58,490 bases of DNA from a bacterium (GTDB lineage Bacteria > Chloroflexota > Chloroflexia > Chloroflexales > Kallotenuaceae). A model generated the notes under the pieces. The model ran no database searches, was not told the origin of the DNA, and worked only from the letters and a program-made list of their open reading frames with translations. Shown one piece after another: positions 1 through 58,490 of this stretch. Location: NCBI GenBank assembly GCA_016781525.1, contig JADDQE010000202.1, positions 1-58,490 of the forward strand, given 5' to 3'. The stretch's first letter is position 1. Every line of letters begins with the position of its first letter. The translations under genes were made by a program, and so were the position numbers.

Positions 1-57
1 TTCTATTTTGAGATGGGGAGTGGGGCTGGCCGTAGCGTTTTCGTGAAGCTAATGCGT

Positions 58-86
58 TTGCGGCCCTTGGAGGCGTATGTTATAAT
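58..86 (+). promoter_or_regulatory. Promoter of the SAM-cycle operon
   Basis: A perfect -10 box TATAAT (81-86) is preceded at 17 bp by TTGCGG (58-63). Transcription would start near 93, about 20 nt before the riboswitch P1 helix. The same TTGCGG -35 variant recurs before 27714 and 30103. Confidence 0.65.
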
Positions 87-111
87 CGCCAACCGACAAC
101 TTGATACGCGA

Positions 112-282
112 CTCATCGCGATGGGCGGAGGGACTGGCCCGATGAAGCCCGGCAACCCCTACCTTTAGGTGTGGGACGCGCAAGCTTGAACGATTGCGTC
201 ATTAGCTTGCGAGTGTTCCTGGAGCCTGATGTTAGGAAGGTGCCAAATCCTGCGGCGCGCTTTGGCAGCGCTGAAAGATGAG
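112..282 (+). promoter_or_regulatory. SAM-I riboswitch (S box)
   Basis: The S-box core is visible: CTCATC (112-117) pairs with GATGAG (277-282) as P1. Between them lie the hallmark segments GGGACTGGCCCGATGAAGCC and CGGCAACC on the 5' side and GGAAGGTGCCAAATCCTGC near 235-253 on the 3' side. The variable P3/P4 region around 160-235 is long. No poly-T terminator hairpin is seen between the aptamer and the gene. The purine-rich ribosome site (GAGAGGGAG, 281-289) directly abuts and partly overlaps the 3' strand of P1, which suggests translational control; this mechanism is inferred. It would repress the methylation-cycle genes when SAM is plentiful. Confidence 0.93.
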
Positions 283-295
283 AGGGAGTGACGGT

Positions 296-1423
296 ATGGC
301 CTCTCGTAGTGAGTGGCCTTTTTTAGTGGGAAACGGCATGCAGACGGTGTGGTGGGAGGCGGGTACACTCTGCCTGGTCGACCAGCGAAAATTGCCCCAT
401 ATTGAGGAGACGGTGCGCTGTTGCACGGTCGCCGATGTCGCCGATGCGATCCGCACAATGGTGGTTCGCGGCGCGCCCGCGATTGGTGTAACTGCCGCGT
501 ATGGCATGGCGCTCGCCGCTCAAAACTCAGAGGCGGAGGATCGCGCCGGGCTGCTCGATGCCCTGAGTCAAGCGAAAGCAGTGCTGGACACGACTCGCCC
601 AACGGCCGTTAACCTACGCTGGGCCACCACTCGGATGTTTGACCTTGCCCTGGCCGACGCGGCGGTCGAGACGCTACCTGAGCGGCTCCTCACGGAGGCT
701 CACCGAATTCGCGGTGAAGATGAGGCGATGTGTCATGCTATCGGCGACCATGGCGCCGCCCTCCTAGCTGAGGGATCGCGCATTTTGACGCACTGCAACG
801 CGGGCGGTCTCGCGACGGCGGGCTACGGCACTGCACTCGCACCGATCAAGACTGCGCATAGCTCTGGCAAGCGCCTACATGTGTTGGTCGATGAGACGCG
901 ACCGTTCCTGCAGGGCGCCCGCCTTACAGCCTGGGAGCTCAAGGATGCAGGGATTCCCCAGACGCTGATCACGGACAGCATGGCCGGGTACTTTATGCGC
1001 CGTGGCGACGTTGACTGTGTGATCGTAGGCGCTGACCGCATCGTAGCGAACGGCGATGTGGCGAACAAGATTGGTACCTACAGCCTTGCTGTTCTCGCCA
1101 ACGCGCATGGTATTCCCTTTTATGTCGCGGCTCCGACGTCCACAATTGATCTCAGCTTGGCGACAGGCGACCACATCCCGATCGAGCACCGGTCCGCGGA
1201 TGAAGTTACCCAGCTCGCAGGCCAGCAGCTTGCCCCGGATGGAGTGCAGGCGGCGCATCCCGCTTTTGATGTTACCCCGCACGAGCTCGTCACGGCGATC
1301 ATCACCGAATACGGAGTGATTCGTCCGCCATTTGGCGAGCAGCTGGCGCGGCTGAGGCAGACGCCGGCGCAAGATTCGCCGGTGATGACCGACGCTCCTC
1401 ATGCCGAACCGGCGGAAGCGTAG
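296..1423 (+). CDS. mtnA: S-methyl-5-thioribose-1-phosphate isomerase
   Basis: A 375-aa eIF2B-like isomerase that converts methylthioribose-1-phosphate to methylthioribulose-1-phosphate in the cytosolic methionine salvage pathway. Visible signatures are RGAPAIGV in the N-terminal half, THCNAGGLATAGYG with the catalytic Cys, and GADRIVANGD with the catalytic Asp. Length is normal for the family (about 340-380 aa). The ATG at 296 is chosen because GAGAGGGAG lies 6 nt upstream; an in-frame ATG at 278 falls inside the riboswitch P1 strand and is unlikely. It is the first gene after the SAM-I riboswitch and its stop overlaps the next start by one base (TAGTG), so translation is probably coupled. 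Confidence 0.95.
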   Translation: MASRSEWPFLVGNGMQTVWWEAGTLCLVDQRKLPHIEETVRCCTVADVADAIRTMVVRGAPAIGVTAAYGMALAAQNSEAEDRAGLLDALSQAKAVLDTTRPTAVNLRWATTRMFDLALADAAVETLPERLLTEAHRIRGEDEAMCHAIGDHGAALLAEGSRILTHCNAGGLATAGYGTALAPIKTAHSSGKRLHVLVDETRPFLQGARLTAWELKDAGIPQTLITDSMAGYFMRRGDVDCVIVGADRIVANGDVANKIGTYSLAVLANAHGIPFYVAAPTSTIDLSLATGDHIPIEHRSADEVTQLAGQQLAPDGVQAAHPAFDVTPHELVTAIITEYGVIRPPFGEQLARLRQTPAQDSPVMTDAPHAEPAEA

Positions 1424-2460
1424 TGCGATTGGTTGTGATGCCGCTCCCTTTTCGCCCAAACTGCCAACCCACAAGCCTCGGCCCACTGCCCCACAACGAT
1501 GCCTCCGCCGCTTGGGATAGCGTGTTGCGCTATACCCCTTCACTGCCCGCTTTGCCGCTGATTGCTGGCGAAAGCGACGCGCTCGCGCTTCTAGGCGTCG
1601 AGGGCTTTGCCACGATCGAGACACAGGCGGGAGAGACGGTACTCGACCGCACCGCTGCAATGCAGAGGCTTGATTCCGTCTATGCTGGCTACCTTCGCGG
1701 CACCATGCCTGGGCAGTCGATTGACCTGAGCGGATTGCCCCGTCTACTGCCGGCAGAGCAGTCACCAGTTCGTCGTGCTCAGGCGGTCCTTGGCCTGGTT
1801 ATCGGCCCGGTTAGCTTGGCAATGACGTTGGTTGACGAGCAGGCTGAGCCAATTATCAGCAGTGGAGAGCTGCTGGATGGTCTCTCCAAGCATCTCTTCT
1901 TGCGCCGTTTATGGCTGCAGAAAACCTTGGAGCGCACCGGCCGTCCCGCAGTTGTCTGGGTCTACGAGCCGTATCTCAGCGTATTAACCTCCGCGTTCCG
2001 GCCGGCGGCAGCCACGGAGCTGATCGATGCGGCTGACCAAACCTTAGGCACGAGCGGCACTCGTGCGCTTTGGTTGTCGGATTTGGTGACCGCGCTTGCA
2101 TTGCCCCCGACGATGCGCGTTGATCTGCTGGCGCTGCCGCTGCCAGCTCCCGAACAGGCTCCTGCGGCGGCGGCTTGGATCGATCGTCGGCTGATGGAGA
2201 AGACCGCTATCGGTTGGGGCGTTGTGCCGATCACGGCAGAAGGATTGCGGCTAACCTCTGCCGGACGTCTCGCGGCACGGTTCGAGCGCTGGCTGCAAGC
2301 ACTGGAGGCTGAGGGCGTCTCGGCACAACGCGTGCTAGCGGCCTCACTGATCATGCCTGAAGATACCTTGGCGTTTTTGGAGCCGAGTGAGGCAGAGCGG
2401 GCCCTAGCGCTCACAGCCGAGCTTTCATCGTTGGTTCGACAATCGTACGGAGTGGATTAG
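1423..2460 (+). CDS. UROD/MetE-like TIM-barrel protein
   Basis: A 345-aa protein resembling the bacterial UROD/MetE-like family often labelled methionine synthase (B12-independent): it opens with the family's GxLPHxD-type motif (LGPLPHNDASAAWDSVLRY) and has VWVYEPYLSVL where relatives have a DEPYL strand. The start is GTG, overlapping the mtnA stop; an ATG five codons later is possible. The only cysteine is near the N-terminus, so the His/Cys zinc site that activates homocysteine in true MetE is absent. Placement in a SAM-riboswitch operon suggests a role in methionine or one-carbon metabolism, but a complete methionine synthase reaction is not supported by the visible residues. Confidence 0.7.
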   Translation: MRLVVMPLPFRPNCQPTSLGPLPHNDASAAWDSVLRYTPSLPALPLIAGESDALALLGVEGFATIETQAGETVLDRTAAMQRLDSVYAGYLRGTMPGQSIDLSGLPRLLPAEQSPVRRAQAVLGLVIGPVSLAMTLVDEQAEPIISSGELLDGLSKHLFLRRLWLQKTLERTGRPAVVWVYEPYLSVLTSAFRPAAATELIDAADQTLGTSGTRALWLSDLVTALALPPTMRVDLLALPLPAPEQAPAAAAWIDRRLMEKTAIGWGVVPITAEGLRLTSAGRLAARFERWLQALEAEGVSAQRVLAASLIMPEDTLAFLEPSEAERALALTAELSSLVRQSYGVD

Positions 2461-2470
2461 CAGTTAGTCT

Positions 2471-2551
2471 ACAGGTTACAGGCGACAGGCTTCAGCGCCT
2501 AAGCAACGTGCTTAGGCCGGTTCTATACCTGAAGTCTGATACCTGAAACCT
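2471..2551 (+). repeat. Intergenic inverted repeat (CAGG-type units)
   Basis: The whole gap before the kinase gene is one large foldable element. The left arm (2471-2495) reads as the imperfect reverse complement of the right arm (2528-2551), built of units such as AGGTTACAGG and CCTGAAG. Inside sits a perfect hairpin, GCCTAAGC (2497-2504) with GCTTAGGC (2510-2517). The same units recur before metK and after metK. Confidence 0.8.
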
Positions 2552-2566
2552 ACAAAGGAACAAGCA

Positions 2567-3544
2567 GTGCGGATCATTGTCACTGGCTCAATTGCCTACG
2601 ACTACATCATGGTGTTCCCGGGGCAGTTCAAAGACCATATTCTGCCCGACAAGATGCACGTGCTGAGCGTGTCGTTCTTGGTCGACTCGCTCAAGCGGCA
2701 GCGTGGTGGTACGGCGCCCAACATTGCGTATAACTTGGCTCTTCTCGGCGAGCGTCCCGAAATCGTCGGCACGGTGGGCGAGGACTTTGGCGAGTATCGC
2801 TCCTGGCTCGACTCGCAGGGTATTGATACCAGCGGTATCCAGGCGATTCCGGGTGACTTTACGGCGTCGTGCTTTATCAATACCGACCTGCAGGACAATC
2901 AGATAACGGCGTTCTATGTCGGCGCTATGGCGCACGCGGCCGGGCTGTCGATCCAAGCGACCGGGGCTACCTCCACGGATCTGGTCATTATCGCGCCGAA
3001 TGATCCGAAGGCGATGGAGCGCTACGCCGAGGAGTGCACAGCACTCGGCGTTCCGTATCTGTATGACCCGTCGATGCAGGCGCCGCGCATGACAGCGGCT
3101 GAGCTTGAGGCTGGCTTCCGTGGCGCTCGGGTGCTCACCGGCAATGATTACGAGTTCGGGATGATGGCTGAGAAGCTTGGGACGACGGAAGACCAGCTGC
3201 GCCGGCGCGTCCCAGTCACGGTGATGACCCGCGGCGAGGCTGGCGCGCTAATCACGGTGGGTGACACCGAGTACGAGATTCCTAGCGCCAAGGCCCACGC
3301 GGTGGTCGATCCCACGGGTGCTGGCGACGCGTTTCGGGCCGGTTTTGTTAAGGGCATGGCCCGCGGCTTTTCATGGTCGGTCGTGGGCCGGCTGGGTGCG
3401 CTTACTGCCGTTTATGCCTTGGAGCAGGCCGGCACGCAGCAGCACTCGTACACGATTCACGAGTTCGTTGAGCGCTACCGTGAAAACTTTGGGGCCTCGG
3501 ACGAGGTCGACTCGCTGCTCGATGCGGCACAGGTAAGTGTCTAA
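2567..3544 (+). CDS. PfkB-family kinase, probable adenosine kinase
   Basis: A 325-aa ribokinase-fold (PfkB) kinase. It has the N-terminal GGTAPNIAYNLALLG substrate-site motif and the C-terminal DPTGAGDAFRAGF motif with the anion hole and catalytic Asp. Starts at GTG 2567, six bases after AAAGGAA. Location directly before ahcY points to adenosine as substrate: phosphorylating the adenosine released by AhcY would pull S-adenosylhomocysteine hydrolysis forward. Family membership is clear; the adenosine specificity is an inference from context, and other nucleoside or sugar substrates cannot be excluded from sequence alone. Confidence 0.85.
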   Translation: MRIIVTGSIAYDYIMVFPGQFKDHILPDKMHVLSVSFLVDSLKRQRGGTAPNIAYNLALLGERPEIVGTVGEDFGEYRSWLDSQGIDTSGIQAIPGDFTASCFINTDLQDNQITAFYVGAMAHAAGLSIQATGATSTDLVIIAPNDPKAMERYAEECTALGVPYLYDPSMQAPRMTAAELEAGFRGARVLTGNDYEFGMMAEKLGTTEDQLRRRVPVTVMTRGEAGALITVGDTEYEIPSAKAHAVVDPTGAGDAFRAGFVKGMARGFSWSVVGRLGALTAVYALEQAGTQQHSYTIHEFVERYRENFGASDEVDSLLDAAQVSV

Positions 3545-3594
3545 TACATAGCGATACCTGCGCGGGGTGCCTCGCAGTAACTAAGGAGATCTAA

Positions 3595-4863
<1,269 letters not shown>

Positions 4864-4880
4864 ATAAGGCTACCGGTAAC

Positions 4881-4947
4881 AGGTTTCAGGCAACAGGGGC
4901 TTGCGCCTGCGTATCCCTCGGAACCTGAAGCCTGCTACCTGAAACCT
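4881..4947 (+). repeat. Intergenic inverted repeat (CAGG-type units)
   Basis: AGGTTTCAGGCAACAGG (4881-4897) is mirrored by CCTGAAGCCTGCTACCTGAA onward (4924-4947). It is the same unit family as at 2471-2551 and ends two bases before the metK ribosome site (GGAG 4949-4952), so folding could affect ribosome access. Confidence 0.8.
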
Positions 4948-4957
4948 TGGAGATATT

Positions 4958-6169
4958 ATGGGAACAACATTTACGGATGCGCCCCAGCTCTTTCTGACTT
5001 CCGAGTCGGTGACAGAGGGCCATCCCGACAAAATCTGCGACCAGATTTCGGACGCAATTCTGGACTCCCTGTTGGAGCAGGATCCGCGCTCGCGCGTTGC
5101 CTGCGAGACCGCGACGACGACGGGGCTTGTGGTGGTGCTTGGCGAGGTTACAACCGAGGGCTATGTCGAGGTTCAGAACGTGGTGCGGCAGGTCGTCACC
5201 GACATTGGCTACACCCACAGCGACTATGGCTTCGACGCCCACACCTGCGGCGTGATGGTCGCGCTGCACGGTCAGTCAGCCGATATCGCGCTTGGCGTCG
5301 ACCAGGCGCTCGAGGCCAAGAAGGGCGAGATGAGCGAAGCCGAGGTCGAGGCGGTTGGCGCTGGCGATCAGGGCATGATGTTTGGCTTTGCCTGCAACGA
5401 GTCGCCCGAGTATATGCCACTCACGATCGCGCTCGCGCATCGTTTGACGCGTCGACTGAGCGAGGCCCGCAAGTCAGGCCAGCTCCCATGGCTACGTCCC
5501 GACGGCAAGTCGCAGGTAACCGTGGAGTACGCGCATGGTGTGCCGCGGCGGGTCGATACCGTGCTGGTCTCAACTCAGCACGATCCCGGCATCAAGCAGG
5601 AGCAGATTCGCGAGCAAATCATCGAGCAGGTGATCAAGGCCGTCATCCCCGCCGAGCTGTTGGACGACAAGACCAAGTATTTTGTGAACCCGACGGGTCG
5701 TTTTGTCGTCGGCGGGCCGATGGGTGACGCTGGGCTGACTGGACGAAAGATCATCGTGGATACGTATGGTGGGATTGCCCGCCACGGCGGTGGTGCGTTC
5801 TCCGGTAAGGACCCGACGAAGGTCGACCGATCGGCGGCGTACGCGGCACGCTACGTGGCTAAAAACGTCGTAGCAGCCGGGCTGGCGGATCGCTTCGAGA
5901 TCCAGCTCTCGTACGCAATTGGCGTGGCCAAGCCGCTGTCGATTAGCTTCGAGACCTTTGGCACGTCGAAGGTCGCCGACGAGGTGATCCACCGCGCGAT
6001 CGACGAGAACTTCGATCTGCGGCCGGGCGCGATCATTCGCGACCTCGATCTGCGCCGCCCAATCTACCGCAGAACTGCAGCGTATGGGCACTTCGGTCGC
6101 GACGATATCGACGCTCCCTGGGAGCACACCGATAAGGTCGAGGCGCTCCGCAGGGCGGCCGGCTTATAG
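4958..6169 (+). CDS. metK: S-adenosylmethionine synthase
   Basis: A 403-aa methionine adenosyltransferase making SAM from methionine and ATP in the cytosol. All three-domain hallmarks are visible: [23 protein letters not shown] at the N-terminus (methionine/ATP site), [13 protein letters not shown] in the middle, and [19 protein letters not shown] near residue 280 (phosphate-binding loop). Length is typical. ATG at 4958 with GGAG five bases upstream. It is the last gene before a strong terminator, so the operon begins with a SAM sensor and ends with the SAM-making enzyme. Confidence 0.98.
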
Positions 6170-6184
6170 TGCGGCTTCACGAAG

Positions 6185-6225
6185 CAGGCTTCAGGCGTGG
6201 GAACTGGCCACCTGAAGCCTGTTTT
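6185..6225 (+). terminator. Terminator of the SAM-cycle operon
   Basis: Perfect 11-bp arms CAGGCTTCAGG (6185-6195) and CCTGAAGCCTG (6211-6221) are followed by TTTT. The arms are the same repeat units found in two gaps of the operon, so the terminator seems to derive from that repeat family. Confidence 0.8.
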
Positions 6226-6318
6226 CTCCTCGTTGCTTGCGCACCGCCGGTTAATCCCACCTGTAACTGATTGATAAGACACGCTGTGTAGCTGTATCAA
6301 TGTATCCGGATAGCTACC

Positions 6319-6336
6319 GCCTGAAACCTGAAGCCT
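6319..6336 (+). repeat. Extra copy of the CAGG-type unit
   Basis: GCCTGAAACCTGAAGCCT repeats the unit found in the upstream gaps. It lies just before the start of the next gene and leaves that gene without a clear ribosome site. Confidence 0.6.
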
Positions 6337-6341
6337 ATAAT

Positions 6342-6743
6342 ATGTCCCAGCTCCCCCTCGATCGTTTAATGCGTGAGCTCGCAGCGTTTCTTGGTACCCC
6401 GCTGGCTTTCGAGCATGGTATTTACCGTCTAACGGTTCCGCTGCCGATGGGCCGTCGGCAGGAAGTCAGTGCATCGGTCCGACCAGACGAAGAAGGTCGC
6501 CAGATCATTGCGTTTGTCTCGACCGTCGGCGAGGCACGGCGTAGCGTCGACCCATGGGGCCTGCTACGCAGCAACGGTAATTACATCTACTGCCGTGTCG
6601 CACTGCTGGGGACGATGGTCGCGGTGATCGCATCCCAGCTCTTGCACACGGCCCAGCCCGAAGAGGTACTGCTGATGCTGCGCGAGGTGGCACAAGCAGC
6701 CGACCACCTCGAGCGACAAATGTTTCTCGGCGACCACTACTGA
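6342..6743 (+). CDS. YbjN/CesT-like small protein
   Basis: A 133-aa soluble protein with no signal peptide. The pattern VPLPMGRRQEVSASVRPDEEG, DPWGLLRSNGNYIYCRVALLG and PEEVLLMLREVAQAADHLE resembles the fold of YbjN and type III secretion chaperone-like proteins (alpha-beta with a final long helix). That assignment is by pattern only. The start is uncertain: ATG 6342 has no ribosome site, and an in-frame ATG at 6300 would translate the repeat at 6319-6336. It follows the SAM operon terminator and converges with the TetR remnant. Confidence 0.6.
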   Translation: MSQLPLDRLMRELAAFLGTPLAFEHGIYRLTVPLPMGRRQEVSASVRPDEEGRQIIAFVSTVGEARRSVDPWGLLRSNGNYIYCRVALLGTMVAVIASQLLHTAQPEEVLLMLREVAQAADHLERQMFLGDHY

Positions 6744-7037
6744 CCGCGTTCGGAGCACAGGCGGGGGCCAGCCGCTGGATTTAGTGCTAGCCGCAAACGC
6801 ACTCGTTACATCTTCATTCCTCCCACGGCGCATGCCTCGTCCGATGACATTGATCGCCACCTCCTCCTTCGATGGGAAATGCTGGTACAGTGTCGCCTTC
6901 GAGATCCCGACCTTCCCCGCGAGATCATCCATGCTCATGTTGGCATAGCCCTGCGTGACCATCAGCTCGTGGGCTATATCGAGGATCGTGTCCTCGCGCA
7001 CTTGACGCTGGCGCTCGCGTAGGCTCACCCGGTTCAT
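6564..7037 (-). pseudogene. Truncated TetR-family regulator
   Basis: The first about 70 residues are a textbook TetR DNA-binding domain: ILDIAHELMVTQGYANMSMDDLAGKVGISKATLYQHFPSKEEV, with the YxHFxSKEE signature. After about position 6830 similarity stops, and the rest of the open frame simply runs antisense through the gene ending at 6743. The usual 120-residue ligand-binding domain is missing, so this is a truncated gene or a remnant. It would still bind DNA only if something else provides dimerisation. A perfect palindromic operator lies 28 bp upstream of its start. Confidence 0.75.
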
Positions 7038-7064
7038 TGGTTATTTGTACTTCCTCGTTCGCAG

Positions 7065-7084
7065 ACTAAACTCGTGAGTTTAGT
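7065..7084. promoter_or_regulatory. TetR-type palindromic operator
   Basis: ACTAAACTC-GT-GAGTTTAGT, a perfect 9-bp inverted repeat with a 2-bp centre, lies directly upstream of the TetR remnant. Spacing and symmetry are typical of TetR autoregulatory sites. No divergent gene begins on the other side; 7085-7191 shows nothing else recognisable. Confidence 0.75.
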
Positions 7085-7174
7085 TTGTAGCACGTTGCGC
7101 CAGGTTGTCAACCGCCCGACTGCCCGAAAGCGAGTGCGGCTGCCGGAGCGGCCGTGAACATCGCGAAAATGGGA

Positions 7175-7221
7175 AGCGTCTGAAAGACGCAGAGTGCGAC
7201 GTCCAAGTAGACGTCGCACTC
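7175..7221 (-). terminator. Double hairpin downstream of the M15 peptidase gene
   Basis: A perfect 12-bp hairpin (arms 7192-7203 and 7210-7221, loop of 6) follows the stop of the minus-strand gene. It is followed by a smaller GCGTC/GACGC hairpin at 7175-7189. There is no strong U-tract, so termination is probable but not certain. Confidence 0.6.
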
Positions 7222-7246
7222 CAAGCGTAGGTATTGAGATTGTCCG

Positions 7247-7891
7247 TTAGAAGCTGCCGGGATAAAGCCGTCGAAGCACACGCACCGAGTAGAGCTGACG
7301 CATCGCCTCCGGCCAGTTGCGGGCGCCATGACGGTATTCGTAGTGCCACCATTCGCTGACCTTCCCCTGCGGGGGAATACGGTTCCAGCCCTCATTGAGA
7401 AACAGTGCCGTCACATCAAGGTAGTATCCTTGCTTGCCGCGCTGCTGTATTCGCTTGGGTCCGTACCACTGCCCTTGCGAAGCATCCTGCTTGGCGCAGC
7501 GCAGCAGCACCCGTTGGAGCCCCTTTTGCTTCAAATCTTTAACAATGACCACGCCTGGATAGGTTTGCTTCACATCGATAGCCCGTCCGGCCTTGTGCCA
7601 GGATTTGTTCGCTACGCCGGCCTTTGAGGTAACATAATCGACCGGACGAAGTGCCTCATCGAGCTTGCCAAGGTAGTCGCGGCCGCATTGATTGATAATG
7701 GTGATGCGGATGCGGTAAAAGGAGGCTGCCGCAGTCCGGATGAGTTGGGGATATGGAGCCTTGACGTTGCGTAAGGCAACCAGGACACGCGCTTGATTTG
7801 GTTGTGCAAGTGAGCTGAGCGGGACGATCGATACCACGACTGCTACAGCGAGCAGCACAAGCCAGGCCTTTGGTTTGATGCGAGCTAACAC
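7247..7891 (-). CDS. Secreted M15-type D-Ala-D-Ala carboxypeptidase-like protein
   Basis: A 214-aa exported protein: an N-terminal hydrophobic segment (KPKAWLVLLAVAVVVSIVPLSSLA) followed by a compact M15 peptidase domain. The zinc motif SWHKAGRAID (His and Asp ligands) and the second motif EWWHYEY (catalytic Glu and third His ligand) are both intact, so it should trim peptidoglycan stem peptides outside the membrane. The GTG at 7891 is preferred because GGAGG (7900-7904 on the complement) lies 8 nt before it; a TTG at 7909 would be upstream of that site. It is a single gene flanked by a hairpin terminator. Confidence 0.8.
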   Translation of the reverse strand: MLARIKPKAWLVLLAVAVVVSIVPLSSLAQPNQARVLVALRNVKAPYPQLIRTAAASFYRIRITIINQCGRDYLGKLDEALRPVDYVTSKAGVANKSWHKAGRAIDVKQTYPGVVIVKDLKQKGLQRVLLRCAKQDASQGQWYGPKRIQQRGKQGYYLDVTALFLNEGWNRIPPQGKVSEWWHYEYRHGARNWPEAMRQLYSVRVLRRLYPGSF

Positions 7892-8213
7892 GAGGACGGC
7901 CTCCGGCAATGAGCAACGTTTGCATGGAGTGAACTGGCCTGTAGTCTACGCTTCGCGTCGCACGGTCGTTATAGGGCAACAGTCCTGAGCCGCTGTACGC
8001 CGATGCAATCGTGAGGGTGGTCCAATTGGACACGCTGCGGACCTCGCTGGCGACGCTGTAGGGGAAGTAAATATCATGTCCGCTCTGGTACAATGGCGCG
8101 TGAGACTGTGGTGAGGCCAGTGGCGTAGCTCTTGCAGATGTCTATGTAAGGGGGTATCATATACGCAGGACAAATGATTGCTGATACTCCTGTTGAAGGA
8201 GGAGGTACCTTTT
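7892..8213. other. Intergenic region between divergent genes
   Basis: 322 bp with no convincing gene. It holds the promoter of the Fe-S gene at its right end and a TACAAT at 8089-8094 without a good -35 partner. I see no RNA gene in it. Confidence 0.5.
8132..8160 (+). promoter_or_regulatory. Promoter of the IscA/HesB gene
   Basis: TTGCAG (8132-8137), 17-bp spacer, TATCAT (8155-8160), giving a leader of about 47 nt before ATG 8214. Confidence 0.5.
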
Positions 8214-8633
8214 ATGGCGACGACCCCAACGGTCAACACCGAAACGTTGATCAATCTGACGCCTGCTGCTAGTGCGAAGCTGCTTGGCCTGATGCAGGAA
8301 AAGCAGATGGAAAACCAGGCCCTACGCGTCTTTGTCGCGGGTGGCGGCTGCTCAGGCTTGCAATATGGAATGACCTTCGACGACGAGACCAACGAGGGCG
8401 ACAGCGAGTTCGAGGTCAACGGCCTCAAAGTGCGTGTCGACCCGATGAGCCTGCGTTACGTTCAGGGTGCGAACATCGACTATCAGGACTCGCTGATGGG
8501 CGGTGGGTTCAAGATCGATAATCCGAACGCAGCCTCGGGCTGCGGTTGTGGCTCGTCCTTCCGGCCGCGCGAAGAAGAGGCGTACGACGACTACGCACCG
8601 GCGGCTGGCGGTGGCTGCGGCTGCGGTCGGTAA
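8214..8633 (+). CDS. Iron-sulfur cluster carrier, HesB/IscA/ErpA family
   Basis: A 139-aa A-type Fe-S carrier that receives and hands over clusters to apoproteins. The three invariant cysteines are present: Cys46 in GGGCSGLQYG and Cys110/Cys112 in ASGCGCGSSF. The acidic C-terminal extension ends in a second Cys-Gly-Cys-Gly motif (GGGCGCGR), about 25 residues beyond the usual family end. The ATG at 8214 is set by a strong AAGGAGGAGG site; an upstream in-frame start lacks one. It has its own promoter and terminator, so it is a monocistronic gene outside any suf or isc cluster. Confidence 0.93.
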   Translation: MATTPTVNTETLINLTPAASAKLLGLMQEKQMENQALRVFVAGGGCSGLQYGMTFDDETNEGDSEFEVNGLKVRVDPMSLRYVQGANIDYQDSLMGGGFKIDNPNAASGCGCGSSFRPREEEAYDDYAPAAGGGCGCGR

Positions 8634-8653
8634 CGATTGTCTAGATAAACTGC

Positions 8654-8688
8654 AAAGCGGCTACCCCTAGGGGTAGCCGCTTTGTTAT
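8654..8688 (+). terminator. Rho-independent terminator
   Basis: A perfect 30-bp palindrome (8654-8683) with arms AAAGCGGCTACCCCT and its complement, ending in TTTGTT. It lies 20 bp after the Fe-S carrier gene. Confidence 0.9.
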
Positions 8689-8831
8689 GCACCAAAAAAG
8701 CGTGCCGACTTTCTATCCGATGGCCGATGGATCACGCTTGACTTCCCGTTGCATCAGGATTCGCGCCAGAATTCGTGGCACAATGCTTGTAAAGGTATAG
8801 AAAAAGTAGATCTCGCGCGAAGGATAGGACC

Positions 8832-9440
8832 ATGGCATTGGGAAGCGAGCGGTTGCATGTAGTTGGGATCGGTGGGACGCTGCGCGCGAGCTCGACGAGC
8901 GCCTGGGCGCTTGAGCGCGCGCTCAATGCCGCGGGACGAGCGGGTGCCACCACCGACCTGTTGACAGTTAACGAGTTTAGGCTGCCGATATATGAGCCGG
9001 GTAAAGCGCTTGACGAATACGAGCCGATCGTTGGCGAGTTCATCTCGCGAGTGCGGCGGGCTGACGCGATGATTTGGAGTACGGCGGCGTATCAGGGCAC
9101 ACTTGCAGGCGTCACCAAGAACGCGATTGATTTCTTCCAATTTCTGTCGGATAGCGAGCCGCCCTACCTCCAGAACCGGGTCGTGGGCCTGGCTGCGACT
9201 GCTGGCGGCGATATCGCGGCCGTTAACGCAATCAACGCAATGCTTCATTCCGTCACGTCGTTACGAGGTACGCCGGCGCCGCTGTTTGTGGCAATTCCGC
9301 AGGCACATAACGTGTTCGATAAGCGCGGTAACATTCTCGACAAGAAGTGGGCCGATCGTCTTGATCAGCTTGGCTGGCTAGTCGTCGACCACGCGTCTAG
9401 GTTCCATCCAGCGCGGATCGAGCTGGCATTGGGAGCCTAG
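8832..9440 (+). CDS. NADPH-dependent FMN reductase family protein
   Basis: A 202-aa flavodoxin-fold oxidoreductase. Seen: GIGGTLRASSTSAWALERAL (FMN phosphate loop), STAAYQGTLAGVTKNAIDFF (the family's pattern of a Tyr-Gly/Gln loop before KNAIDF), and AATAGGD. It would reduce FMN or quinone-type substrates with NAD(P)H in the cytosol; the physiological substrate is not shown. ATG 8832 has AGGATAGGA just upstream. It stands alone and ends against a strong bidirectional hairpin. Confidence 0.88.
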   Translation: MALGSERLHVVGIGGTLRASSTSAWALERALNAAGRAGATTDLLTVNEFRLPIYEPGKALDEYEPIVGEFISRVRRADAMIWSTAAYQGTLAGVTKNAIDFFQFLSDSEPPYLQNRVVGLAATAGGDIAAVNAINAMLHSVTSLRGTPAPLFVAIPQAHNVFDKRGNILDKKWADRLDQLGWLVVDHASRFHPARIELALGA

Positions 9441-9547
9441 GCGAGGCGGCGTCAAGACCCGCCGGCACGTGGGTCAAACGTGGTATGCCAACACGTGAAA
9501 GCGGAAGAGCGCGAGATATCGCCAGGTTGTACTGTGGGGGCTGAGAT

Positions 9548-9578
9548 AACAGGAAGTGGGCATTGCCCACTTCCTGTT
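9548..9578. terminator. Bidirectional terminator between convergent genes
   Basis: Perfect 15-bp arms around a single central base: AACAGGAAGTGGGCA (9548-9562) and its complement (9564-9578). It lies between the FMN reductase gene and the convergent lipoprotein gene. Confidence 0.85.
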
Positions 9579-9606
9579 CGACTCACGTCCAATTTGTCCT
9601 GTCCAC

Positions 9607-11019
9607 TTACTTAGAAACCAGGGGAAGGTAGCTGACGTAGGCATTGAACGTTGTCCAAGGAACGAGCCGCGGTGCTGGTCCCTCGTCGGTGGTATCCAGC
9701 CACACGCCGGCTACCCATTGCTCATTTGCCGCCAGATCTGGGCTCTGAGGAAAGCAGCCTCCGTTGCCGCCATCAATTCGTCGTAGCGTCAACTTATTGA
9801 AATAGAACATATAGATACCCTCGGAGCACTCAATGGAGGAGCCACCAGGTATTGGATTTGCGATTGTGTAATAGGTGTTCCAGCCGGCGACGACGATCTC
9901 GCCAAAATTGCTGTTCTCCTCCGCAATGATTGGCGCATCATCCTCGACATCGTTGATCGTCACGCGCTCTAGCGCTTGATCGGTCTCCGACACCGGTGTG
10001 CTGTAATGCCAGATTTCGTGATTGCCGGTCGCACCGTTTTTGGCCGAGAAGACGACGTTCGGTATGGCAGCCCTGATCGTGAGCTGCGGATTGCCACGCA
10101 GCCGCCACGGTCCCTGGCCAGGATCAAGCGGAATAACTCTCGTCGCGATTCCACCAAAGCAGCTGCTTACGGGAGCCTCGCATCGAAGCTTGATTGTATC
10201 GGTGGTGGCGTCGTCAAACGCGTATACAATGTAGGGTCTGTTGGCCGAATCGAGCGCAATATCCGGATGTTTGAAGTGGTAGTCGCTGCCAGCCTCATGT
10301 GAGACGCTGGGAGCAAAATCTCCAGTGGTGCCGACGTTTGTTCCGTAGGCAACCTCATGTGAGCCTGCAACCTCGGCTAGCCAAACCGCGTGCAGCTTTC
10401 CGTTATAGTCGATATCTATACTGACGTTGCTTGGCCGGACATCAGCGCGCACGTCGACAAAGCCACTGCTTGAGCCGCCACTGAGCTGCCGGTAGCGCAG
10501 GCGGGCATGCGTATCACCCGCGGTCTGATAGGTCGCGTACACAACATTGCCACGGGCTTCGAGCCGCGGCGCGCCTGCACTGCTAGCGCCAGGTTCCGCT
10601 AATGGATATGAGGCAATTGCTGCTGCCCCGTCAAAAGTTGCTGGAATTATCGAATAGTAATCGGTGCAGACCATCCCCTTGCAGACGCTGCGGACGACGA
10701 AAGCATGCCCAGACATAGTGACCGCAACATCCGGGTATTTGGTCGTCGTACCAGCCTCAGGGGTGAAGACGTAGTGAGCATTCGGGGCGCCAATCTTGGT
10801 GCGGTAGTACACCAACTGGCAGCTACCATCTGCCGTGGTGCATTCTGTCCAAACATAATGCTTTGTGCCATCGGCTTGAACGGCAACGGCTGTTTCAGCG
10901 GCATTGCCGTCAGGTGTGACGAGCAGCGGGCGGGCAGGTACGTGCGTGCGGATGCAACCCGTCAGGAATAATGCGCCGATCAGACAGCGCGCGAGCAAAC
11001 CAACCGAGCGACGACGCAT
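9607..11019 (-). CDS. Lipoprotein with beta-propeller-like repeats
   Basis: A 470-aa exported lipoprotein: positively charged start, hydrophobic stretch, lipobox LTGC near residue 22. The rest is a series of beta-strand repeats of the type PDIALDSANRPYIVYAF and PRLEARGNVVYATYQ, as in sialidase/BNR-like or propeller proteins; no catalytic motif is recognised. Several Cys pairs are present, consistent with an extracytoplasmic location. The last residues are SYLPLVSK, a tail type I associate with secreted Chloroflexota proteins. Function unknown; ligand binding at the cell surface is a guess. Start ATG 11019 has only a weak purine-rich site upstream. Confidence 0.75.
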   Translation of the reverse strand: MRRRSVGLLARCLIGALFLTGCIRTHVPARPLLVTPDGNAAETAVAVQADGTKHYVWTECTTADGSCQLVYYRTKIGAPNAHYVFTPEAGTTTKYPDVAVTMSGHAFVVRSVCKGMVCTDYYSIIPATFDGAAAIASYPLAEPGASSAGAPRLEARGNVVYATYQTAGDTHARLRYRQLSGGSSSGFVDVRADVRPSNVSIDIDYNGKLHAVWLAEVAGSHEVAYGTNVGTTGDFAPSVSHEAGSDYHFKHPDIALDSANRPYIVYAFDDATTDTIKLRCEAPVSSCFGGIATRVIPLDPGQGPWRLRGNPQLTIRAAIPNVVFSAKNGATGNHEIWHYSTPVSETDQALERVTINDVEDDAPIIAEENSNFGEIVVAGWNTYYTIANPIPGGSSIECSEGIYMFYFNKLTLRRIDGGNGGCFPQSPDLAANEQWVAGVWLDTTDEGPAPRLVPWTTFNAYVSYLPLVSK

Positions 11020-11252
11020 GCAGGCTTCACTTTCAAGTCGGAGCTACTGCCGATCTTAGCGGCGGCCAACGAGGCTACTCAGGCGGTAGAGCGCCACGGC
11101 CTGGAGCAACTCCAGTCAGGTACAATCGCGTCATTTTACAACAGTCCGGTCGCCCTGTGCGCGAGAGCCTAAGGTCGCCAAACCCAAGCCGGCCCCTCTC
11201 GTGATGAGCTTGCAGCTGAATTTTGCGAGATGGCTCGATCGGCGCCTATTTT

Positions 11253-11280
11253 TTGCGCGCGAGCCTGTCTATGCTATCAT
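11253..11280 (+). promoter_or_regulatory. Promoter of the rhodanese gene
   Basis: TTGCGC (11253-11258), 16-bp spacer, TATCAT (11275-11280) preceded by TG at 11272-11273. The coding start is 35 nt further on. The remainder of 11020-11252 shows no gene. Confidence 0.5.
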
Positions 11281-11314
11281 GGCATTACGCAACGCGGCCA
11301 ATGAGGAGTCACGC

Positions 11315-11650
11315 ATGAGCCAACGTATGCCCTTCAAGGAGGCGACACCCCGCGAGATCAAGCAGCGTCTCGAAGCGGGCGAGCCGCTGACACTTATCGA
11401 TGTGCGCGAGCCCCAAGAGGTCATGACTGCCGGGCTTGAGGGCGCACAAGAGTATCCGCTTAGCCAAGCTATGGCCTGGATCGATTCCCTTCCAAAGGAG
11501 GGCGACCTTGTGATCTTTTGCCACCATGGTGCTCGAAGCGCGCAGGTGGCGATGGCGCTCGTCCAACGCGGCCATACCAATGTCACCAATATGACGGGTG
11601 GTATCGACCAATGGTCACGAGAGGTCGATCCTTCGGTGCGGCAGTATTAG
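11315..11650 (+). CDS. Single-domain rhodanese-like protein
   Basis: A 111-aa rhodanese domain. The strand-loop ATPREIKQRLEAGEPLTLIDVREPQEV is the standard family opening, and the active-site loop VIFCHHGARSAQ carries the catalytic Cys that would hold a persulfide. It ends with TNVTNMTGGIDQW, also typical. The start at 11315 is fixed by GAGGAG at 11303-11308; upstream in-frame starts would add an unrelated 38 residues. The role is probably sulfur transfer in the cytosol, perhaps together with the Fe-S carrier in the same neighbourhood, though they are not co-transcribed. Confidence 0.93.
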   Translation: MSQRMPFKEATPREIKQRLEAGEPLTLIDVREPQEVMTAGLEGAQEYPLSQAMAWIDSLPKEGDLVIFCHHGARSAQVAMALVQRGHTNVTNMTGGIDQWSREVDPSVRQY

Positions 11651-11701
11651 ATGCCAAGGAGCGCAGCTGCCGCTGCTGGCGTCAAAAGCGAGTAGCCGAC
11701 G

Positions 11702-12043
11702 ATGACCTACCCACCCCAATACCTTGAGGGCATTGCGCTCTTCAATGACGGCCGGTTCTGGCACGCGCATGAGGCCTGGGAAGAAGCCTGGCTGGCCGCC
11801 GAGGACGACCAGACCAAGCTTTTTTATAAGGGTATCATTCAGACAGCGGCAGCCCTGGTTCACTGGCAGAAGGGAAATCCTAAGGGGCTGCATCTGAACT
11901 GGGCCAAGGCCCGCGCCAAGCTAACACAGCTGCCAGGAGAGATGATGGGGCTGGGGCTGCGCCAGCTGCTCGCCTACATGGACTATTTCGACAAGGTTGA
12001 GGGCAACGGCCCTGAGCCGCCGCGGCTGATCCTGGTTCGCTAA
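11702..12043 (+). CDS. DUF309 family protein
   Basis: A 113-aa helical protein of the DUF309 family, recognised by the N-terminal pattern EGIALFNDGRFWHAHEAWEEAW (the family's HxHExWE motif) and by FYKGIIQTAAALVHWQKGN. The family has no established biochemical function; its clustered His/Glu residues could bind a metal, which is speculation. It begins 51 bp after the rhodanese gene on the same strand and may share its transcript. The ribosome site is weak. Confidence 0.88.
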   Translation: MTYPPQYLEGIALFNDGRFWHAHEAWEEAWLAAEDDQTKLFYKGIIQTAAALVHWQKGNPKGLHLNWAKARAKLTQLPGEMMGLGLRQLLAYMDYFDKVEGNGPEPPRLILVR

Positions 12044-12045
12044 GG

Positions 12046-12080
12046 ACGGCTACGGCGGCCGTTGTGGGCAGCCGCTTTTT
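12046..12080 (+). terminator. Probable terminator after the DUF309 gene
   Basis: CGGCT and AGCCG bracket an inner GC-rich palindrome (ACGGCGGCCGT) and are followed by a TTTTT run at 12076-12080. Confidence 0.55.
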
Positions 12081-12622
12081 ATTGATTTCCTCGCCACGTC
12101 ACCTGCTGAGTCTCACGGGAATGGTGCTCGCAGCGCCTGCGTTGTACACCGAGGGCGATGGCGTGAGCGAGGAAGATTAAGCTGCTTTAACTGCACTCAG
12201 TAAGACCTTTACATTCCGCATCCCAACCAGCGACCTGCCTGGCCTCCTCCGCTCGGATACTCTCCCTCGGTACAGCTGTCGGACGCGCTGCGAGATTGCC
12301 GCATCGCTGCTCCATCGCCCATGAATCGTGTTTGTAGACGAGCCGGCCATTGGGCTCGACGTGATGCGGTTTCTCGGGCGACCCGACCGTTATCGTCATC
12401 GAAGCCGTAAAGGTCGTGTGCTTTACGCTTCTGCCATCGGGCTTTATCGTCTATGTCCCGGTACAGCTCTTGCGAGAGTTTTCGTCAGCGTTATCGGCTG
12501 GACTGCTGGGCTTTACGGTGGGTATCATTGCGCCGGCTTGGTTCGTGTTTCCCGCCGGCCTTGGCCGCTACAAGTCCAGGAATCTGGTGTTGATGCGCGA
12601 TTAGCGGATAGGAGCAGAGCAT
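12081..12622. other. Gene-poor stretch with a possible coding remnant
   Basis: 540 bp without a confident gene. From 12365 to the TAG at 12602-12604 one frame stays open on the plus strand and encodes a hydrophobic stretch (FTLLPSGFIVYVPVQLL and GLLGFTVGIIAPAWFVFP). This resembles the N-terminal membrane part of isoprenylcysteine-methyltransferase-like proteins. It has no good start codon (GTG 12416 at best, no ribosome site) and stops after about 60 residues, so a degraded fragment is more likely than a functional gene. Confidence 0.35.
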
Positions 12623-12904
12623 ATGCAGACGGAACCGCAGACGATCGAGGAGCGAATAGCTCGGCTCGAAGGGCAGTACCATGCCTTAAGCAGGGAGCTG
12701 ACCGATAACTTCAAGACCATCCAAGATACCTTGAACACAATGAAGCAACAGGTTGAGGAGATTCATACGGTCAAGAGTGGTCTGTTGCGGAGCGAGACGC
12801 TGCCGGACGTCCTTAAGCGCATCGACGACCAGATTCAGCAGGTGAGCAAGCAAGTCGTCGCCATCAGCAACAACCTCCAGATCGATCAATCTAAAATTAA
12901 GTAA
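12623..12904 (+). CDS. Small coiled-coil protein
   Basis: A 93-aa, highly charged, entirely helical protein with heptad patterning (IEERIARLEGQYHALSREL, FKTIQDTLNTMKQQVEEI, VLKRIDDQIQQVSKQVVAI). No signal peptide or membrane segment. ATG 12623 follows AGGAG. I do not recognise a family; it may be a structural or scaffold peptide. It lies 67 bp before the cobalamin adenosyltransferase gene in the same direction, which may only be chance neighbourhood. Confidence 0.65.
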   Translation: MQTEPQTIEERIARLEGQYHALSRELTDNFKTIQDTLNTMKQQVEEIHTVKSGLLRSETLPDVLKRIDDQIQQVSKQVVAISNNLQIDQSKIK

Positions 12905-12971
12905 TGGCGCGTGCTTGACGCTGACGGGCAGGTGACGCAACAGAGTTGGCGAGGGCGGCCAGGAGCTTGAT

Positions 12972-13520
12972 ATGTTCTTCACACGACGCGGCGACGATGG
13001 TTTTACTGACCTGCTGGGCGGGCAGCGACTGGCAAAGGAAAGCTTGCGGATCCATGCGCTGGGCGACATCGACGAAGCGACTTCATCGATCGGGCTCAGT
13101 CGAGCTTTGGCGCTGCAGGCCGATACCAAGTCGGCCTTGCTGCATGTTCAGAAGGACCTCTACCTGCTCATGGCCGATATTGCAACGGTTGAGGGTCGGA
13201 TGGCAGGGCAGCAGCGCCTCGCCCATGATGCAGTGAACCAGCTCGAGGCGATCATTGCGAGCTTTGATGGCCGCGTGACCATCCCCAAGGAGTTTGTTGC
13301 CACGGGTGATAGTGTTCCCGGAGCCGCACTCGACGTCGCCCGGGCCGTGGTACGGCGCGCCGAGCGAACGGTCACACATCTTTTCCATAGCGGCGAGGGC
13401 GCGAACCAGACCATGATCACCTACCTCAACCGCTTATCATCGCTGCTCTTTGGTCTCGCACGGTATGAGGACAATGCGGCGGGTGCCGATCCAACAATCA
13501 GCAAGACGATTGCCGAGTGA
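12972..13520 (+). CDS. ATP:cob(I)alamin adenosyltransferase (PduO type)
   Basis: A 182-aa trimeric-type enzyme that adds the adenosyl group to cob(I)alamin. Recognised by the N-terminal TRRGDDGFTDLLGGQRLAK, corresponding to the family's T-x-x-GD-x-G ATP loop, and by the C-terminal helix ALDVARAVVRRAERTV with the conserved Arg pair. ATG 12972 has AGGAGC 5 nt upstream. The product supports B12-dependent enzymes. No other cobalamin gene is nearby; the next gene, a DNA repair enzyme, starts 28 bp later on the same strand. Confidence 0.92.
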   Translation: MFFTRRGDDGFTDLLGGQRLAKESLRIHALGDIDEATSSIGLSRALALQADTKSALLHVQKDLYLLMADIATVEGRMAGQQRLAHDAVNQLEAIIASFDGRVTIPKEFVATGDSVPGAALDVARAVVRRAERTVTHLFHSGEGANQTMITYLNRLSSLLFGLARYEDNAAGADPTISKTIAE

Positions 13521-13548
13521 CAAGGTTCTTGTGTTACCCGAGGGACCA

Positions 13549-14265
13549 ATGGAGCAGGTGCAACGCGTCGCAGACGACGGGCTCAAAGTCAAAGCCTGGG
13601 AGATGTATCAGCGGCTGCTGGAGCATTACGGTCACCAGCCCAATATCCCCCGCCGCGAGCCGATGCATGAGCTTATCTCGACGATTCTGTCGCACCGAAC
13701 AACCGGCCGGAACGAGGACTTGGCGTACGAGCGCATGATGGAGCGCTTCGGCAGCTGGGAAGGTGTGCAAGATGCGCCAGTCGACGAGCTGGCTCAAGCT
13801 ATCGCGCCGGCTAACTTCGCCGAACAGAAAGCGCCCCGGGTCAAAGAGGTTCTCCGCCGGATTATTGCGGAGCGGGGCGCTGCTAATCTAGATTTCCTCC
13901 GTGAGATGCCGCTCAATCAGGCCATGACTTGGCTGACCGCCTTGCCAGGAGTTGGACCAAAAACCGCCTCGCTCGTACTGCTGTTTTGCTTCGCCCGGCC
14001 GGTGCTGCCCGTCGACACGCATGTGCACCGAGTCTCGCAGCGGGTCGGACTGATCGGACCGAAGGTCGATGCGACTGCCGCTCATCCGCTCCTGGTAGCG
14101 CTTTTCCCCGCGGACGCTCAGGTGCTCTACAACTTCCACATCACCACGCTACGACATGGACAGCAAATATGCGTTTGGGGCACGCCGCGCTGCGAACGCT
14201 GTCCCCTGACGAGCATCTGCAACTGGTACCAAGTCAACCGCGCCCCGCGCGCTGCACTCCCTTAG
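13549..14265 (+). CDS. Endonuclease III-family DNA glycosylase
   Basis: A 238-aa base-excision enzyme of the HhH-GPD superfamily. Seen: helix-hairpin-helix LPGVGPKTASLVLLF with the catalytic Lys, then VDTHVHRVSQRVGL with the catalytic Asp, and a C-terminal [4Fe-4S] cluster loop with exact spacing C-X6-C-X2-C-X5-C (ICVWGTPRCERCPLTSIC). It would remove damaged pyrimidines and nick abasic sites. The start at ATG 13549 follows GAGGGA closely; GTG 13531 is an alternative. It is probably co-transcribed with the adenosyltransferase gene. Confidence 0.92.
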   Translation: MEQVQRVADDGLKVKAWEMYQRLLEHYGHQPNIPRREPMHELISTILSHRTTGRNEDLAYERMMERFGSWEGVQDAPVDELAQAIAPANFAEQKAPRVKEVLRRIIAERGAANLDFLREMPLNQAMTWLTALPGVGPKTASLVLLFCFARPVLPVDTHVHRVSQRVGLIGPKVDATAAHPLLVALFPADAQVLYNFHITTLRHGQQICVWGTPRCERCPLTSICNWYQVNRAPRAALP

Positions 14266-14427
14266 GCCGTAGTCTGCTTCAGCGGGTGGGCTTGGCGCTG
14301 CCGTAGTATCTCAATCCATTGCGTTTCCTCGACTTCTACGTTATGATGGCTTACGTTACAGGCCTTCGCGGGCCGCTATAACAGCCTTCACCAAGTCCTA
14401 GTCATCGTTGAAGAGGAGACGGCCCGT

Positions 14428-16806
14428 ATGCGCCTCGCCTGTCTTTCGCACCGCGTTGTCATTTCGGCCATTTTTGTCGTTGTGGTGCTCGGGCTTTCGC
14501 TGCTCCCTAGCCGAGGCACGGCTGTTAATGCCCGTCCGCTTCAACAAGCTGCGACACCCCTGCTCACGCCGGCTCTCGCCGAGCAGCAGACCCCCCGGGG
14601 CGCAACGATTGTGTACTCGCTTCAATTGCGGAATGCCGGCGCCGTTACCGATAACTTTACCGTCGAATTGAATCCGAGCTTTCCAGGCGCGCTCCCCGGG
14701 GCAACGGCCAGCTTTAGCTCCGCCGGCCCCTTCCAGATCGCCCCCGGAAGCCAGGTAACAATTAGCGTCCTCGTAACTATTCCCCCTAATGCAGATCCCG
14801 GCGCGGTCGATGTGCGGCAAGTAATCGCGCGGCCACAATCGGCTCCGACCAATACAGCGACCGCGATTCTTCGCACCACTGTTACCGCACCTACGGCGAC
14901 GGCCACAGTGACCGCAACGCCGACAGGTACAGCTGGGCCGACTGCAACAGCTGGACCGGCCTGTGTCGATACGTTTGAGCCCGACAACACAATGTCGCAG
15001 GCCAAGGAGATCCGGCCGGATGTGCCACAGACACACGTCATATGCCCACAGGGTGACGACGACTTTGTGTACTTCGGCGGCATTAGTGGCAAGGTCTACA
15101 CGATCGATGTGGGGACGATGAGTGCCGGACTCGACTTGTCGCTGAGCTTGTACGACAGCGCGGGCAATCTGCTGGCGTTCAATAACGATTTTCCCCGCAA
15201 TAATGATGCGTTCGACATTAAGCCACGCATCCAGTCATGGCGTGCGCCTGCCAACGGCCAGTACTTCATCAAGATCCGTGACGATGCCGGTCGTGGTGAT
15301 CGAGGACTCTCGTACACTGTAGAGCTGCAGAGTGAGTCGTACGGTCCCACGCCCACCTTGGTTGCCGAGCTTTGCACCGACCTATTTGAGCCGGATGGTG
15401 TGCCCCAGCAAGCTCGTCTCCTCGTGATCCGCGAGGTTCAGCCCAACCATAGATTCTGCCCAGCAGGTGACGCAGACTGGGTTCGCTTCTTTGCAAAAGC
15501 TAACCAGCGCCATGTGCTGCGCGTAGATAGCCGTGGTCGTGCGGGGGCGGATCCCGTTATGGTCTTGGTCGATCGCGACGGTGCGTCCATCCTCGACTTC
15601 AACGATGATTCGGGCAATACGTTGGATCCGCGGATCGAGTTCACAGTGCCGGTCGACGGCTTTTACTTCGCGCAGCTCAAGAATGTGGGGGATATCGGCA
15701 GCCAGTTCATTGCCTACGATCTGGCTTTCGAGCCGCTCGGTGTTGCAGCAGCGCCCGCTCCTACTGTCGCCGTCCCGACGACTGGCACGGTGCCGACAAC
15801 TGGCACGGTGCCGACCAGTGGGGCTACCACCGGCACCGCGACCCCAACTCCCACCGTCGGCGCCGGTACTCCCACGCCGACCATTGATGTGGAGGCTACG
15901 TTGGAGGCTATCGCGGGTTACCCTGGACCAACCCAGACTGCGGTAGTGGCGACTCTCACAGCTATCGCGGAGGTTGAGGAGTTCGCTGGTATCAAAGGGG
16001 CGCCAGCCTTCGTCAACGGTAAGTCTGCCGAGTTTGTGGACCCGGCGATGCAGAGAGTCTGGGCGCGTACCGATCAAGTCGTGGCCGCGCAGCAGGTCGA
16101 GCGCTCCTGGATGTGGGGCCCGAGTGGCCTGGTCGCTCGCGTCGAAACATACACACAGTCGAACGGCGGCGTGCGCCAAGTGCAATATTTCGACAAAGCA
16201 CGCATGGAGATCACGGACTGGCGTCGCGATCGTGCGAACCAGTGGTTTGTGACGAACGGCCTGCTGGTCAAGGAGTTGATCGAGGGTCAGCTACAGATCG
16301 GCGACGTCGAGTTCGTGGAGCGCGCACCGGCGGTGATTGGCGTTGCCGGCGATGTCAACGATGCGGCGGGCCCGACGTACGCGAGCTTTGCGCAACATAC
16401 CGGTGCGGTCGAAAACCGCGTCGGGCAGATCGCAACGGCGACCCTGCGGCGTGATGGGAGCACGGGTACGACGGCGGCGCATCCGGCGGCCAAGCTTGTG
16501 GTGCATGTGCCTGAGACCGGGCACAATATCCCGCAGGTCTTCTGGGACTTCCTCAACGCGCGCGGGCCGATTGGCGACGGAAAGCAAACGGGTCCGCTCG
16601 TCGATTGGCTGTTTGCGATGGGCTATCCCATCAGCGAGCCCTTCTGGACAAAGGTTAAGGTTGGCGGGGTCGAGCGTGATGTACTGGTACAAGCCTTCCA
16701 GCGGCGTGTGCTGACATACACTCGGGGCAATCCTGAGGGCTGGAAGGTCGAGATGGGCAATGTTGGACGGCACTATTACGAATGGCGTTATGCGCAACGG
16801 CCGTAG
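14428..16806 (+). CDS. Large secreted protein with two PPC-type domains
   Basis: A 792-aa exported protein. Order: signal peptide (1-31); an Ig-like domain of the NEW3 kind (about 45-150, with IAPGSQVTISVLVTIPPNADPG); a TAT/TPT linker; two pre-peptidase C-terminal type beta domains (about 177-300 and 320-440), each opening with FEPD; a second Thr/Pro linker (about 445-495); and a C-terminal domain of about 270 residues with GGVERDVLVQAFQRRVLTYT and EMGNVGRHYYEWRY. I associate this last domain with secreted Chloroflexota proteins; its function is unknown to me. No protease or glycosidase active site is visible. A binding or envelope role is likely. ATG 14428 follows GAGGAG at 14411. Confidence 0.8.
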   Translation: MRLACLSHRVVISAIFVVVVLGLSLLPSRGTAVNARPLQQAATPLLTPALAEQQTPRGATIVYSLQLRNAGAVTDNFTVELNPSFPGALPGATASFSSAGPFQIAPGSQVTISVLVTIPPNADPGAVDVRQVIARPQSAPTNTATAILRTTVTAPTATATVTATPTGTAGPTATAGPACVDTFEPDNTMSQAKEIRPDVPQTHVICPQGDDDFVYFGGISGKVYTIDVGTMSAGLDLSLSLYDSAGNLLAFNNDFPRNNDAFDIKPRIQSWRAPANGQYFIKIRDDAGRGDRGLSYTVELQSESYGPTPTLVAELCTDLFEPDGVPQQARLLVIREVQPNHRFCPAGDADWVRFFAKANQRHVLRVDSRGRAGADPVMVLVDRDGASILDFNDDSGNTLDPRIEFTVPVDGFYFAQLKNVGDIGSQFIAYDLAFEPLGVAAAPAPTVAVPTTGTVPTTGTVPTSGATTGTATPTPTVGAGTPTPTIDVEATLEAIAGYPGPTQTAVVATLTAIAEVEEFAGIKGAPAFVNGKSAEFVDPAMQRVWARTDQVVAAQQVERSWMWGPSGLVARVETYTQSNGGVRQVQYFDKARMEITDWRRDRANQWFVTNGLLVKELIEGQLQIGDVEFVERAPAVIGVAGDVNDAAGPTYASFAQHTGAVENRVGQIATATLRRDGSTGTTAAHPAAKLVVHVPETGHNIPQVFWDFLNARGPIGDGKQTGPLVDWLFAMGYPISEPFWTKVKVGGVERDVLVQAFQRRVLTYTRGNPEGWKVEMGNVGRHYYEWRYAQRP

Positions 16807-16825
16807 CTAATCCCCGCCGCTGATT

Positions 16826-16876
16826 AGCCCTCATCCCTGTGTAGGCGAAGTGCGCTTTTGCATGGGGTGAGGGCTT
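16826..16876 (+). terminator. Stem-loop after the secreted-protein gene
   Basis: AGCCCTCATCCC (16826-16837) pairs with GGGGTGAGGGCT (16864-16875) around a 26-nt loop; the sequence then continues TGTTTGT. A plausible terminator separating this gene from the next. Confidence 0.5.
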
Positions 16877-16908
16877 GTTTGTCGAGAATTAACTCGCGAG
16901 CGTCTTGT

Positions 16909-18096
16909 ATGTTCCTGCCTCCCTCCAACTCAACAACCTCGTCAACACGTGCCTGGGGTAGTGGCGGCCGCCCGTTACACGATCGTATCGTCGAGACATT
17001 GCGCTACTTTAGCGACGAAATCGAGTCACGGCGCGCTGGTGGGTTGGGCGAGGCACAAGCTGCGGGCTATCTCGCGGGCCGGCTGCGGCGAGCGGAGTAT
17101 GCGGCCGCCGTTCAGTCATTTCAAGCTGGCATAGGAGAGCGCCTCCCCCTGGCCCTATCTGCAGCGCTTGGCGCGATTGCGGCCGGTGGGCTGGTCGTTG
17201 CAAACGCATCCGTGTATCGCTGGGTCTGGGGCGTGGCGGCGAGCCTGATGCTGGTCCTGGCGCTGCTACTGCTGCTCGGAGAGTTAGGTGCGCTTCCCGT
17301 GAAGTACGGCACGCTGCGGCGCATTGCGAAGGGCAAGACCAGCCAGAATGTTATCGCTGGGCGCGCTGCAAAGGGCAAGAAGACGCAGTGGCGTGTGCTG
17401 ATCATCGCTCCACTAGATGGCCCGCCCCGCCCTCTATTGAGCCGCCAAGCGCTGGTGGTGCTGCTTGTCCTTCTCGTGGTTGAGCTCCTGTGCGTGGTGG
17501 CGTTGTTGTTTGTGGCAGCCTCTTGGCTGCAAATGACGGCCGCTGTCTTAGCTGCTATCGCCGCCGCCTTTTCTGCATGGATTCTGCTGTGGCGCTGGCA
17601 GCGTAGACCACTGCCGGCGATCTACGGCGCGGGTGAGCTGGCAACGCTGTTGATGGTTGCTGAAGAATTGGAGCCGCTGCAATCGGTTGAAGTTTGGGTC
17701 GTTGCGCTTGGTGGCAGCACAATCGGCTACGAAAACCTGCGTGCCCTACTGGCGCAATACCCCTTCGCCCCGTCGGATACCTGTGTTATCAATCTCCATA
17801 ACGTCAGCACTGGCCAGCCGGTCTTTGTCACGCGTGAGGGACTGGTGCGGGAACGCCGGTCCGACCGGATGTTGCTCGCGGCAGCGGCGGATACCGATGT
17901 CGCCGACATAACAATCGACGCGGAGCCTCGTCGCCTCCAAGAGCGCACGATGGCCAACACCCTTCTGCAGCAGCGCTTCCGGGCAATCACGATCTCAAGC
18001 CACGGCGAAAAATCCCCATACAGCAGCCCCGATCCCTCTACGATCGAACGTTGTGTTCGTCTCGTGGTCGGCATGGTGCGCACCTTAGACACGTAA
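16909..18096 (+). CDS. Membrane protein with degenerate M28-peptidase-like domain
   Basis: A 395-aa protein whose layout follows M28 aminopeptidases, starting with LRYFSDEIESRRAGGLGEAQAAGYLAGRLRRAEY, the usual M28 N-terminal helix pair. Hydrophobic segments follow at about 83-130 and 185-230, then GAGELATLLMVAEEL and VWVVALGGSTIGYENLRALL. Where active members have a HxD metal motif the sequence reads IIAPLDGPP, and where they have the catalytic Glu-Glu it reads GGSTIG, so the zinc site appears lost. It is probably a non-enzymatic derivative in the membrane. Start ATG 16909 is chosen because an upstream TTG lies inside the preceding hairpin. Confidence 0.6.
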   Translation: MFLPPSNSTTSSTRAWGSGGRPLHDRIVETLRYFSDEIESRRAGGLGEAQAAGYLAGRLRRAEYAAAVQSFQAGIGERLPLALSAALGAIAAGGLVVANASVYRWVWGVAASLMLVLALLLLLGELGALPVKYGTLRRIAKGKTSQNVIAGRAAKGKKTQWRVLIIAPLDGPPRPLLSRQALVVLLVLLVVELLCVVALLFVAASWLQMTAAVLAAIAAAFSAWILLWRWQRRPLPAIYGAGELATLLMVAEELEPLQSVEVWVVALGGSTIGYENLRALLAQYPFAPSDTCVINLHNVSTGQPVFVTREGLVRERRSDRMLLAAAADTDVADITIDAEPRRLQERTMANTLLQQRFRAITISSHGEKSPYSSPDPSTIERCVRLVVGMVRTLDT

Positions 18097-18149
18097 TTCG
18101 ATGGTTTGACTTTTGGAGCCCTGCGAGCATCGGATATGTTGGGCCGCGG

Positions 18150-18205
18150 GCTATCATGATAGCTCCCTTGATCTCCACCAGTTCACTTGCCGGAGATCAA
18201 GGGAG
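18150..18205 (+). terminator. Terminator hairpin and adjacent palindrome
   Basis: Perfect 14-bp arms (18163-18176 and 18192-18205) around a 15-nt loop follow the M28-like gene. A 14-bp palindrome, GCTATCATGATAGC (18150-18163), directly abuts the left arm. No U-tract follows. The rest of 18097-18362 shows nothing else. Confidence 0.55.
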
Positions 18206-18362
18206 GCCGTCGGGTCCGAGCAACCTCTTCCCGGGATCGTCACACACCAGCGTACACACGGCGTGAGGTGTACGCACTATGCCTTCGAGCTTCGGCAAAG
18301 GACGGCGTCGGAGTCGCGAGCAGCTCGTAACAGGCCCGACGAGGCGCGGCTCGATGGGAATT

Positions 18363-18391
18363 TTGTTGCAGAGAATGAGATATGGTATATT
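18363..18391 (+). promoter_or_regulatory. Promoter of the tRNA-Leu gene
   Basis: TTGTTG (18363-18368), 17-bp spacer, TATATT (18386-18391). The mature tRNA 5' end is ten bases further on. Confidence 0.6.
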
Positions 18392-18434
18392 TAGTGCCAC
18401 GCCGGAGTGGTGAAATGGCAGACACGGGGGACTT

Positions 18435-19146
18435 AGGGTGTTTGAGCACGCTGGACGGAAACGCTAGCGTGAATGGAGTCAAAGTCGGTGAAACCTACAC
18501 AGGTAATGCTGTTGGCAACGCCGAGCTAAGGCTAGGTTTAGAAATCTGCGATTGTTTGGAAGTGGTCTGTGGAAGTATGCGAAAACGAACTTACACAGAT
18601 GAGCAGCTGATCGACGCAGTTCAAACATCTACCTCGATTCGTCAAGTTCTCGGACGGCTTGGGCTCGTTGAAGCGGGAGGAAATTATTCGATTATCAAAC
18701 GACGTATTCTGAGAATGGGTCTAGATACGGCACACTTTACTGGTCAGGGGTGGAGGAAGGGCGATAGTAACGCTGTTACCATAGCGAAGCCTCTATCCGA
18801 GCTTCTTAGACAAGGTTCAAGCTTTCAAAGCTACAAGCTGAAAAAGCGACTTTTTGCAGAAGCGCTGAAAAAACCAAAGTGTGAAGGCTGTCTTAATGTT
18901 GAATGGCAAGGACAACCGATACCGCTTGAGCTAGACCATATCAATGGAGATCCGACTGATAACCGAATCGAAAATCTGCGGATACTGTGTCCAAATTGTC
19001 ATGCGTTAACTGCGACATATCGAGGTAAAAAGCTAGCAAAGTGTAGAGACGAGACGGCTCCCTCCTAAACGTCATCTATGACGCATGGAGAAGGCATCGT
19101 CCAGACCACAAACTGCCTTGCAGGTAGCGAAAGCTATAGTGGTACG
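18435..19146 (+). ncRNA. Group I intron in tRNA-Leu(UAA), with encoded HNH gene
   Basis: A 712-nt self-splicing-type intron. It follows an exonic U and ends in G (19146), as group I introns do. Core segments match the cyanobacterial tRNA-Leu intron as I remember it: TTTGAGC guide region (18441-18447), P-like GTCGGTGAAACCT (18484-18496), Q-like GGCAACGCCGAGCTAAGGC (18514-18532), R-like GTGTAGAGACGAGACGG (19041-19057), P8 hairpin CGTCA/TGACG (19070-19083), S-like AAGGCATCGTCCA (19091-19103) and the GNRA-capped P9 hairpin TAGC-GAAA-GCTA (19125-19136). P6 GCTAG/CTAGC (18531-18535, 19033-19037) brackets the endonuclease gene. It is most like subgroup IC3. Confidence 0.9.
18577..19068 (+). CDS. HNH homing-endonuclease-like protein inside the intron
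   Basis: A 163-aa protein with an N-terminal helix-turn-helix-like part (TDEQLIDAVQTSTSIRQVLGRLG) and a C-terminal HNH domain. The zinc knuckle cysteines are C102/C105 and C138/C141, the metal-site residues are D120-H121 and H142, with N133 between them (LELDHINGD, LRILCPNCH). It could cut intronless tRNA-Leu genes and so spread the intron; that activity is inferred. ATG 18577 follows GGAAG; longer in-frame starts would read through the tRNA exon and are rejected. Its codons are more AT-rich than those of neighbours, and its last codons overlap the intron's R/P7 region. Confidence 0.9.
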   Translation: MRKRTYTDEQLIDAVQTSTSIRQVLGRLGLVEAGGNYSIIKRRILRMGLDTAHFTGQGWRKGDSNAVTIAKPLSELLRQGSSFQSYKLKKRLFAEALKKPKCEGCLNVEWQGQPIPLELDHINGDPTDNRIENLRILCPNCHALTATYRGKKLAKCRDETAPS

Positions 19147-19198
19147 AAAATCCCCTCCTCGCAAGGGGGTGCGGGTTCGAGTCCCGCCTCCGGCACCA

Positions 19199-19225
19199 AC
19201 GCGCTGCAATCGCAGCGCGTTTTTG
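19199..19225 (+). terminator. Terminator of the tRNA-Leu gene
   Basis: Perfect 9-bp arms ACGCGCTGC (19199-19207) and GCAGCGCGT (19212-19220), loop AATC, followed by TTTT. It starts immediately after the CCA end. Confidence 0.92.
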
Positions 19226-19235
19226 TTGCTGCTGC

Positions 19236-20534
19236 TTAACGCGAGCGATGCCGTGCGAAAACAGCCGGAATACGGCTTTCTAGCTCGCGCTTCGTCGCCA
19301 TCCTGCGCTGCTCGGGCGCACTTGCTCGGCCCTGTACTTCTTGCTCGGTCTTGTCCATCAGCGCATCCAAGCGGCGGAACATGCCTTCCAGCGCCAACTT
19401 GCGGTCGGGGTCGTCGTCGGGAACCTGCGTCTGAAGCTTTGCAACGCGCGCCCGGAGGTCTTGAATTTGCGTCGAGTAGACCGATTGGGTGGAAGCCCGT
19501 GGAGCGGTGTTAACCTGAACGACCTGGCTCAGAATACTTTGTAATGTTGCTGCTAGGGGGAGGGCGACGATCATACCTAGAACTCCTGAGGCCTCACCCA
19601 GGATCATGAGCGCGAGCACCGAAACCACCGGATGAACCACACCCTGCACGCCTAGACGCGGCTCGACGAAGCGATCCATAATCACGCCAGCAACGATGAT
19701 CAGCGTCGCCGCCCCAAGCACGACTGGAAGCGGTGTAGTAAGCACCATCGGCAGCACTGGAATGAGCGTTAGCGGCACCCCGATCCACGGAATGAGCTGT
19801 GCAAACGCACCGTAAACCGCCCACGCCGTTGGGTACGGGATGCCAAGAGCGCTAAGTCCGAACCATAGCACCAGGAGCGTGACAACGAACTGAAACGACT
19901 CCGAGCGAACGAAGGTGCCAACGCGCTCTTCGATGTCATACCAGGTGTTGCGGGCCACCATCCGCTGCTGAACGGGCAGGAGCATGAGCCAGAGCCGGAC
20001 AAACCGATCCTCGTCGATCAGCCAGTAGAAGGTCAGTGTCAGGATCGCGAGCAGCGAGATCACGGTGTTAAAGATGCCGTAGGTGAAGCCAACCACCTGG
20101 TAGGCAACCTGCGGCCCGCGCTCGCCCACGCTGCTCACCAGCTGGTGCGTGCGCGGCAATAGGTCGGCAACCACTTGTTGCCACTGTACGTCGCTCGCCT
20201 GCCAGTTGGCGACCAAGGCGTCATAAAATTGTGGGAATTGCTGCCCGGCACGGGTTAGCTCCTCGCTAAGGGGCTTGCCCAAGAAATAGATCAATGCTCC
20301 CAACACCGATAGCACCAGCACGTACAACAACAAGATCGCAGCGCTGCGCGGGAAACGGCGTTGTTGTAGCGCTAGTATCGGCTTGCGCAGCGCCGCCGCG
20401 ACCACAACCGAGAGCACAAACAAGAGGACAACTGCCTCGAGACGGTAGATGACATACAGCAGCGTGAGCGTCGCTAGCACCAGCGCGGTGTAGCCGGCAA
20501 TCCGCTTGTAGCTGATGCGCTCGATCTGAACCAT
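19236..20534 (-). CDS. AI-2E family transporter (second copy)
   Basis: A 432-aa polytopic membrane protein of the AI-2E/PerM family with about eight membrane helices: LEAVVLLFVLSVVVAAALRKPI at the N-terminus, a long soluble loop (about 85-145), then helices with IPYPTAWAVYGAFAQLIPWIGVPL and DRFVEPRLGVQGVVHPVVSVLALMILGEASGVLGMIVALPLAA, the family's signature. A charged, coiled-coil tail of about 95 residues follows. Members export varied small molecules or exchange ions; the substrate here is unknown and quorum-signal export should not be assumed. It lies 29 bp after the paralogue at 20564-21859 and is probably co-transcribed with it. Confidence 0.9.
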   Translation of the reverse strand: MVQIERISYKRIAGYTALVLATLTLLYVIYRLEAVVLLFVLSVVVAAALRKPILALQQRRFPRSAAILLLYVLVLSVLGALIYFLGKPLSEELTRAGQQFPQFYDALVANWQASDVQWQQVVADLLPRTHQLVSSVGERGPQVAYQVVGFTYGIFNTVISLLAILTLTFYWLIDEDRFVRLWLMLLPVQQRMVARNTWYDIEERVGTFVRSESFQFVVTLLVLWFGLSALGIPYPTAWAVYGAFAQLIPWIGVPLTLIPVLPMVLTTPLPVVLGAATLIIVAGVIMDRFVEPRLGVQGVVHPVVSVLALMILGEASGVLGMIVALPLAATLQSILSQVVQVNTAPRASTQSVYSTQIQDLRARVAKLQTQVPDDDPDRKLALEGMFRRLDALMDKTEQEVQGRASAPEQRRMATKRELESRIPAVFARHRSR

Positions 20535-20563
20535 AGGATCTGCTCACACTCCAATCCAAAGCT

Positions 20564-21859
20564 TTACACGGGTCTTCCCTGCGCGGTTTCCCCATTCGTC
20601 GTGCTCATGCCTTGCAGCAGGCGATCAATATCGCCGACGACGGCCTCCAAGTCTTCCTCGAGAATGTGGGGATCCTCGGGCGAGTCGTGATTCTTGATCC
20701 GGTCACGCAGATCACCGCCGAGATCCTGCGCTTGATAGCGCAGCAGTGACAGGTGGTCACGGCCGGTGATCTCCAGCGTGGCAGCCTGAGGCGCATTCAG
20801 CAGCAGCCGCTCAATCAGAACCTGGATGATCACCGCGAGCGGGATCGCCATAATCGCTCCGCCAACCCCGAGGAGCGAGCCAAAAGCAGCGATCGCTAAC
20901 AGGGTCACCACCGCATTGACACCGACCGCGCGGTCCATGATCCGCGGCACCAAAATCGCGTTCTCAACCTGCTGGATCACAACACACGCACCGATCACCC
21001 ACCAGATATTTTCCGGGGACTGGGCGAGTGTGAGCGAGACCGCCAACAACGTGGTAGCGATTGGACCGATGTAAGGCACAGCCTCAAGGATGCCCGCCAT
21101 CACTCCTAGCAGGAGCGCGTTGGGCAGTCCGATCAGCACGAAGGCAATCGCGGAGAGTATCCCAATGGACAAACAGAGCACTGCCTGTCCCCGTACAAAG
21201 GCGCCAACCTTCTCTTCAAGAATATCCCAAATTTCGCGCGCGGCGGCCCGCTGGTCAATTGGTACGGCCAGCAGCCCGGCGCGCACGATCTGTTCACGAT
21301 CGACGATCCAGAAAAAGGCAATCAGAACGATTGCAATGCCGCCGAAGAGACTCCACCCAAGCGCACGCAGGTAAGTAACGGCCTGGGCAACTGCATTGAC
21401 TGTCTCGTCACCGCCAGCCGCTGCTGGCTGGCTGGCACCCATGGGAAACTCCGCCGGCAGTCGGTATGCAAAGCTGCGCATTAGCGGGATTGATGTGTGT
21501 GACAACCAATCACGAAATGATGCGTAGTACTCAGGAATATCGCCGGCGAGTGTCACGATTTGGCTCAGCAGCAATGGCGCGAGCACTGCGAGCACCCCGA
21601 CTGTCACGCCTCCGATAACCAAGAACATCAGAATTGTGCCGAGCCACTGCGGAACGCGGTAACGCTCGAGCCACAATACAGCCGGCCGGATTGCCGTGGC
21701 AAGCACCACCGCAACAAATAGCACAAACAGGACGTTGGAAAAGAGGTACAGTAGGTAAAAGCCGAACGTTACCAGCACGACGACCAGTGTTACGAGAACA
21801 ACTCGTCGTGGATACCAGCGCCGCTCGCGGCCGGCTGATGTTAGTGAAGGTACTTGCAT
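20564..21859 (-). CDS. AI-2E family transporter (first copy)
   Basis: A 431-aa paralogue of the following gene and probably the first gene of the pair. Seen: FSNVLFVLFVAVVLATAIRPAVLWLERYRVP, a periplasmic-type loop, LIGLPNALLLGVMAGILEAVPYIGPI and NAILVPRIMDRAVGVNAVVTLLAIAAFGSLLGVGGAIMAIPLA. The soluble C-terminal tail (about 345-431) is acidic with a short coiled coil. The pair may act as a heteromer or be a simple duplication. Function beyond membrane transport is unknown. The minus-strand GTG/ATG near 21859 was taken as given; no strong ribosome site was identified. Confidence 0.9.
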   Translation of the reverse strand: MQVPSLTSAGRERRWYPRRVVLVTLVVVLVTFGFYLLYLFSNVLFVLFVAVVLATAIRPAVLWLERYRVPQWLGTILMFLVIGGVTVGVLAVLAPLLLSQIVTLAGDIPEYYASFRDWLSHTSIPLMRSFAYRLPAEFPMGASQPAAAGGDETVNAVAQAVTYLRALGWSLFGGIAIVLIAFFWIVDREQIVRAGLLAVPIDQRAAAREIWDILEEKVGAFVRGQAVLCLSIGILSAIAFVLIGLPNALLLGVMAGILEAVPYIGPIATTLLAVSLTLAQSPENIWWVIGACVVIQQVENAILVPRIMDRAVGVNAVVTLLAIAAFGSLLGVGGAIMAIPLAVIIQVLIERLLLNAPQAATLEITGRDHLSLLRYQAQDLGGDLRDRIKNHDSPEDPHILEEDLEAVVGDIDRLLQGMSTTNGETAQGRPV

Positions 21860-21987
21860 GGCTTGGCCCAGCGCAATCAGTGAGTTGGGAGCAATATGCT
21901 CAGTGCGCGCTGTTGCAATTCATGGACCAAGACCGGAACCGTGGGGTGAGCCGACGCCACCCCACTCCACTTCGACGTGCTCGGCCT

Positions 21988-22125
21988 TTAGACGATTGCC
22001 TCGGCGCTGCTGTCGGGATCTCCCAGGAGTTTGTTGGTGAGATAGACTGCCAGGCGAGTCGCGATCGCCCCTAGAACAACGCTGAGTAGCCCGTAGACCA
22101 GCCGGCGCTTGACATCATCATCCAT
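21988..22125 (-). CDS. Small single-pass membrane protein
   Basis: A 45-aa peptide, MDDDVKRRLVYGLLSVVLG and on, with one hydrophobic helix and an acidic tail. The ATG at 22125 is supported by AAGGAG ten bases upstream. Its KRRLVYGLLSVVLGAIATRLA pattern loosely recalls short DUF4235-like proteins, but it is about half their length. Real gene status is likely but not proven. It lies upstream of the AI-2E pair on the same strand, about 130 bp apart. Confidence 0.5.
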   Translation of the reverse strand: MDDDVKRRLVYGLLSVVLGAIATRLAVYLTNKLLGDPDSSAEAIV

Positions 22126-22214
22126 TGCTTGTGCGCTCCTTGTTGCTCTGTTCGCAGCTTCAGTAGCAGATAGCATGCAACCACTAGTGTACCCGATCTT
22201 ATGAGCTGGCCGGT

Positions 22215-22251
22215 TAAAACAAGCAGCGGGATGCACAACGCATCCCGCTGC
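22215..22251 (-). terminator. Terminator of the YugP-like protease gene
   Basis: On the minus strand, GCAGCGGGATGC (22240-22251) and its complement (22223-22234) form a perfect 12-bp stem with a 5-nt loop, followed by TTGTTTTAA. It lies 21 bp after the stop codon of the 22272 gene. Confidence 0.85.
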
Positions 22252-22271
22252 CATGACTACCCCCTGCTCAA

Positions 22272-22994
22272 CTAGTCGCGGCGCCCACCGAACAAGACGG
22301 TGACATAGTACAGCAGCAGCAAGATCGACTGCGCGGCTGCCGCAACGTAGGTAAGTGCGGCCGCGTTCAGCATCGCGGAAACTCCCGCGGCATCTTGATT
22401 CGATACCAGACCGTTCCGCATCAGCATCTCCCGCGCCCGCTTCGAAGCGTTGAACTCGACGGGAAGTGTGACGAGTGTAAATGCAACCGCGCCGGCGAAA
22501 AGCACGACGCCGAGGAACGCAATGTTCCAGCCTAAGCTACCTGCACCACGCGCGATACCGTTGAAAACCATGCCGACAAAGAACAGCATCACTCCAAGAT
22601 TGGAGCCAATGTTGGCAATGCCAACGATGCTGGAGCGAGCCCGCATCCATACATAGCCTTGTTTGTCCTGCGCGGCATGGCCCAGCTCATGCGCCACAAT
22701 TGCCATCGCGGCCACCGATGGCGCGCGGGTCGACCCATCCGACAAGTTGATCGATTTGTCGGCGGGGTTGTAAAAGTCGGTAAGATCGCCTGGCACACGG
22801 TGCACGCGCAAATATTCAAGGCCCTCGTTGCGCATCAGAATTCGTGCCACATCTGTGCCACTGAGGTTACGCATGTTCGGCACTTGAGCGTACTTCTTAA
22901 AGGTCGACCGCACCTTATATTGCGCCCACATCGCGAAAAACATCGCAGGCAATGTAAACACGAAATACATTGGATCGAAAAACATAAATGGCAT
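22272..22994 (-). CDS. Membrane zinc metallopeptidase, YugP-like
   Basis: A 240-aa membrane protease of the YugP/Zn-peptidase_2 kind. Layout: an N-terminal helix, then NMRNLSGTDVARILMRNEGL, the zinc motif VAHELGHAAQDKQGY (HExxH with catalytic Glu), two to three central helices, VTLPVEFNASKRAREML and a final helix. Most relatives have Asp in the EFDAS motif where this one has Asn; that Asp is not a known zinc ligand, so activity is still expected. Its substrate is unknown. Start ATG 22994 has GGAGGT upstream on the minus strand. Confidence 0.9.
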   Translation of the reverse strand: MPFMFFDPMYFVFTLPAMFFAMWAQYKVRSTFKKYAQVPNMRNLSGTDVARILMRNEGLEYLRVHRVPGDLTDFYNPADKSINLSDGSTRAPSVAAMAIVAHELGHAAQDKQGYVWMRARSSIVGIANIGSNLGVMLFFVGMVFNGIARGAGSLGWNIAFLGVVLFAGAVAFTLVTLPVEFNASKRAREMLMRNGLVSNQDAAGVSAMLNAAALTYVAAAAQSILLLLYYVTVLFGGRRD

Positions 22995-23044
22995 TGCTGT
23001 ACCTCCACTTTTGTGGGATGTCCCGTTGGGATGTCTATATTGTA

Positions 23045-23770
23045 CTACGCAAATGTCCCGCGTCTGGATGTTGGCCGCTGCTCCGGTCGTCCAATTGTGC
23101 CGCGGAGCAACACTCCTAAGACTAGCCCGGCCACGAAGCCGCCAGCATGAGCGGCATAAGCAACCCCTCCACCGTCAGTCTGCTCGGTGCGTGCGATGGT
23201 GCCATAGGTCGCAATCAATTGTTGTGCAGCCCACAGCCCGATCATCAGCCAGGCTGGGACGGTCGTAATAAAATAGGCGATCAAGACGCGAATTGGGTTG
23301 CTGCCGAAAAACACGATATACGCACCTAGAATGCCCGAGATCGCGCCGCTGGCGCCCACGCTGGGGACGGCGGAGCTTTGATTCAAGAAAATGTGTGCTG
23401 CGCTGGCGGCGAGTCCGGTTACCAGGTAGAAGACCAGATATCCCAGATGCCCGAAGGCATCTTCAACGTTGTCGCCAAAGACCCAGAGAAATGCCATGTT
23501 GCCCAGCAGGTGTCCCCACCCGCCGTGGAGAAACATTGACGTTAGCAGCGTGAATACATCTTGTCCGGCCATGATTTCAAAGGGCCGAACGCCGTAGTAG
23601 CAGACGAAGCCTTGAACCGACGCAAGCGCTGCCTCGTCGCATGAGGCCGCTAGTGAGGCGTCGGGCAACCTGATTTGGTACAGAAAGACCGCGACGTTCA
23701 GGGCAATGAATACGTAGTTGACTACTGGGATGATATGCCCGTGTCGATTCTGATCGCCGATCGGAAACAT
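23045..23770 (-). CDS. Rhomboid family intramembrane serine protease
   Basis: A 241-aa integral membrane protein of the GlpG/rhomboid family. The catalytic Ser lies in [14 protein letters not shown] and the catalytic His in [15 protein letters not shown]; the oxyanion-site Asn is in [25 protein letters not shown], whose loop also carries the conserved HGGWGH signature. About six or seven membrane segments. It cleaves membrane helices; the substrate is not known. The ATG at 23770 is favoured by AAAGGA upstream on the minus strand; the frame is open further but extra residues look non-family. The YugP-like protease gene follows it 50 bp downstream. Confidence 0.92.
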
Positions 23771-23888
23771 GCTGCAGTATGTCCTTTGCTCATCGTTGCC
23801 TTGCATGTAGCAATGGATATGCCGGGAGCAGTCCGTCACGTGTCAGCTAGACGGTGGCCGACGTCGGCTTTCAGCTCGCGGCATTTTG

Positions 23889-24015
23889 TTCTCTGCGCTT
23901 CTTTCTCTGCGCTTCCTCGCCTCGCCTCTAGCCCCTCACCCCTCATCCCTCGTCCTTCGCCCCTCGCTCCTCGCCCCTCGTCCTTCGTCCTTCGTCCCTC
24001 GCCCCTCGTCCTTCT
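23889..24015 (+). repeat. Degenerate heptamer tandem repeat
   Basis: About 120 bp of pyrimidine-only, 7-bp periodic sequence (units CCTCGTC, CTTCGTC, CCTCGCC, with CTGCGCTT variants at the left). Strand asymmetry is strong. It resembles the short tandem intergenic repeats seen in cyanobacteria and Chloroflexota. It fills most of the gap between the rhomboid gene and the next promoter. Confidence 0.85.
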
Positions 24016-24049
24016 GTAAACTAGGCCGAGTCGTAGTGCGTATTAGGAC

Positions 24050-24078
24050 TTGACTAGAACACCTGTTCGTAATATACT
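24050..24078 (+). promoter_or_regulatory. Strong promoter before the 24134 gene
   Basis: TTGACT (24050-24055), 17-bp spacer, TATACT (24073-24078). This is one of the closest matches to the sigma-70 consensus in the window. Confidence 0.7.
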
Positions 24079-24133
24079 GGCGACACTCAAACAAACGCTT
24101 GTGCGCATCTGTCAGCTAGGAAGGAGATTGGTC

Positions 24134-24676
24134 ATGGCCGTCACGAGTCGCGATCTTCACAACGCCGGTTCCCTTCGACGTCAGGTTTCGCATCCTATGC
24201 CCGTCGCACGGCCGTATCGCACGGCATCACGGCCTCCGTATATTCTGACAGTCGCGCTCTCGCTGGTGGCACTGCTGCTTATGACCAACAGCATGATCGC
24301 CTGGACGCAGACGAAAATCGACGATTTCCGCTACGGCCGGCCGCGCACAATGCAGCTGTCAGGGTTCGTTGGCCATAACGAGGCTGCGGGTGTACCAACG
24401 CAGTTCGTGGCCATGAACTTGAATCGGCGCGTTGTCGTCTTCGAGATTCCAGGTGGCGACGTCGCCCAGACCCGGACGCTTACCGGACCATATCTGTTTG
24501 GCGCAAACGAGAACCTCACTCCGGTACGGCTGCGGCTCCAAAATGTGAATGCGGATCAAGCCGCGGACCTCGTTGTCAGCGTCAAGAACGAAGAAATTGT
24601 CTATATCAACGAGGCCGGGAGTTTTCGGCTGATCAATCCCGAAGAGCGAGCGGCGCACGAGCAGGCACGGCGCTAG
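24134..24676 (+). CDS. Membrane-anchored protein of unknown function
   Basis: A 180-aa protein: about 40 basic residues, one membrane helix (YILTVALSLVALLLMTNSMIAW), then an outward beta-rich domain. The domain contains TQFVAMNLNRRVVVFEIPGG, GPYLFGANENLTPVRLRLQNVNADQAADLVVSVKNEEIVYINE, which has the DxNxD-like spacing of FG-GAP or VCBS-type repeats. No enzyme motif is seen. ATG 24134 follows AAGGAG and a strong promoter, so it is an expressed single gene. I do not recognise the family. Confidence 0.75.
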   Translation: MAVTSRDLHNAGSLRRQVSHPMPVARPYRTASRPPYILTVALSLVALLLMTNSMIAWTQTKIDDFRYGRPRTMQLSGFVGHNEAAGVPTQFVAMNLNRRVVVFEIPGGDVAQTRTLTGPYLFGANENLTPVRLRLQNVNADQAADLVVSVKNEEIVYINEAGSFRLINPEERAAHEQARR

Positions 24677-24797
24677 CTACTCCCCTCTGTCACCCGCTGC
24701 AAATTCGTGCTCAGCGATCAGCTGAGCATGTTGTTTGTCCGTGGCGATCTGGGCGATCTTGCCAGGTAATCGCGTGAACTTCCGCGGGGGGACGAAT

Positions 24798-26417
24798 TTA
24801 CTGTGGCATCGGGCGAATGGAGGGCTGGCTCGGCTCGTGTGCAACGGGCTTCGCGCGCAGCGGTCCATACCTCGTAAGGAGCCAGATTACGACCGGAAGG
24901 GTATAGATGAGCAGCAGGTAGAGCGCTTGCGCCGTAAGCGTCTGCCCACCAACTTCGAGCACGGGCAGGATAACGTATTGGAGCAGATAGCTCGATTGCG
25001 CCATCATCGCCCAGCCGGTCAGCCACCAGAAGCTAGCACGCTTGGGGATGATGGCGAAGATTGCAAGAATCCAAACGATATACCATGGCTGAAACCATTG
25101 GCTGCTCGCCAGTACGTACCACAGCAGTAGCCCGAGAAATGCAGGCGGCAGTGCCCGATTGCGGAACCAAATCTGCCAGCACTGCCAGCCCAGCCCGAGG
25201 AGCAACAGCAGGTTGCCGAACATGCTCACGGCTGAGCGTACGTCGTAATTGTTCGCGGATGGGAACGCCAGCGACTGCAGCGCACTATTAATGGCTGCAA
25301 GGCTAGTGGTAGTCTGAAGCAGATAGCTTAGCACTGCCAGTGGCGATGCGTTGAGAAAGCCTTCACGTACGGAGAGATTGTGCAAAGTTGTCGTGCGACC
25401 GCCCCAGACTGCGTCGAGCTTATCCGCGATGTCTAGACGATCAAAGTTGGCGGGAAGATCCCAAAACTGTGCATACAAACCCACTGTGGGTACGCTGAAG
25501 AGCGCCACCGACAGAGCGGCAACCAAGATGCGGCGACTCCAAGTGGATTGACGGCGCATCCAGTGAAGCACGACGAGCGGCAGAAAAATCGCGGGCAAGA
25601 ACTTAATCAGAGCACCGGCAGTCAGCGCGAGGACGGCAAGCCAGTGGTGCTGCCGACGAACCGCTCCAATCGCGAGCAGCAGTGTAAGCACCATCAGTCC
25701 GTCGTTATGCCCGATTGCCGCAAGCTCCCATAAGGTAAGTGGGCTGAGCAGCCAAAGGTACAGGCTAACCGTTTGTAGCCGAGGATCGTTTGTAAGGCGA
25801 GTGATGAGTAGGCCGCTGAGCAGATGGGTGAGCAGCGCCAGCAGCTTATAAAGCAAAATTGCAGTGAGCAGCGAATCTTTGCCGAGCCACACAAGAGCCG
25901 CGCTTAGATGCTCCCACAATGGGCCATACGCCGATGGCGCATTCGGCCAACCAATATAACGAATAAACGGGTCGCTCTTGTATTGGTTAGGCAGCGCGAG
26001 GTAGGGATTGACATCGTACGTGAGTACCATGCGGGAGCGGAAAAAATAGTCGAAGATATCTGTGGACGTAATTGGATAGCACCACAACAGTATGAAGCCG
26101 GCGGCACTCGCACCGGCCCAAATCAGCCTCGAGTATTCGGTGCGTGGGGGCGCCGTTTTCCAAAGAACGAGTGCTCCCAGTAGGTAAAGCGTGTAGAGCG
26201 CGACGCCAATCGAGGCCAGCACCACACTTCCCGTGAAAGTACGGTTGGTGATGGTGCCTACGTTTACCCGTGGCCTTGGCAGCCATGCTGGCAGCCAGCA
26301 GAGCCAGGTCAGGCCCACGTACAGCACAAGCATGCCCGCGATAACCGCGAGGAGCCACAGGTAAGTGTGCAGTGGAGCGGTTCGGGCCGGAGTGGCCGCG
26401 GGTGGTATCGCGCTCAT
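24798..26417 (-). CDS. GT87-like polyprenol-phosphate mannosyltransferase
   Basis: A 539-aa GT-C fold membrane protein with 11-13 helices. The first outer loop holds the acidic motif STDIFDYFFRSRMVL followed by NPYLALP and SAYGPLWEHLSA, matching MptA/MptB-like alpha-mannosyltransferases that use lipid-linked mannose. GHNDGLMVLTLLLAIGA and GALIKFLPAIFLPLVVL are also family-typical. It would add sugars to glycolipid or envelope glycan on the outer face; the acceptor is unknown. Its ATG overlaps the stop of the upstream methyltransferase (ATGA), so the two are translationally coupled. Confidence 0.85.
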   Translation of the reverse strand: MSAIPPAATPARTAPLHTYLWLLAVIAGMLVLYVGLTWLCWLPAWLPRPRVNVGTITNRTFTGSVVLASIGVALYTLYLLGALVLWKTAPPRTEYSRLIWAGASAAGFILLWCYPITSTDIFDYFFRSRMVLTYDVNPYLALPNQYKSDPFIRYIGWPNAPSAYGPLWEHLSAALVWLGKDSLLTAILLYKLLALLTHLLSGLLITRLTNDPRLQTVSLYLWLLSPLTLWELAAIGHNDGLMVLTLLLAIGAVRRQHHWLAVLALTAGALIKFLPAIFLPLVVLHWMRRQSTWSRRILVAALSVALFSVPTVGLYAQFWDLPANFDRLDIADKLDAVWGGRTTTLHNLSVREGFLNASPLAVLSYLLQTTTSLAAINSALQSLAFPSANNYDVRSAVSMFGNLLLLLGLGWQCWQIWFRNRALPPAFLGLLLWYVLASSQWFQPWYIVWILAIFAIIPKRASFWWLTGWAMMAQSSYLLQYVILPVLEVGGQTLTAQALYLLLIYTLPVVIWLLTRYGPLRAKPVAHEPSQPSIRPMPQ

Positions 26418-27010
26418 GGTCGTTTACGGCACACGAAGACCAGCGCTGGCGGCACGTTCCGCAGTACTAGTCGGGCGATGGAGACGCTATCAAAGACGGT
26501 CCGCAGCAGGCGCCGTAGCACAGGGGTGTACTGGTACGTCACAAATAGACCTCCAGGTCGCAGCACAGTGGCTGTGGCTCGCAGAATAGCCTCGGTGACC
26601 GGACGTGGTAGCGAGGTGAAGGGAAGGCCGGAGACGATCGTATCGGGAGCTCCAACGCCGAGGCGTGGCAGGTAGTGCTCAACCTCCGCGGCCGAGGCCT
26701 CGAGTAAGTCGACGCGCGGGTCGTTAATCCGCGCCCGCAAACCTGCAATAAACTGTGGATTGACCTCGAAGACAATGAGACGAGCGTCGGGACGCATGCG
26801 CTGGATGATTACGTCTGTAAACACGCCTGTGCCAGGCCCGAACTCGACAATAGTTTGAGCCGCTTCTATCTCTGCTTCGTCGAGCATGGCCTGCACTAGC
26901 CAACGCGAGGATGGTGCGATCGAGCCGACCGACCGCGGCGAGCGGACGAAGTTTTTCAGAAAGGTCCACCACTCGGAGCGCGCCTGATAGTTCTGGTTCA
27001 TGGCTCGCAT
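26414..27010 (-). CDS. SAM-dependent methyltransferase (PmtA/KsgA-like)
   Basis: A 198-aa Rossmann methyltransferase. SAM-binding motif I is IVEFGPGTGVFTD, followed by LIVFEVNPQFI and the post-motif loop DTIVSGLPFTSLP, which is the NLPF-type active loop of the KsgA/phospholipid N-methyltransferase group. N-terminal SEWWTFLKNFVRSPRSVGSIAPSS strongly resembles PmtA-type phosphatidylethanolamine methyltransferases. A lipid head group is therefore the likely substrate; rRNA is less likely. Start is ATG 27010 or the ATG three codons later. It overlaps the glycosyltransferase gene by four bases, hinting at a shared role in envelope lipids. Confidence 0.85.
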   Translation of the reverse strand: MRAMNQNYQARSEWWTFLKNFVRSPRSVGSIAPSSRWLVQAMLDEAEIEAAQTIVEFGPGTGVFTDVIIQRMRPDARLIVFEVNPQFIAGLRARINDPRVDLLEASAAEVEHYLPRLGVGAPDTIVSGLPFTSLPRPVTEAILRATATVLRPGGLFVTYQYTPVLRRLLRTVFDSVSIARLVLRNVPPALVFVCRKRP

Positions 27011-27046
27011 TTTACCACTGCCCACATTTCTCTTTGTTGCTCGTCA

Positions 27047-27071
27047 CAATGTGACTGTAGGTGTCACATTG
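27047..27071. promoter_or_regulatory. Operator-like inverted repeat in divergent promoter region
   Basis: CAATGTGAC-TGTAGGT-GTCACATTG: perfect 9-bp arms, 7-bp spacer. It lies between the divergent starts at 27010 (minus) and 27126 (plus). Half-sites resemble CRP/FNR-type TGTGA but the spacing is three bases longer than in CRP sites, so the binding protein is unknown. Confidence 0.65.
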
Positions 27072-27125
27072 GTGCCGTACAGTACAGTCGAACCGAGTAT
27101 GTACGTTGAAGTTGGAGGACAAACA

Positions 27126-27539
27126 ATGGCGACGATCGCGCTGCGCGTACCCACAGCAATACCAGGACGGGCCGTTCTACCAAATGGCCAATGTTATATT
27201 TTATTTACTAGTGGCTTGATTTCGGCACGTGACCTGATTGCCGAAAAAGTGCGGGCGGAGCTACGTAAAGCACGGGCTGGTGGCATGGCTGCTACGTCCT
27301 TGCCGCTCCTTTTGCCTGACGGCGCCGAGATTGGTTTCGGCCCGCTCGACGAACAGCTATCGATTGCGCGCGCTTGTCGTGCCTTTGCCGATGGCTTATT
27401 TCTATTGCTCTATAATGGACGACCGCTTGTGGATTTACACGAAACGGTTGAGCTGACGCGTCAAACCTCACTGCTCTTCGTCCATGTTCCAGCACAGGTT
27501 GTTGCTTCTGAGAACCAGCGTCTCGACGACGCCGCATAA
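27126..27539 (+). CDS. Hypothetical protein
   Basis: A 137-aa soluble protein with no motif I recognise. The first 45 residues are beta-rich (TIALRVPTAIPGRAVLPNGQCYILF), then a basic helix (SARDLIAEKVRAELRKARAG), then a mixed domain ending VDLHETVELTRQTSLLFVHVPAQV. The start at ATG 27126 follows GGAGG; an ATG at 27099 is possible. It is read divergently from the methyltransferase/mannosyltransferase pair across a shared inverted repeat. Confidence 0.7.
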   Translation: MATIALRVPTAIPGRAVLPNGQCYILFTSGLISARDLIAEKVRAELRKARAGGMAATSLPLLLPDGAEIGFGPLDEQLSIARACRAFADGLFLLLYNGRPLVDLHETVELTRQTSLLFVHVPAQVVASENQRLDDAA

Positions 27540-27564
27540 TCGAGGTGGTCCTTTACGGCGGACG

Positions 27565-27600
27565 GCGAAGGAGCATAGCCTACCACGCTCCTTCGCTGCG
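27565..27600 (+). terminator. Probable terminator of the 27126 gene
   Basis: GCGAAGGAGC (27565-27574) and GCTCCTTCGC (27587-27596) form a 10-bp stem around a 12-nt loop, 25 bp after the stop. There is no T-run. Confidence 0.55.
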
Positions 27601-27654
27601 CTTAATACCCACACCGTCGCAGGTACGGGGTGGTAAGCTGTACGGATGATCAAG

Positions 27655-27683
27655 TTGCGGGGTGTATGGACCCTTTGTACAAT
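27655..27683 (+). promoter_or_regulatory. Promoter of the flavin reductase gene
   Basis: TTGCGG (27655-27660), 17-bp spacer, TACAAT (27678-27683). Confidence 0.6.
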
Positions 27684-27713
27684 TGGGTTGGTAGTCTAAC
27701 GAGGGGACACTCC

Positions 27714-28187
27714 GTGAGTATCGACGAGGCCGAGTTTCGCCGGGTTTTAGGGCATTTTGCATCTGGGGTGACAGTTGTAACAACCTGTTGCGAGGGCGCG
27801 CTGCACGGCATTACTGTCAGCTCCTTCTCATCGCTGTCGCTCAATCCGCCGTTGGTGCTGATCTGTATCGATCGTCACTCCGCTGCGCACGACCCGATTG
27901 CGCACTCGGGCGTGTTTGCAGTCAATATTCTGGCCGAGGATGGAGAGTGGCTATCGCGGCTCTTTGCCAGCCGCGACGAGAGCCGGTTCGCAAAGGTACG
28001 CTACCGCTTTGGGCAAGTCGGCGCGCCGATGCTTGAGGATGCGCTAGCGGTTATCGAGTGCCGCGTGCATCATCAGGTTCCCGGCGGCGACCATACTATT
28101 TTCATCGGAGAGGTTGTCGCGACCGATGCGCGTCGCAAGGGCAAGCCACTCTTATACTTTCGGAGCGGCTACGGGCAGCTGGCCTAG
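27714..28187 (+). CDS. Flavin reductase-like domain protein
   Basis: A 157-aa member of the flavin reductase-like (HpaC/ActVB) family: FRRVLGHFASGVTVVTT at the N-terminus, HGITVSSFSSLSLNPPLVLICIDRHSAAHDPI (FMN-binding region), FAVNILAEDGEWLSRLFAS, and a C-terminal GDHTIFIGEVV with the conserved Asp-His. It would supply reduced flavin to a partner monooxygenase, which is not encoded nearby, or reduce iron. Start GTG 27714 follows GAGGGGA. Monocistronic between its own promoter and terminator. Confidence 0.9.
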   Translation: MSIDEAEFRRVLGHFASGVTVVTTCCEGALHGITVSSFSSLSLNPPLVLICIDRHSAAHDPIAHSGVFAVNILAEDGEWLSRLFASRDESRFAKVRYRFGQVGAPMLEDALAVIECRVHHQVPGGDHTIFIGEVVATDARRKGKPLLYFRSGYGQLA

Positions 28188-28220
28188 TCGTAGGGGAGAT
28201 CGGTGGGAACGGCAAAGCAG

Positions 28221-28256
28221 CAGCGCCGCGACAAACGTCGCGGCGCTGGAGTTTTT
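28221..28256 (+). terminator. Rho-independent terminator
   Basis: Perfect 12-bp arms CAGCGCCGCGAC (28221-28232) and its complement (28237-28248), loop AAAC, then GAGTTTTT. 28257-28417 shows nothing else. Confidence 0.93.
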
Positions 28257-28417
28257 GCTCTCGGTTAGTTCACGTGCAGAGGGCTCCCAGCGCTAAGTGC
28301 AATGATCTGTCCGTGCTCAGACCGAGTAGACGTCTATATCTTAGCGAGTGCTACCACGTCTGGCTATAGGACGGTAGATGAGATTAGATCTAGTACCGCG
28401 GCCTCCCGAAAACCAAC

Positions 28418-29782
28418 CTAAGGTTGCAGTCGCGCCAGCTGTGTTGCAATTCCTGTGTAGCTCTCGGGTGTTAGCGCCTGTAGCTCAGCTTTCACCGCCG
28501 GTGCTACGTCGAGTGCATCGATAAACTGCCGCAGGTCGTCATGGGTCGGCGCTTTGCCGCGGGTCAGCTGCTTCAACAGCTCGTAGGGCGTTGGATAGCC
28601 TTCCCGCCTCAAGATGGTCTGGATCGCTTCGCCGAGCACCTCTGGATGTGCCTGTAGATCCGCCCGCATCCGCTCTACGTTGGGCTCCACTTTTCCCAGC
28701 CCGCGTAACGTTCGCTGGTAGGCTACCAAGCTATGTCCAAACGCAGTCCCCAGCGTACGTAGCACGGTGCTGTCCGACAAATCCCGCTGCAGCCGGGAGA
28801 TCGGGAGCTTGCGCGCCAGGAGCTCAAGGAGCGCATTCGCGACGTGGAGATTGCCCTCGCTATTCTCGAAGTCGATCGGATTTACCTTGTGCGGCATTGT
28901 GGACGAGCCAACCTCGCCAGCGGCTGCGTGCTGGCCTAGGTAGCCGTCACTAATGTAGCGCCAAAAATCCATGTCGAGGTCCAGCAAAACCACATTTACC
29001 CGACGGATGGCGTCGCAAAGCTCGGCAAGTGTATCGTGGGGCTCGATCTGTGTCGTCAGCGTAACCGGCTCAAGCTCCAAAAACTTAACAAATGCCTGGC
29101 TAAAACGGAGCCAGTCTACGTCGGGCAGGGCCGCGACGTGCGCGGCGAAGGTGCCCGTGGCCCCGTTGAGCTTGCCGGTAAGGACGATCCGATTCACCAC
29201 ATCGTTCGCCCGTCCTAGACGATGTGCAAAAACATTCATCTCCTTGCCGAAGGTGGTGGGTGTGGCGGGCTGCCCGTGAGTACGCGCCAGCATGGGTAGC
29301 TCGGCATAGGTCGTTGCTAGATCCCGTAGCGAGATATAAATGTCACGGACCGCAGGAATCAACACATTGTCGCGCGCACCACGCACGAGTAGGCCATACG
29401 CCAGATTATTAATGTCCTCGGACGTGAGCGCCCAGTGGAGCGCCTCGTTCCACTCCTCGAGCCCCAAGGCCGTGAGCTGCTCCCGCAGCCAGTATTCGAC
29501 GGCTTTGACATCGTGATTGACGCGGCGGTCCCACGCGGCAACAGCCGCCGCCGCTTCGGAACCAAACTGCCGATAGAGCGTACGTAATGCTCCCTGCTGC
29601 GCCGCGTTTAACGGCTTAACAAATGGTATGCGTGGTGAGCGTGCGAGGAAAATAAGATATTCAACCTCGACCTGAACCCGGGCGCGATAAAGCGCTGCTT
29701 CGGTCAGGTACCCGCGAAGCGGATCCGTGTCCGCGGCGTAGCGCCCATCCAACGGTGAAAGTGCATCCAACGGTGCAAGCAC
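28418..29782 (-). CDS. purB: Adenylosuccinate lyase
   Basis: A 454-aa fumarase/aspartase-superfamily enzyme acting twice in purine synthesis (SAICAR to AICAR plus fumarate, adenylosuccinate to AMP plus fumarate). Seen: LSPLDGRYA at the N-terminus, TSEDINNLAYGLLVR, THGQPATPTTFGKE with the catalytic His region, and the flexible signature loop SSTMPHKVNPIDFENSEGN. The length and LSPLDGRY opening match the E. coli-like subgroup. Start GTG 29782 has GGAGGA upstream on the minus strand. It is a single gene with divergent regulator gene 30103 upstream. Confidence 0.97.
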   Translation of the reverse strand: MLAPLDALSPLDGRYAADTDPLRGYLTEAALYRARVQVEVEYLIFLARSPRIPFVKPLNAAQQGALRTLYRQFGSEAAAAVAAWDRRVNHDVKAVEYWLREQLTALGLEEWNEALHWALTSEDINNLAYGLLVRGARDNVLIPAVRDIYISLRDLATTYAELPMLARTHGQPATPTTFGKEMNVFAHRLGRANDVVNRIVLTGKLNGATGTFAAHVAALPDVDWLRFSQAFVKFLELEPVTLTTQIEPHDTLAELCDAIRRVNVVLLDLDMDFWRYISDGYLGQHAAAGEVGSSTMPHKVNPIDFENSEGNLHVANALLELLARKLPISRLQRDLSDSTVLRTLGTAFGHSLVAYQRTLRGLGKVEPNVERMRADLQAHPEVLGEAIQTILRREGYPTPYELLKQLTRGKAPTHDDLRQFIDALDVAPAVKAELQALTPESYTGIATQLARLQP

Positions 29783-30102
29783 AACACATCCTCCGCGAAA
29801 GTTTCATGCTATGGTAGCATACCGAGGGTGCGAGCGTGGGTACATAGATAACGTCGAAGCGGCCTCAGTTGTGCCGGCTGCGATAAACGTTTCGCCTATG
29901 CCAGTGCCTGAGACCGCCATAGTTGCGGGACAGTCTGAGGTTGACGTATAATGTCGCTGCTTTCCATCCGTATGGCTGATAACCCGCTGTTTTATGGCCA
30001 TTATTGCGTGAAATTGTCGATCTTTCCCAGTACACGTATGGCAGCTTCCGGGTGCCTCAGTATTAATCTGTTGCAGGATGCGCCGAGAAAGGTAGGATTG
30101 CG
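29783..30102. other. Divergent intergenic region purB/response regulator
   Basis: 320 bp without a gene. It holds a palindrome ATGCTATGGTAGCAT (29806-29820) close to purB and the promoter of the regulator at 29923-29952. The regulator transcript would have a leader of about 140 nt in which I see no known RNA element. Confidence 0.5.
29923..29952 (+). promoter_or_regulatory. Promoter of the regulator-lipoprotein operon
   Basis: TTGCGG (29923-29928), 18-bp spacer, perfect TATAAT (29947-29952). Confidence 0.65.
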
Positions 30103-30795
30103 GTGAGCAAATCAGGCGTCGTTCTTGTGCATGCCCATCCGCTATTTCGTCAGGGGCTGCGCTACCATTTGTCGGGTCATTCTGAGTTTCGCATCACCGG
30201 CGAGGCAGGCAATGGTCAGCAGGCCATTCAGCTTGTAGATTATACGGACCCTGACATTGTTTTGATCGAAATTAACCTTCCGGGCGTGAATGGTCTGGAG
30301 GTCGCACGGGCGATCAAACGGAGCCACCCTAATATCGGTGTCGTGCTGCTAAGCGTGGAGCAGGACGAGAAACTCATGATCAAGGCATTGCGAGCCGGTG
30401 TGGCCGCGTTTATTCCGCATAACGTGCCTTGGGATGAGCTGCTGAAGGTGCTCCAAGACGTACGCCGCGGTGATTATCCGATCAACGATCTCGTGCTTTC
30501 GATGCCCGAGATGGCGGCATCCGTACTAGCCGAGTTCCGGTCGCTCAGTGCTGAGGAGCATGGCGACAATATCTACTCGCCGCTGTCGCCTCGCGAGATT
30601 GAAGTGCTGGAGCTCGTAGCCGCCGGGCGTACGAACAAAGAAATTGCCGTTAAGCTTAACATCAGCAACCAGACCGTGAAGAACCATATTTCGTCGATCT
30701 TGCGTAAGCTGGCAGTCAACGACCGGACGCAAGCTGTCGTCTTCGCGATGCGTCGTGGGTGGATCAAGGTCAATCAACAGGGCGAGCGAGCATAG
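30103..30795 (+). CDS. NarL/LuxR-type response regulator with atypical receiver
   Basis: A 230-aa regulator: receiver-fold domain (1-125) and a C-terminal LuxR-type DNA-binding domain (about 160-222) with SPLSPREIEVLELVAAGRTNKEIAVKLNISNQTVKNHISSILRKL. The receiver lacks the standard phosphorylation residues: the acidic pair is His10-Ala11, the acceptor Asp is Glu56 (VLIEINLPG) and the invariant Lys is His106; Ser84 remains. It is therefore unlikely to be controlled by ordinary phosphotransfer and may be constitutively on or use another signal. No histidine kinase is adjacent. Start GTG 30103 follows GAAAGGTAGG. A lipoprotein gene follows after 5 bp. Confidence 0.9.
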   Translation: MSKSGVVLVHAHPLFRQGLRYHLSGHSEFRITGEAGNGQQAIQLVDYTDPDIVLIEINLPGVNGLEVARAIKRSHPNIGVVLLSVEQDEKLMIKALRAGVAAFIPHNVPWDELLKVLQDVRRGDYPINDLVLSMPEMAASVLAEFRSLSAEEHGDNIYSPLSPREIEVLELVAAGRTNKEIAVKLNISNQTVKNHISSILRKLAVNDRTQAVVFAMRRGWIKVNQQGERA

Positions 30796-30800
30796 CGCCC

Positions 30801-32594
30801 ATGAAACAGTGCTGGCCTGTTGCTTCGCGCTTGCATTACCTCCTCGCGCTGCTGCTCTTGGTCGGCTGCTCGATTGACGCGCCTCCGCCTGCTGCGCCGA
30901 TTAATCGCGAGACGGCGCTGGCCTTGACTCCAAGTCCGACATCGACCACTGCGCCCACGAGCACGCTTACTCCGACTATGACCGCTACCGCCGCTCCAAC
31001 CCCGACAACAGAGCCTACGGAGGAGCCGACGGAGGCACCAGCGGCAACTGCTACCGCGGAGCCGCTGGTCGACGTCTCATACTGTCGCCGGGCTTTCGGT
31101 CCGTTAACCGCCGCACGGTTTAGCGCGCGGCTCGAGCGAGTCAAGACGGCGCAGACTGAAGACTTCGATCAGGTCACGTTTGTTTTTGGGAACCTCGATG
31201 GCCAGCTACACGGTGAGGCCACCTGTATGCTTGCCGCGGGCTGGCCGTTTGACGCCGACTACGGGGCCGGCGCAGTACCGGGCGACGCGGTCATCGCCGT
31301 TACACTGGACGATTGGGCGCACGATGATCTGTTTGCCTCGTCGCCGCTGACCGAGACCACGGAAATTACAACAGGTGGTGCGCTGGAAGGCATCTCTTAC
31401 GCCGCTCGAAGCCTGGAGAGTCGTGGCGCTGTGCTGGGTATTGGACTAAGCGAGCCTCGACCATTCCGTATCCGCGTGCAGACCAACGAGCTGATTGTCG
31501 AAGTGGAGCGCAACGCCGCCTTCCCGCCATCCGACGATCCATTGGGACAGACGGCTGGCGACGAGCCGCTGTTGGCTGAGCCCATCTTCTTCTTGCAGAA
31601 CGGTGATGTGTACCGACTGCAGAATGGCCAGGCGCGGCCTGTCCTGGAAACCCCCGAGCTCGAAACCGGTCTCGCGGTTAGTCCTGACGGTACACTCTTA
31701 GCCACCTGTCGCGCGCCAGCCGACAGCGAGCCGTTCGCCCTGCCCTACGAGACACGCGCAACTTTGTGGGTTATGGGCGTCGATGGCTCAGATCCGCAAC
31801 AGCTTGCCGACGTCGGCGGCTGCGCGGAGCCGTCCTTCGCCACAAGTGGCAAAACCATCGCGTTTACGGCCAATATTGCGCCCAGCCCGCCAGCGGTGCT
31901 ACAGGTTTGGACAGCGCCTGTGGTTGGCGGCGAGGCAGTTCCAACCGCCGCTCCAGATGAGTGGAGTCGCTCTCAGCCCCATTGGTTAGCCGACGGGCGG
32001 CTGGTCTACCGCGCCAGCAATGATCGTGGCCAGTCGATTGTGCTTGTGCGTGAGGTCGACGGCGAAGAGCGGGAAGTGACCGCGCGCATCTTGACGGATG
32101 TGGCTTACGAAGGCGTCGGCAACTTTATTGTCGACGAGGCCAACAACCAGATTGCACTTGAGGCATTACGCTCTGCCGACGACGGCGCAGACCTCGTTGT
32201 GCTGCGGGTCGACGGTACACCCCTCGCGGTTGAGCAACGCGGCTACTGGCAGCGACCGCTGGCATTTACCGACGAGGGCTTGGTGTACCTCACCGTGGAG
32301 TGCCCATCCGAGAGCGTGATGCGCTATACCGTGCGTCGCCGCCCGCCACAGGGATCGGTCGAAACCTTAGTGAGTGGCAGTACCGCTATGGGTATAGGTT
32401 CCGCAACTGCCCAGGATGAGACGCTCATCTATGTGCGCACGACGTCGGCCGCGGGTGGCGTGCGAGGACCAATGGCAGAGGCAGGCCTAGGCGAGCGCGC
32501 GCAAATTTGGACGATGTCGCTTGATGGCACAGCACGCGCAGAGGTTCATAGCGCTACCACCGGCATCACGAGCCTTCAATCCACGGGTCGCTAG
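30801..32594 (+). CDS. Lipoprotein with TolB-like beta-propeller
   Basis: A 597-aa exported lipoprotein: lipobox LLLVGC at about residue 23, a Thr/Pro/Glu-rich linker (about 40-90), an N-terminal beta domain (about 95-245), then propeller-type repeats with LAVSPDGTLLATC, LWVMGVDGSDPQQLADVGG, PHWLADGRLVYRASND and IWTMSLDGTARAEV, as in TolB/WD40-like PD40 repeats. It probably stands on the outer face of the membrane and binds a protein or glycan. It begins 5 bp after the regulator stop, so both are in one operon. Confidence 0.8.
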   Translation: MKQCWPVASRLHYLLALLLLVGCSIDAPPPAAPINRETALALTPSPTSTTAPTSTLTPTMTATAAPTPTTEPTEEPTEAPAATATAEPLVDVSYCRRAFGPLTAARFSARLERVKTAQTEDFDQVTFVFGNLDGQLHGEATCMLAAGWPFDADYGAGAVPGDAVIAVTLDDWAHDDLFASSPLTETTEITTGGALEGISYAARSLESRGAVLGIGLSEPRPFRIRVQTNELIVEVERNAAFPPSDDPLGQTAGDEPLLAEPIFFLQNGDVYRLQNGQARPVLETPELETGLAVSPDGTLLATCRAPADSEPFALPYETRATLWVMGVDGSDPQQLADVGGCAEPSFATSGKTIAFTANIAPSPPAVLQVWTAPVVGGEAVPTAAPDEWSRSQPHWLADGRLVYRASNDRGQSIVLVREVDGEEREVTARILTDVAYEGVGNFIVDEANNQIALEALRSADDGADLVVLRVDGTPLAVEQRGYWQRPLAFTDEGLVYLTVECPSESVMRYTVRRRPPQGSVETLVSGSTAMGIGSATAQDETLIYVRTTSAAGGVRGPMAEAGLGERAQIWTMSLDGTARAEVHSATTGITSLQSTGR

Positions 32595-32605
32595 GAGGTT
32601 ACTAG

Positions 32606-32854
32606 ATGCTGATCACTGGAACGCTGCTGGCGCTTGGTGCGGCTGGGCTGGCACTCGCTGTAGCCGGAGTAACGCTGTGGGGCGGTTGGCTGGCGCTCCG
32701 AGATGAGCTCGTGCCGGGGTTTCGGACCGTACCACCTCGGCCGCGCTCGATCCTTCTGACGGGCATTGCGGTGTTGCTGCCCATTGTTGCCATCGCGGCA
32801 TTTACCCTCTACCTTGCCGTCACCCTGGTGCAGCGGGCTGTCAGCGCTTGGTAA
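32606..32854 (+). CDS. Small two-helix membrane protein
   Basis: An 82-aa protein with two clear hydrophobic helices (LLALGAAGLALAVAGVTLWGGW and ILLTGIAVLLPIVAIAAFTLYLA) joined by a basic Pro-rich loop. AGGAGG lies 7 nt before ATG 32606 and it follows the lipoprotein stop by 11 bp, so it is the third gene of the operon. No family recognised. Confidence 0.75.
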   Translation: MLITGTLLALGAAGLALAVAGVTLWGGWLALRDELVPGFRTVPPRPRSILLTGIAVLLPIVAIAAFTLYLAVTLVQRAVSAW

Positions 32855-32985
32855 CATTCTCGGCAAATGCTGTGGCCAGCCGCTGCATTGACAGTTCGTG
32901 GAGCGGCCCTTGCATTTGTTAAGCGGCCGGGGTCGCTCGGAACCGAGCATCGCGGCAGCATAATTATTAGCGCTGCCTCTAGGGG

Positions 32986-33576
32986 CTACGGAGCAGGTGT
33001 GGGCGCACTGTTGAGCAGGATGATGCGGATCGGCTGTTGGCCTATCTGCTCGACGTCGAGGGTTAATTGCGTCGTCGCCGGAATCGGAAGCGAAATGTCG
33101 AGCGGCACTGTCTGGCCCGCCTGTAAGGTCGTTGCAGGACTCCCGCTAGACGCGTAAACCGTCCCGCTGCCATCCCTGAATTTGAAGTTGTCGAGCGAAA
33201 CATCCACAGGCCCAGTGCTGATGTTCGTGACGCTGCCGGTGAGGCGAAGCCCGCCCTCAGCGGGATCGATTGCCGTGATCTGAACGTGCAGAAGCTCGTT
33301 CTGGCCCTCGGTGTTAAGCGGCGCGCTCGATAAGCCGCCCAACACCCGCGCGGCGGTCGTACGGGCCAGCCCCACTAAGTTCGTCGGCACAGGTGGTAGC
33401 TCGATCCGCCCGGCATTCGCGGCCGGTGGGCTGGCCGCAAACTGCTGTTGTAAGCCGTTCGGCTGACCGGTGCTTTGCCGGCTCACCAGCTGCACGATCG
33501 CGACAAGCACCACGAAGACCACCACCGCGATGAGCCACGATGGATGGCGGTTGTCCGAGCCCCCGGTCAAGCGCAT
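32986..33576 (-). CDS. Membrane-anchored protein with extracellular beta domain
   Basis: A 196-aa protein: a short basic N-terminus, one membrane helix (WLIAVVVFVVLVAIVQLV), a Gln/Pro/Ala-rich linker (about 40-70), and a beta-sandwich of the DUF4352/FxLYD kind (LLHVQITAIDPAEGGLRLTGSVTNISTGPVDVSLDNFKFRDGSG, then AGQTVPLDISLPIP). Such domains bind ligands or stabilise surface complexes; no specific role is known. The ATG at 33576 has GGGAGG 8 nt upstream on the minus strand; longer starts lack similarity. It ends convergent with the regulator operon. Confidence 0.7.
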   Translation of the reverse strand: MRLTGGSDNRHPSWLIAVVVFVVLVAIVQLVSRQSTGQPNGLQQQFAASPPAANAGRIELPPVPTNLVGLARTTAARVLGGLSSAPLNTEGQNELLHVQITAIDPAEGGLRLTGSVTNISTGPVDVSLDNFKFRDGSGTVYASSGSPATTLQAGQTVPLDISLPIPATTQLTLDVEQIGQQPIRIILLNSAPTPAP

Positions 33577-33978
33577 AGCAAGCCTCCCTGTGGCAGTGTG
33601 CCATAGCTTCCTTTTCTTGACAATTATTTGACGTCCGTTGTACACTCTTGGCCATATATCCTGCGTAAAGTAACGCGGCTTGTCCGAATTATTGCGGAGG
33701 AAATACGCGATTTGTACAGCGTTACTGTATACGAACTCGTTGGGTGCTCGCCGCAGCTCCCTTCCGGCCTGGACAGGCCGAAGAACGACCGGGGCGTAGT
33801 GTGTAATTAGGTTCCAATGAAGCGTATTAATCCTTCGGAATTCTTCCCTTGCTATGGATGCATCTGAATAAGGAGGTGTGCTGGCCAGAACGGACACAAC
33901 CGCACCCAGCCTGTGGTGCTTGACCACAGCAATTTCTTGGGATGATGGACCGAATAATGGTAAGGAGCTGAAGAATCC
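33577..33978. other. Divergent region upstream of the liv operon
   Basis: 402 bp without a confident gene. It holds a good plus-strand promoter far from the liv start (33617-33646) and a hairpin CTGTGGT/ACCACAG (33911-33929) 50 bp before the binding-protein gene. An AAGGAGG near 33871 is not followed by an open frame worth calling. Confidence 0.5.
33617..33646 (+). promoter_or_regulatory. Probable promoter with long leader before the liv operon
   Basis: TTGACA (33617-33622), 18-bp spacer, TACACT (33641-33646). If it drives the liv operon, the leader is about 325 nt long. Confidence 0.5.
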
Positions 33979-35394
33979 ATGAAACGTATCGCTTCGCTAA
34001 TCATGTTGGTGGTTGTTCTTGCTGCCACCCTGGCCGCCTGTGGTGCAGCCACGCCCGCCGCCTCACCGGCAGCGTCAACTGGTGCTGGGGCTGCCGATAC
34101 TACTGCGGCGTCACCTTCGCCGTCCGTTGCGGCTACAGAGTCTCTCACGGCCTCGCCCTTGACCGAGGCTTCGCCCTCGACCGCTGCCTCGCCGTCGGCA
34201 ATGGCCACACAAGCGGCTGCTGCAGAGGCTACTCCGGGTGCGGATGCTACCACGACCGTGACGGAGGATTTGCCCAACGTAAGTGGGCTTAATCTCGGCA
34301 CTGTTCGGATTGCCTATCAGGGCCCCCTATCAGGACCGCAGGCGCAGTTCGGTACCACGGGTCTTAACGGTGCACGGCTGGCTGTCGAACAACTTGGCGA
34401 GGAGATGGGCTTCCAGAATATCGAGATTGCCCAGTTTGACGACCAGGCGACTGAGTCGGTTGGCGCCGCCAACGCGAACACTATTGCGGCCGACCAGAGC
34501 ATTGTGTGCGTTGTGGGACACATCAACTCGGGCGTTGCGCTCGCCGCGCTGCCGACCTACCGCGATGCCAATCTCGTGATGGTCTCGCCGGCCAACACGA
34601 ACCCGCGCGTCACCGAAGAGTTTGACGATACTGCCTATCGCCTCGTCGGTCGCGACGATGTGCAAGGCGTGGTCGCAGCGGATTTCGTGCAGAATGAGCT
34701 GAATGCCCAGAACGTGTACGTCCTCCACGACCAGACCGCTTATGGCGAAGGTTTGGCGACAGTCTTCCGCGATGAGATGCAGGAGCGGGGCATCAATGTC
34801 TCGGGCTTTGCGGGCACACAGGAAACTGCGGTCTTCGACGCCGTGCTGACCCCAATTCAGGCGGCCAACCCCGACGTCATTTTCTTCGGTGGTATCTATG
34901 ACCGCGGTGGCCCATTCATCCAGCAGCTGCGCGAGCGCGGCATCGAGGCGAAGGTCATCGGCGGTGACGGTCTCGACGCTCCCGATCTCGCCCAGCTCGG
35001 CGGAGAAGCGGTTGTCGGCACGAACTACGTGACGGTCTCGGGCCCAGCCAGTGCGTATCAACAGGCCGCACAGTTCACGCAAGACTACCAGGCCGCGAAC
35101 AACACGCCCGCCGCATATCCAGCCTTCCAGGGGTATGACTCGACGAAAGCCTGTCTGGTGGCGATCGCCAACGCGGCGACCGAGGCCAACGGCACGCCGA
35201 CCCGCGAGCAGGTGAAGGCGGCAATGGAAGATCTTGAGACGTACCAGGGTGTGACGGGCCAGGTTACCTTCGATGATGAGGGTGATCGCTCGCCGGCGAC
35301 GTACTACGTCTTTGAGGTCAGGTCAGGTGATCCGGCCAACTGGGGCCAGAACGAGGTCGTCGGTTCGATCGAAGCACAGCCGCCGGAAGAATAA
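33979..35394 (+). CDS. Branched-chain amino-acid ABC transporter, substrate-binding lipoprotein
   Basis: A 471-aa lipid-anchored binding protein of the LivJ/LivK class (periplasmic binding protein type 1 fold). Signal with lipobox LAAC (Cys21), an Ala/Ser/Thr/Pro-rich linker of about 70 residues, then the binding domain starting GTVRIAYQGPLSGPQAQFG and containing VVGHINSGVALAALPTYRDANLVMVSPANTNP and AYRLVGRDDVQGVVAADF. It delivers branched-chain amino acids or a similar ligand to LivHM. ATG 33979 follows AAGGAG. It is the first gene of a five-gene operon and has a hairpin after it that may raise its relative expression. Confidence 0.93.
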   Translation: MKRIASLIMLVVVLAATLAACGAATPAASPAASTGAGAADTTAASPSPSVAATESLTASPLTEASPSTAASPSAMATQAAAAEATPGADATTTVTEDLPNVSGLNLGTVRIAYQGPLSGPQAQFGTTGLNGARLAVEQLGEEMGFQNIEIAQFDDQATESVGAANANTIAADQSIVCVVGHINSGVALAALPTYRDANLVMVSPANTNPRVTEEFDDTAYRLVGRDDVQGVVAADFVQNELNAQNVYVLHDQTAYGEGLATVFRDEMQERGINVSGFAGTQETAVFDAVLTPIQAANPDVIFFGGIYDRGGPFIQQLRERGIEAKVIGGDGLDAPDLAQLGGEAVVGTNYVTVSGPASAYQQAAQFTQDYQAANNTPAAYPAFQGYDSTKACLVAIANAATEANGTPTREQVKAAMEDLETYQGVTGQVTFDDEGDRSPATYYVFEVRSGDPANWGQNEVVGSIEAQPPEE

Positions 35395-35411
35395 CTGCTC
35401 CACGCTGATCG

Positions 35412-35443
35412 ACAGGAGGGACGAGCCCAGCTCGCCCTCCTGT
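35412..35443 (+). terminator. Intra-operon stem-loop after the binding-protein gene
   Basis: ACAGGAGGG-A-CGAGC (35412-35426) pairs with GCTCG-CCCTCCTGT (35430-35443), a 14-bp stem with one bulged A and a 3-nt loop. There is no T-run, so partial termination or 3'-end protection is more likely than a full stop. Confidence 0.65.
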
Positions 35444-35513
35444 GCTATCATCGGTTAACGTTATGATGGGTTTCCTTCTCGCTGATCGATTGTACGAAAT
35501 GGATTGAGGGCGT

Positions 35514-36677
35514 ATGGCAGTGAAAGCTCAAGCGCAGCCAATGGTTAGCGACCGATCGTCGTTAGGGACGCTGCGACAAGTGCTGGCCCCAATTGGTCAG
35601 ATCCTGATTTTCGTGATAGGTGGCTCACTGCTGCTTGGCACGATTGTGGTGATGCTAGCGCTAGCCTTGCAAGCGGGCCAAGCGAATTTGTTGAATGGCG
35701 TGGTGTCGGTGCTGCCACTCGTGATTATCGACGGTCTCGTGCTTGGCTTCTTGTATGCGACGATTGCACTAGGATACACTCTAGTGTACGGCGTGTTAGA
35801 GTTCATTAACTTCGCCCACGGCGAGATCTATATGGTTGGCGCATTCGTGGGTGGAGGGCTCGGGATTTGGCTTGCGTCACAAGGGTTGCTGGCGACGATG
35901 CACCCGCTCATCTTCGTGGTGATTGCTGTATTTGTGGCGATGCTGGCTAGTGGGCTGCTAGCGGTGGGCATCGAGCGCTTTGCGTATCGCCCATTACGCG
36001 GCGCACCCCGTTTGGTACCGCTGATCTCGGCAATCGGAGTGTCGCTGGTATTGCAAGATCTGGTACGTTTGATTGCAGGTCCGGCCCGTTTCAATCTGCG
36101 TTATCCGACTCTTAACCTAGGCGGCCGAATTCCGCTCTTCGAGATGTCAACGGCTGCGGGTACGAACTTGCGGGTCTCAATCGATAATCAGTCGCTGATC
36201 TTTATCATTACCTCGCTTTTGATGTTGGTTGCTCTTAATTATCTGATTAACGTCACAAAACTCGGTAAGGCGATTCGTGCCGTAGCACAGGACCGACCCA
36301 CAGCCAGCCTGATGGGCATCAATGTCAACCTTATTATTGCCCTGACGTTTTTTGTTGGTGGCGCGCTGGGTGGTGGAGCAGGCGTTCTCTTCGGGATCAA
36401 ATATAGCACCGTCAATCCATATATCGGCTTTATAGCCGGGCTTAAAGCATTTACCGCCGCAGTCCTAGGCGGCATTGGCAACATTACCGGGGCAATGGTC
36501 GGTGGTATCGTGCTGGGACTGTTGGAAGCTTTTGTCTCAACATATCTCACGCTTTTCACCAATGGACGCTTGAGCGGTCCTGACTATGCCAGCGTAGCGT
36601 CGTTTTTGATTTTGATCGGCATCTTGGTGTTTCGTCCATCTGGTTTGTTGGGCGAGGCAGCAACCCAGAAGGTCTAG
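35514..36677 (+). CDS. livH: Branched-chain amino-acid ABC permease LivH
   Basis: A 387-aa inner-membrane permease. The core follows LivH: IDGLVLGFLYATIALGYTLVYGVLEFINFAHGEIYMVGAFVG, IERFAYRPLRGAPRLVPLISAIGVSLVLQDL, and the EAA-type loop IRAVAQDRPTASLMGINVN that contacts the ATPase. C-terminus VFRPSGLLGE is standard. About 65 extra N-terminal residues with an additional helix precede the core, making it longer than the usual 290-310 aa. It forms the channel with LivM, whose GTG start is ten bases after this stop. Confidence 0.95.
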   Translation: MAVKAQAQPMVSDRSSLGTLRQVLAPIGQILIFVIGGSLLLGTIVVMLALALQAGQANLLNGVVSVLPLVIIDGLVLGFLYATIALGYTLVYGVLEFINFAHGEIYMVGAFVGGGLGIWLASQGLLATMHPLIFVVIAVFVAMLASGLLAVGIERFAYRPLRGAPRLVPLISAIGVSLVLQDLVRLIAGPARFNLRYPTLNLGGRIPLFEMSTAAGTNLRVSIDNQSLIFIITSLLMLVALNYLINVTKLGKAIRAVAQDRPTASLMGINVNLIIALTFFVGGALGGGAGVLFGIKYSTVNPYIGFIAGLKAFTAAVLGGIGNITGAMVGGIVLGLLEAFVSTYLTLFTNGRLSGPDYASVASFLILIGILVFRPSGLLGEAATQKV

Positions 36678-36686
36678 GAGGTAACG

Positions 36687-38057
36687 GTGAGCACACGCCA
36701 ACAAACGCCGGCTCGTGAACGCCTTAGCCTCCGCCAGAGAATTGCGGGTATTGTGGGGCAGGGTTATGCCGCAATGGTCATTGTCATCCTTTATGTGCTC
36801 CTAGCAAGCTTTTGGTTGATAAGTAATCCGTTTTCGACGATCGCCTATTTGGTGTTTCTGTCGTCGCTGCTGGTGATCTATTATTTCCCAATAGCAACGT
36901 GGGCCAAGGTCGCGCTCGGGTTGCTGGTACTCGGCGTGGTAATGCCGTATGTCGGCACGCTCAACCAGGGCTTCCTTGATGTTGTCACGCAAGCGGCGAT
37001 CTTTGTGGCGCTCGCGCTCGGCCTCAATGTCGTGGTCGGCTTCGCCGGTCTGCTCGACCTTGGCTATGTCGCGTTTTTTGCGATTGGGGCGTACTTATGG
37101 GCGATCTTTAGCACACCTCAGGCAGCCAATATCATTCCCAGCTTGGCCCAATCGTTTCCGCTCGCGGGTGGCTGGTTCTTTGTATTTCTGATTCTGGGCG
37201 TTATCGCCGCTGCTATCTTTGGCGTCTTGCTGGGCCTGCCGGTGCTGCGGCTACGAGGCGACTACCTGGCGATTGTGACCCTCGGCTTCGGCGAGGTTAT
37301 CCGGCTGCTGGCGAATAATTTGAACCGGCCAATCAACATCACCGGTGGTGCGCAGGGCATTACCAATATTGGGCAGCCGCCGCTTTTCTTTGCCCCCGTT
37401 CTGGATACCCTCAACATTAACACAAGTGCGGGCGCGACCTACCGAATGTATTTTTACGTGATGGCACTGCTCATCGTGTTGATCACGATCATGGTAGCAC
37501 GCCGGCTTAACGACTCGCGCGTTGGACGCGCTTGGACAGCTATTCGCGAGGACGAGACGGCGGCAATCGCGATGGGCGTGCCGTTGGTGCGGATGAAGCT
37601 GTTGGCATTCGCTGCAGGAGCAACCTTTGCCGGTGCCATGGGCGTGTTGTACGCCGCCAAGCTGCGCTTTATCAGCCCGCCAACCTTTGACGTGGTACAG
37701 TCGATCTCTATTTTGGCGATGGTGATCCTAGGGGGGATGGGCAGTATTCCAGGTGCCGTGCTTGGTGCAGCCTTGATTACATTGCTTAATCTTAGAATTC
37801 TGCCGGACTTTGCCAATCAGCTGGTAATCTGGCGGCGGGCAGGACTGCCTATTCCGGAAGGCTTCGATCCGGTTCAGTACCAACGGTTGTTTTTTGGCCT
37901 CGTGCTGATTTTCATGACAATCTTCAGACCGGAGGGGCTGCTGCCTGAACGCCGACGCCGAGCCGAGCTTCACGACGACGAGGAGCAAGGCTCGGATGAG
38001 GGCTTAGTGCAAGATGACCAGAACCTGGTGCATCCGGATGTCGGCCTGAAGTCCTGA
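36687..38057 (+). CDS. livM: Branched-chain amino-acid ABC permease LivM
   Basis: A 456-aa permease partner of LivH. Family marks: AIFVALALGLNVVVGFAGLLDLGYVAFFAIGAYLWA, LRGDYLAIVTLGFGEVIRLLANNL, the coupling loop SRVGRAWTAIREDETAAIAMGV and the end IFRPEGLLPERRR. An acidic soluble tail of about 30 residues follows. GTG start 36687 with TAGGAGGT upstream. Gene order H-M-G-F is the classic one. Confidence 0.95.
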   Translation: MSTRQQTPARERLSLRQRIAGIVGQGYAAMVIVILYVLLASFWLISNPFSTIAYLVFLSSLLVIYYFPIATWAKVALGLLVLGVVMPYVGTLNQGFLDVVTQAAIFVALALGLNVVVGFAGLLDLGYVAFFAIGAYLWAIFSTPQAANIIPSLAQSFPLAGGWFFVFLILGVIAAAIFGVLLGLPVLRLRGDYLAIVTLGFGEVIRLLANNLNRPINITGGAQGITNIGQPPLFFAPVLDTLNINTSAGATYRMYFYVMALLIVLITIMVARRLNDSRVGRAWTAIREDETAAIAMGVPLVRMKLLAFAAGATFAGAMGVLYAAKLRFISPPTFDVVQSISILAMVILGGMGSIPGAVLGAALITLLNLRILPDFANQLVIWRRAGLPIPEGFDPVQYQRLFFGLVLIFMTIFRPEGLLPERRRRAELHDDEEQGSDEGLVQDDQNLVHPDVGLKS

Positions 38058-38130
38058 CGGCACAATAACCCCCTTGAGGGATGTGCCGCTCCGTGCAGTG
38101 GCTGGTTGTTCCTTAAGTAAGGATTACACC

Positions 38131-38979
38131 GTGGCATTATTTGAAGCCCGCGATGTCAAAAAACTGTTCGGTGGGCTCGTGGCCGTCAACGAGGTGTCCC
38201 TAAGCGTTAACGAGCGCAGCATCGTCAGCGTGATCGGCCCGAATGGCGCTGGTAAGACGACCTTCTTCAACATTGTCACTGGCATCTACAAGCCCGATGG
38301 TGGCACGATTACGCTCGACGGCCAGTCGTTGGTCGGCCTGCGGCCGGACCAAATTGCCGCCCGTGGCATTACCCGGACCTTTCAGAATATTCGGCTGTTC
38401 GGGAATATGACCGTGCTGGAAAACGTGCTGGTCGGGATGCATACGCGGCTGCATTCAAATGTTTGGCAAATTGTGCTGCGCAGTGTTTCGTTCAAGCAAG
38501 AAGAGCGCAAAGCCGTCGATCGCGCGCGCCAGCTGCTTGATTTCGTGGGCCTGCGGCGCAGGGCCGACGACCTGGCACGTAGCCTGGCATATGGTGAGCA
38601 GCGCAGGCTGGAGATTGGACGCGCGCTTGCGTCCGATCCCAAGCTCATTTTGCTGGATGAGCCGGCTGCGGGCATGAATCCGCAAGAGACCGAAGACGCT
38701 ACCGATCTGATCCGTCGCCTGCGCGATGACCTAGGGATTACCGTGATCTTAATCGAGCATGACATGGGACTGGTCATGGAAATCTCGGAGCATATTGCGG
38801 TGCTCGACTATGGTCGAAAGATCGCCGAGGGCACGCCGGCGGAGATACGGCATAACCCGCGCGTGATCGAAGCATATCTTGGCCAGGGTGCGGCGGCGAG
38901 TCTCGACCATGCGCCGGACAACGTCCCGCATCCACCGGAGGGAGTCGAGCAAGGACCGGCTACCCCGCCGGGGGTGTGA
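38131..38979 (+). CDS. livG: Branched-chain amino-acid ABC ATPase LivG
   Basis: A 282-aa ABC ATPase. Walker A GPNGAGKTT, Q-loop TRTFQNIRLF, signature LAYGEQRRLEIGRAL, Walker B LILLDEPAAGMNPQE and H-loop IEHDM are all intact; LAYGEQ and the long helical insert after TVLENV are specific to LivG. A short Pro-rich tail follows. The GTG at 38131 is chosen over an earlier frame opening because AAGGA lies 8 nt upstream and family similarity begins there. Confidence 0.95.
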   Translation: MALFEARDVKKLFGGLVAVNEVSLSVNERSIVSVIGPNGAGKTTFFNIVTGIYKPDGGTITLDGQSLVGLRPDQIAARGITRTFQNIRLFGNMTVLENVLVGMHTRLHSNVWQIVLRSVSFKQEERKAVDRARQLLDFVGLRRRADDLARSLAYGEQRRLEIGRALASDPKLILLDEPAAGMNPQETEDATDLIRRLRDDLGITVILIEHDMGLVMEISEHIAVLDYGRKIAEGTPAEIRHNPRVIEAYLGQGAAASLDHAPDNVPHPPEGVEQGPATPPGV

Positions 38980-39075
38980 TCAGCGCTAGCTTATCGGGGG
39001 CCGGACGCCGTTGCTGCTCGCTCGTGAGCTTCGTAAAGGCTCTTCAAGGCAAGCAGGAATCGAGAGGAATTCAGT

Positions 39076-39792
39076 ATGGCACTGCTTGAGTTGCAGAACG
39101 TTCATACCTTCTACGGGAATATACATGCGCTTAAGGGAATCTCGCTCGCCGTTAACGAGGGCGAGATTGTTACCCTGATTGGCTCGAACGGCGCCGGTAA
39201 ATCGACGACCTTGCGCACGATCTCTGGGCTGCTCAGCCCACGTCAAGGCCAGGTACTGCTCAACGAGAAGCGCATTGATACCTTGCCCTCGCACGAAATT
39301 GTCAAGCTCGGCATCTCCCAGTCGCCGGAAGGCCGCCGCATCTTCCCGCGGCTTACGGTGCTTGAAAACCTGGAGATGGGCGCGTACATTCACTCCCGCC
39401 GGGATCCCCAATATCGGGCTGATCTCGAGCGGGTGCTAGATCTCTTTCCTCGGCTCAGAGAACGAGTCAGCCAGAAGGGCGGGACGCTCTCGGGTGGTGA
39501 GCAGCAGATGTTGGCAATTGGCCGTGCGCTCATGTCGCGGCCCCGTATTCTGCTGCTCGACGAGCCGAGCATGGGTTTGGCGCCGATCCTGGTCGATCAA
39601 ATCTTCAGGATTGTGCAGGATATCAACAAGCAGGGCACGACAATTCTGTTGGTGGAGCAAAACGCGCTGATGGCACTTGGCGTGGCACATCGCGGCTATG
39701 TGCTTCAAACGGGACAGATTTTGCTTTCCGACTCGGCAAAGAGCTTGAGTCAAAACGAGATGGTGCAAAAGGCCTATCTTGGCATGGACTAG
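39076..39792 (+). CDS. livF: Branched-chain amino-acid ABC ATPase LivF
   Basis: A 238-aa ABC ATPase pairing with LivG. Walker A GSNGAGKST, Q-loop ISQSPEGRRIFPRLTVLENLEMGAY, signature LSGGEQQMLAIGRAL, Walker B LLLDEPSMGLAP, H-loop VEQNA. The PEGRRIFP segment identifies LivF. ATG 39076 follows GAGGAA. It closes the operon and is followed by a terminator-like hairpin. Confidence 0.96.
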   Translation: MALLELQNVHTFYGNIHALKGISLAVNEGEIVTLIGSNGAGKSTTLRTISGLLSPRQGQVLLNEKRIDTLPSHEIVKLGISQSPEGRRIFPRLTVLENLEMGAYIHSRRDPQYRADLERVLDLFPRLRERVSQKGGTLSGGEQQMLAIGRALMSRPRILLLDEPSMGLAPILVDQIFRIVQDINKQGTTILLVEQNALMALGVAHRGYVLQTGQILLSDSAKSLSQNEMVQKAYLGMD

Positions 39793-39821
39793 CCCGCTCT
39801 GCCGAACGTGGCCTAGTCAAC

Positions 39822-39856
39822 AGTGCGGCGCTGACATCAGTCGGCGCCGCTCTTTG
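39822..39856 (+). terminator. Terminator of the liv operon
   Basis: AGTGCGGCGC (39822-39831) pairs with GCGCCGCTCT (39844-39853) with one T-T mismatch, and an inner CTGA/TCAG closes the loop; followed by TTG. Confidence 0.65.
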
Positions 39857-39980
39857 AATCTGCCTTGCACTGTACGCTGGTTGGGCCGCGTTCTTTCATG
39901 GCTTGATCAGGCAGTCATGGAGCGACTGCCCGCACAGGCCAGCCTTCAGGTGGACACTCCCTGCTGCTCGGACCCGTGAC

Positions 39981-41564
39981 CTATGACGGCTCCATAAACC
40001 GGTGCACATTCTCAGGTGGTAGGGGTCGGCTGAGCAGATATCCCTGAATCTCGTCGCAGCCATGCCGGTGTAGTACAGCCCGCTGTTCCACCGTCTCGAC
40101 GCCTTCGGCGATCGTCGTCATCCGCAGCTGGTGGGCCAGGGAGATAATTGCGGTTGCGATCGCTGCAGCCGCGGTATCGTCGTTAATCTCCTGAATAAAG
40201 GAACGGTCGATTTTGATGCTTGTCAGCGGCAGACGCTTAAGATAGGCCAGCGAGGAGTAGCCAGTGCCGAAGTCATCCAAGGACAGGCGCACTCCGAGCT
40301 GTGCGAGCTGGTCTAGCGTGGTACCCGTGGTAGCTCCCCGATCCATGAGAGCACTTTCGGTAACCTCTAGCTCGAGGTAATCTGGGCTGAGACCCACTGC
40401 TTGCAAGCTCCCGACAACAGTCGCATAAAGATCGCCATAGTTAAACTGTTGAGCAGAAATATTGACGGCGACCGGCACGATCCGCAGTCCAGCTAACTGC
40501 CACGCACGATTTTGCGCACACGCCGCGTGTAGTACCCAGGCGCCAAGCGGCACAATGAGTCCGGTCTCCTCCGCGATCGGAATAAATTCTGCCGGCGAGA
40601 TTAGCCCGCGCTTGGGATGCTCCCAGCGGACCAACGCTTCCATGCGGGTTAGGGCACCCGTGACCGTATCAAAGATTGGCTGGTAGTGCAGCCGTAGCTC
40701 GTTCTCGTTGATTGCCCGCCGCAGCTTAGCCTCGAGCCATAGGCGGGCCTGGGCCTGGCTATACATCGCCTGATCAAACAACTCCGTTCGTGCCTTGCCG
40801 CCGGTCTTAGCCCGGTACATTGCAATATCGGCATCGCGCAGTAGGTCGGCTGCTTGGGTATAACTTGGACTACCCCACACAATACCGATGCTGACGGTGG
40901 TCACAACTCCGTGTCCGGCAAGCTCAAGCGGCTCCGCCATTGCCGCTTGGATTCTTTGTGCGAGCTGTAATGCATCCGGTGCATCGCGGAGATCGGTTGC
41001 AAAAATGACGAACTCGTCACCGGCTAAACGGGCGACCATGTCCATCGACCGGACACATGTGCGTAGCCGGCGGGCTGTCTCCATGAGCAGCTTGTCACCG
41101 ACGGCATGGCCCAGACTGTCATTGATCGCCTTGAAACGATCAAGGTCCAGGAAAAGCACAGGATAGTACGTTGGGTAGCGCTGTGCACGATCCAGAACAT
41201 GCTGGATCCGATCCATCAAGAGTGTGCGGTTCGGTAACTGCGTGAGCGCGTCAAAAAGCGCAGCCTCGCGCAGCTGGGCCTCGACATGTTGTCGGGCCGC
41301 CGCTTCTGCATCGCGCTCAATCTGCGTTGCAATGATGCGTGCCAGCACGACCAACAGCTCAGCTTGCGGCTCGGAAAGCTCATGGGGCTCAGGATCGACG
41401 GCGCACAATGTTCCAAATACATGTCCGTCACTACGCAGGATCGGGACACCAAGGAAGCAGGCGACATTGGGGTTCGCCGCGAGTGCTGGATGGTCGGCCA
41501 CGCGTGGGTCCGTGGCGGTATTCGATAGGATCAGGGGTCTAGGCTCGACCGAGCCACAAATCAC
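39981..41564 (-). CDS. GGDEF-EAL protein, downstream part of a TGA-interrupted gene
   Basis: This 527-aa reading continues, in the same frame, a GAF domain that begins at 41843 and is cut by TGA at 41568-41570. From GTG 41564 it contains the second half of the GAF domain (to about residue 85), a GGDEF domain (about 105-265, motif RLAGDEF with Ala for the first Gly, plus [17 protein letters not shown]), and an EAL domain (about 280-520; [40 protein letters not shown]). It would make or break cyclic di-GMP in the cytosol. If translation restarts at 41564 the GAF domain is incomplete; no ribosome site is seen there. Confidence 0.85.
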
Positions 41565-41567
41565 ACT

Positions 41568-41843
41568 TCAAAAGGTTTGGTGGAGGGTCAGATCGATGGG
41601 GCTAGGAACATCACTGCCGCCTGCGCGATTATATGCGGCTGTAACCGTATTCTGGTTTTGCTCTTGGTTTATCCGGGTGATGAAGCTTGTACGCAAGCCC
41701 AGGTAATCGACGATCAGTTCCAGAATAGCTTGGACCACGTCATCCGTCGAGGTGAAGCTCCGCAACGATAGTGTCGATAGTCCGGCAAGGTAGCGGCCCC
41801 CGTTTCCGCCGTCTGGGGACATGAATCGGTCGCGTTCCCACAT
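41568..41843 (-). pseudogene. N-terminal GAF half of the interrupted GGDEF-EAL gene
   Basis: 91 codons from ATG 41843 (AAAGGA about 11 nt upstream) encode the first half of a GAF sensor domain: AGLSTLSLRSFTSTDDVVQAILELIVDYLG and so on to LTLHQTF, then TGA. In related GAF domains the residue after this TF is usually Cys. The next codons (Ser, Val, Ile, Cys, Gly) continue the domain perfectly without a frame change. It is therefore the true start of the gene downstream, broken by one nonsense codon or read through. Confidence 0.85.
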
Positions 41844-42266
41844 CGCCTACATTATCCTTTCCGCCACGTATGCCTCCAATATAGGGGCCCACACGTGTCC
41901 CGCTCATCGCAATCGCTCATGCTCAATGATTGCGGCAGGTCATACGATAGCATGTCGTAGTAGTACTTAAGGGGGGAGATTCAGGAGAGAAACGGGGAGG
42001 TTTGTCGGATTTGCGGATCGGCCGGGCAGCGGGCCTCATCGTGAATGATCCTTCGGACGATAGGATTGATATGATACCAATGAGGGTAAAAGAGCGGAAT
42101 GGCCCCCGGTGCACTATTCCGCTATAGTCCGTTCGGGCAAATGATGGTTAGCTGTGCCTGCCAAAGAGCTGTGCCCGCAAAACCTTCCGGTATCCGCAGC
42201 ATACGCCTCCGACACGGCTATTTTTGTCGATCCTGCGCCGTTACCGCCGTCGTGCGGGAGCTCATC
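41844..42266. other. Intergenic region with inverted repeat and dispersed repeat copy
   Basis: 423 bp without a gene. It contains an 8-bp inverted repeat AGCGGAAT/ATTCCGCT (42093-42123) and copy A of a dispersed 43-bp repeat (42201-42243). Confidence 0.5.
42201..42243 (+). repeat. Dispersed 43-bp repeat, copy A
   Basis: Begins CATACGC, contains CGGCTATTTTTG and CGATCC, ends GTT. 33 of 43 positions match copy B at 43510-43552 without gaps. Confidence 0.75.
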
Positions 42267-42650
42267 CTAGCGTACACTCAGCATCTGTTGCAAAATCGCG
42301 TTGTGGGCAAAATGCGCCTTGTCGGCGCCACGAAACTCGAAATCATAGCTGCCACCGCTAAACGTTACCGTTACCTTACTGCTACTGAAGAAACCGCGGC
42401 CGCTAAACAGGCCCGACTCATCTTCGGCGGCAATTGATGTAATGCGGCTGTATGGGATGGACACGACAGCCTTGTTTTTACGCATGAATGCCTGATCGTA
42501 CACAATTAGCCGCGCATTGGTAATACCAATGAAACCGGTTCCGCCGCCTTTCATATCAAGGACCGCGATAATTTGTTCCCCTGGTAAGCATCCCGAGGCA
42601 ATTTTTTCGTACTGGTCCTTTTTGTCATACATGGGTGCTTCCTGTTGCAT
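42267..42650 (-). CDS. Bacterial PH-domain-like protein
   Basis: A 127-aa soluble protein. After a short acidic N-terminus, the sequence LPGEQIIAVLDMKGGGTGFIGITNARLIVYDQAFMRKNKAVVSIPYSRITSIAAED, a SS-KVTVTFSGGSYDFEFRGADKAHFAHNAILQQML end helix, follows the bacterial pleckstrin-homology (YokE/bPH-like) pattern: beta-barrel strands closed by one helix. Function in this family is mostly unknown; membrane or protein binding is plausible. ATG 42650 is fixed by AAGGAGG upstream on the minus strand. Confidence 0.8.
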   Translation of the reverse strand: MQQEAPMYDKKDQYEKIASGCLPGEQIIAVLDMKGGGTGFIGITNARLIVYDQAFMRKNKAVVSIPYSRITSIAAEDESGLFSGRGFFSSSKVTVTFSGGSYDFEFRGADKAHFAHNAILQQMLSVR

Positions 42651-42953
42651 CGCTGCCTCCTTGCTTGGTGGATTGCCATTGTAGCAACGCGGTGCAACTG
42701 CGATAAGGCATGACGCGCGATACCTCTCCCGACAGCAACTTGTGTTCTCAACAGGTGGCCGCCCGCTGGAACCGGCCCAGCGGCCGCCGTTGCGGTGTGC
42801 TCTGACGCACATTGTTGGCACCATACAACCGTGTGCGTATGGTAGATGTGGACCAAAGTTCCGGTACCGGCGTGACTTTCGCTGCATCCGATCGTGACTG
42901 CAGAGGGCTACAGTAACGATATGTACTGAAGCAAAAACACCGGGAGCACCGCC
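42651..42953. other. Divergent intergenic region
   Basis: 303 bp between the PH-domain gene and the small 42954 gene. I see no gene, RNA or strong repeat in it. Confidence 0.4.
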
Positions 42954-43154
42954 ATGAACATATATTTCGCCACCCGCGAAGCGGAAGAGCGCCGCATTAC
43001 GCTACTCCGTAGGGCAGAGGAAGAGCAGGAGCTAGACGCGCTGCGAACAGCACAGCCGGATCGATTCATTCTCACGCCCACCCTGATCGAGCGATTGGGC
43101 GCCAGACTACAGCACCTTGTGCGTCGAACCAAACCGGTAGTGCAATTCCGTTAA
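42954..43154 (+). CDS. Small charged protein
   Basis: A 66-aa protein rich in Arg and Glu (ATREAEERRITLLRRAEEEQELDAL), predicted helical, with no known family. GGGAG lies 8 nt before ATG 42954, and a strong terminator follows 70 bp after its stop, which supports expression. Confidence 0.5.
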   Translation: MNIYFATREAEERRITLLRRAEEEQELDALRTAQPDRFILTPTLIERLGARLQHLVRRTKPVVQFR

Positions 43155-43223
43155 AGGTTCACCGTAACGGATGAGCCAATCATAGACGCGTCGGTATCGC
43201 AGACATACATCTTGCCGCGAGCA

Positions 43224-43262
43224 GCGCCGGTCGTGAGCAAATGACGACCGGCGCCTATTTTT
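43224..43262 (+). terminator. Rho-independent terminator
   Basis: Perfect 11-bp arms GCGCCGGTCGT (43224-43234) and ACGACCGGCGC (43244-43254), 9-nt loop, then CTATTTTT. Confidence 0.92.
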
Positions 43263-43509
43263 AGCAGGGACGGACGATGCCAGCCGCGTCTTGGTCGCGG
43301 TGATCGCGCCACGATCTGCGAGTGTCCATCCCTGCCAGTTGCGACTCGGTGAGCTTCGCGGGCACGTCGCCCGCCTCACGTTTTCAAAACATTGCCTGCA
43401 GCCACATAGCTGTTCCCCGCTTCGCTTTATACTCGTCATTGCCTCACCCTACAGGCGGCCTCGCATACGCGAACCGAAGTGATGCTCGTTGATGTGTGTT
43501 TGCGCGCAT

Positions 43510-43552
43510 CATACGCTTGTCAGGCGGCTATTTTTGCCGATCCAGCACAGTT
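43510..43552 (+). repeat. Dispersed 43-bp repeat, copy B
   Basis: Second copy of the element at 42201-42243, with the identical central CGGCTATTTTTG. It lies 30 bp before the start of the 968-aa glycosyltransferase. Confidence 0.75.
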
Positions 43553-43581
43553 CCTGGTAGACAAGGTATAATGGGCGCGTT

Positions 43582-46488
43582 GTGCAACGGGCTATCTCGC
43601 TACATCAAATTCAGCGCACTCGCGCACGCCGCCACGCATTCGGCGGTGTGCGCTTCTTGCTGCCAGCGCTCCTTGCGCTGCTGCTCGGAGCTCTAGCCTA
43701 CCAGTTGCCTTCACGTACGACTATCGATGTCGGCGAGCTTGGCGACCAGCTGTTTCTGTCGTCCTCCGAGGCACAGCGCGCGGAGCAGATCGAACGAGGC
43801 AAATGGTACGCCGACCAGCTTAGTCCGGAGGGGCGGAGCCGCTGGAGTCGTGAGCGCGGTACTATTCGTCTCCCGGGGCTGGGTCATGGGCAAGACGTTC
43901 AGCTTACGCTGCATATGGCAGGCTGGCCATCTGATGTTGTACGGGCAGCGCCGAAACAGCCGGAAGTGCAGATTTTGGTCGGCGGTCAAGCGGTAGGAGT
44001 GGTTACTCCATCCTCGGACGTAGCTGCCTATACTGTATCAATTCCTGCCGCGCTCCAGGCAACGGGCCCGCTGACGACGACGCTCCAAGTGACGCCGACC
44101 TTTACCGATACGGCTGTGCAAGTCGATGCGCGACCAAAGGGTATTCGGCTGGATGCGATTGAGGTAGTCACCAGAGGCCGGGGCGTGCAGCCGGATTGGC
44201 TGGTCCTCGGCGGTCTGGTGCTGGCCACAGTGCTGACCACTGGCGTCGCAGCTAGCGGTTCACAACGGGGATGGCTAGTCGGACTGGCCAGCATGAGCGT
44301 AGCGCTGTTTGGGGCAAGCGCAATCTTTGTGGCTCGGCCATGGCTGGCGGCATTGCTGCCTGGGGTGCTGGTAGCCCTGGCAATGCTGTTCGCGCTCGTC
44401 AATGTCGGCTGGCTCGCGCGTCAGCTCGCGGCTATTCGCTGGCGGATGAGCGAGAGCCGTCCTGTAGATTTTGGCCTCGTCGCCGCGGTATTGTTGATCT
44501 GTCTGTATCTTGCGGCGCGACCGCTGCTCGATCAAGACCTGCCGACGATCGAGCCGTTCCAGCGGGATGGCGCCGAGCGCTTCTTCCGGGTGGTGATGTG
44601 GCTCTCGTTGGCGGGTACTGTGCTGTTGGCGCTGCTAAGCAGTGTAACACTGCTTCCACAATGGCTCTTGACGCTACGGCGTGCGCTCCTGACCCGGCGT
44701 CTCGCGGCGATGTTGCTCGGCCTGCTGGCGGGCGTATGGTTGGGCTATCTCACTTGGCTCATGTCCACGCTCCCATTCGTCGGCCATGCCGACTATGCCG
44801 ACAACGCCGTCGTCGCGCGCAATCTGCTTCGCGGGCGAGGCTACGTCGTCGATTACGTGACCCAGTTCTACCGGCTGATCCCGGGGGGGAGTGTAACGCG
44901 ACCTCAGGAAACATGGCCGCTGCTGCAGCCGCTGCTGATGCTGCCTACAATGGCGTTGCTCGGCCCAACGCCGTTTGCGGTGCGGCTGCCTAATCTTTTG
45001 TTCTTGGTCACGTTGACGCTCTTGATCTACCATATCGGAGCGCGCCTCTGGGACCGCCGAGTTGGGCTACTCGCCGCCATTCTTACGCTTACCAATGTGC
45101 TCTTTTTTCGCCTCGCAATCTACGCCACGAGTGACCTGGCTTTGGTTGTGTGGAGCATGGCCGCGTTTTGGCTGGTGTATCAAGCGGTGGAGCAAAGAGT
45201 AGAGAACAAAGAACGGGCTTCACAAGCATCATCCGGTATCCGCCCTTTTTTATCGAACCGCTGGGCTTGGGCGGGTCTCTTCAGCGGCTTGATGATCCTG
45301 CAAAAGCCCAGCAGTGCCATACTGGTATTTGGGATGGGGCTGTGGGTGCTTGGGTGGACGTACGCTCGTTCGGCAGGTGAAGACCGAATAGCTCGTCTTC
45401 GCAGCTGGAGTGCGCGTTGGGTGCGCCCACTGTTGACATGGACGGCGCTTACAATTCTGGTAGTGACCCCTTATCTCGTCCGAAACCTGCTGGTTTTTGG
45501 GCGGCCCTTCTTTTCGACTGAGGCCTATGACGCCTGGATTTTGTATTTCCGAGGCACACGCGGCGAAGCATGGGAAGATATCTACAAGATATACACGCCG
45601 GAGTTGGGCGGGCCGGGTCTCCCTGAGCGGTCGTGGATTTTACGCTGGGGCTATGATCTGACGCTGGGTAAAGTTGCACAGCAAGCGCGCGACGCCTGGC
45701 AATTCTTTGCGCCTCCCAAGGGCGTACTGCTCAGCACTGGCAATCGCGACGAGTTCCCACATGGCGTCCTTGGCACCTGGCTGATGCTGCTCGGGCTTGT
45801 AACGCTACGGCGGCGTCCACGCGCGCTCATCGGCTTGATCGCAGCGGCGCTCGTGCCCTATATCCTGTTCTTGGTCGTATACTGGCATACGCATGACGAG
45901 CCGCGCTACTTTGTGCCGTTCGTGCCATGGCTCGCACTGCTGAGCGCTTGGGGAGCTTGTTGGCTCTTTGATCGGATCGCGGCGATCGACCGAGGCCGGT
46001 GGGCCGGGCTCGGCGGTCTGCTGGTCTCGCTCTCGTTGCTGCTAACGGTTGCTCCCCATTGGTACCAGATCGACCGTTTCCTAGACCCGCAGAGCAGCAG
46101 CTATTGGGGCAAGGACTGGGCGGCCGACCTCGAGGCGTACCGTTGGCTGAGGGAAAATACGCCGTCGGATGCCGTGGTTATGACGCGTGTACCCTGGCAG
46201 CTTAACTTCCATGCCGACCGTGGAGCCGTCATGATCCCGAATGCGGGTGCTCCGGAGATCATGCGGATCGCACGGTATTATGGTGCTGACTACTTGTTAG
46301 TAAATGGCTCGACGACGTCACTGCCTGAAAGCGTAGGGGCATTAAAGCCGCTCGCGCAGGGTAATCCCGGCGAGGGGTGGGTATTAGAGTACACGGCACA
46401 TGACCAGTTTCAGGGTGCGGATGTGTATGTGTATCGCTTTCCAGAAAATTACGCGGGCGTGGAGGATATTCAGGTTGAGAGCAAGTAA
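43582..46488 (+). CDS. GT39-like membrane glycosyltransferase with N-terminal beta domain
   Basis: A 968-aa GT-C protein. Order: an N-terminal helix (about 25-42), an outward beta domain (about 45-200), two or three helices, then a GT39-like core. The core's first outer loop carries the acidic GHADYADNAVVARNLLRGRGY followed by QETWPLLQPLLMLPTMALLG, and it continues with AARLWDRRVGLLAAILTLTN-type helices. A C-terminal soluble segment (YRWLRENTPSDAVVMTRVPWQLNFHADRG) is common in this family. It should transfer sugar from a polyprenyl-phosphate donor outside the membrane. GTG 43582 has no ribosome site and lies ten bases after TATAAT, so the mRNA may be leaderless. Confidence 0.85.
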   Translation: MQRAISLHQIQRTRARRHAFGGVRFLLPALLALLLGALAYQLPSRTTIDVGELGDQLFLSSSEAQRAEQIERGKWYADQLSPEGRSRWSRERGTIRLPGLGHGQDVQLTLHMAGWPSDVVRAAPKQPEVQILVGGQAVGVVTPSSDVAAYTVSIPAALQATGPLTTTLQVTPTFTDTAVQVDARPKGIRLDAIEVVTRGRGVQPDWLVLGGLVLATVLTTGVAASGSQRGWLVGLASMSVALFGASAIFVARPWLAALLPGVLVALAMLFALVNVGWLARQLAAIRWRMSESRPVDFGLVAAVLLICLYLAARPLLDQDLPTIEPFQRDGAERFFRVVMWLSLAGTVLLALLSSVTLLPQWLLTLRRALLTRRLAAMLLGLLAGVWLGYLTWLMSTLPFVGHADYADNAVVARNLLRGRGYVVDYVTQFYRLIPGGSVTRPQETWPLLQPLLMLPTMALLGPTPFAVRLPNLLFLVTLTLLIYHIGARLWDRRVGLLAAILTLTNVLFFRLAIYATSDLALVVWSMAAFWLVYQAVEQRVENKERASQASSGIRPFLSNRWAWAGLFSGLMILQKPSSAILVFGMGLWVLGWTYARSAGEDRIARLRSWSARWVRPLLTWTALTILVVTPYLVRNLLVFGRPFFSTEAYDAWILYFRGTRGEAWEDIYKIYTPELGGPGLPERSWILRWGYDLTLGKVAQQARDAWQFFAPPKGVLLSTGNRDEFPHGVLGTWLMLLGLVTLRRRPRALIGLIAAALVPYILFLVVYWHTHDEPRYFVPFVPWLALLSAWGACWLFDRIAAIDRGRWAGLGGLLVSLSLLLTVAPHWYQIDRFLDPQSSSYWGKDWAADLEAYRWLRENTPSDAVVMTRVPWQLNFHADRGAVMIPNAGAPEIMRIARYYGADYLLVNGSTTSLPESVGALKPLAQGNPGEGWVLEYTAHDQFQGADVYVYRFPENYAGVEDIQVESK

Positions 46489-46569
46489 CAGATGCTGGCT
46501 GGCCTGTGTACGGAGTGGTATGGCTCAGAGGCGGTTCCTGCTCGACTTGTGTAGCCTCCTGAGTGGTCT

Positions 46570-47814
46570 ATGAAGATCGCAATGCTGACATCATCCTATC
46601 CCAAGTGGCCGGGAGAGATGACTGCGCCATTTATCGAGGAAATTGCCTCGAGTGTCGCAGCGCGCGGCCATGAGGTGCATGTGTTGATGCCTCATCGCGG
46701 TGATCTGCGACGGCAGCCCTTCGAGCGGGGAGTCTATCTCCACTGCTATCGCTATGCGCCCACACAAGCGCTTGAGGTGTGGGGCTATGCAGCCGCGCTC
46801 CATGGCGATGTGGGGATGCGGGTAAGCACACTCGTGGCGGCACCCTTCGCCCTGGTGCACGGGTATCGCTCACTGCTTGCCCTGGTCAGGCATGAAGGCT
46901 ACGACCTTGTGCATGGCCACTGGGTGCTGCCGAATGGAGCGGTCTCAGCACTGGTCGCGCAACACTGCAAGCTACCGCTCGTGATATCACTACATGGCTC
47001 GGATGTGTTCCTTGCGGAGCGGACGCCACCAACGGCATGGACAGCGGCATTGGCGGCACAGAGGGCGGACGGAATTACGGCTTGCTCAGGCGACCTAGCG
47101 GCACGGTTGGCACGCCTAGGTGGACCGCCGGAGCGAATGCAAGTAATTCCCTACGGCATCGATCCGGAGGTCTTTAGACCCGATTCCGAGGCTGGCGCCG
47201 CTGTACGCGAGCAGTTGGGCATTGCGCCGGAGCGTCCGGTGTTGATGTGGGTCAGCCGGATGGTTTACAAAAAGGGGCTGACGGTGCTATTGGACGCGTT
47301 GCCAATGGTGTTGCAGCGTCATCCTCGGGTACTGCTGGTTCTTGGCGGCTATGGCGACCTCCGGGATGCGCTTGAGCAACAGGCAAAGCAGCTTGGCATC
47401 GCCGATAGCGTGCTCTTTCCCGGGCCCGTCGACCGCGACAACATCAATCGCTATTGGAACGCGGGTGATATCGTGGTTGTGCCAGCGATTCACGACCATG
47501 GCGGCAATGTCGATGGGCTGCCCAACATCATTCTCGAATCCATGAGCGCCGGACGGCCGGTTGTGGCGAGCAACGTCGCGGGCATTCCGCAGGTGATTAC
47601 CAGTGGTGAGCATGGCCTGTTGGTGCCTGAAGGAGACGCCGGGGCGCTGGCCGAGGCTTTAACTGCGCTGCTGGACGATCCTTCGAGCGCCGCACGGCTC
47701 GGCCTCGCCGCGCGGCAACGTGTCGAGCGTGAGCTACGTTGGCGCCACATTGCGGCGCGTTTTGAGCAGGTCTATGAAACGGCGCGAGAGCATTTCGCGA
47801 CACGTCAAAGTTGA
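46570..47814 (+). CDS. GT4-family glycosyltransferase
   Basis: A 414-aa cytosolic GT-B enzyme. N-terminal domain MKIAMLTSSYPKWPGEMTAPFIEEIA with HGHWVLPNGAVSALVAQHCKLPLVISLHGSDVF; C-terminal donor domain with WVSRMVYKKGLTVLLDALP and the nucleotide-sugar motif GLPNIILESMSAGRPVVASNVAGIPQVI. It retains configuration and uses a nucleotide sugar; donor and acceptor are unknown. It lies 7 bp before a nucleotide-sugar dehydrogenase gene, so a uronic-acid donor is possible. The ribosome site is not obvious. Confidence 0.93.
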   Translation: MKIAMLTSSYPKWPGEMTAPFIEEIASSVAARGHEVHVLMPHRGDLRRQPFERGVYLHCYRYAPTQALEVWGYAAALHGDVGMRVSTLVAAPFALVHGYRSLLALVRHEGYDLVHGHWVLPNGAVSALVAQHCKLPLVISLHGSDVFLAERTPPTAWTAALAAQRADGITACSGDLAARLARLGGPPERMQVIPYGIDPEVFRPDSEAGAAVREQLGIAPERPVLMWVSRMVYKKGLTVLLDALPMVLQRHPRVLLVLGGYGDLRDALEQQAKQLGIADSVLFPGPVDRDNINRYWNAGDIVVVPAIHDHGGNVDGLPNIILESMSAGRPVVASNVAGIPQVITSGEHGLLVPEGDAGALAEALTALLDDPSSAARLGLAARQRVERELRWRHIAARFEQVYETAREHFATRQS

Positions 47815-47821
47815 GATAAAA

Positions 47822-49207
47822 ATGAGCTACCCAGAGCAAAAAACAGATATCGGTGTGGATACAGTTGCTGCAATTGAAAACGGGGAGGTCGTGGCGGGCC
47901 TACAGGCCCGGATCGACGACCGAACCGCGCTGGTTGGGGTGGTTGGTCTCGGCTATGTTGGCGTGCCCCTGGCGGTACGGGCGGCCTCGGTCGGCTTTCG
48001 GGTACTCGGATTCGACGTCATCAACGAGCGTGTCGCGCGCATCAGCCGCGGGGAAAGCTATACGGTAGACGTGCCAACAGCTAAGCTCGCCGCTTTGGTT
48101 GAATCCGGCCAGATGTCCGCGACCTCCGACTTCGAGCTGCTCGGCATGTGCGACGTTATCGTGATCTGCGTTCCGACACCGCTCGACGAGCACGGACAGC
48201 CCGATATTTGCTACATCGAGCAATCTGGCATCAGTATTGCCAAGACCCTGCGCCCGGGCCAGCTGGTTGTGCTGGAAAGCACAACGTGGCCCGGCACCAC
48301 GGACGAAGTGCTGCTGCCAAAGTTTGTTGCACAGGGCCTTGCCGTTGGCCAGGACTTCTTTTTGGCATTCTCGCCGGAGCGGATCGACCCTGGGCAGACC
48401 AACAGCAAAGGCTGGACGGTTGAGAACACGCCCAAGGTAGTCGGCGGCGTGACGTTTGCGTGTACCCAGCTCGCCAAGCGGTTCTATGGTGGGATCGTTC
48501 AACAGATCGTCGAAGTATCATCGGCACGCACCGCGGAGATGACCAAGCTCGTCGAGAATATTTTCCGTAACGTCAACATTGCGCTGGTGAACGAGCTGGC
48601 GCTGCTGTGCGATCGGATGGATCTCAACATCTGGGAGGTGCTGGACGCTGCCGCAACCAAGCCGTTCGCGTTCATGAAGCACACGCCCGGACCGGGCCTC
48701 GGCGGTCACTGTATACCCCTGGACCCATTTTATCTCAGCTGGAAGGCGCGTGAGTACGATTTCCACACGCGCTTCATCGAGCTTGCGGGCCACGTCAACA
48801 ATGCCATGCCCTACCATGTTGTGCAGCTCGTCGTACGTGGGCTTAACAAGCTCCGGAAGAGCCTTAACGGCGCCACGGTGGTGCTGCTTGGCGTCGCCTA
48901 CAAGCCCGACATCGACGATTACCGCGAGTCGCCAATCTTCAAAATCATGCAGCTGCTCGCGGCAGAAGGTGCGAATGTGGTCACGGTCGATCCGCACGTG
49001 GAGGTCTTTTACGACCACCACGGTCACGCATTTCAAACTACGCCGCTGACCGACGAGCTGCTTGACGTGGCTGATTGTGTGACCATTATTACGAACCACA
49101 GGGCTTTTGACTATGAGCGTATCGTGCAGATGGCGCGGGTAGTTGTAGATACGCGCAATGCTACTCGTGACGTGCGCGAAGGACGCGACAAGATCGTTCT
49201 CCTATGA
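47822..49207 (+). CDS. Nucleotide-sugar dehydrogenase (UDP-GlcNAc 6-dehydrogenase type)
   Basis: A 461-aa NAD-dependent enzyme oxidising the C6 hydroxyl of a UDP-sugar to the uronic acid. N-terminal Rossmann VVGLGYVGVPLAVRAASVGF, SARTAEMTKLVENIFRNVNIALVNELA, and the catalytic-Cys motif GPGLGGHCIPLDPFYLSWKA; C-terminal VLLGVAYKPDIDDYRESP. The GGHCIPLDPFYL form points to the WbpA/WecC group (UDP-HexNAc) rather than UDP-glucose dehydrogenase. The ATG at 47822 was chosen over an upstream frame opening inside the GT4 gene. Its stop overlaps the next start (ATGA). Confidence 0.93.
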   Translation: MSYPEQKTDIGVDTVAAIENGEVVAGLQARIDDRTALVGVVGLGYVGVPLAVRAASVGFRVLGFDVINERVARISRGESYTVDVPTAKLAALVESGQMSATSDFELLGMCDVIVICVPTPLDEHGQPDICYIEQSGISIAKTLRPGQLVVLESTTWPGTTDEVLLPKFVAQGLAVGQDFFLAFSPERIDPGQTNSKGWTVENTPKVVGGVTFACTQLAKRFYGGIVQQIVEVSSARTAEMTKLVENIFRNVNIALVNELALLCDRMDLNIWEVLDAAATKPFAFMKHTPGPGLGGHCIPLDPFYLSWKAREYDFHTRFIELAGHVNNAMPYHVVQLVVRGLNKLRKSLNGATVVLLGVAYKPDIDDYRESPIFKIMQLLAAEGANVVTVDPHVEVFYDHHGHAFQTTPLTDELLDVADCVTIITNHRAFDYERIVQMARVVVDTRNATRDVREGRDKIVLL

Positions 49208-51366
49208 GCGTAGAGCACAAGAACGGGGATCTAAGAACCGCGAGCCAGCAGTTGCGTATCGACCGCTCATTATTGTCAGGGAGTTTGCGCTCCGTTCTGT
49301 GGTCCTGGTCGTTGGCCGGCGCGCTCTTTGCGCTGGCGCTCCTGCTGCGCTTGTACCGCCTCGATGCTCAGCCGCTCTGGCTCGACGAAGGCGAGACATG
49401 GAAGACCGTTACTCGTAGCCACCTTAGCGCCCTGCTGTCCGATCTGTTTCGGCCAACCCAGGCGTATCCGCTCTATCACCTCGTCGTCAAGCTTGCGACG
49501 CGGCTGCTGGGTGACAGCGAGTGGGCGCTGCGGCTTCCCTCTGCGCTGGCGGGTGCGTGCGCTGTTCCCGCTCTGTTTGCGCTTGGACTTGCCGTCCGCG
49601 GCTGGGTACTCGGTTTAAGCGCTGCGCTGCTGCTCCTGGTCTCGCCGTTCGCGCTATGGCAAGCCCAGGATGCGAAAGCATACAGCCTGACCCTGCTGGT
49701 CGCCATCCTGATCGCTTTGACACTCATGCGCGCGCTCCATGGCGGAACCCGCGGTCGCTGGCTGCTCTTCGGGACGATCGCGGCGGTCGCGCCGTTCACG
49801 CATCGGCTGCTCATCTTCAATCTGCTCGGCTGCGCGATTGTGTGGGGCCTCATGAGCGGCCATCCTCGTCGTCGCCTAGTTCTGGCAGGCGCGGTTGGGC
49901 TGGGTGGTGCCTTGATCATCGGCCTCACCTTTGCGCTACGATACCAGCGCGCCGGGGGCCAGTTCGCGAGCGTCGGCCCGTTGACGGCGGGCTGGCTAAC
50001 CTTTGGTCAGTTCGCGGTGGGACAGTGGCCGGGCGCGGTGCGGAAGCTTTGGCTATTACCATGGGTGTTTCTGACCTTGGTAGGCGGGCTGCGGCTGCTG
50101 ATGGACGTGGTAGGCGGGCGGCACAAGCCGGGTCCGCTGCTCGTTCTGGTGCTGGCTGCATTTCCGGCGCTTGTGTTCGCGGTGCTGCTCCTGCTCCAGC
50201 CGCTGTACGAGGCGCGCTACTTCACGATCGTGTTTCCGTTCTGGCTGCTCATCACGGCGTGGGCTTTGCCTGAGTGGATCGAGCTTGCAGGGCAATCAGC
50301 GGCAGCGCCTGGTGGCCAGCGACCAGCGACCAACACGTCAGAGTGGCTCGGCCTTTCACGGCCCTTAGCGCTTAGCGCTTGGCTCGCAGCTGGTGGCTCC
50401 TTCCTCGCGGCGCTCGTGATCTCGAATTGGGCGTTGTACCTGCCGGGCAAAGGGCTCTTCAGCGGTGCGACGGTGAAAGAGGACTTCCGTGGCGCTATCC
50501 GTGAGCTAGCTGGGCGTGTCCATCCTGACGACCTGGTGATCGTGCATCCTGACGCGATCATGCCACTCTACGAGTACTACGCGCCGCGCGTTTCGCAGCA
50601 GCCCTTGCCCACCCCGCTACGCTATGGCTGGCTCGGGCGCTCGGATAATGATAGCGAGCGTGAGCTGCGAGCATTTGACGCGCAGATACGGTCTGATCTT
50701 CAGCGCTATCCGCGGGCCTGGCTGTTAATCGCGCCTGCTCACGCGACGGTGGTCGATAAGCCAAAGCCGGGTGACGAGGTTGGTCTGGTCGGGCTCGCCT
50801 TTCAATATGGCGATCTCAACGGCCGGCTCCAGTGCAATAATCCTGCTTTTTCGCGCTATGTCGGCGTGTGGCTAGGCTGCAACAACATGCCATCGGTGAA
50901 CGGGGCTGCGCCGCAACCGGCGACCGCTCAGACCGCGGTCTTTGGTGACGCTCTGCGGCTGCGCGGCTATACCATTACACCGTTTGCGACCGGCATTCGG
51001 CCCGGTGGTACGCTGCCGCTCACGCTCTTCTGGGAGCCCCTGCGGTCGCTTGCCGGTACCGACTATCAGGTCTTTGTGCACCTTACGCCGATTGGCTCGC
51101 CGAGCCCACTTGCGCAACTTGACGGGCGGCCACTTGAAGGCGGCCTGCCGACGGGCCAGTGGACCGATCCCGGCGCGCAGCTGCACGACGAGCGGACCTT
51201 GCAGCTGCCGCCCGATCTGCCGCCGGGCCGTTACCGCTTGCTGCTGGGCGTGTACCGTCCCGAGGATGGGCAGCGACTGCCAGTTACTGGCACCTCTCAG
51301 CCAGTGTTCGACGACGCGCTGCTGCTCGCTGAGGTCGAGGTCCAGCCAGGGGTCGACCCGCGATGA
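49204..51366 (+). CDS. GT39-like membrane glycosyltransferase with C-terminal beta domain
   Basis: A 720-aa GT-C protein with about 11 helices. The first loop carries LWLDEGETWKTV (Asp-Glu) and PLYHLVVKLATRLLGDSEWALRLPSAL, typical of GT39/PMT-like enzymes. A loop segment at about 370-395 (GGQRPATNTSEWLGLSRPLALSAW) comes from heptamer-like DNA. The last 150 residues form an outer beta domain (LRGYTITPFATGIRPGGTLPLTLFWEPL, PPGRYRLLLGVYRPEDG). The substrate is unknown. It overlaps both neighbours by four bases (ATGA), so the cluster is translated as a chain. Confidence 0.87.
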   Translation: MSVEHKNGDLRTASQQLRIDRSLLSGSLRSVLWSWSLAGALFALALLLRLYRLDAQPLWLDEGETWKTVTRSHLSALLSDLFRPTQAYPLYHLVVKLATRLLGDSEWALRLPSALAGACAVPALFALGLAVRGWVLGLSAALLLLVSPFALWQAQDAKAYSLTLLVAILIALTLMRALHGGTRGRWLLFGTIAAVAPFTHRLLIFNLLGCAIVWGLMSGHPRRRLVLAGAVGLGGALIIGLTFALRYQRAGGQFASVGPLTAGWLTFGQFAVGQWPGAVRKLWLLPWVFLTLVGGLRLLMDVVGGRHKPGPLLVLVLAAFPALVFAVLLLLQPLYEARYFTIVFPFWLLITAWALPEWIELAGQSAAAPGGQRPATNTSEWLGLSRPLALSAWLAAGGSFLAALVISNWALYLPGKGLFSGATVKEDFRGAIRELAGRVHPDDLVIVHPDAIMPLYEYYAPRVSQQPLPTPLRYGWLGRSDNDSERELRAFDAQIRSDLQRYPRAWLLIAPAHATVVDKPKPGDEVGLVGLAFQYGDLNGRLQCNNPAFSRYVGVWLGCNNMPSVNGAAPQPATAQTAVFGDALRLRGYTITPFATGIRPGGTLPLTLFWEPLRSLAGTDYQVFVHLTPIGSPSPLAQLDGRPLEGGLPTGQWTDPGAQLHDERTLQLPPDLPPGRYRLLLGVYRPEDGQRLPVTGTSQPVFDDALLLAEVEVQPGVDPR

Positions 51367-53633
51367 ACACGGTCGCATTTCACCCTGCCTTGGAGCGACG
51401 ATGGCCGTTGGCCTATCACGTCGGTCTGATCCTTCTGGTTGCCTTTTCGCTGCGGGTGGGGGCGTGGTGGGTGCTCCCACACCGCGGCTTTGTCAGTGAT
51501 GAGGCTGAGTACCTGGCGGCTGCGACATGGCTTGCACAGGGTCGGGGCTTTAGCTTCTTTCAAAACTGGATCTGGACCCGGCCGCCGCTGTACCTGCTCT
51601 TCCTCGCCGCCCACCTTTGGTTTACGGGCGCCGAAACACTGTGGCCGATCCGGTTATCCCAGGCCCTATTAAGCACAATTTCGGTCTGGCTCGTTATGCG
51701 GCTTGCCGGCGCGCTCGCTCCTCCCGCACACACACGCCGCGTGGTGCTGATCGCCGGCTGGGCCATGGCACTCTGCTACAGTCTCGCCACCTTTGCGTTC
51801 TTGCTGCTGTCGGAGACGCTCTTTATCACGTTGCTGCTCGCGGCACTGCTTGCACTGACGCTGTGGGCCCAACGCAAGCGTTGGCTCTGGCTGATTTTGG
51901 GTGGCGCCCTCCTCGGGTTTGGCTCGCTCACACGGGCGATGCTTGCAGGCGCGCTCCCGCTGTTTGCGCTTTGGGTCTTTTGGCAGCGGTTACGATCTCA
52001 AACGGCGGGTAGCGAGTCGACGACTAGCTTGTCCTCGCTCCGACAGCTGGGCTCGGCAATTGGCGCGACAGCCTTGCTCACGGTCGTCACATCGAGCGTT
52101 ATTCTGCCGTGGAGCGTGTATAACACGCGGTTTTTTGGAGCCAGCAGTCTTATCTTGATCGACACGACGAGTGGCTACAACGCGATGCTTGGCGCGCAGT
52201 CGGCCTATCTCGAGGGGCATCCCGAGACCTCTGAGTGCGGACCGACGGCGACCCGCTGTGAGAAAATGATCTTCAAGCAGCTTATCGCCATTCCTGACCA
52301 CGCGGAGCGGCAGACGGAGGCCTATCGCTCCGCGGCGGCTTGGATTAGCGAAAATCCTGCTGGCTTTCTACGCAAGGCCGGGCGCGAGCTGCTGGATATG
52401 CTGTGGGTCAGCTACAGCGGTGATGAGCGACTCGCGGATGGCTACTCCCTGGGACACGTGCCAGCGCTCCATATATTTGGTCTTCTCGCCGACGATACCT
52501 TGTATGTTGTCGCGGCCCCACTCGCGCTTGTTGGTCTTTGGCGGAAGCAGGGCCGCATTGGTAAAGGCCTGGTGCTTGCCTGGCTGCTCTATAATCTTGT
52601 GACCGGGCCGTTGTTTTTCGCGATCAATCGCTTTCGGCTGCCACTGCTCCCGTTCTTGTTCATCTACGCGGGCTGTGCTCTCGGACAGCTTCGCCTGCCA
52701 TGGCCAAATACCACTCGGCGGCTCTTCGGCTGGGCAACGGCAGGCGTGCTGTTGGTAACACTCTTGCCGGCGTACGCCTATCTGCCAAAGCAGGGACAGC
52801 CGAATCAACGCCGTGCCGTCTGGCTTGAAACCTTGATCGGACTGCAGGGTCTTGTGGACGCCGAACGATGCGACCAGATCGAGCAGCTGATTGAGCAGGG
52901 TGATCTGGCGGAGGCGCAGGCACTGCATGACGCCGAAGATCGTCGCAAACCGCGCACCTGCCTCGCGCTCTTACAGTCGCGCATGTCGGCTCTGCGTGGC
53001 AACTCCGAAGCTGCCTTGGAGCTACTCCAGAGTATGGAGCCAATCCCGCAGCGCTATCTGCTCGAAGGCGACATTTATCGTCGAATAGGCGATATCGAGC
53101 GTGCTCGTGGTGCCTTCGTGTCTACAAGACTGGAGCCGAACAATCCGACCTTGTGGGCCTGGGAACACCTGGACCCGCCCTCGACGACACGGATTGACCT
53201 TGGCAACGGTCTTGACTGGGGCTACATCGACGGCTTCTTTCAGCGTGAGTGGACCGACGAGGCCGATAAATTCGGCTCTGGGTTTCGCTGGACGGGGCCC
53301 CTGGCCCGACTACGCTTCCCCGATGCTGGAACGGGCCAGCCACAAAAGCTTCGGCTCCGGCTCAACGGCGCGCGTCCCCCTGCTCAGCCACTAGCCCAGC
53401 TGAGCGTTGGGATAGCGGGTGGCTCCTTCAAAAGCTTCGACTTGGCACCCGGCTGGACAGAGCTGGAGGTTGACCTGCCGCCGACGCCGGCGGGTGAAGA
53501 TGTGACTGTGCTGCTGCGCTCGACGACCTTCGTGCCTGGGCCGGAAGAGCTTCAGGCACGGCAGCTGGCTCGGGAAAAATTGCGATTGCTTGGTGTCCAG
53601 GTGGATTGGGCCGAGCTTATTCCTGCGGATTAA
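51363..53633 (+). CDS. GT39-like glycosyltransferase with TPR and C-terminal module (1)
   Basis: A 756-aa GT-C protein. The first outer loop has SDEAEYLAAATWLAQGRGF and RPPLYLLFLAAHLWF; about 11 helices reach residue 475. Then come TPR-like helices (about 490-585, YLLEGDIYRRIGDIERARGAF) and a C-terminal beta domain starting WEHLDPPSTTRIDLGNGLDWGYIDGFF and RWTGPLARL. The same two-part tail ends the next two genes. It probably transfers sugar from polyprenyl phosphate outside the membrane; the tail may bind protein partners or glycan. ATGA overlap with the preceding gene. Confidence 0.87.
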   Translation: MNTVAFHPALERRWPLAYHVGLILLVAFSLRVGAWWVLPHRGFVSDEAEYLAAATWLAQGRGFSFFQNWIWTRPPLYLLFLAAHLWFTGAETLWPIRLSQALLSTISVWLVMRLAGALAPPAHTRRVVLIAGWAMALCYSLATFAFLLLSETLFITLLLAALLALTLWAQRKRWLWLILGGALLGFGSLTRAMLAGALPLFALWVFWQRLRSQTAGSESTTSLSSLRQLGSAIGATALLTVVTSSVILPWSVYNTRFFGASSLILIDTTSGYNAMLGAQSAYLEGHPETSECGPTATRCEKMIFKQLIAIPDHAERQTEAYRSAAAWISENPAGFLRKAGRELLDMLWVSYSGDERLADGYSLGHVPALHIFGLLADDTLYVVAAPLALVGLWRKQGRIGKGLVLAWLLYNLVTGPLFFAINRFRLPLLPFLFIYAGCALGQLRLPWPNTTRRLFGWATAGVLLVTLLPAYAYLPKQGQPNQRRAVWLETLIGLQGLVDAERCDQIEQLIEQGDLAEAQALHDAEDRRKPRTCLALLQSRMSALRGNSEAALELLQSMEPIPQRYLLEGDIYRRIGDIERARGAFVSTRLEPNNPTLWAWEHLDPPSTTRIDLGNGLDWGYIDGFFQREWTDEADKFGSGFRWTGPLARLRFPDAGTGQPQKLRLRLNGARPPAQPLAQLSVGIAGGSFKSFDLAPGWTELEVDLPPTPAGEDVTVLLRSTTFVPGPEELQARQLAREKLRLLGVQVDWAELIPAD

Positions 53634-53643
53634 GGGACGTTTA

Positions 53644-55794
53644 GTGAGGAACTCGCTAGCTACTCATTCCGTCTCACCACAGGCCGATGCCCGGCCATGG
53701 GCCCCAGTGATCAGCTTGGGCGTACTTGTAGTATTCGGCCTTGCGCTCCGCCTGTTGGTCTGGCATTGGCACGAGCAATATCCCCTGGGCGGCGACGAAC
53801 GCGAGTACTTTGAGCAGGCCCTAACCTGGTTGCAGGGCAAGGGCTATCACGAGCTCCCCTTGATGCGGCCTCCGCTTTACACGGTTTTTCTCGCGGTCAT
53901 TTTTCAGCTCTTCGACTCGCAGGTGCAGCGTGTGCGGTTGGTGCAAGCCTTTATCAGCACCGCGACCATTCCGCTGGTGTGGTTTTGGGCGCGTGACCTC
54001 CTCGGCCGCGAACACGCCCGCGCCGCACTGGTGACAGCTGGTATCGCCGCGCTCTGCTTTACCTTCGCGGCCAACGCCGCTGAGCTGCTGACCGAGACCC
54101 TTTTTGTCGCGGGATTAACCCTGGTGTTCTCGCTGCTGCTACGGAGTGCCTCTGCCCCAGCGACGGCTGCCGGACGCGCATGGGTGTGGGCCGCGCTGGC
54201 TGGTCTTGCTGTCGGCGCTCTTTCGCTCATCCGCTCGGTTGCGCTGCCCCTCGTGCCGTTAGGGGCGCTGTGGCTGCTGGTACAGCATAAGCAGCTGCGG
54301 GACAAGCTGCCCATAAGGGTCTCAAAATCCTCAGCTCGTCGTTCTTTGTGCTTTGTTCTTGGCGCGTTGCTTGTTGTTCTGCCTTGGACCACTCGCAACT
54401 ACGTCTTGTATGCAACGCCAATTGTGATTGATACGACCGGCGCTGAAAACCTTTGGCTCGACAACGACCCCGCCGGCCGCGAAGCGGTCAAGCGACAGCT
54501 GTATGCACTAGGCGACGACCGAGGCCTGCGCCAGAAGCTGTCAATGCGTGAGGGCCTAGCGGCTATCACGGCTGACCCCAGCCGCTTCGCAGCTAAAGCT
54601 TGGGCTGAAACGAAAAAATTCATGGCGCTCGAGTACTTCGACGACCTACGAGCGCGCCGCGCGATCTGGGTTTCGCCGCTTGAGGTTTGGATGCGGCTGC
54701 TGCTAGGCGATGGAATATGGCTGCTGGTACTGGTTGGCGGTTTAGCCGGGCTTTGGCTCGGGCCCCATGACTGGGCGAAGCTGCTCCTGGTCCCGTGGGT
54801 ACTGTATGTGTTCCTGACTGGTCTGCTCTTCCACGTCGAGCTGCGCTACCGCCTGCCGCTCTATCCCGCGCTCCTGCCGTACGCCGGCTGGACGCTGGTT
54901 GGTCTCACCCGACTGCTTCGCCGAAAGACACAGACTTTCCCTAGGCGCTGGCCGCGCCTCCTAGGAGCGACACTGTCGATCGGCGGCGCACTGCTCGTGA
55001 TGCTCCTACATCGGGCCTACCCGGCCGAAGCGTTGATCCTGGCCCGTAAACACCTCCACCTAGCAGCGGCGCATCGTGCATCTGTCTCCGATCCCGCGAC
55101 GACGAAGTCTGCCCGTAGGGCTGCAGAGACAGCTCTGCAACTAGATCCACGCTCAGCCCTGGCACGTGTAGAGCTTGGCCGGCACGCAAATGAAGGACAA
55201 GCCGACGAGTGGTGGCGAGCTGCGATCGAAATATTGCCCGCTCACCCATACGCACATCTTCTGCTGGGCAATAGCTTACGGCAGGGGGGACAGTTGGACG
55301 AAGCACGTGAGGAGCTGCGTTTTGAGACACACTCGCTGGAAGATCTTCAGCGCTGGTCGCTGCACCTGTTTCGCCGTGCTGCGGAAGGTCGCGTCGATAT
55401 CGGTGATGGCCTGGATTTGGGCATGATCACCGGCTTCTATCCCGCGGCGAATGGCACACGCTGGACGCGCGGAACTGCCGAGGTACACAAGCTGACGCCT
55501 GGTGCGGTGTTAAGTGTTCGTGCGCGGAGCCCGCGCCCGCCCGAGGCAGCGCCCGCCGTGGTACGTGTGCTTGCGAATGGTCTGCCAATCGGTACACTGC
55601 ATGTCGGCGCCGAGTGGCAGACCTTTAGAGTTGCTCTACCGGAGCAGCTAAAGCTAGCTGCCGAGCCGTTGACCATACGCCTCGAGGCTTCGACATTTCG
55701 GCCGCGCGATTTTGATCGCTCGAGCGGCGATAACCGTAGCTTGGGTATTGAGATCGACTGGATCGCGACCAACGAACAATCAGCTGCTCCATGA
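53644..55794 (+). CDS. GT39-like glycosyltransferase with TPR and C-terminal module (2)
   Basis: A 716-aa paralogue of its neighbours. First loop GGDEREYFEQALTWLQGKGY and RPPLYTVFLAVIFQLF; membrane core to about residue 465; helical TPR-like part (AETALQLDPRSALARVELG, AHLLLGNSLRQGGQLDEA); C-terminal beta domain with RVDIGDGLDLGMITGFY and RWTRGTAEV. The loop KSSARRSLCFVLGALLVV is encoded by heptamer-like DNA. GTG 53644 follows TAAGGGA; a longer frame overlapping the previous gene is rejected. It overlaps the next gene by four bases. Confidence 0.87.
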   Translation: MRNSLATHSVSPQADARPWAPVISLGVLVVFGLALRLLVWHWHEQYPLGGDEREYFEQALTWLQGKGYHELPLMRPPLYTVFLAVIFQLFDSQVQRVRLVQAFISTATIPLVWFWARDLLGREHARAALVTAGIAALCFTFAANAAELLTETLFVAGLTLVFSLLLRSASAPATAAGRAWVWAALAGLAVGALSLIRSVALPLVPLGALWLLVQHKQLRDKLPIRVSKSSARRSLCFVLGALLVVLPWTTRNYVLYATPIVIDTTGAENLWLDNDPAGREAVKRQLYALGDDRGLRQKLSMREGLAAITADPSRFAAKAWAETKKFMALEYFDDLRARRAIWVSPLEVWMRLLLGDGIWLLVLVGGLAGLWLGPHDWAKLLLVPWVLYVFLTGLLFHVELRYRLPLYPALLPYAGWTLVGLTRLLRRKTQTFPRRWPRLLGATLSIGGALLVMLLHRAYPAEALILARKHLHLAAAHRASVSDPATTKSARRAAETALQLDPRSALARVELGRHANEGQADEWWRAAIEILPAHPYAHLLLGNSLRQGGQLDEAREELRFETHSLEDLQRWSLHLFRRAAEGRVDIGDGLDLGMITGFYPAANGTRWTRGTAEVHKLTPGAVLSVRARSPRPPEAAPAVVRVLANGLPIGTLHVGAEWQTFRVALPEQLKLAAEPLTIRLEASTFRPRDFDRSSGDNRSLGIEIDWIATNEQSAAP

Positions 55795-57995
55795 AACAAC
55801 GGTTCTGGTGGCCAACCGCTCGCCTGCGCGGCGCGCTTCTATGCTTTATTCTGATCGTGGGCTTCGCTCTGCGAGTATGGCTCTGGTGGCGGACTCCCGT
55901 GCATCAGGCGGCCAACGACGAGGTGGAATATCTTGCGGTCGCCCGTGATCTGTTAGCCGGGCACGGCTGGCGCTTCTACGACACGTACCACTGGCTTCGA
56001 GCGCCGCTCTATCCAATCTGGCTGGCGGCGTCGCTGTGGCTCGGCGGCGAGGGGCTCCGCTACGTCGCCCTGCCGAATATTGTCTTGAGCAGCTTCACGG
56101 TCTATCTATACTTCCTCCTCGGGCGGGAGGTGGGCGAGAGCAGCCGTGAGCAAGCAGTTGACGCCGCACGCGCTGAGTGGGTAGGACTACTCACGGCCGG
56201 TTGTGCGGCTGTGCTCCTAACGCTGGCAACCTTTGCCAGTCTTTGGATGGCTGAGACGCTCTTCACGGCGTTGTTCATCGGCTCGCTGCTGGCGTTGCTG
56301 CGCTCTGCGCGGCAGCATTCTCGGCAGCGCCTCTGGCTGGCATTGAGCGGCGTACTACTCGGACTGGCAATCCTAACCCGCTCATTGCCGTTGATGGCTC
56401 TACCGGCGGTGGCGCTCTGGGTGATGTTTCAGCGTCGAGAAGCAGGCTCAAGGCACTGGTGGCTGCCTCCAAGACAGGGCCTGCTCGCCGCCCTGCTATT
56501 TGTGCTGACCACGGCAGGAACGATCGCGCCCTGGACGCTGCGAAACTACCATGCGTACGGAGCAGTGATTCCGGTCGAGACGGGTTTGTCCTACAACCTG
56601 TGGTGGTACAACGAGCCACGTGAAGATGAGGATACGATCCATGGGACCCTCGCGGCCATTGCCAACCCAGCCGAGCGTGCCGACTACGCGACACAGAAAG
56701 GCTTGGCACGGCTGCGGGAGGACCCTGCAATCCTGCTACGGAAGCTGTGGCCGAACTTCAACGCCCTGTGGGTGGTCAAGCCGATCGAAGATCGGTTTCT
56801 GTTGACGAATTATTACCAGGATGTTCCCTTCGGGATGTTTGCCATGGCGCTCCTTCTCGACGACGCGCTCTACACATCGGTCGCAATCCTTGGCCTCTCT
56901 GGATTAGCACTGGCGCCTCTCGATCGGCGCAAGGTGCTGTTGGGTGGATGGCTGCTATGCGTCATCGCGGTGGTGCTTTTGACCCATGGTGAGGGCCGCT
57001 ACCGTCATTTTATTTTTCCGGTGCTGCTGCCCTACGCCGCGGCGTTGCTTGTCGCGCTTCATTACGGCGCAGGCTGGCCTTGCCTGCGTCCTCGGTGGCT
57101 GCTCCTGACGAGCCTCCTTGTGGTGGCGCTCCTGTGGACGCCGCTAGTCCTCCGATACCCGGCTGCCTGGGCCCGCACAAATCTGGGGCGTGGCTGGCTG
57201 GTGCAACGTGCAGAGTGGGCTGCGGGTAGGGGCGATGCCGAGGAGGCCTTGAGGCTGTATTGGCGAGCCCACCAGGCTGACCCAAGGTCAGTGGACGTCT
57301 GGCTTGCGATCGGCAATGTTCAGCTGCGTGACGGCGCCGTCGAGCAGGCACTCTCCGCCTTCGACAGCGCATTTCTGATCTCCCGGTCAAGCGTTCCTGT
57401 CAACGTAAGTCAGGGCGATGCGCTGCGGCGGCTAGGTCGCCTCGATGAGGCACGGCGTGCATTCAAGGGCTACTACACGAGCGAGCTGGAGATGTTGGAG
57501 TGGGCTTGGCTGCATCTCGATACGCCGCCATCAGCGGCGGTCGACGTCGGCGATGGCCTTGATTTTGGCTTTGTCGATGGAATGTACGCCGCTGAGCAGC
57601 AGCTTGGTCGGACTGCACGTTGGACCAAGGGGCAGGCAGCTCTACGGCTGGCAGGTAGTGAGGCCGGTGCGACGATCCGGCTGACGCTTGCGGCGCCGCG
57701 CCCTGATACTCATTCGGTGAGAGCTCAAATCTGTGTCGGCGAGAGGTGTCACGATGTCGAGGTCACGCCGACCTGGCGGGTCTATGAACTGGCTGTTCCT
57801 CCAGCGGATCACTACGAGGTGGCGATTAGCACGACAACCTTCGATCCCCAAGCATTAGAGGGCCAGGCCTCGGACAGTCGTCGTCTGGGTGTATTGGTCG
57901 ATGGGGCGGCGGTCACCCTCTTTGACCCAGCAGCCCGGCCGGCGCAGGGGTCCGCTTCGCCAGCCACCGTATGGAACCCCCCAGCGAGCCCTTAA
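55791..57995 (+). CDS. GT39-like glycosyltransferase with TPR and C-terminal module (3)
   Basis: A 734-aa third copy of the architecture. First loop ANDEVEYLAVARDLLAGHGW and RAPLYPIWLAASLWLGGEG; about 11 helices to residue 460; TPR repeats (LRLYWRAHQADPRSVDVWLAIGNVQLRDGAVEQALSAFDSA and GDALRRLGRLDEARRAF); a C-terminal beta domain with AVDVGDGLDFGFVDGMY and RWTKGQAALRL. Paralogy with the two preceding genes is obvious, but the divergence suggests different sugars or acceptors. The start ATG overlaps the previous stop. It is the last gene of the cluster. Confidence 0.87.
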   Translation: MKQRFWWPTARLRGALLCFILIVGFALRVWLWWRTPVHQAANDEVEYLAVARDLLAGHGWRFYDTYHWLRAPLYPIWLAASLWLGGEGLRYVALPNIVLSSFTVYLYFLLGREVGESSREQAVDAARAEWVGLLTAGCAAVLLTLATFASLWMAETLFTALFIGSLLALLRSARQHSRQRLWLALSGVLLGLAILTRSLPLMALPAVALWVMFQRREAGSRHWWLPPRQGLLAALLFVLTTAGTIAPWTLRNYHAYGAVIPVETGLSYNLWWYNEPREDEDTIHGTLAAIANPAERADYATQKGLARLREDPAILLRKLWPNFNALWVVKPIEDRFLLTNYYQDVPFGMFAMALLLDDALYTSVAILGLSGLALAPLDRRKVLLGGWLLCVIAVVLLTHGEGRYRHFIFPVLLPYAAALLVALHYGAGWPCLRPRWLLLTSLLVVALLWTPLVLRYPAAWARTNLGRGWLVQRAEWAAGRGDAEEALRLYWRAHQADPRSVDVWLAIGNVQLRDGAVEQALSAFDSAFLISRSSVPVNVSQGDALRRLGRLDEARRAFKGYYTSELEMLEWAWLHLDTPPSAAVDVGDGLDFGFVDGMYAAEQQLGRTARWTKGQAALRLAGSEAGATIRLTLAAPRPDTHSVRAQICVGERCHDVEVTPTWRVYELAVPPADHYEVAISTTTFDPQALEGQASDSRRLGVLVDGAAVTLFDPAARPAQGSASPATVWNPPASP

Positions 57996-58092
57996 CGTAC
58001 CGTCCCGATACGCGCAATAGACGTTACAATGCAGCCTGATGTTGGTGATCTGTGCCCGACTGGGGCCGGACGAGATGCAATGTGGAGCACCT

Positions 58093-58455
58093 ATGCGCAT
58101 TTTGATCGCCGAGGATAACGCCGCTATTCGGATGATGGTTCATCAGGTCCTTGAGGACGCGGGTCATGAGATCGTGCTCGCCGAGAATGGACTCGAGGCT
58201 CTCCAACGTGCGCTCCTGCACCAGCCCGATCTGATTGTGCTTGACGGCAGCATGCCTGTGATGGATGGATGGGAGGTTTGCCGCCGCATCAAGGCTCAAC
58301 GCGATATCCCGGTGATGATGTTGACAGTCCACGCCGAGCGTGCAGACCGTGAGCGGGCAGTAAACTGCGGCGCAAACGACTTCTTAGCCAAGCCCTTCGA
58401 TATTCTCGACCTGGTCGCCAAGGTGAACGCGCTGCTGAGCTTGGTGAATAAGTAG
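58093..58455 (+). CDS. CheY-like single-domain response regulator
   Basis: A 120-aa stand-alone receiver: MRILIAEDN with the acidic pair Glu7-Asp8, phosphoacceptor Asp51 in IVLDGSMPVMDGWEV, Thr in MMLTVHAE and Lys in FLAKPFDILDLV. All switch residues are intact, unlike the regulator at 30103. It would pass a phosphate signal to a partner protein; no kinase is in view. ATG 58093 follows GGAG six bases upstream; an upstream frame opening lacks similarity. The window ends 35 bp after its stop. Confidence 0.94.
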   Translation: MRILIAEDNAAIRMMVHQVLEDAGHEIVLAENGLEALQRALLHQPDLIVLDGSMPVMDGWEVCRRIKAQRDIPVMMLTVHAERADRERAVNCGANDFLAKPFDILDLVAKVNALLSLVNK

Positions 58456-58490
58456 CGGTTCTGCGCCGCTATGCTCTGGAGCTCATAGCT

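Follow-up and report, generated by a model that had tools for sequence, protein, structure and literature searches.

The present analysis revealed that positions 18401-19198 of the window (the whole 58,490-nt stretch of DNA that was analyzed) are a tRNA-Leu(UAA) gene interrupted at U34|A35 by a 712-nt group I intron (18435-19146), whose P6 loop carries an intact HNH endonuclease gene (Table 1). It is likely that these parts form a composite mobile element, associating an IC3-like intron inserted at U34|A35 and a P6-borne homing endonuclease from an HNH family that targets tRNA-Leu. The comparison with related loci further suggests, as a probable but less assured extension, that this HNH homing family is dedicated to tRNA-Leu genes in phages and many phyla, where it is found beside intact or split genes or in introns, and that it merged several times with the tRNA-Leu(UAA) intron (in P6 in sense orientation, in P6 in antisense orientation and upstream of P3). 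The element of the window would be one of these mergers, with an empty site in the same genus.

The split tRNA-Leu(UAA) gene and its ribozyme

Exons 18401-18434 and 19147-19198 together make up an 86-nt tRNA-Leu with the anticodon UAA and an encoded CCA (predicted exon-exon junction after ligation, CTTAAAATC), as an earlier reading of the DNA (the sequence-only reading) had proposed from the removal of 18435-19146. ARAGORN with its intron option on reports a tRNA-Leu(taa) with a 712-nt intron at this locus and, without this option, no tRNA in the window. Furthermore, G849, a genome of the same genus, carries an uninterrupted tRNA-Leu(UAA) gene (L198), all 86 nt of which match the joined exons, in collinear flanks that include the same two neighbor genes and a similar terminator. 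The intron boundaries are thus exact. A second, intact tRNA-Leu(UAA) gene, which the sequence-only reading had named as evidence against itself, was not found in the host genome, an 86%-complete assembly in which absence is unproven, so that the split gene is the only tRNA detected for the leucine codon UUA; the other tRNA-Leu genes of this genome have the anticodons CAG, CAA and UAG. The tRNA-Ser(UGA), tRNA-Phe and tRNA-Ala labels given by ARAGORN to several split tRNAs elsewhere were rejected, since their boundaries are misplaced and all these genes re-splice to tRNA-Leu(UAA).

Table 1. Features of the interrupted tRNA-Leu(UAA) locus (positions of the window)
Feature	Position	Strand	Basis
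5′ exon of tRNA-Leu(UAA), last base U34	18401..18434	+	ARAGORN with introns; identity to the intact G849/L198 tRNA
Group I intron, 712 nt, terminal G (omega-G) at 19146	18435..19146	+	ARAGORN, covariation, covariance model; absent from the orthologous loci of G849 and G851
Internal guide sequence UUUGAG	18441..18446	+	Read from sequence; proposed by analogy with the cyanobacterial intron
P2 hairpin (18447-18452 with 18466-18471)	18447..18471	+	Sequence; hairpin also formed, by other pairs, in G150 and in the Acidobacteria intron
P3 5′ strand GGAGTC (partner 19056-19061)	18475..18480	+	Two-sided changes in 6/6 pairs, 100% paired
P4-P5 (P4, 18485-18490 with 18519-18524); P and Q elements	18485..18524	+	P4 100% paired, two-sided changes in 3 pairs
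P6 5′ strand (CU..GCUAG)	18526..18535	+	Outer P6 pairs covary; inner GCUAG/CUAGC from sequence
HNH endonuclease ORF, 163 aa, in the P6 loop	18577..19068	+	Pfam, PHROG, conserved residues; start codon aligned with the Acidobacteria homologue; dN/dS about 0.11-0.14
P6 3′ strand CUAGC..AG	19033..19041	+	Sequence; covariation count
P7 5′ strand GACGA (R element; partner 19097-19101)	19048..19052	+	P7 98.9% paired, two-sided changes
P3 3′ strand GGCTCC	19056..19061	+	Covariation count
P8 hairpin	19062..19090	+	Outer four pairs 98.6% paired
P7 3′ strand UCGUC (S element)	19097..19101	+	Covariation count
P9.0 (CCAC/GUGG) and P9 region (CUGC/GCAG; AGCGAAAGCU hairpin, GNRA-type loop)	19106..19142	+	Sequence; conserved in G150 and G848
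3′ exon of tRNA-Leu(UAA), including the encoded CCA	19147..19198	+	ARAGORN with introns; identity to the congener tRNA
Likely intrinsic terminator, GC hairpin and T run	19201..19224	+	Sequence; same layout in congener L198

The same locus was compared in the six searchable genomes of the family. Besides the empty site of G849, the orthologous site of G851, also from the same genus, is intron-less. An ORF-less intron occupies the site in G150, a member of another genus that is collinear with the window over ~12 kb, and an ORF-less 225-nt intron interrupts the tRNA-Leu(UAA) gene of G848, from the same family, among different flanking genes; G850 (80% complete) gave no match for the locus. Therefore, both the presence of the intron and its HNH content vary within a single family, and the insertion that the sequence-only reading had suggested looking for in other Chloroflexota does exist there.

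According to the pairings read from the sequence, the GAG of the guide sequence pairs with the CUU of the 5′ exon to form P1, U34 and G18444 being the splice-site wobble, and its UUU pairs with the AAA of the 3′ exon to form P10. The U18434-G18444 pair at the 5′ splice site and G19146 at the 3′ end, boundaries that are backed by the intron-less orthologue, assign the element to group I introns, and its insertion between U34 and A35 assigns it to the tRNA-Leu(UAA) intron family. The core is conserved: after alignment of the core of the window with those of 17 other introns (18 in total), several of which pass Rfam RF00028, the pairs of the named structure are formed in 96.2% of cells compared to 30-47% in slid controls, and 100 cells show two-sided changes compared to a shuffled mean of 34, such changes being found in 17 of the 27 core pairs. 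P7 is GACGA/UCGUC here versus GACUC/GAGUC in cyanobacteria.

RF00028 matches neither the intron of the window nor the compact intron of G150, while it is passed by co-aligned introns (58.6 bits for L118 and 62.2 bits for the second intron of L004). We read the miss on the window intron as a sensitivity limit, the threshold being a detection criterion and not a defining one. Our own covariance model, which draws on 13 introns from lineages outside the family of the window, matches the window on either side of the ORF (51.7 bits, E = 1.6e-10, and 39.8 bits, E = 1.1e-7) as well as the ORF-less introns of G848 (83.6 bits) and G150 (79.2 bits). Hence, the hallmarks of a tRNA-Leu intron (P, Q, R, S and P8) announced by the sequence-only reading are borne out for the P3, P4, P6, P7 and P8 core by covariation and covariance hits. 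The group I covariance search to which it had tied this assignment failed with Rfam and succeeded with our model in both halves of the intron; since the Rfam model misses the lineage of this intron, taking the lack of a hit as decisive would have misfired. It should also be emphasized that genomes can seem devoid of tRNA-Leu(UAA), since such genes are missed by RF00028 and by intron-blind tRNA scans. Overall, the structure points to an IC3-like group I intron that is predicted to be self-splicing.

Other split tRNA genes and tRNA-like loci were also observed. Group I introns split tRNA-fMet(CAU) genes in the Chloroflexota loci L118, L158, L159, L169, L171 and L172, and we take the ORFs in those of L118, L171 and L172 to resemble I-Ssp6803I-type nucleases. 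The 605-635-nt group I introns of L154 (Chloroflexota G011) and of L004 (minus strand, 2029-2739) re-splice to tRNA-Ile(CAU), labeled tRNA-Leu(CAA) by ARAGORN; in the Acidobacteria MAG, this tRNA-Ile(CAU) locus adjoins the split tRNA-Leu. In Chloroflexota, compact introns of ~206-214 nt (L145-L147 and L149), in tRNAs called Asn or Thr by ARAGORN, form their own clade (100/100). A cluster of tRNA-like genes with a related short insert at different points (~45-60 nt, core CGAGGTGn(3-9)GGGGTTCCTTCG) is present in three genomes of the genus: G000 (contig C186, L136 1640-2360, minus strand), G849 (C129, L317) and G851 (C182, L318). Ordinary ARAGORN found no tRNA in the G000 cluster, and its contig looks chromosomal. 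Lastly, L138 (G000, contig C33) shows two tRNA-like repeats (ggtgtcgtctaatatggtaa...gaaggttcga) ~1.3 kb apart, which are possibly tRNA-derived elements.

The HNH gene and its relatives in bacteria and phages

The presence of an HNH gene in P6 was confirmed: its 163-aa ORF is intact, has an ATG start that coincides in the alignment with that of the closest homologue, exceeds the Pfam HNH_3 cut-off (30.1 bits for 24.8), matches PHROG 10822 (E = 2e-49) and keeps the HNH motif and the zinc cysteines. Its final ~12 codons overlap the 3′ strand of P6, R, the 3′ strand of P3 and the start of P8. Once the ORF is removed, the remaining P6 resembles that of G150, which places the insertion between 18535 and 19033. 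Comparison with the Acidobacteria homologue (dN 0.21-0.23, dS 1.5-2.0) indicates purifying selection on the ORF, although dS is near saturation. The predicted structure (pLDDT 83, pTM 0.53) shows helices in its N-terminal part and the HNH fold in its C-terminal part, and no convincing relative was found among solved structures, by sequence or by fold.

The closest HNH gene (71% protein identity) occupies the same P6 position in a tRNA-Leu(UAA) intron of an Acidobacteria MAG, on a 7-kb contig of low coverage (L004) that could be mis-binned. Among 82 bacterial HNH loci, 24 are borne by tRNA-Leu(UAA) introns, while 44 lie no more than 120 nt away from an intact tRNA-Leu gene and are mostly flush with it, these counts being inflated by identical or same-genus loci (many of the free-standing ones come from the genus Pseudonocardia). 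The insertion points and strands of intronic genes vary: the HNH gene is antisense in the P6 of G318 (L184), intact in P6 in G028 (L185) but reduced to a remnant (CPNCHSLTDNYRGSKKK) in P6 in G248 (L167) from the same genus, and located between the 5′ splice site and P3 in tRNA-Leu(UAA) introns of Bacteroidales.

The free-standing form was detected in at least six phyla. In many loci, its 3′ end is flush with or overlaps the 5′ end of the intact tRNA-Leu gene; the two genes are convergent in two Myxococcota loci and in G161. The neighbor is tRNA-Leu(UAG) in Pseudonocardia, tRNA-Leu(CAA) in Bdellovibrio and an alphaproteobacterium, and tRNA-Leu(UAA) in the Chloroflexota G225 and G329. Intron calls made by ARAGORN in Pseudonocardia were rejected, the tRNA-Leu(UAG) gene being intact there with the HNH gene just upstream. 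In L183 (G225), an apparent tRNA-Leu 5′ half precedes the free-standing HNH gene, which is followed by a complete tRNA-Leu(UAA) gene, a layout that looks as if the gene had entered the tRNA and restored it. This apparent duplication of the tRNA 5′ half ahead of the HNH gene was not retained as a general rule for free-standing members, since it was seen by eye in L183 and not in others.

Relatives of the HNH gene are rare, being present in 7 of the 350 genomes from the phylum of the window, 1 of the 247 from the phylum of the Acidobacteria MAG and 2 of the 194 from cyanobacteria, in neither of the latter within an intron; none was found in the fetched cyanobacterial tRNA-Leu intron loci. The contrast drawn by the sequence-only reading with cyanobacterial tRNA-Leu introns, which it described as normally lacking a protein gene, therefore holds for this HNH family in these genomes.

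In viruses, a tRNA-Leu gene lies within 60 nt of the HNH gene in 42 of 80 loci and any other tRNA gene in 2, many of these 80 loci sitting in mixed tRNA arrays. Our covariance model found a group I core in 28 of the 80. In most of these 28, an intron of ~200 nt splits tRNA-Leu(UAA), and the start of the HNH gene lies tens of nt beyond the tRNA; in six, the gene is inside the intron. According to a 2014 review, all phage group I introns known at that time were in protein genes (PMC3984707); in a search of the open-access literature, we found no later report of phage group I introns outside protein genes. The phage HNH endonucleases of PHROG 10822 belong to the same family as the protein of the window over nearly its whole length, but this group is annotated as HNH endonuclease only, with no tie to tRNA-Leu.

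Since the HNH lineage is also found free-standing beside intact tRNA-Leu genes, it would already have been aimed at the host gene of the ribozyme, and the locations of its members suggest that the family probably targeted tRNA-Leu genes before entering introns. A cleavage site common to all members is no more than possible, since the free-standing genes lie at the end of the tRNA and not at the intron site, and often beside tRNA-Leu(UAG) or (CAA) and not (UAA).

Proposed mobility and origin of the element

In the proposed mechanism, the precursor tRNA would fold, the guide sequence of the intron pairing with the CUU of the 5′ exon; a guanosine bound in P7 would attack and ligation of the exons would yield a functional tRNA-Leu(UAA). 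At the DNA level, the HNH protein would recognize the anticodon-arm region of a tRNA-Leu(UAA) gene that lacks the intron, for instance the one of G849, and would cleave or nick this gene. With the intron-bearing copy as the template for repair, both the intron and the HNH gene would then be inserted, the presumed direction of transfer being from the interrupted gene to the empty one. The HNH gene itself would derive from the lineage that also exists as free-standing genes abutting intact tRNA-Leu genes, and such genes would have moved into tRNA-Leu introns several times.

Our trees rest on 144-155 columns and their deep nodes have modest support. The core tree, with 144 columns, gathers the cyanobacterial tRNA-Leu introns into a clade (100/100) that leaves out the intron of the window; the latter groups with the HNH-bearing Acidobacteria intron and not with the ORF-less introns of its own family (84/72), and its core identity is 88% to the former and 82-86% to the latter. 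The AU test does not reject a tree in which all Leu introns form one clade (p = 0.27). The HNH tree brings together the genes of the window, the Acidobacteria MAG and G318 (98/81), and intron-borne and free-standing members are intermixed (L054, labeled free-standing in this tree, is actually intron-borne). The best tree places the intron of the window with those of Chloroflexota and Acidobacteriota, in a branch distinct from that of the cyanobacterial tRNA-Leu introns. The sequence-only reading had hesitated between a lateral transfer and an unreported branch, to be decided by a tree with cyanobacterial tRNA-Leu introns. The grouping with family members and the Acidobacteria MAG, outside the cyanobacterial clade, lends more support to the branch and less to a transfer from cyanobacteria.

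Other explanations of the locus were weighed. The HNH gene might be a passenger that no longer homes, or a helper of splicing. Two other genera of the family do possess introns of the same type that are devoid of HNH gene, so that the intron may be old in this family and have been lost in G849 and G851. However, the ORF is intact, with a dN/dS of about 0.11-0.14 and its HNH and zinc residues kept, the core groups with the HNH-bearing Acidobacteria intron and not with the ORF-less ones of the family (at 84/72 only), and the cores of ORF-less relatives are equally complete; we therefore consider a passenger or helper role unlikely. That a cyanobacterium or a plastid recently donated the tRNA-Leu intron by lateral transfer appears very improbable, even though the U34|A35 site is the same, the core is similar and its identity to a cyanobacterial intron reaches ~75%: the separate clade formed by all cyanobacterial tRNA-Leu introns speaks against a recent cyanobacterial donor, the sequence identity to these introns does not exceed that to tRNA-fMet or tRNA-Ile introns, and P7 shows compensatory differences. 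The window comes from an assembly of 263 contigs that is 86% complete, and an assembly artefact or a MAG chimera could in principle have put an intron into an intact tRNA gene. This is scarcely credible given that the splice boundaries are exact and the ribozyme core is continuous with the exons, that an ORF-less intron of the same type occupies the collinear locus of the 4-contig genome G150, and that the independent contig L004 carries the same kind of HNH intron.

Relation to known introns and significance

The proposed composite element and the cyanobacterial tRNA-Leu(UAA) intron have in common the tRNA, the U34|A35 site, the P3-P8 core, the terminal G and the CUU/GAG P1. Unlike the fetched cyanobacterial copies, the intron of the window carries an HNH gene; in the best tree, it also branches apart from them, P3, P6 and P7 showing covarying changes, and its host is likely a member of Chloroflexota (Chloroflexales), which fits the host proposed by the sequence-only reading. 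It resembles the cyanobacterial tRNA-fMet intron with I-Ssp6803I, in that both are group I introns of the anticodon loop of a bacterial tRNA associated with a (here putative) homing endonuclease, but the tRNAs differ and I-Ssp6803I is a PD-(D/E)XK nuclease unrelated to the HNH enzyme. Outside cyanobacteria, anticodon-loop IC3 introns occur in tRNA-Ile(CAU) of Azoarcus and tRNA-Arg(CCU) of Agrobacterium, which are other tRNAs than the tRNA-Leu of the window; the described ones are not known to carry an ORF. Our search of the open-access literature found no earlier paper on ORF-bearing tRNA-Leu introns or on tRNA introns in Chloroflexota or Bacteroidota.

How introns acquire homing endonucleases is a long-standing question, and fusion on a common target is one of the proposed routes. 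In the collaborative homing of phages, an ORF-less intron and an endonuclease that is encoded separately come to share one conserved target before they fuse (PMC3984707). This was described in phage protein genes, whereas the target would here be a tRNA gene, with intermediates across several phyla and phages. For one essential tRNA gene, every step was found: the empty gene, the intron alone, the endonuclease gene beside the intact gene, beside the split gene, within the intron at several positions and, finally, decayed. This work also extends the range of tRNA-Leu introns to a likely member of Chloroflexota, an Acidobacteria MAG, Bacteroidota and phages, and the tRNA-Leu loci provide a natural series for studying the assembly of mobile introns.

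Follow-up and report, generated by a model that had tools for sequence, protein, structure and literature searches.

The window, the whole 58,490-nucleotide stretch of DNA analysed here, carries on its minus strand a gene for a GAF-GGDEF-EAL protein that is interrupted once, by an in-frame TGA (Table 1). Read on that strand from 41843 to 39981, the frame has the TGA at 41570-41568 as its sole interruption. With this codon translated as a residue, Pfam recognizes all three domains, with GGDEF (153.3 bits) and EAL (254.2 bits) both above the Pfam cut-off. An earlier sequence-only reading had described the frame as continuous apart from this TGA, and the translation and the domain matches confirm that description. 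The GGDEF signature reads AGDEF in translation, so that cyclase activity, and with it c-di-GMP synthesis, is uncertain. Mechanical ORF finding cuts genes of this kind at the UGA; in the ORF list for the window, the gene is split into pieces of 91 and 527 amino acids. Seven of the 37 long ORFs kept for the window end in TGA, and the open run beyond that TGA is at most 34 codons, against 527 codons in the GAF-GGDEF-EAL gene.

Table 1. Features of the GAF-GGDEF-EAL gene and of the predicted selenocysteine codon within it (window coordinates)
Feature	Position	Strand	Details
GAF-GGDEF-EAL gene	39981..41843	-	620 aa with one predicted selenocysteine (residue 92); ATG 41843, TAG 39981; Pfam GAF, GGDEF, EAL
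GAF sensory domain, residues 32-175, spanning the UGA	41319..41750	-	Pfam GAF 1.5e-13, GAF_2 1.1e-13
Predicted selenocysteine codon (residue 92), an in-frame UGA	41568..41570	-	17 genes (15 genomes) have UGA; the 9 next homologues have Cys
Spacer from UGA to hairpin, 12 nt	41556..41567	-	Length constant in 17/17 genes
SECIS-like hairpin GGCUC-GGUC-GAGCC, encoding GSVEP	41542..41555	-	Covariation and synonymous-codon null
Cys 147, GTLC motif	41403..41405	-	Column invariant across all 17 selenocysteine copies; speculative partner of the selenocysteine
GGDEF domain, residues 195-351	40791..41261	-	Pfam 6.1e-45
EAL domain, residues 372-607	40023..40730	-	Pfam 1.3e-75

Elsewhere in the window, a SAM riboswitch (110-284, 74.7 bits) lies just ahead of an ORF at 278-1423 that we take to resemble methylthioribose-1-phosphate isomerase, and the ORFs at 3601 and 4958 presumably correspond to adenosylhomocysteinase and SAM synthetase. 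Positions 43582-57995 hold a series of long membrane-protein ORFs, by our assumption similar to glycosyltransferases, with ORFs in between that we take to be glycosyltransferase-like and UDP-sugar dehydrogenase-like.

We searched with the read-through protein against 60 relatives and found a gene with one TGA in a genome of the same genus (G002; the window's own genome is G000). Its TGA stands at the codon seen in the window, its GAF domain is fused to a histidine kinase, and its hairpin reads GGTTC-GGTC-GAACC. In the 60-genome search, contig 134 of G002 also yielded a GGDEF-EAL gene (45968-47263, minus strand) whose frame is broken once, by a TAA; this is not a selenocysteine codon, and an assembly error or a pseudogene is the probable cause. 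A search of the six genomes of the family added one gene in G004 and one on contig 20 of the window's own genome, and an order-level profile search (82 genomes) added G027. The contig 20 gene (8683-9198, minus strand; loci L109 and L140) is a second GAF domain of this type, which we call Sec-GAF, in the same genome, fused to a histidine kinase and with the hairpin GGCGC-GGTC-GCGCC.

At the level of the class, a profile search of 158 genomes (E at most 1e-22) listed 26 places, all of which we extracted. Seventeen, in 15 genomes, have one TGA, and nine have no stop. In all 17 the TGA falls in one shared alignment column, which is occupied by Cys in every one of the nine listed homologues without a stop and by Ala in one remoter homologue (L193). 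The expectation from the single sequence that related GAF domains have Cys at this position was thus correct, with the addition that many of them have the TGA itself. The distribution is patchy: the class profile search found no UGA copy in G001 or G003, of the same genus, or in G005, of the same family. In two draws of 400 phylum genomes, with an unspecified share from other classes, every UGA copy listed at a threshold of E 1e-18 came from this class, and the viral contigs searched contained no relative. The GGDEF-EAL relatives that a full-protein search of general genome contigs brought up belong to other groups; few of them span the GAF part, so that they were of no use for judging the codon.

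A hairpin follows the codon in each of these genes. The E. coli fdhF selenocysteine element has a GGUC apical loop, and the sequence-only reading had noted the same loop in the window in a hairpin placed 17 nt after the TGA. That distance holds for the loop (41550-41547), while the stem (41555-41542) is separated from the TGA by a 12-nt spacer. The GGTC loop occurs at the 12-nt spacing in all 17 UGA genes, with the consensus GGN[U/G/A]C-GGUC-GNNCC; the genes therefore have what is looked for in a SECIS-type element, a stem-loop just downstream of the codon with a G in a small apical loop. The stem is fully paired in 16 of the 17, the exception being G443, which has one A.C mismatch at the fourth pair. 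Within the window the pattern TGA-N12-GGNNCGGTCGNNCC occurs a single time. A longer hairpin pattern, allowing up to one mismatch, matched 19 sites in the 158 class genomes, of which 17 were the UGA-GAF genes, and a reversed control pattern matched two.

The stem is also coding sequence, for G-[S/A/T]-V-[E/A]-P. The third pair is formed by two synonymous positions and appears as C-G, U-A or U-G among the 17 genes; the fourth alternates between U-A, where Ser is encoded together with Glu, and G-C, where both residues are Ala. Over 16 distinct rows, 98.8% of the 80 cells are paired, and 12 cells are changed on both sides. The covariation score was 0.378, compared with 0.154 for shuffled alignments, and none of 500 shuffles scored as high, a count that is not a probability since the sequences are related. 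When the partner columns were slid by one to three positions, pairing dropped to 32.5-48.8%. Two other measures, pairs with a double change and further pair types, did not rise above the shuffles (462 of 500), as is expected when only two stem pairs vary. Under a synonymous-codon null, in which the protein is fixed and each gene keeps its own codon usage, the chance of a GGTC loop on a stem paired as well as the real one, or better, was 0.009-0.15 per gene; the product over the 17 genes is about 10^-22.6 if they are independent, a figure that is overstated given their relatedness. The folding energy of the window hairpin is ordinary compared with shuffled sequences (51 nt, z = -0.13), so the case rests on comparison and we did not use energy as evidence.

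None of the nine Cys homologues has the hairpin at the place equivalent to that after the UGA. Three of them have some other stem-loop of 5 bp and 4 nt within 42 nt after the Cys codon, with a loop that is not GGTC. The GxVxP motif encoded by the stem is gone in the Cys homologues together with the UGA. Judged by these comparisons, the hairpin is selected as RNA.

A tree of the 26 GAF domains requires four changes between the Sec and Cys labels, at least three of which are forced by well-supported branches; the mean for shuffled labels is 7.7. For example, the selenocysteine copy in G443 clusters with the Cys copies of G442 and G444, all of one genus, and in G481 one Sec and one Cys paralogue are each other's nearest relatives. 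As far as the alignments and tree can tell, this exchange of Sec and Cys with loss of GxVxP is the pattern expected for true selenoproteins. Copies of both kinds in one genus or one genome also provide ready-made pairs for testing what the selenocysteine contributes. For two close pairs of UGA genes we computed dN/dS on either side of the codon. The ratios for G451/G452 were 0.139 upstream and 0.254 downstream, and those for G498/G499 were 0.443 upstream, over a stretch that may include untranslated sequence, and 0.127 downstream. In two remoter pairs synonymous sites were mostly saturated, and the ratio that could be computed, for the window gene and its G002 relative downstream of the UGA, was 0.238. 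Substitutions of this kind show, at the level of the sequence evidence, selection to keep the protein on both sides of the UGA.

We looked for the selenocysteine machinery in the same genomes. The window's own genome has a tRNA-Sec (67.7 bits; ARAGORN anticodon TCA, that is, UCA), SelB (312.6 bits) and SelD (367.4 bits), and its SelD gene itself has a TGA in frame following SCAG. Each of the 15 further SelD genes above the cut-off in the 21 genomes searched likewise carries one TGA. The G000 SelD gene (L144; contig 1, 39192-40145, minus strand) reads SCAG-U-AAK, followed by a G-rich stretch in which a stem-loop is possible when paired by eye, with a loop other than GGUC. SelA was not found in the G000 assembly, which is 86% complete, but each of the other five family genomes has it above the cut-off. 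Among the 15 genomes with UGA genes, 13 have SelA above the cut-off; the two without it, G000 and G027 (76% complete), both have tRNA-Sec. With SelA above the cut-off in 119 of the 158 class genomes, the 13 of 15 indicate consistency without enrichment, and co-occurrence with so widespread a gene is uninformative. Of the four genes that the sequence-only reading had proposed to look for, selB, selC and selD are thus in the genome, and selA is absent from its own assembly and present in the rest of the family; the lack of selenocysteine machinery that it had named as speaking against the idea was not what we found. On the G002 contig that carries the Sec-GAF histidine kinase (contig 43), a further, DsbA-like ORF (L101, minus strand, locus about 1-840) has an in-frame TGA in FYSDFI-TGA-SACRF (UxxC-type). 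It is probably another selenoprotein, of a known DsbA-like kind.

The domain that contains the codon is combined with several outputs. In 12 of the 17 UGA genes HisKA follows the GAF domain, 11 of these having HATPase_c and one being cut by a contig end, and one gene has the order HisKA_3-HATPase-receiver-GerE. Three have GGDEF: the window gene, with EAL; G354, with PAS and with the start of an EAL domain at the locus edge below the cut-off; and G448, with PAS. The remaining gene, in G481, is cut off within its PAS and GAF domains. A signalling output is therefore fused to the Sec-GAF in all 16 genes whose available sequence extends far enough, and on these architectures the predicted selenocysteine is a part of the sensory module and not of any one output. 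All 17 proteins match PF01590. No NCBIfam model names the Sec-GAF family; a weak NifA match, far below the cut-off, appears in eight of the 17. A structural model of residues 14-205, built from six sequences, had a pLDDT of 78.4 and a pTM of 0.77, and places residue 92 (model residue 79) inside a predicted helix, 72-83. The structural neighbours of this model are GAF domains of many kinds, including bilin, haem and free methionine-R-sulphoxide reductase (fRMsr) domains (3mmh, Z 16.9; 3ksf, Z 16.1; 4yof, Z 16.1), so the fold does not choose a ligand.

Several explanations that do not involve selenocysteine have to be considered. One is a pseudogene with a nonsense mutation or a sequencing error. 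The sequence-only reading had preferred such a mutation or error as the simplest, and a lone stop codon in one assembly would indeed look like that; with the TGA and hairpin recurring in 17 genes from 15 separate assemblies, and dN/dS below one both before and after the codon in two close pairs, we give this explanation practically no weight. It is also very unlikely that the UGA is read through as an ordinary amino acid such as Trp, or that translation stops there and restarts at the GTG at 41564. A GTG-started ORF of 527 amino acids does lie downstream, but a restart would split the GAF domain in two, the homologues have Cys and not Trp, and the hairpin is kept in the UGA copies only. Furthermore, TGA terminates other genes in the window (7 of 37), so that there is no reassignment across the genome. 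The conserved TGA and hairpin, with these TGA-terminated genes, effectively exclude mutation, sequencing error and code reassignment. Lastly, the hairpin might be kept for a different reason, as a DNA site, for mRNA control or for the protein motif GxVxP, and adjoin the UGA by chance. The 17 proteins keep the G, V and P of the motif with little or no variation, so a protein constraint is possible, but the Cys homologues lose the motif along with the UGA and the synonymous paired positions covary, and we consider such a coincidence extremely improbable.

Since both this stop codon in the middle of the gene and a small RNA hairpin after it are kept in related bacteria, the codon very probably specifies selenocysteine. 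Selenocysteine had been mentioned from the single sequence as the less simple alternative, and it is this alternative that the machinery genes, the Cys or TGA in the homologue column and the covarying hairpin favour. We are quite confident in the explanation as a whole, in which the gene encodes a selenoprotein with residue 92 inserted by way of SelB and the hairpin, and in which the selenocysteine would be a sensor group for redox state or electrophiles. The comparisons suggest a family of sensor proteins containing selenium that the literature searched does not describe. In the mechanism we propose, once a ribosome reaches the UGA (41570-41568), the hairpin 12 nt downstream of this codon would recruit SelB with Sec-tRNA(Sec), and insertion at residue 92, for which the case is strong, would yield the full GAF-GGDEF-EAL protein. 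The selenocysteine would stand where other GAF domains have Cys, on a helix that probably lines the ligand pocket, to judge from other domains of this fold. More tentatively, oxidation or alkylation of a selenolate in this pocket may alter the domain and then its output, and oxidation might produce a selenenylsulphide with the GTLC cysteine, a partner guessed from its invariance. The altered domain would be expected to change c-di-GMP turnover in the window protein and histidine kinase activity in most of its relatives.

A different role for an inserted selenocysteine has to be weighed against this switch: it might be catalytic, as is the Cys of the GAF-fold free methionine-R-sulphoxide reductase, or a ligand for a metal, haem or bilin. 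Free methionine-R-sulphoxide reductase, to which a title in the references of PMC6316033 refers, shows that a GAF fold can do thiol redox chemistry, and both GAF-fold enzymes and haem or bilin GAF domains are among the structural neighbours (3mmh, 3ksf, 4yof). In the parts of the paper available, a GAF cysteine is also implicated in the [3Fe-4S] cluster of the chloroplast sensor kinase (PMC6949291). On the other side, each of the 16 genes that can be assessed joins the Sec-GAF to a signalling output, and fRMsr lay beyond the reach of the profile search. We regard a role other than a switch as rather unlikely.

A sensory domain based on selenocysteine, responding to redox state or electrophiles, is the function we consider most likely for the Sec-GAF. 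Whether one class of bacteria uses selenocysteine as a sensory residue in the fullest sense, with Sec-GAF domains attached to histidine kinases, LuxR-type phosphorelays and c-di-GMP enzymes, and with signalling directly under the control of selenium chemistry, probably through a selenenylsulphide switch that involves the GTLC cysteine, is to our judgement an evenly balanced proposition. Known selenoproteins are mostly redox enzymes; if the proposal is true, selenium would here be used for sensing and not for catalysis, and selenium supply would be tied to c-di-GMP and two-component signalling.

Among proteins of known structure, the best sequence match of the GAF profile in the PDB is Dcsbis, a GAF-GGDEF protein of Pseudomonas aeruginosa (4zmu, E 2.3e-12). 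It has Cys aligned to the window selenocysteine and shares the GTLC motif; its solved chain, at 345 residues, is too short for an additional EAL domain. Free methionine-R-sulphoxide reductase resembles the Sec-GAF in fold and differs in being a stand-alone enzyme. The GAF domain of the chloroplast sensor kinase and Hik2 is reported to be part of a kinase that senses redox state and depends on a cysteine of its GAF domain (PMC6949291); there the chemistry involves an Fe-S cluster and Cys, as against the predicted selenocysteine here.

In the main texts of the open-licence literature searched, we found no GAF domain, kinase, GGDEF or other signalling protein containing selenocysteine. The same holds for the accessible parts of six reviews and surveys of bacterial selenoproteins (PMC13188914, PMC9312934, PMC12013277, PMC5029168, PMC1794560 and PMC1088965), where "GAF" occurs only as a personal name, in PMC1794560. 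SelD of the window's own genome, a known selenocysteine protein, is like the Sec-GAF gene in its in-frame TGA and possible stem-loop, and differs in sequence and spacing after the TGA. Bacterial selenoproteins that depend on a SECIS element, such as E. coli FdhF and, in the parts of the Sargasso Sea survey available, the families described there (PMC1088965), agree with the genes studied here in the in-frame UGA, the immediate stem-loop, the G in a small apical loop and the Cys homologues; a redox-active position is expected in them, as it is here. The selenoproteins of that survey are, in those same parts, mostly redox proteins, whereas here it is a sensory domain, found in kinases and c-di-GMP proteins, that contains the predicted selenocysteine. 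What is new, as far as the part of the literature searched shows, is the place of use; the decoding itself follows a known system.
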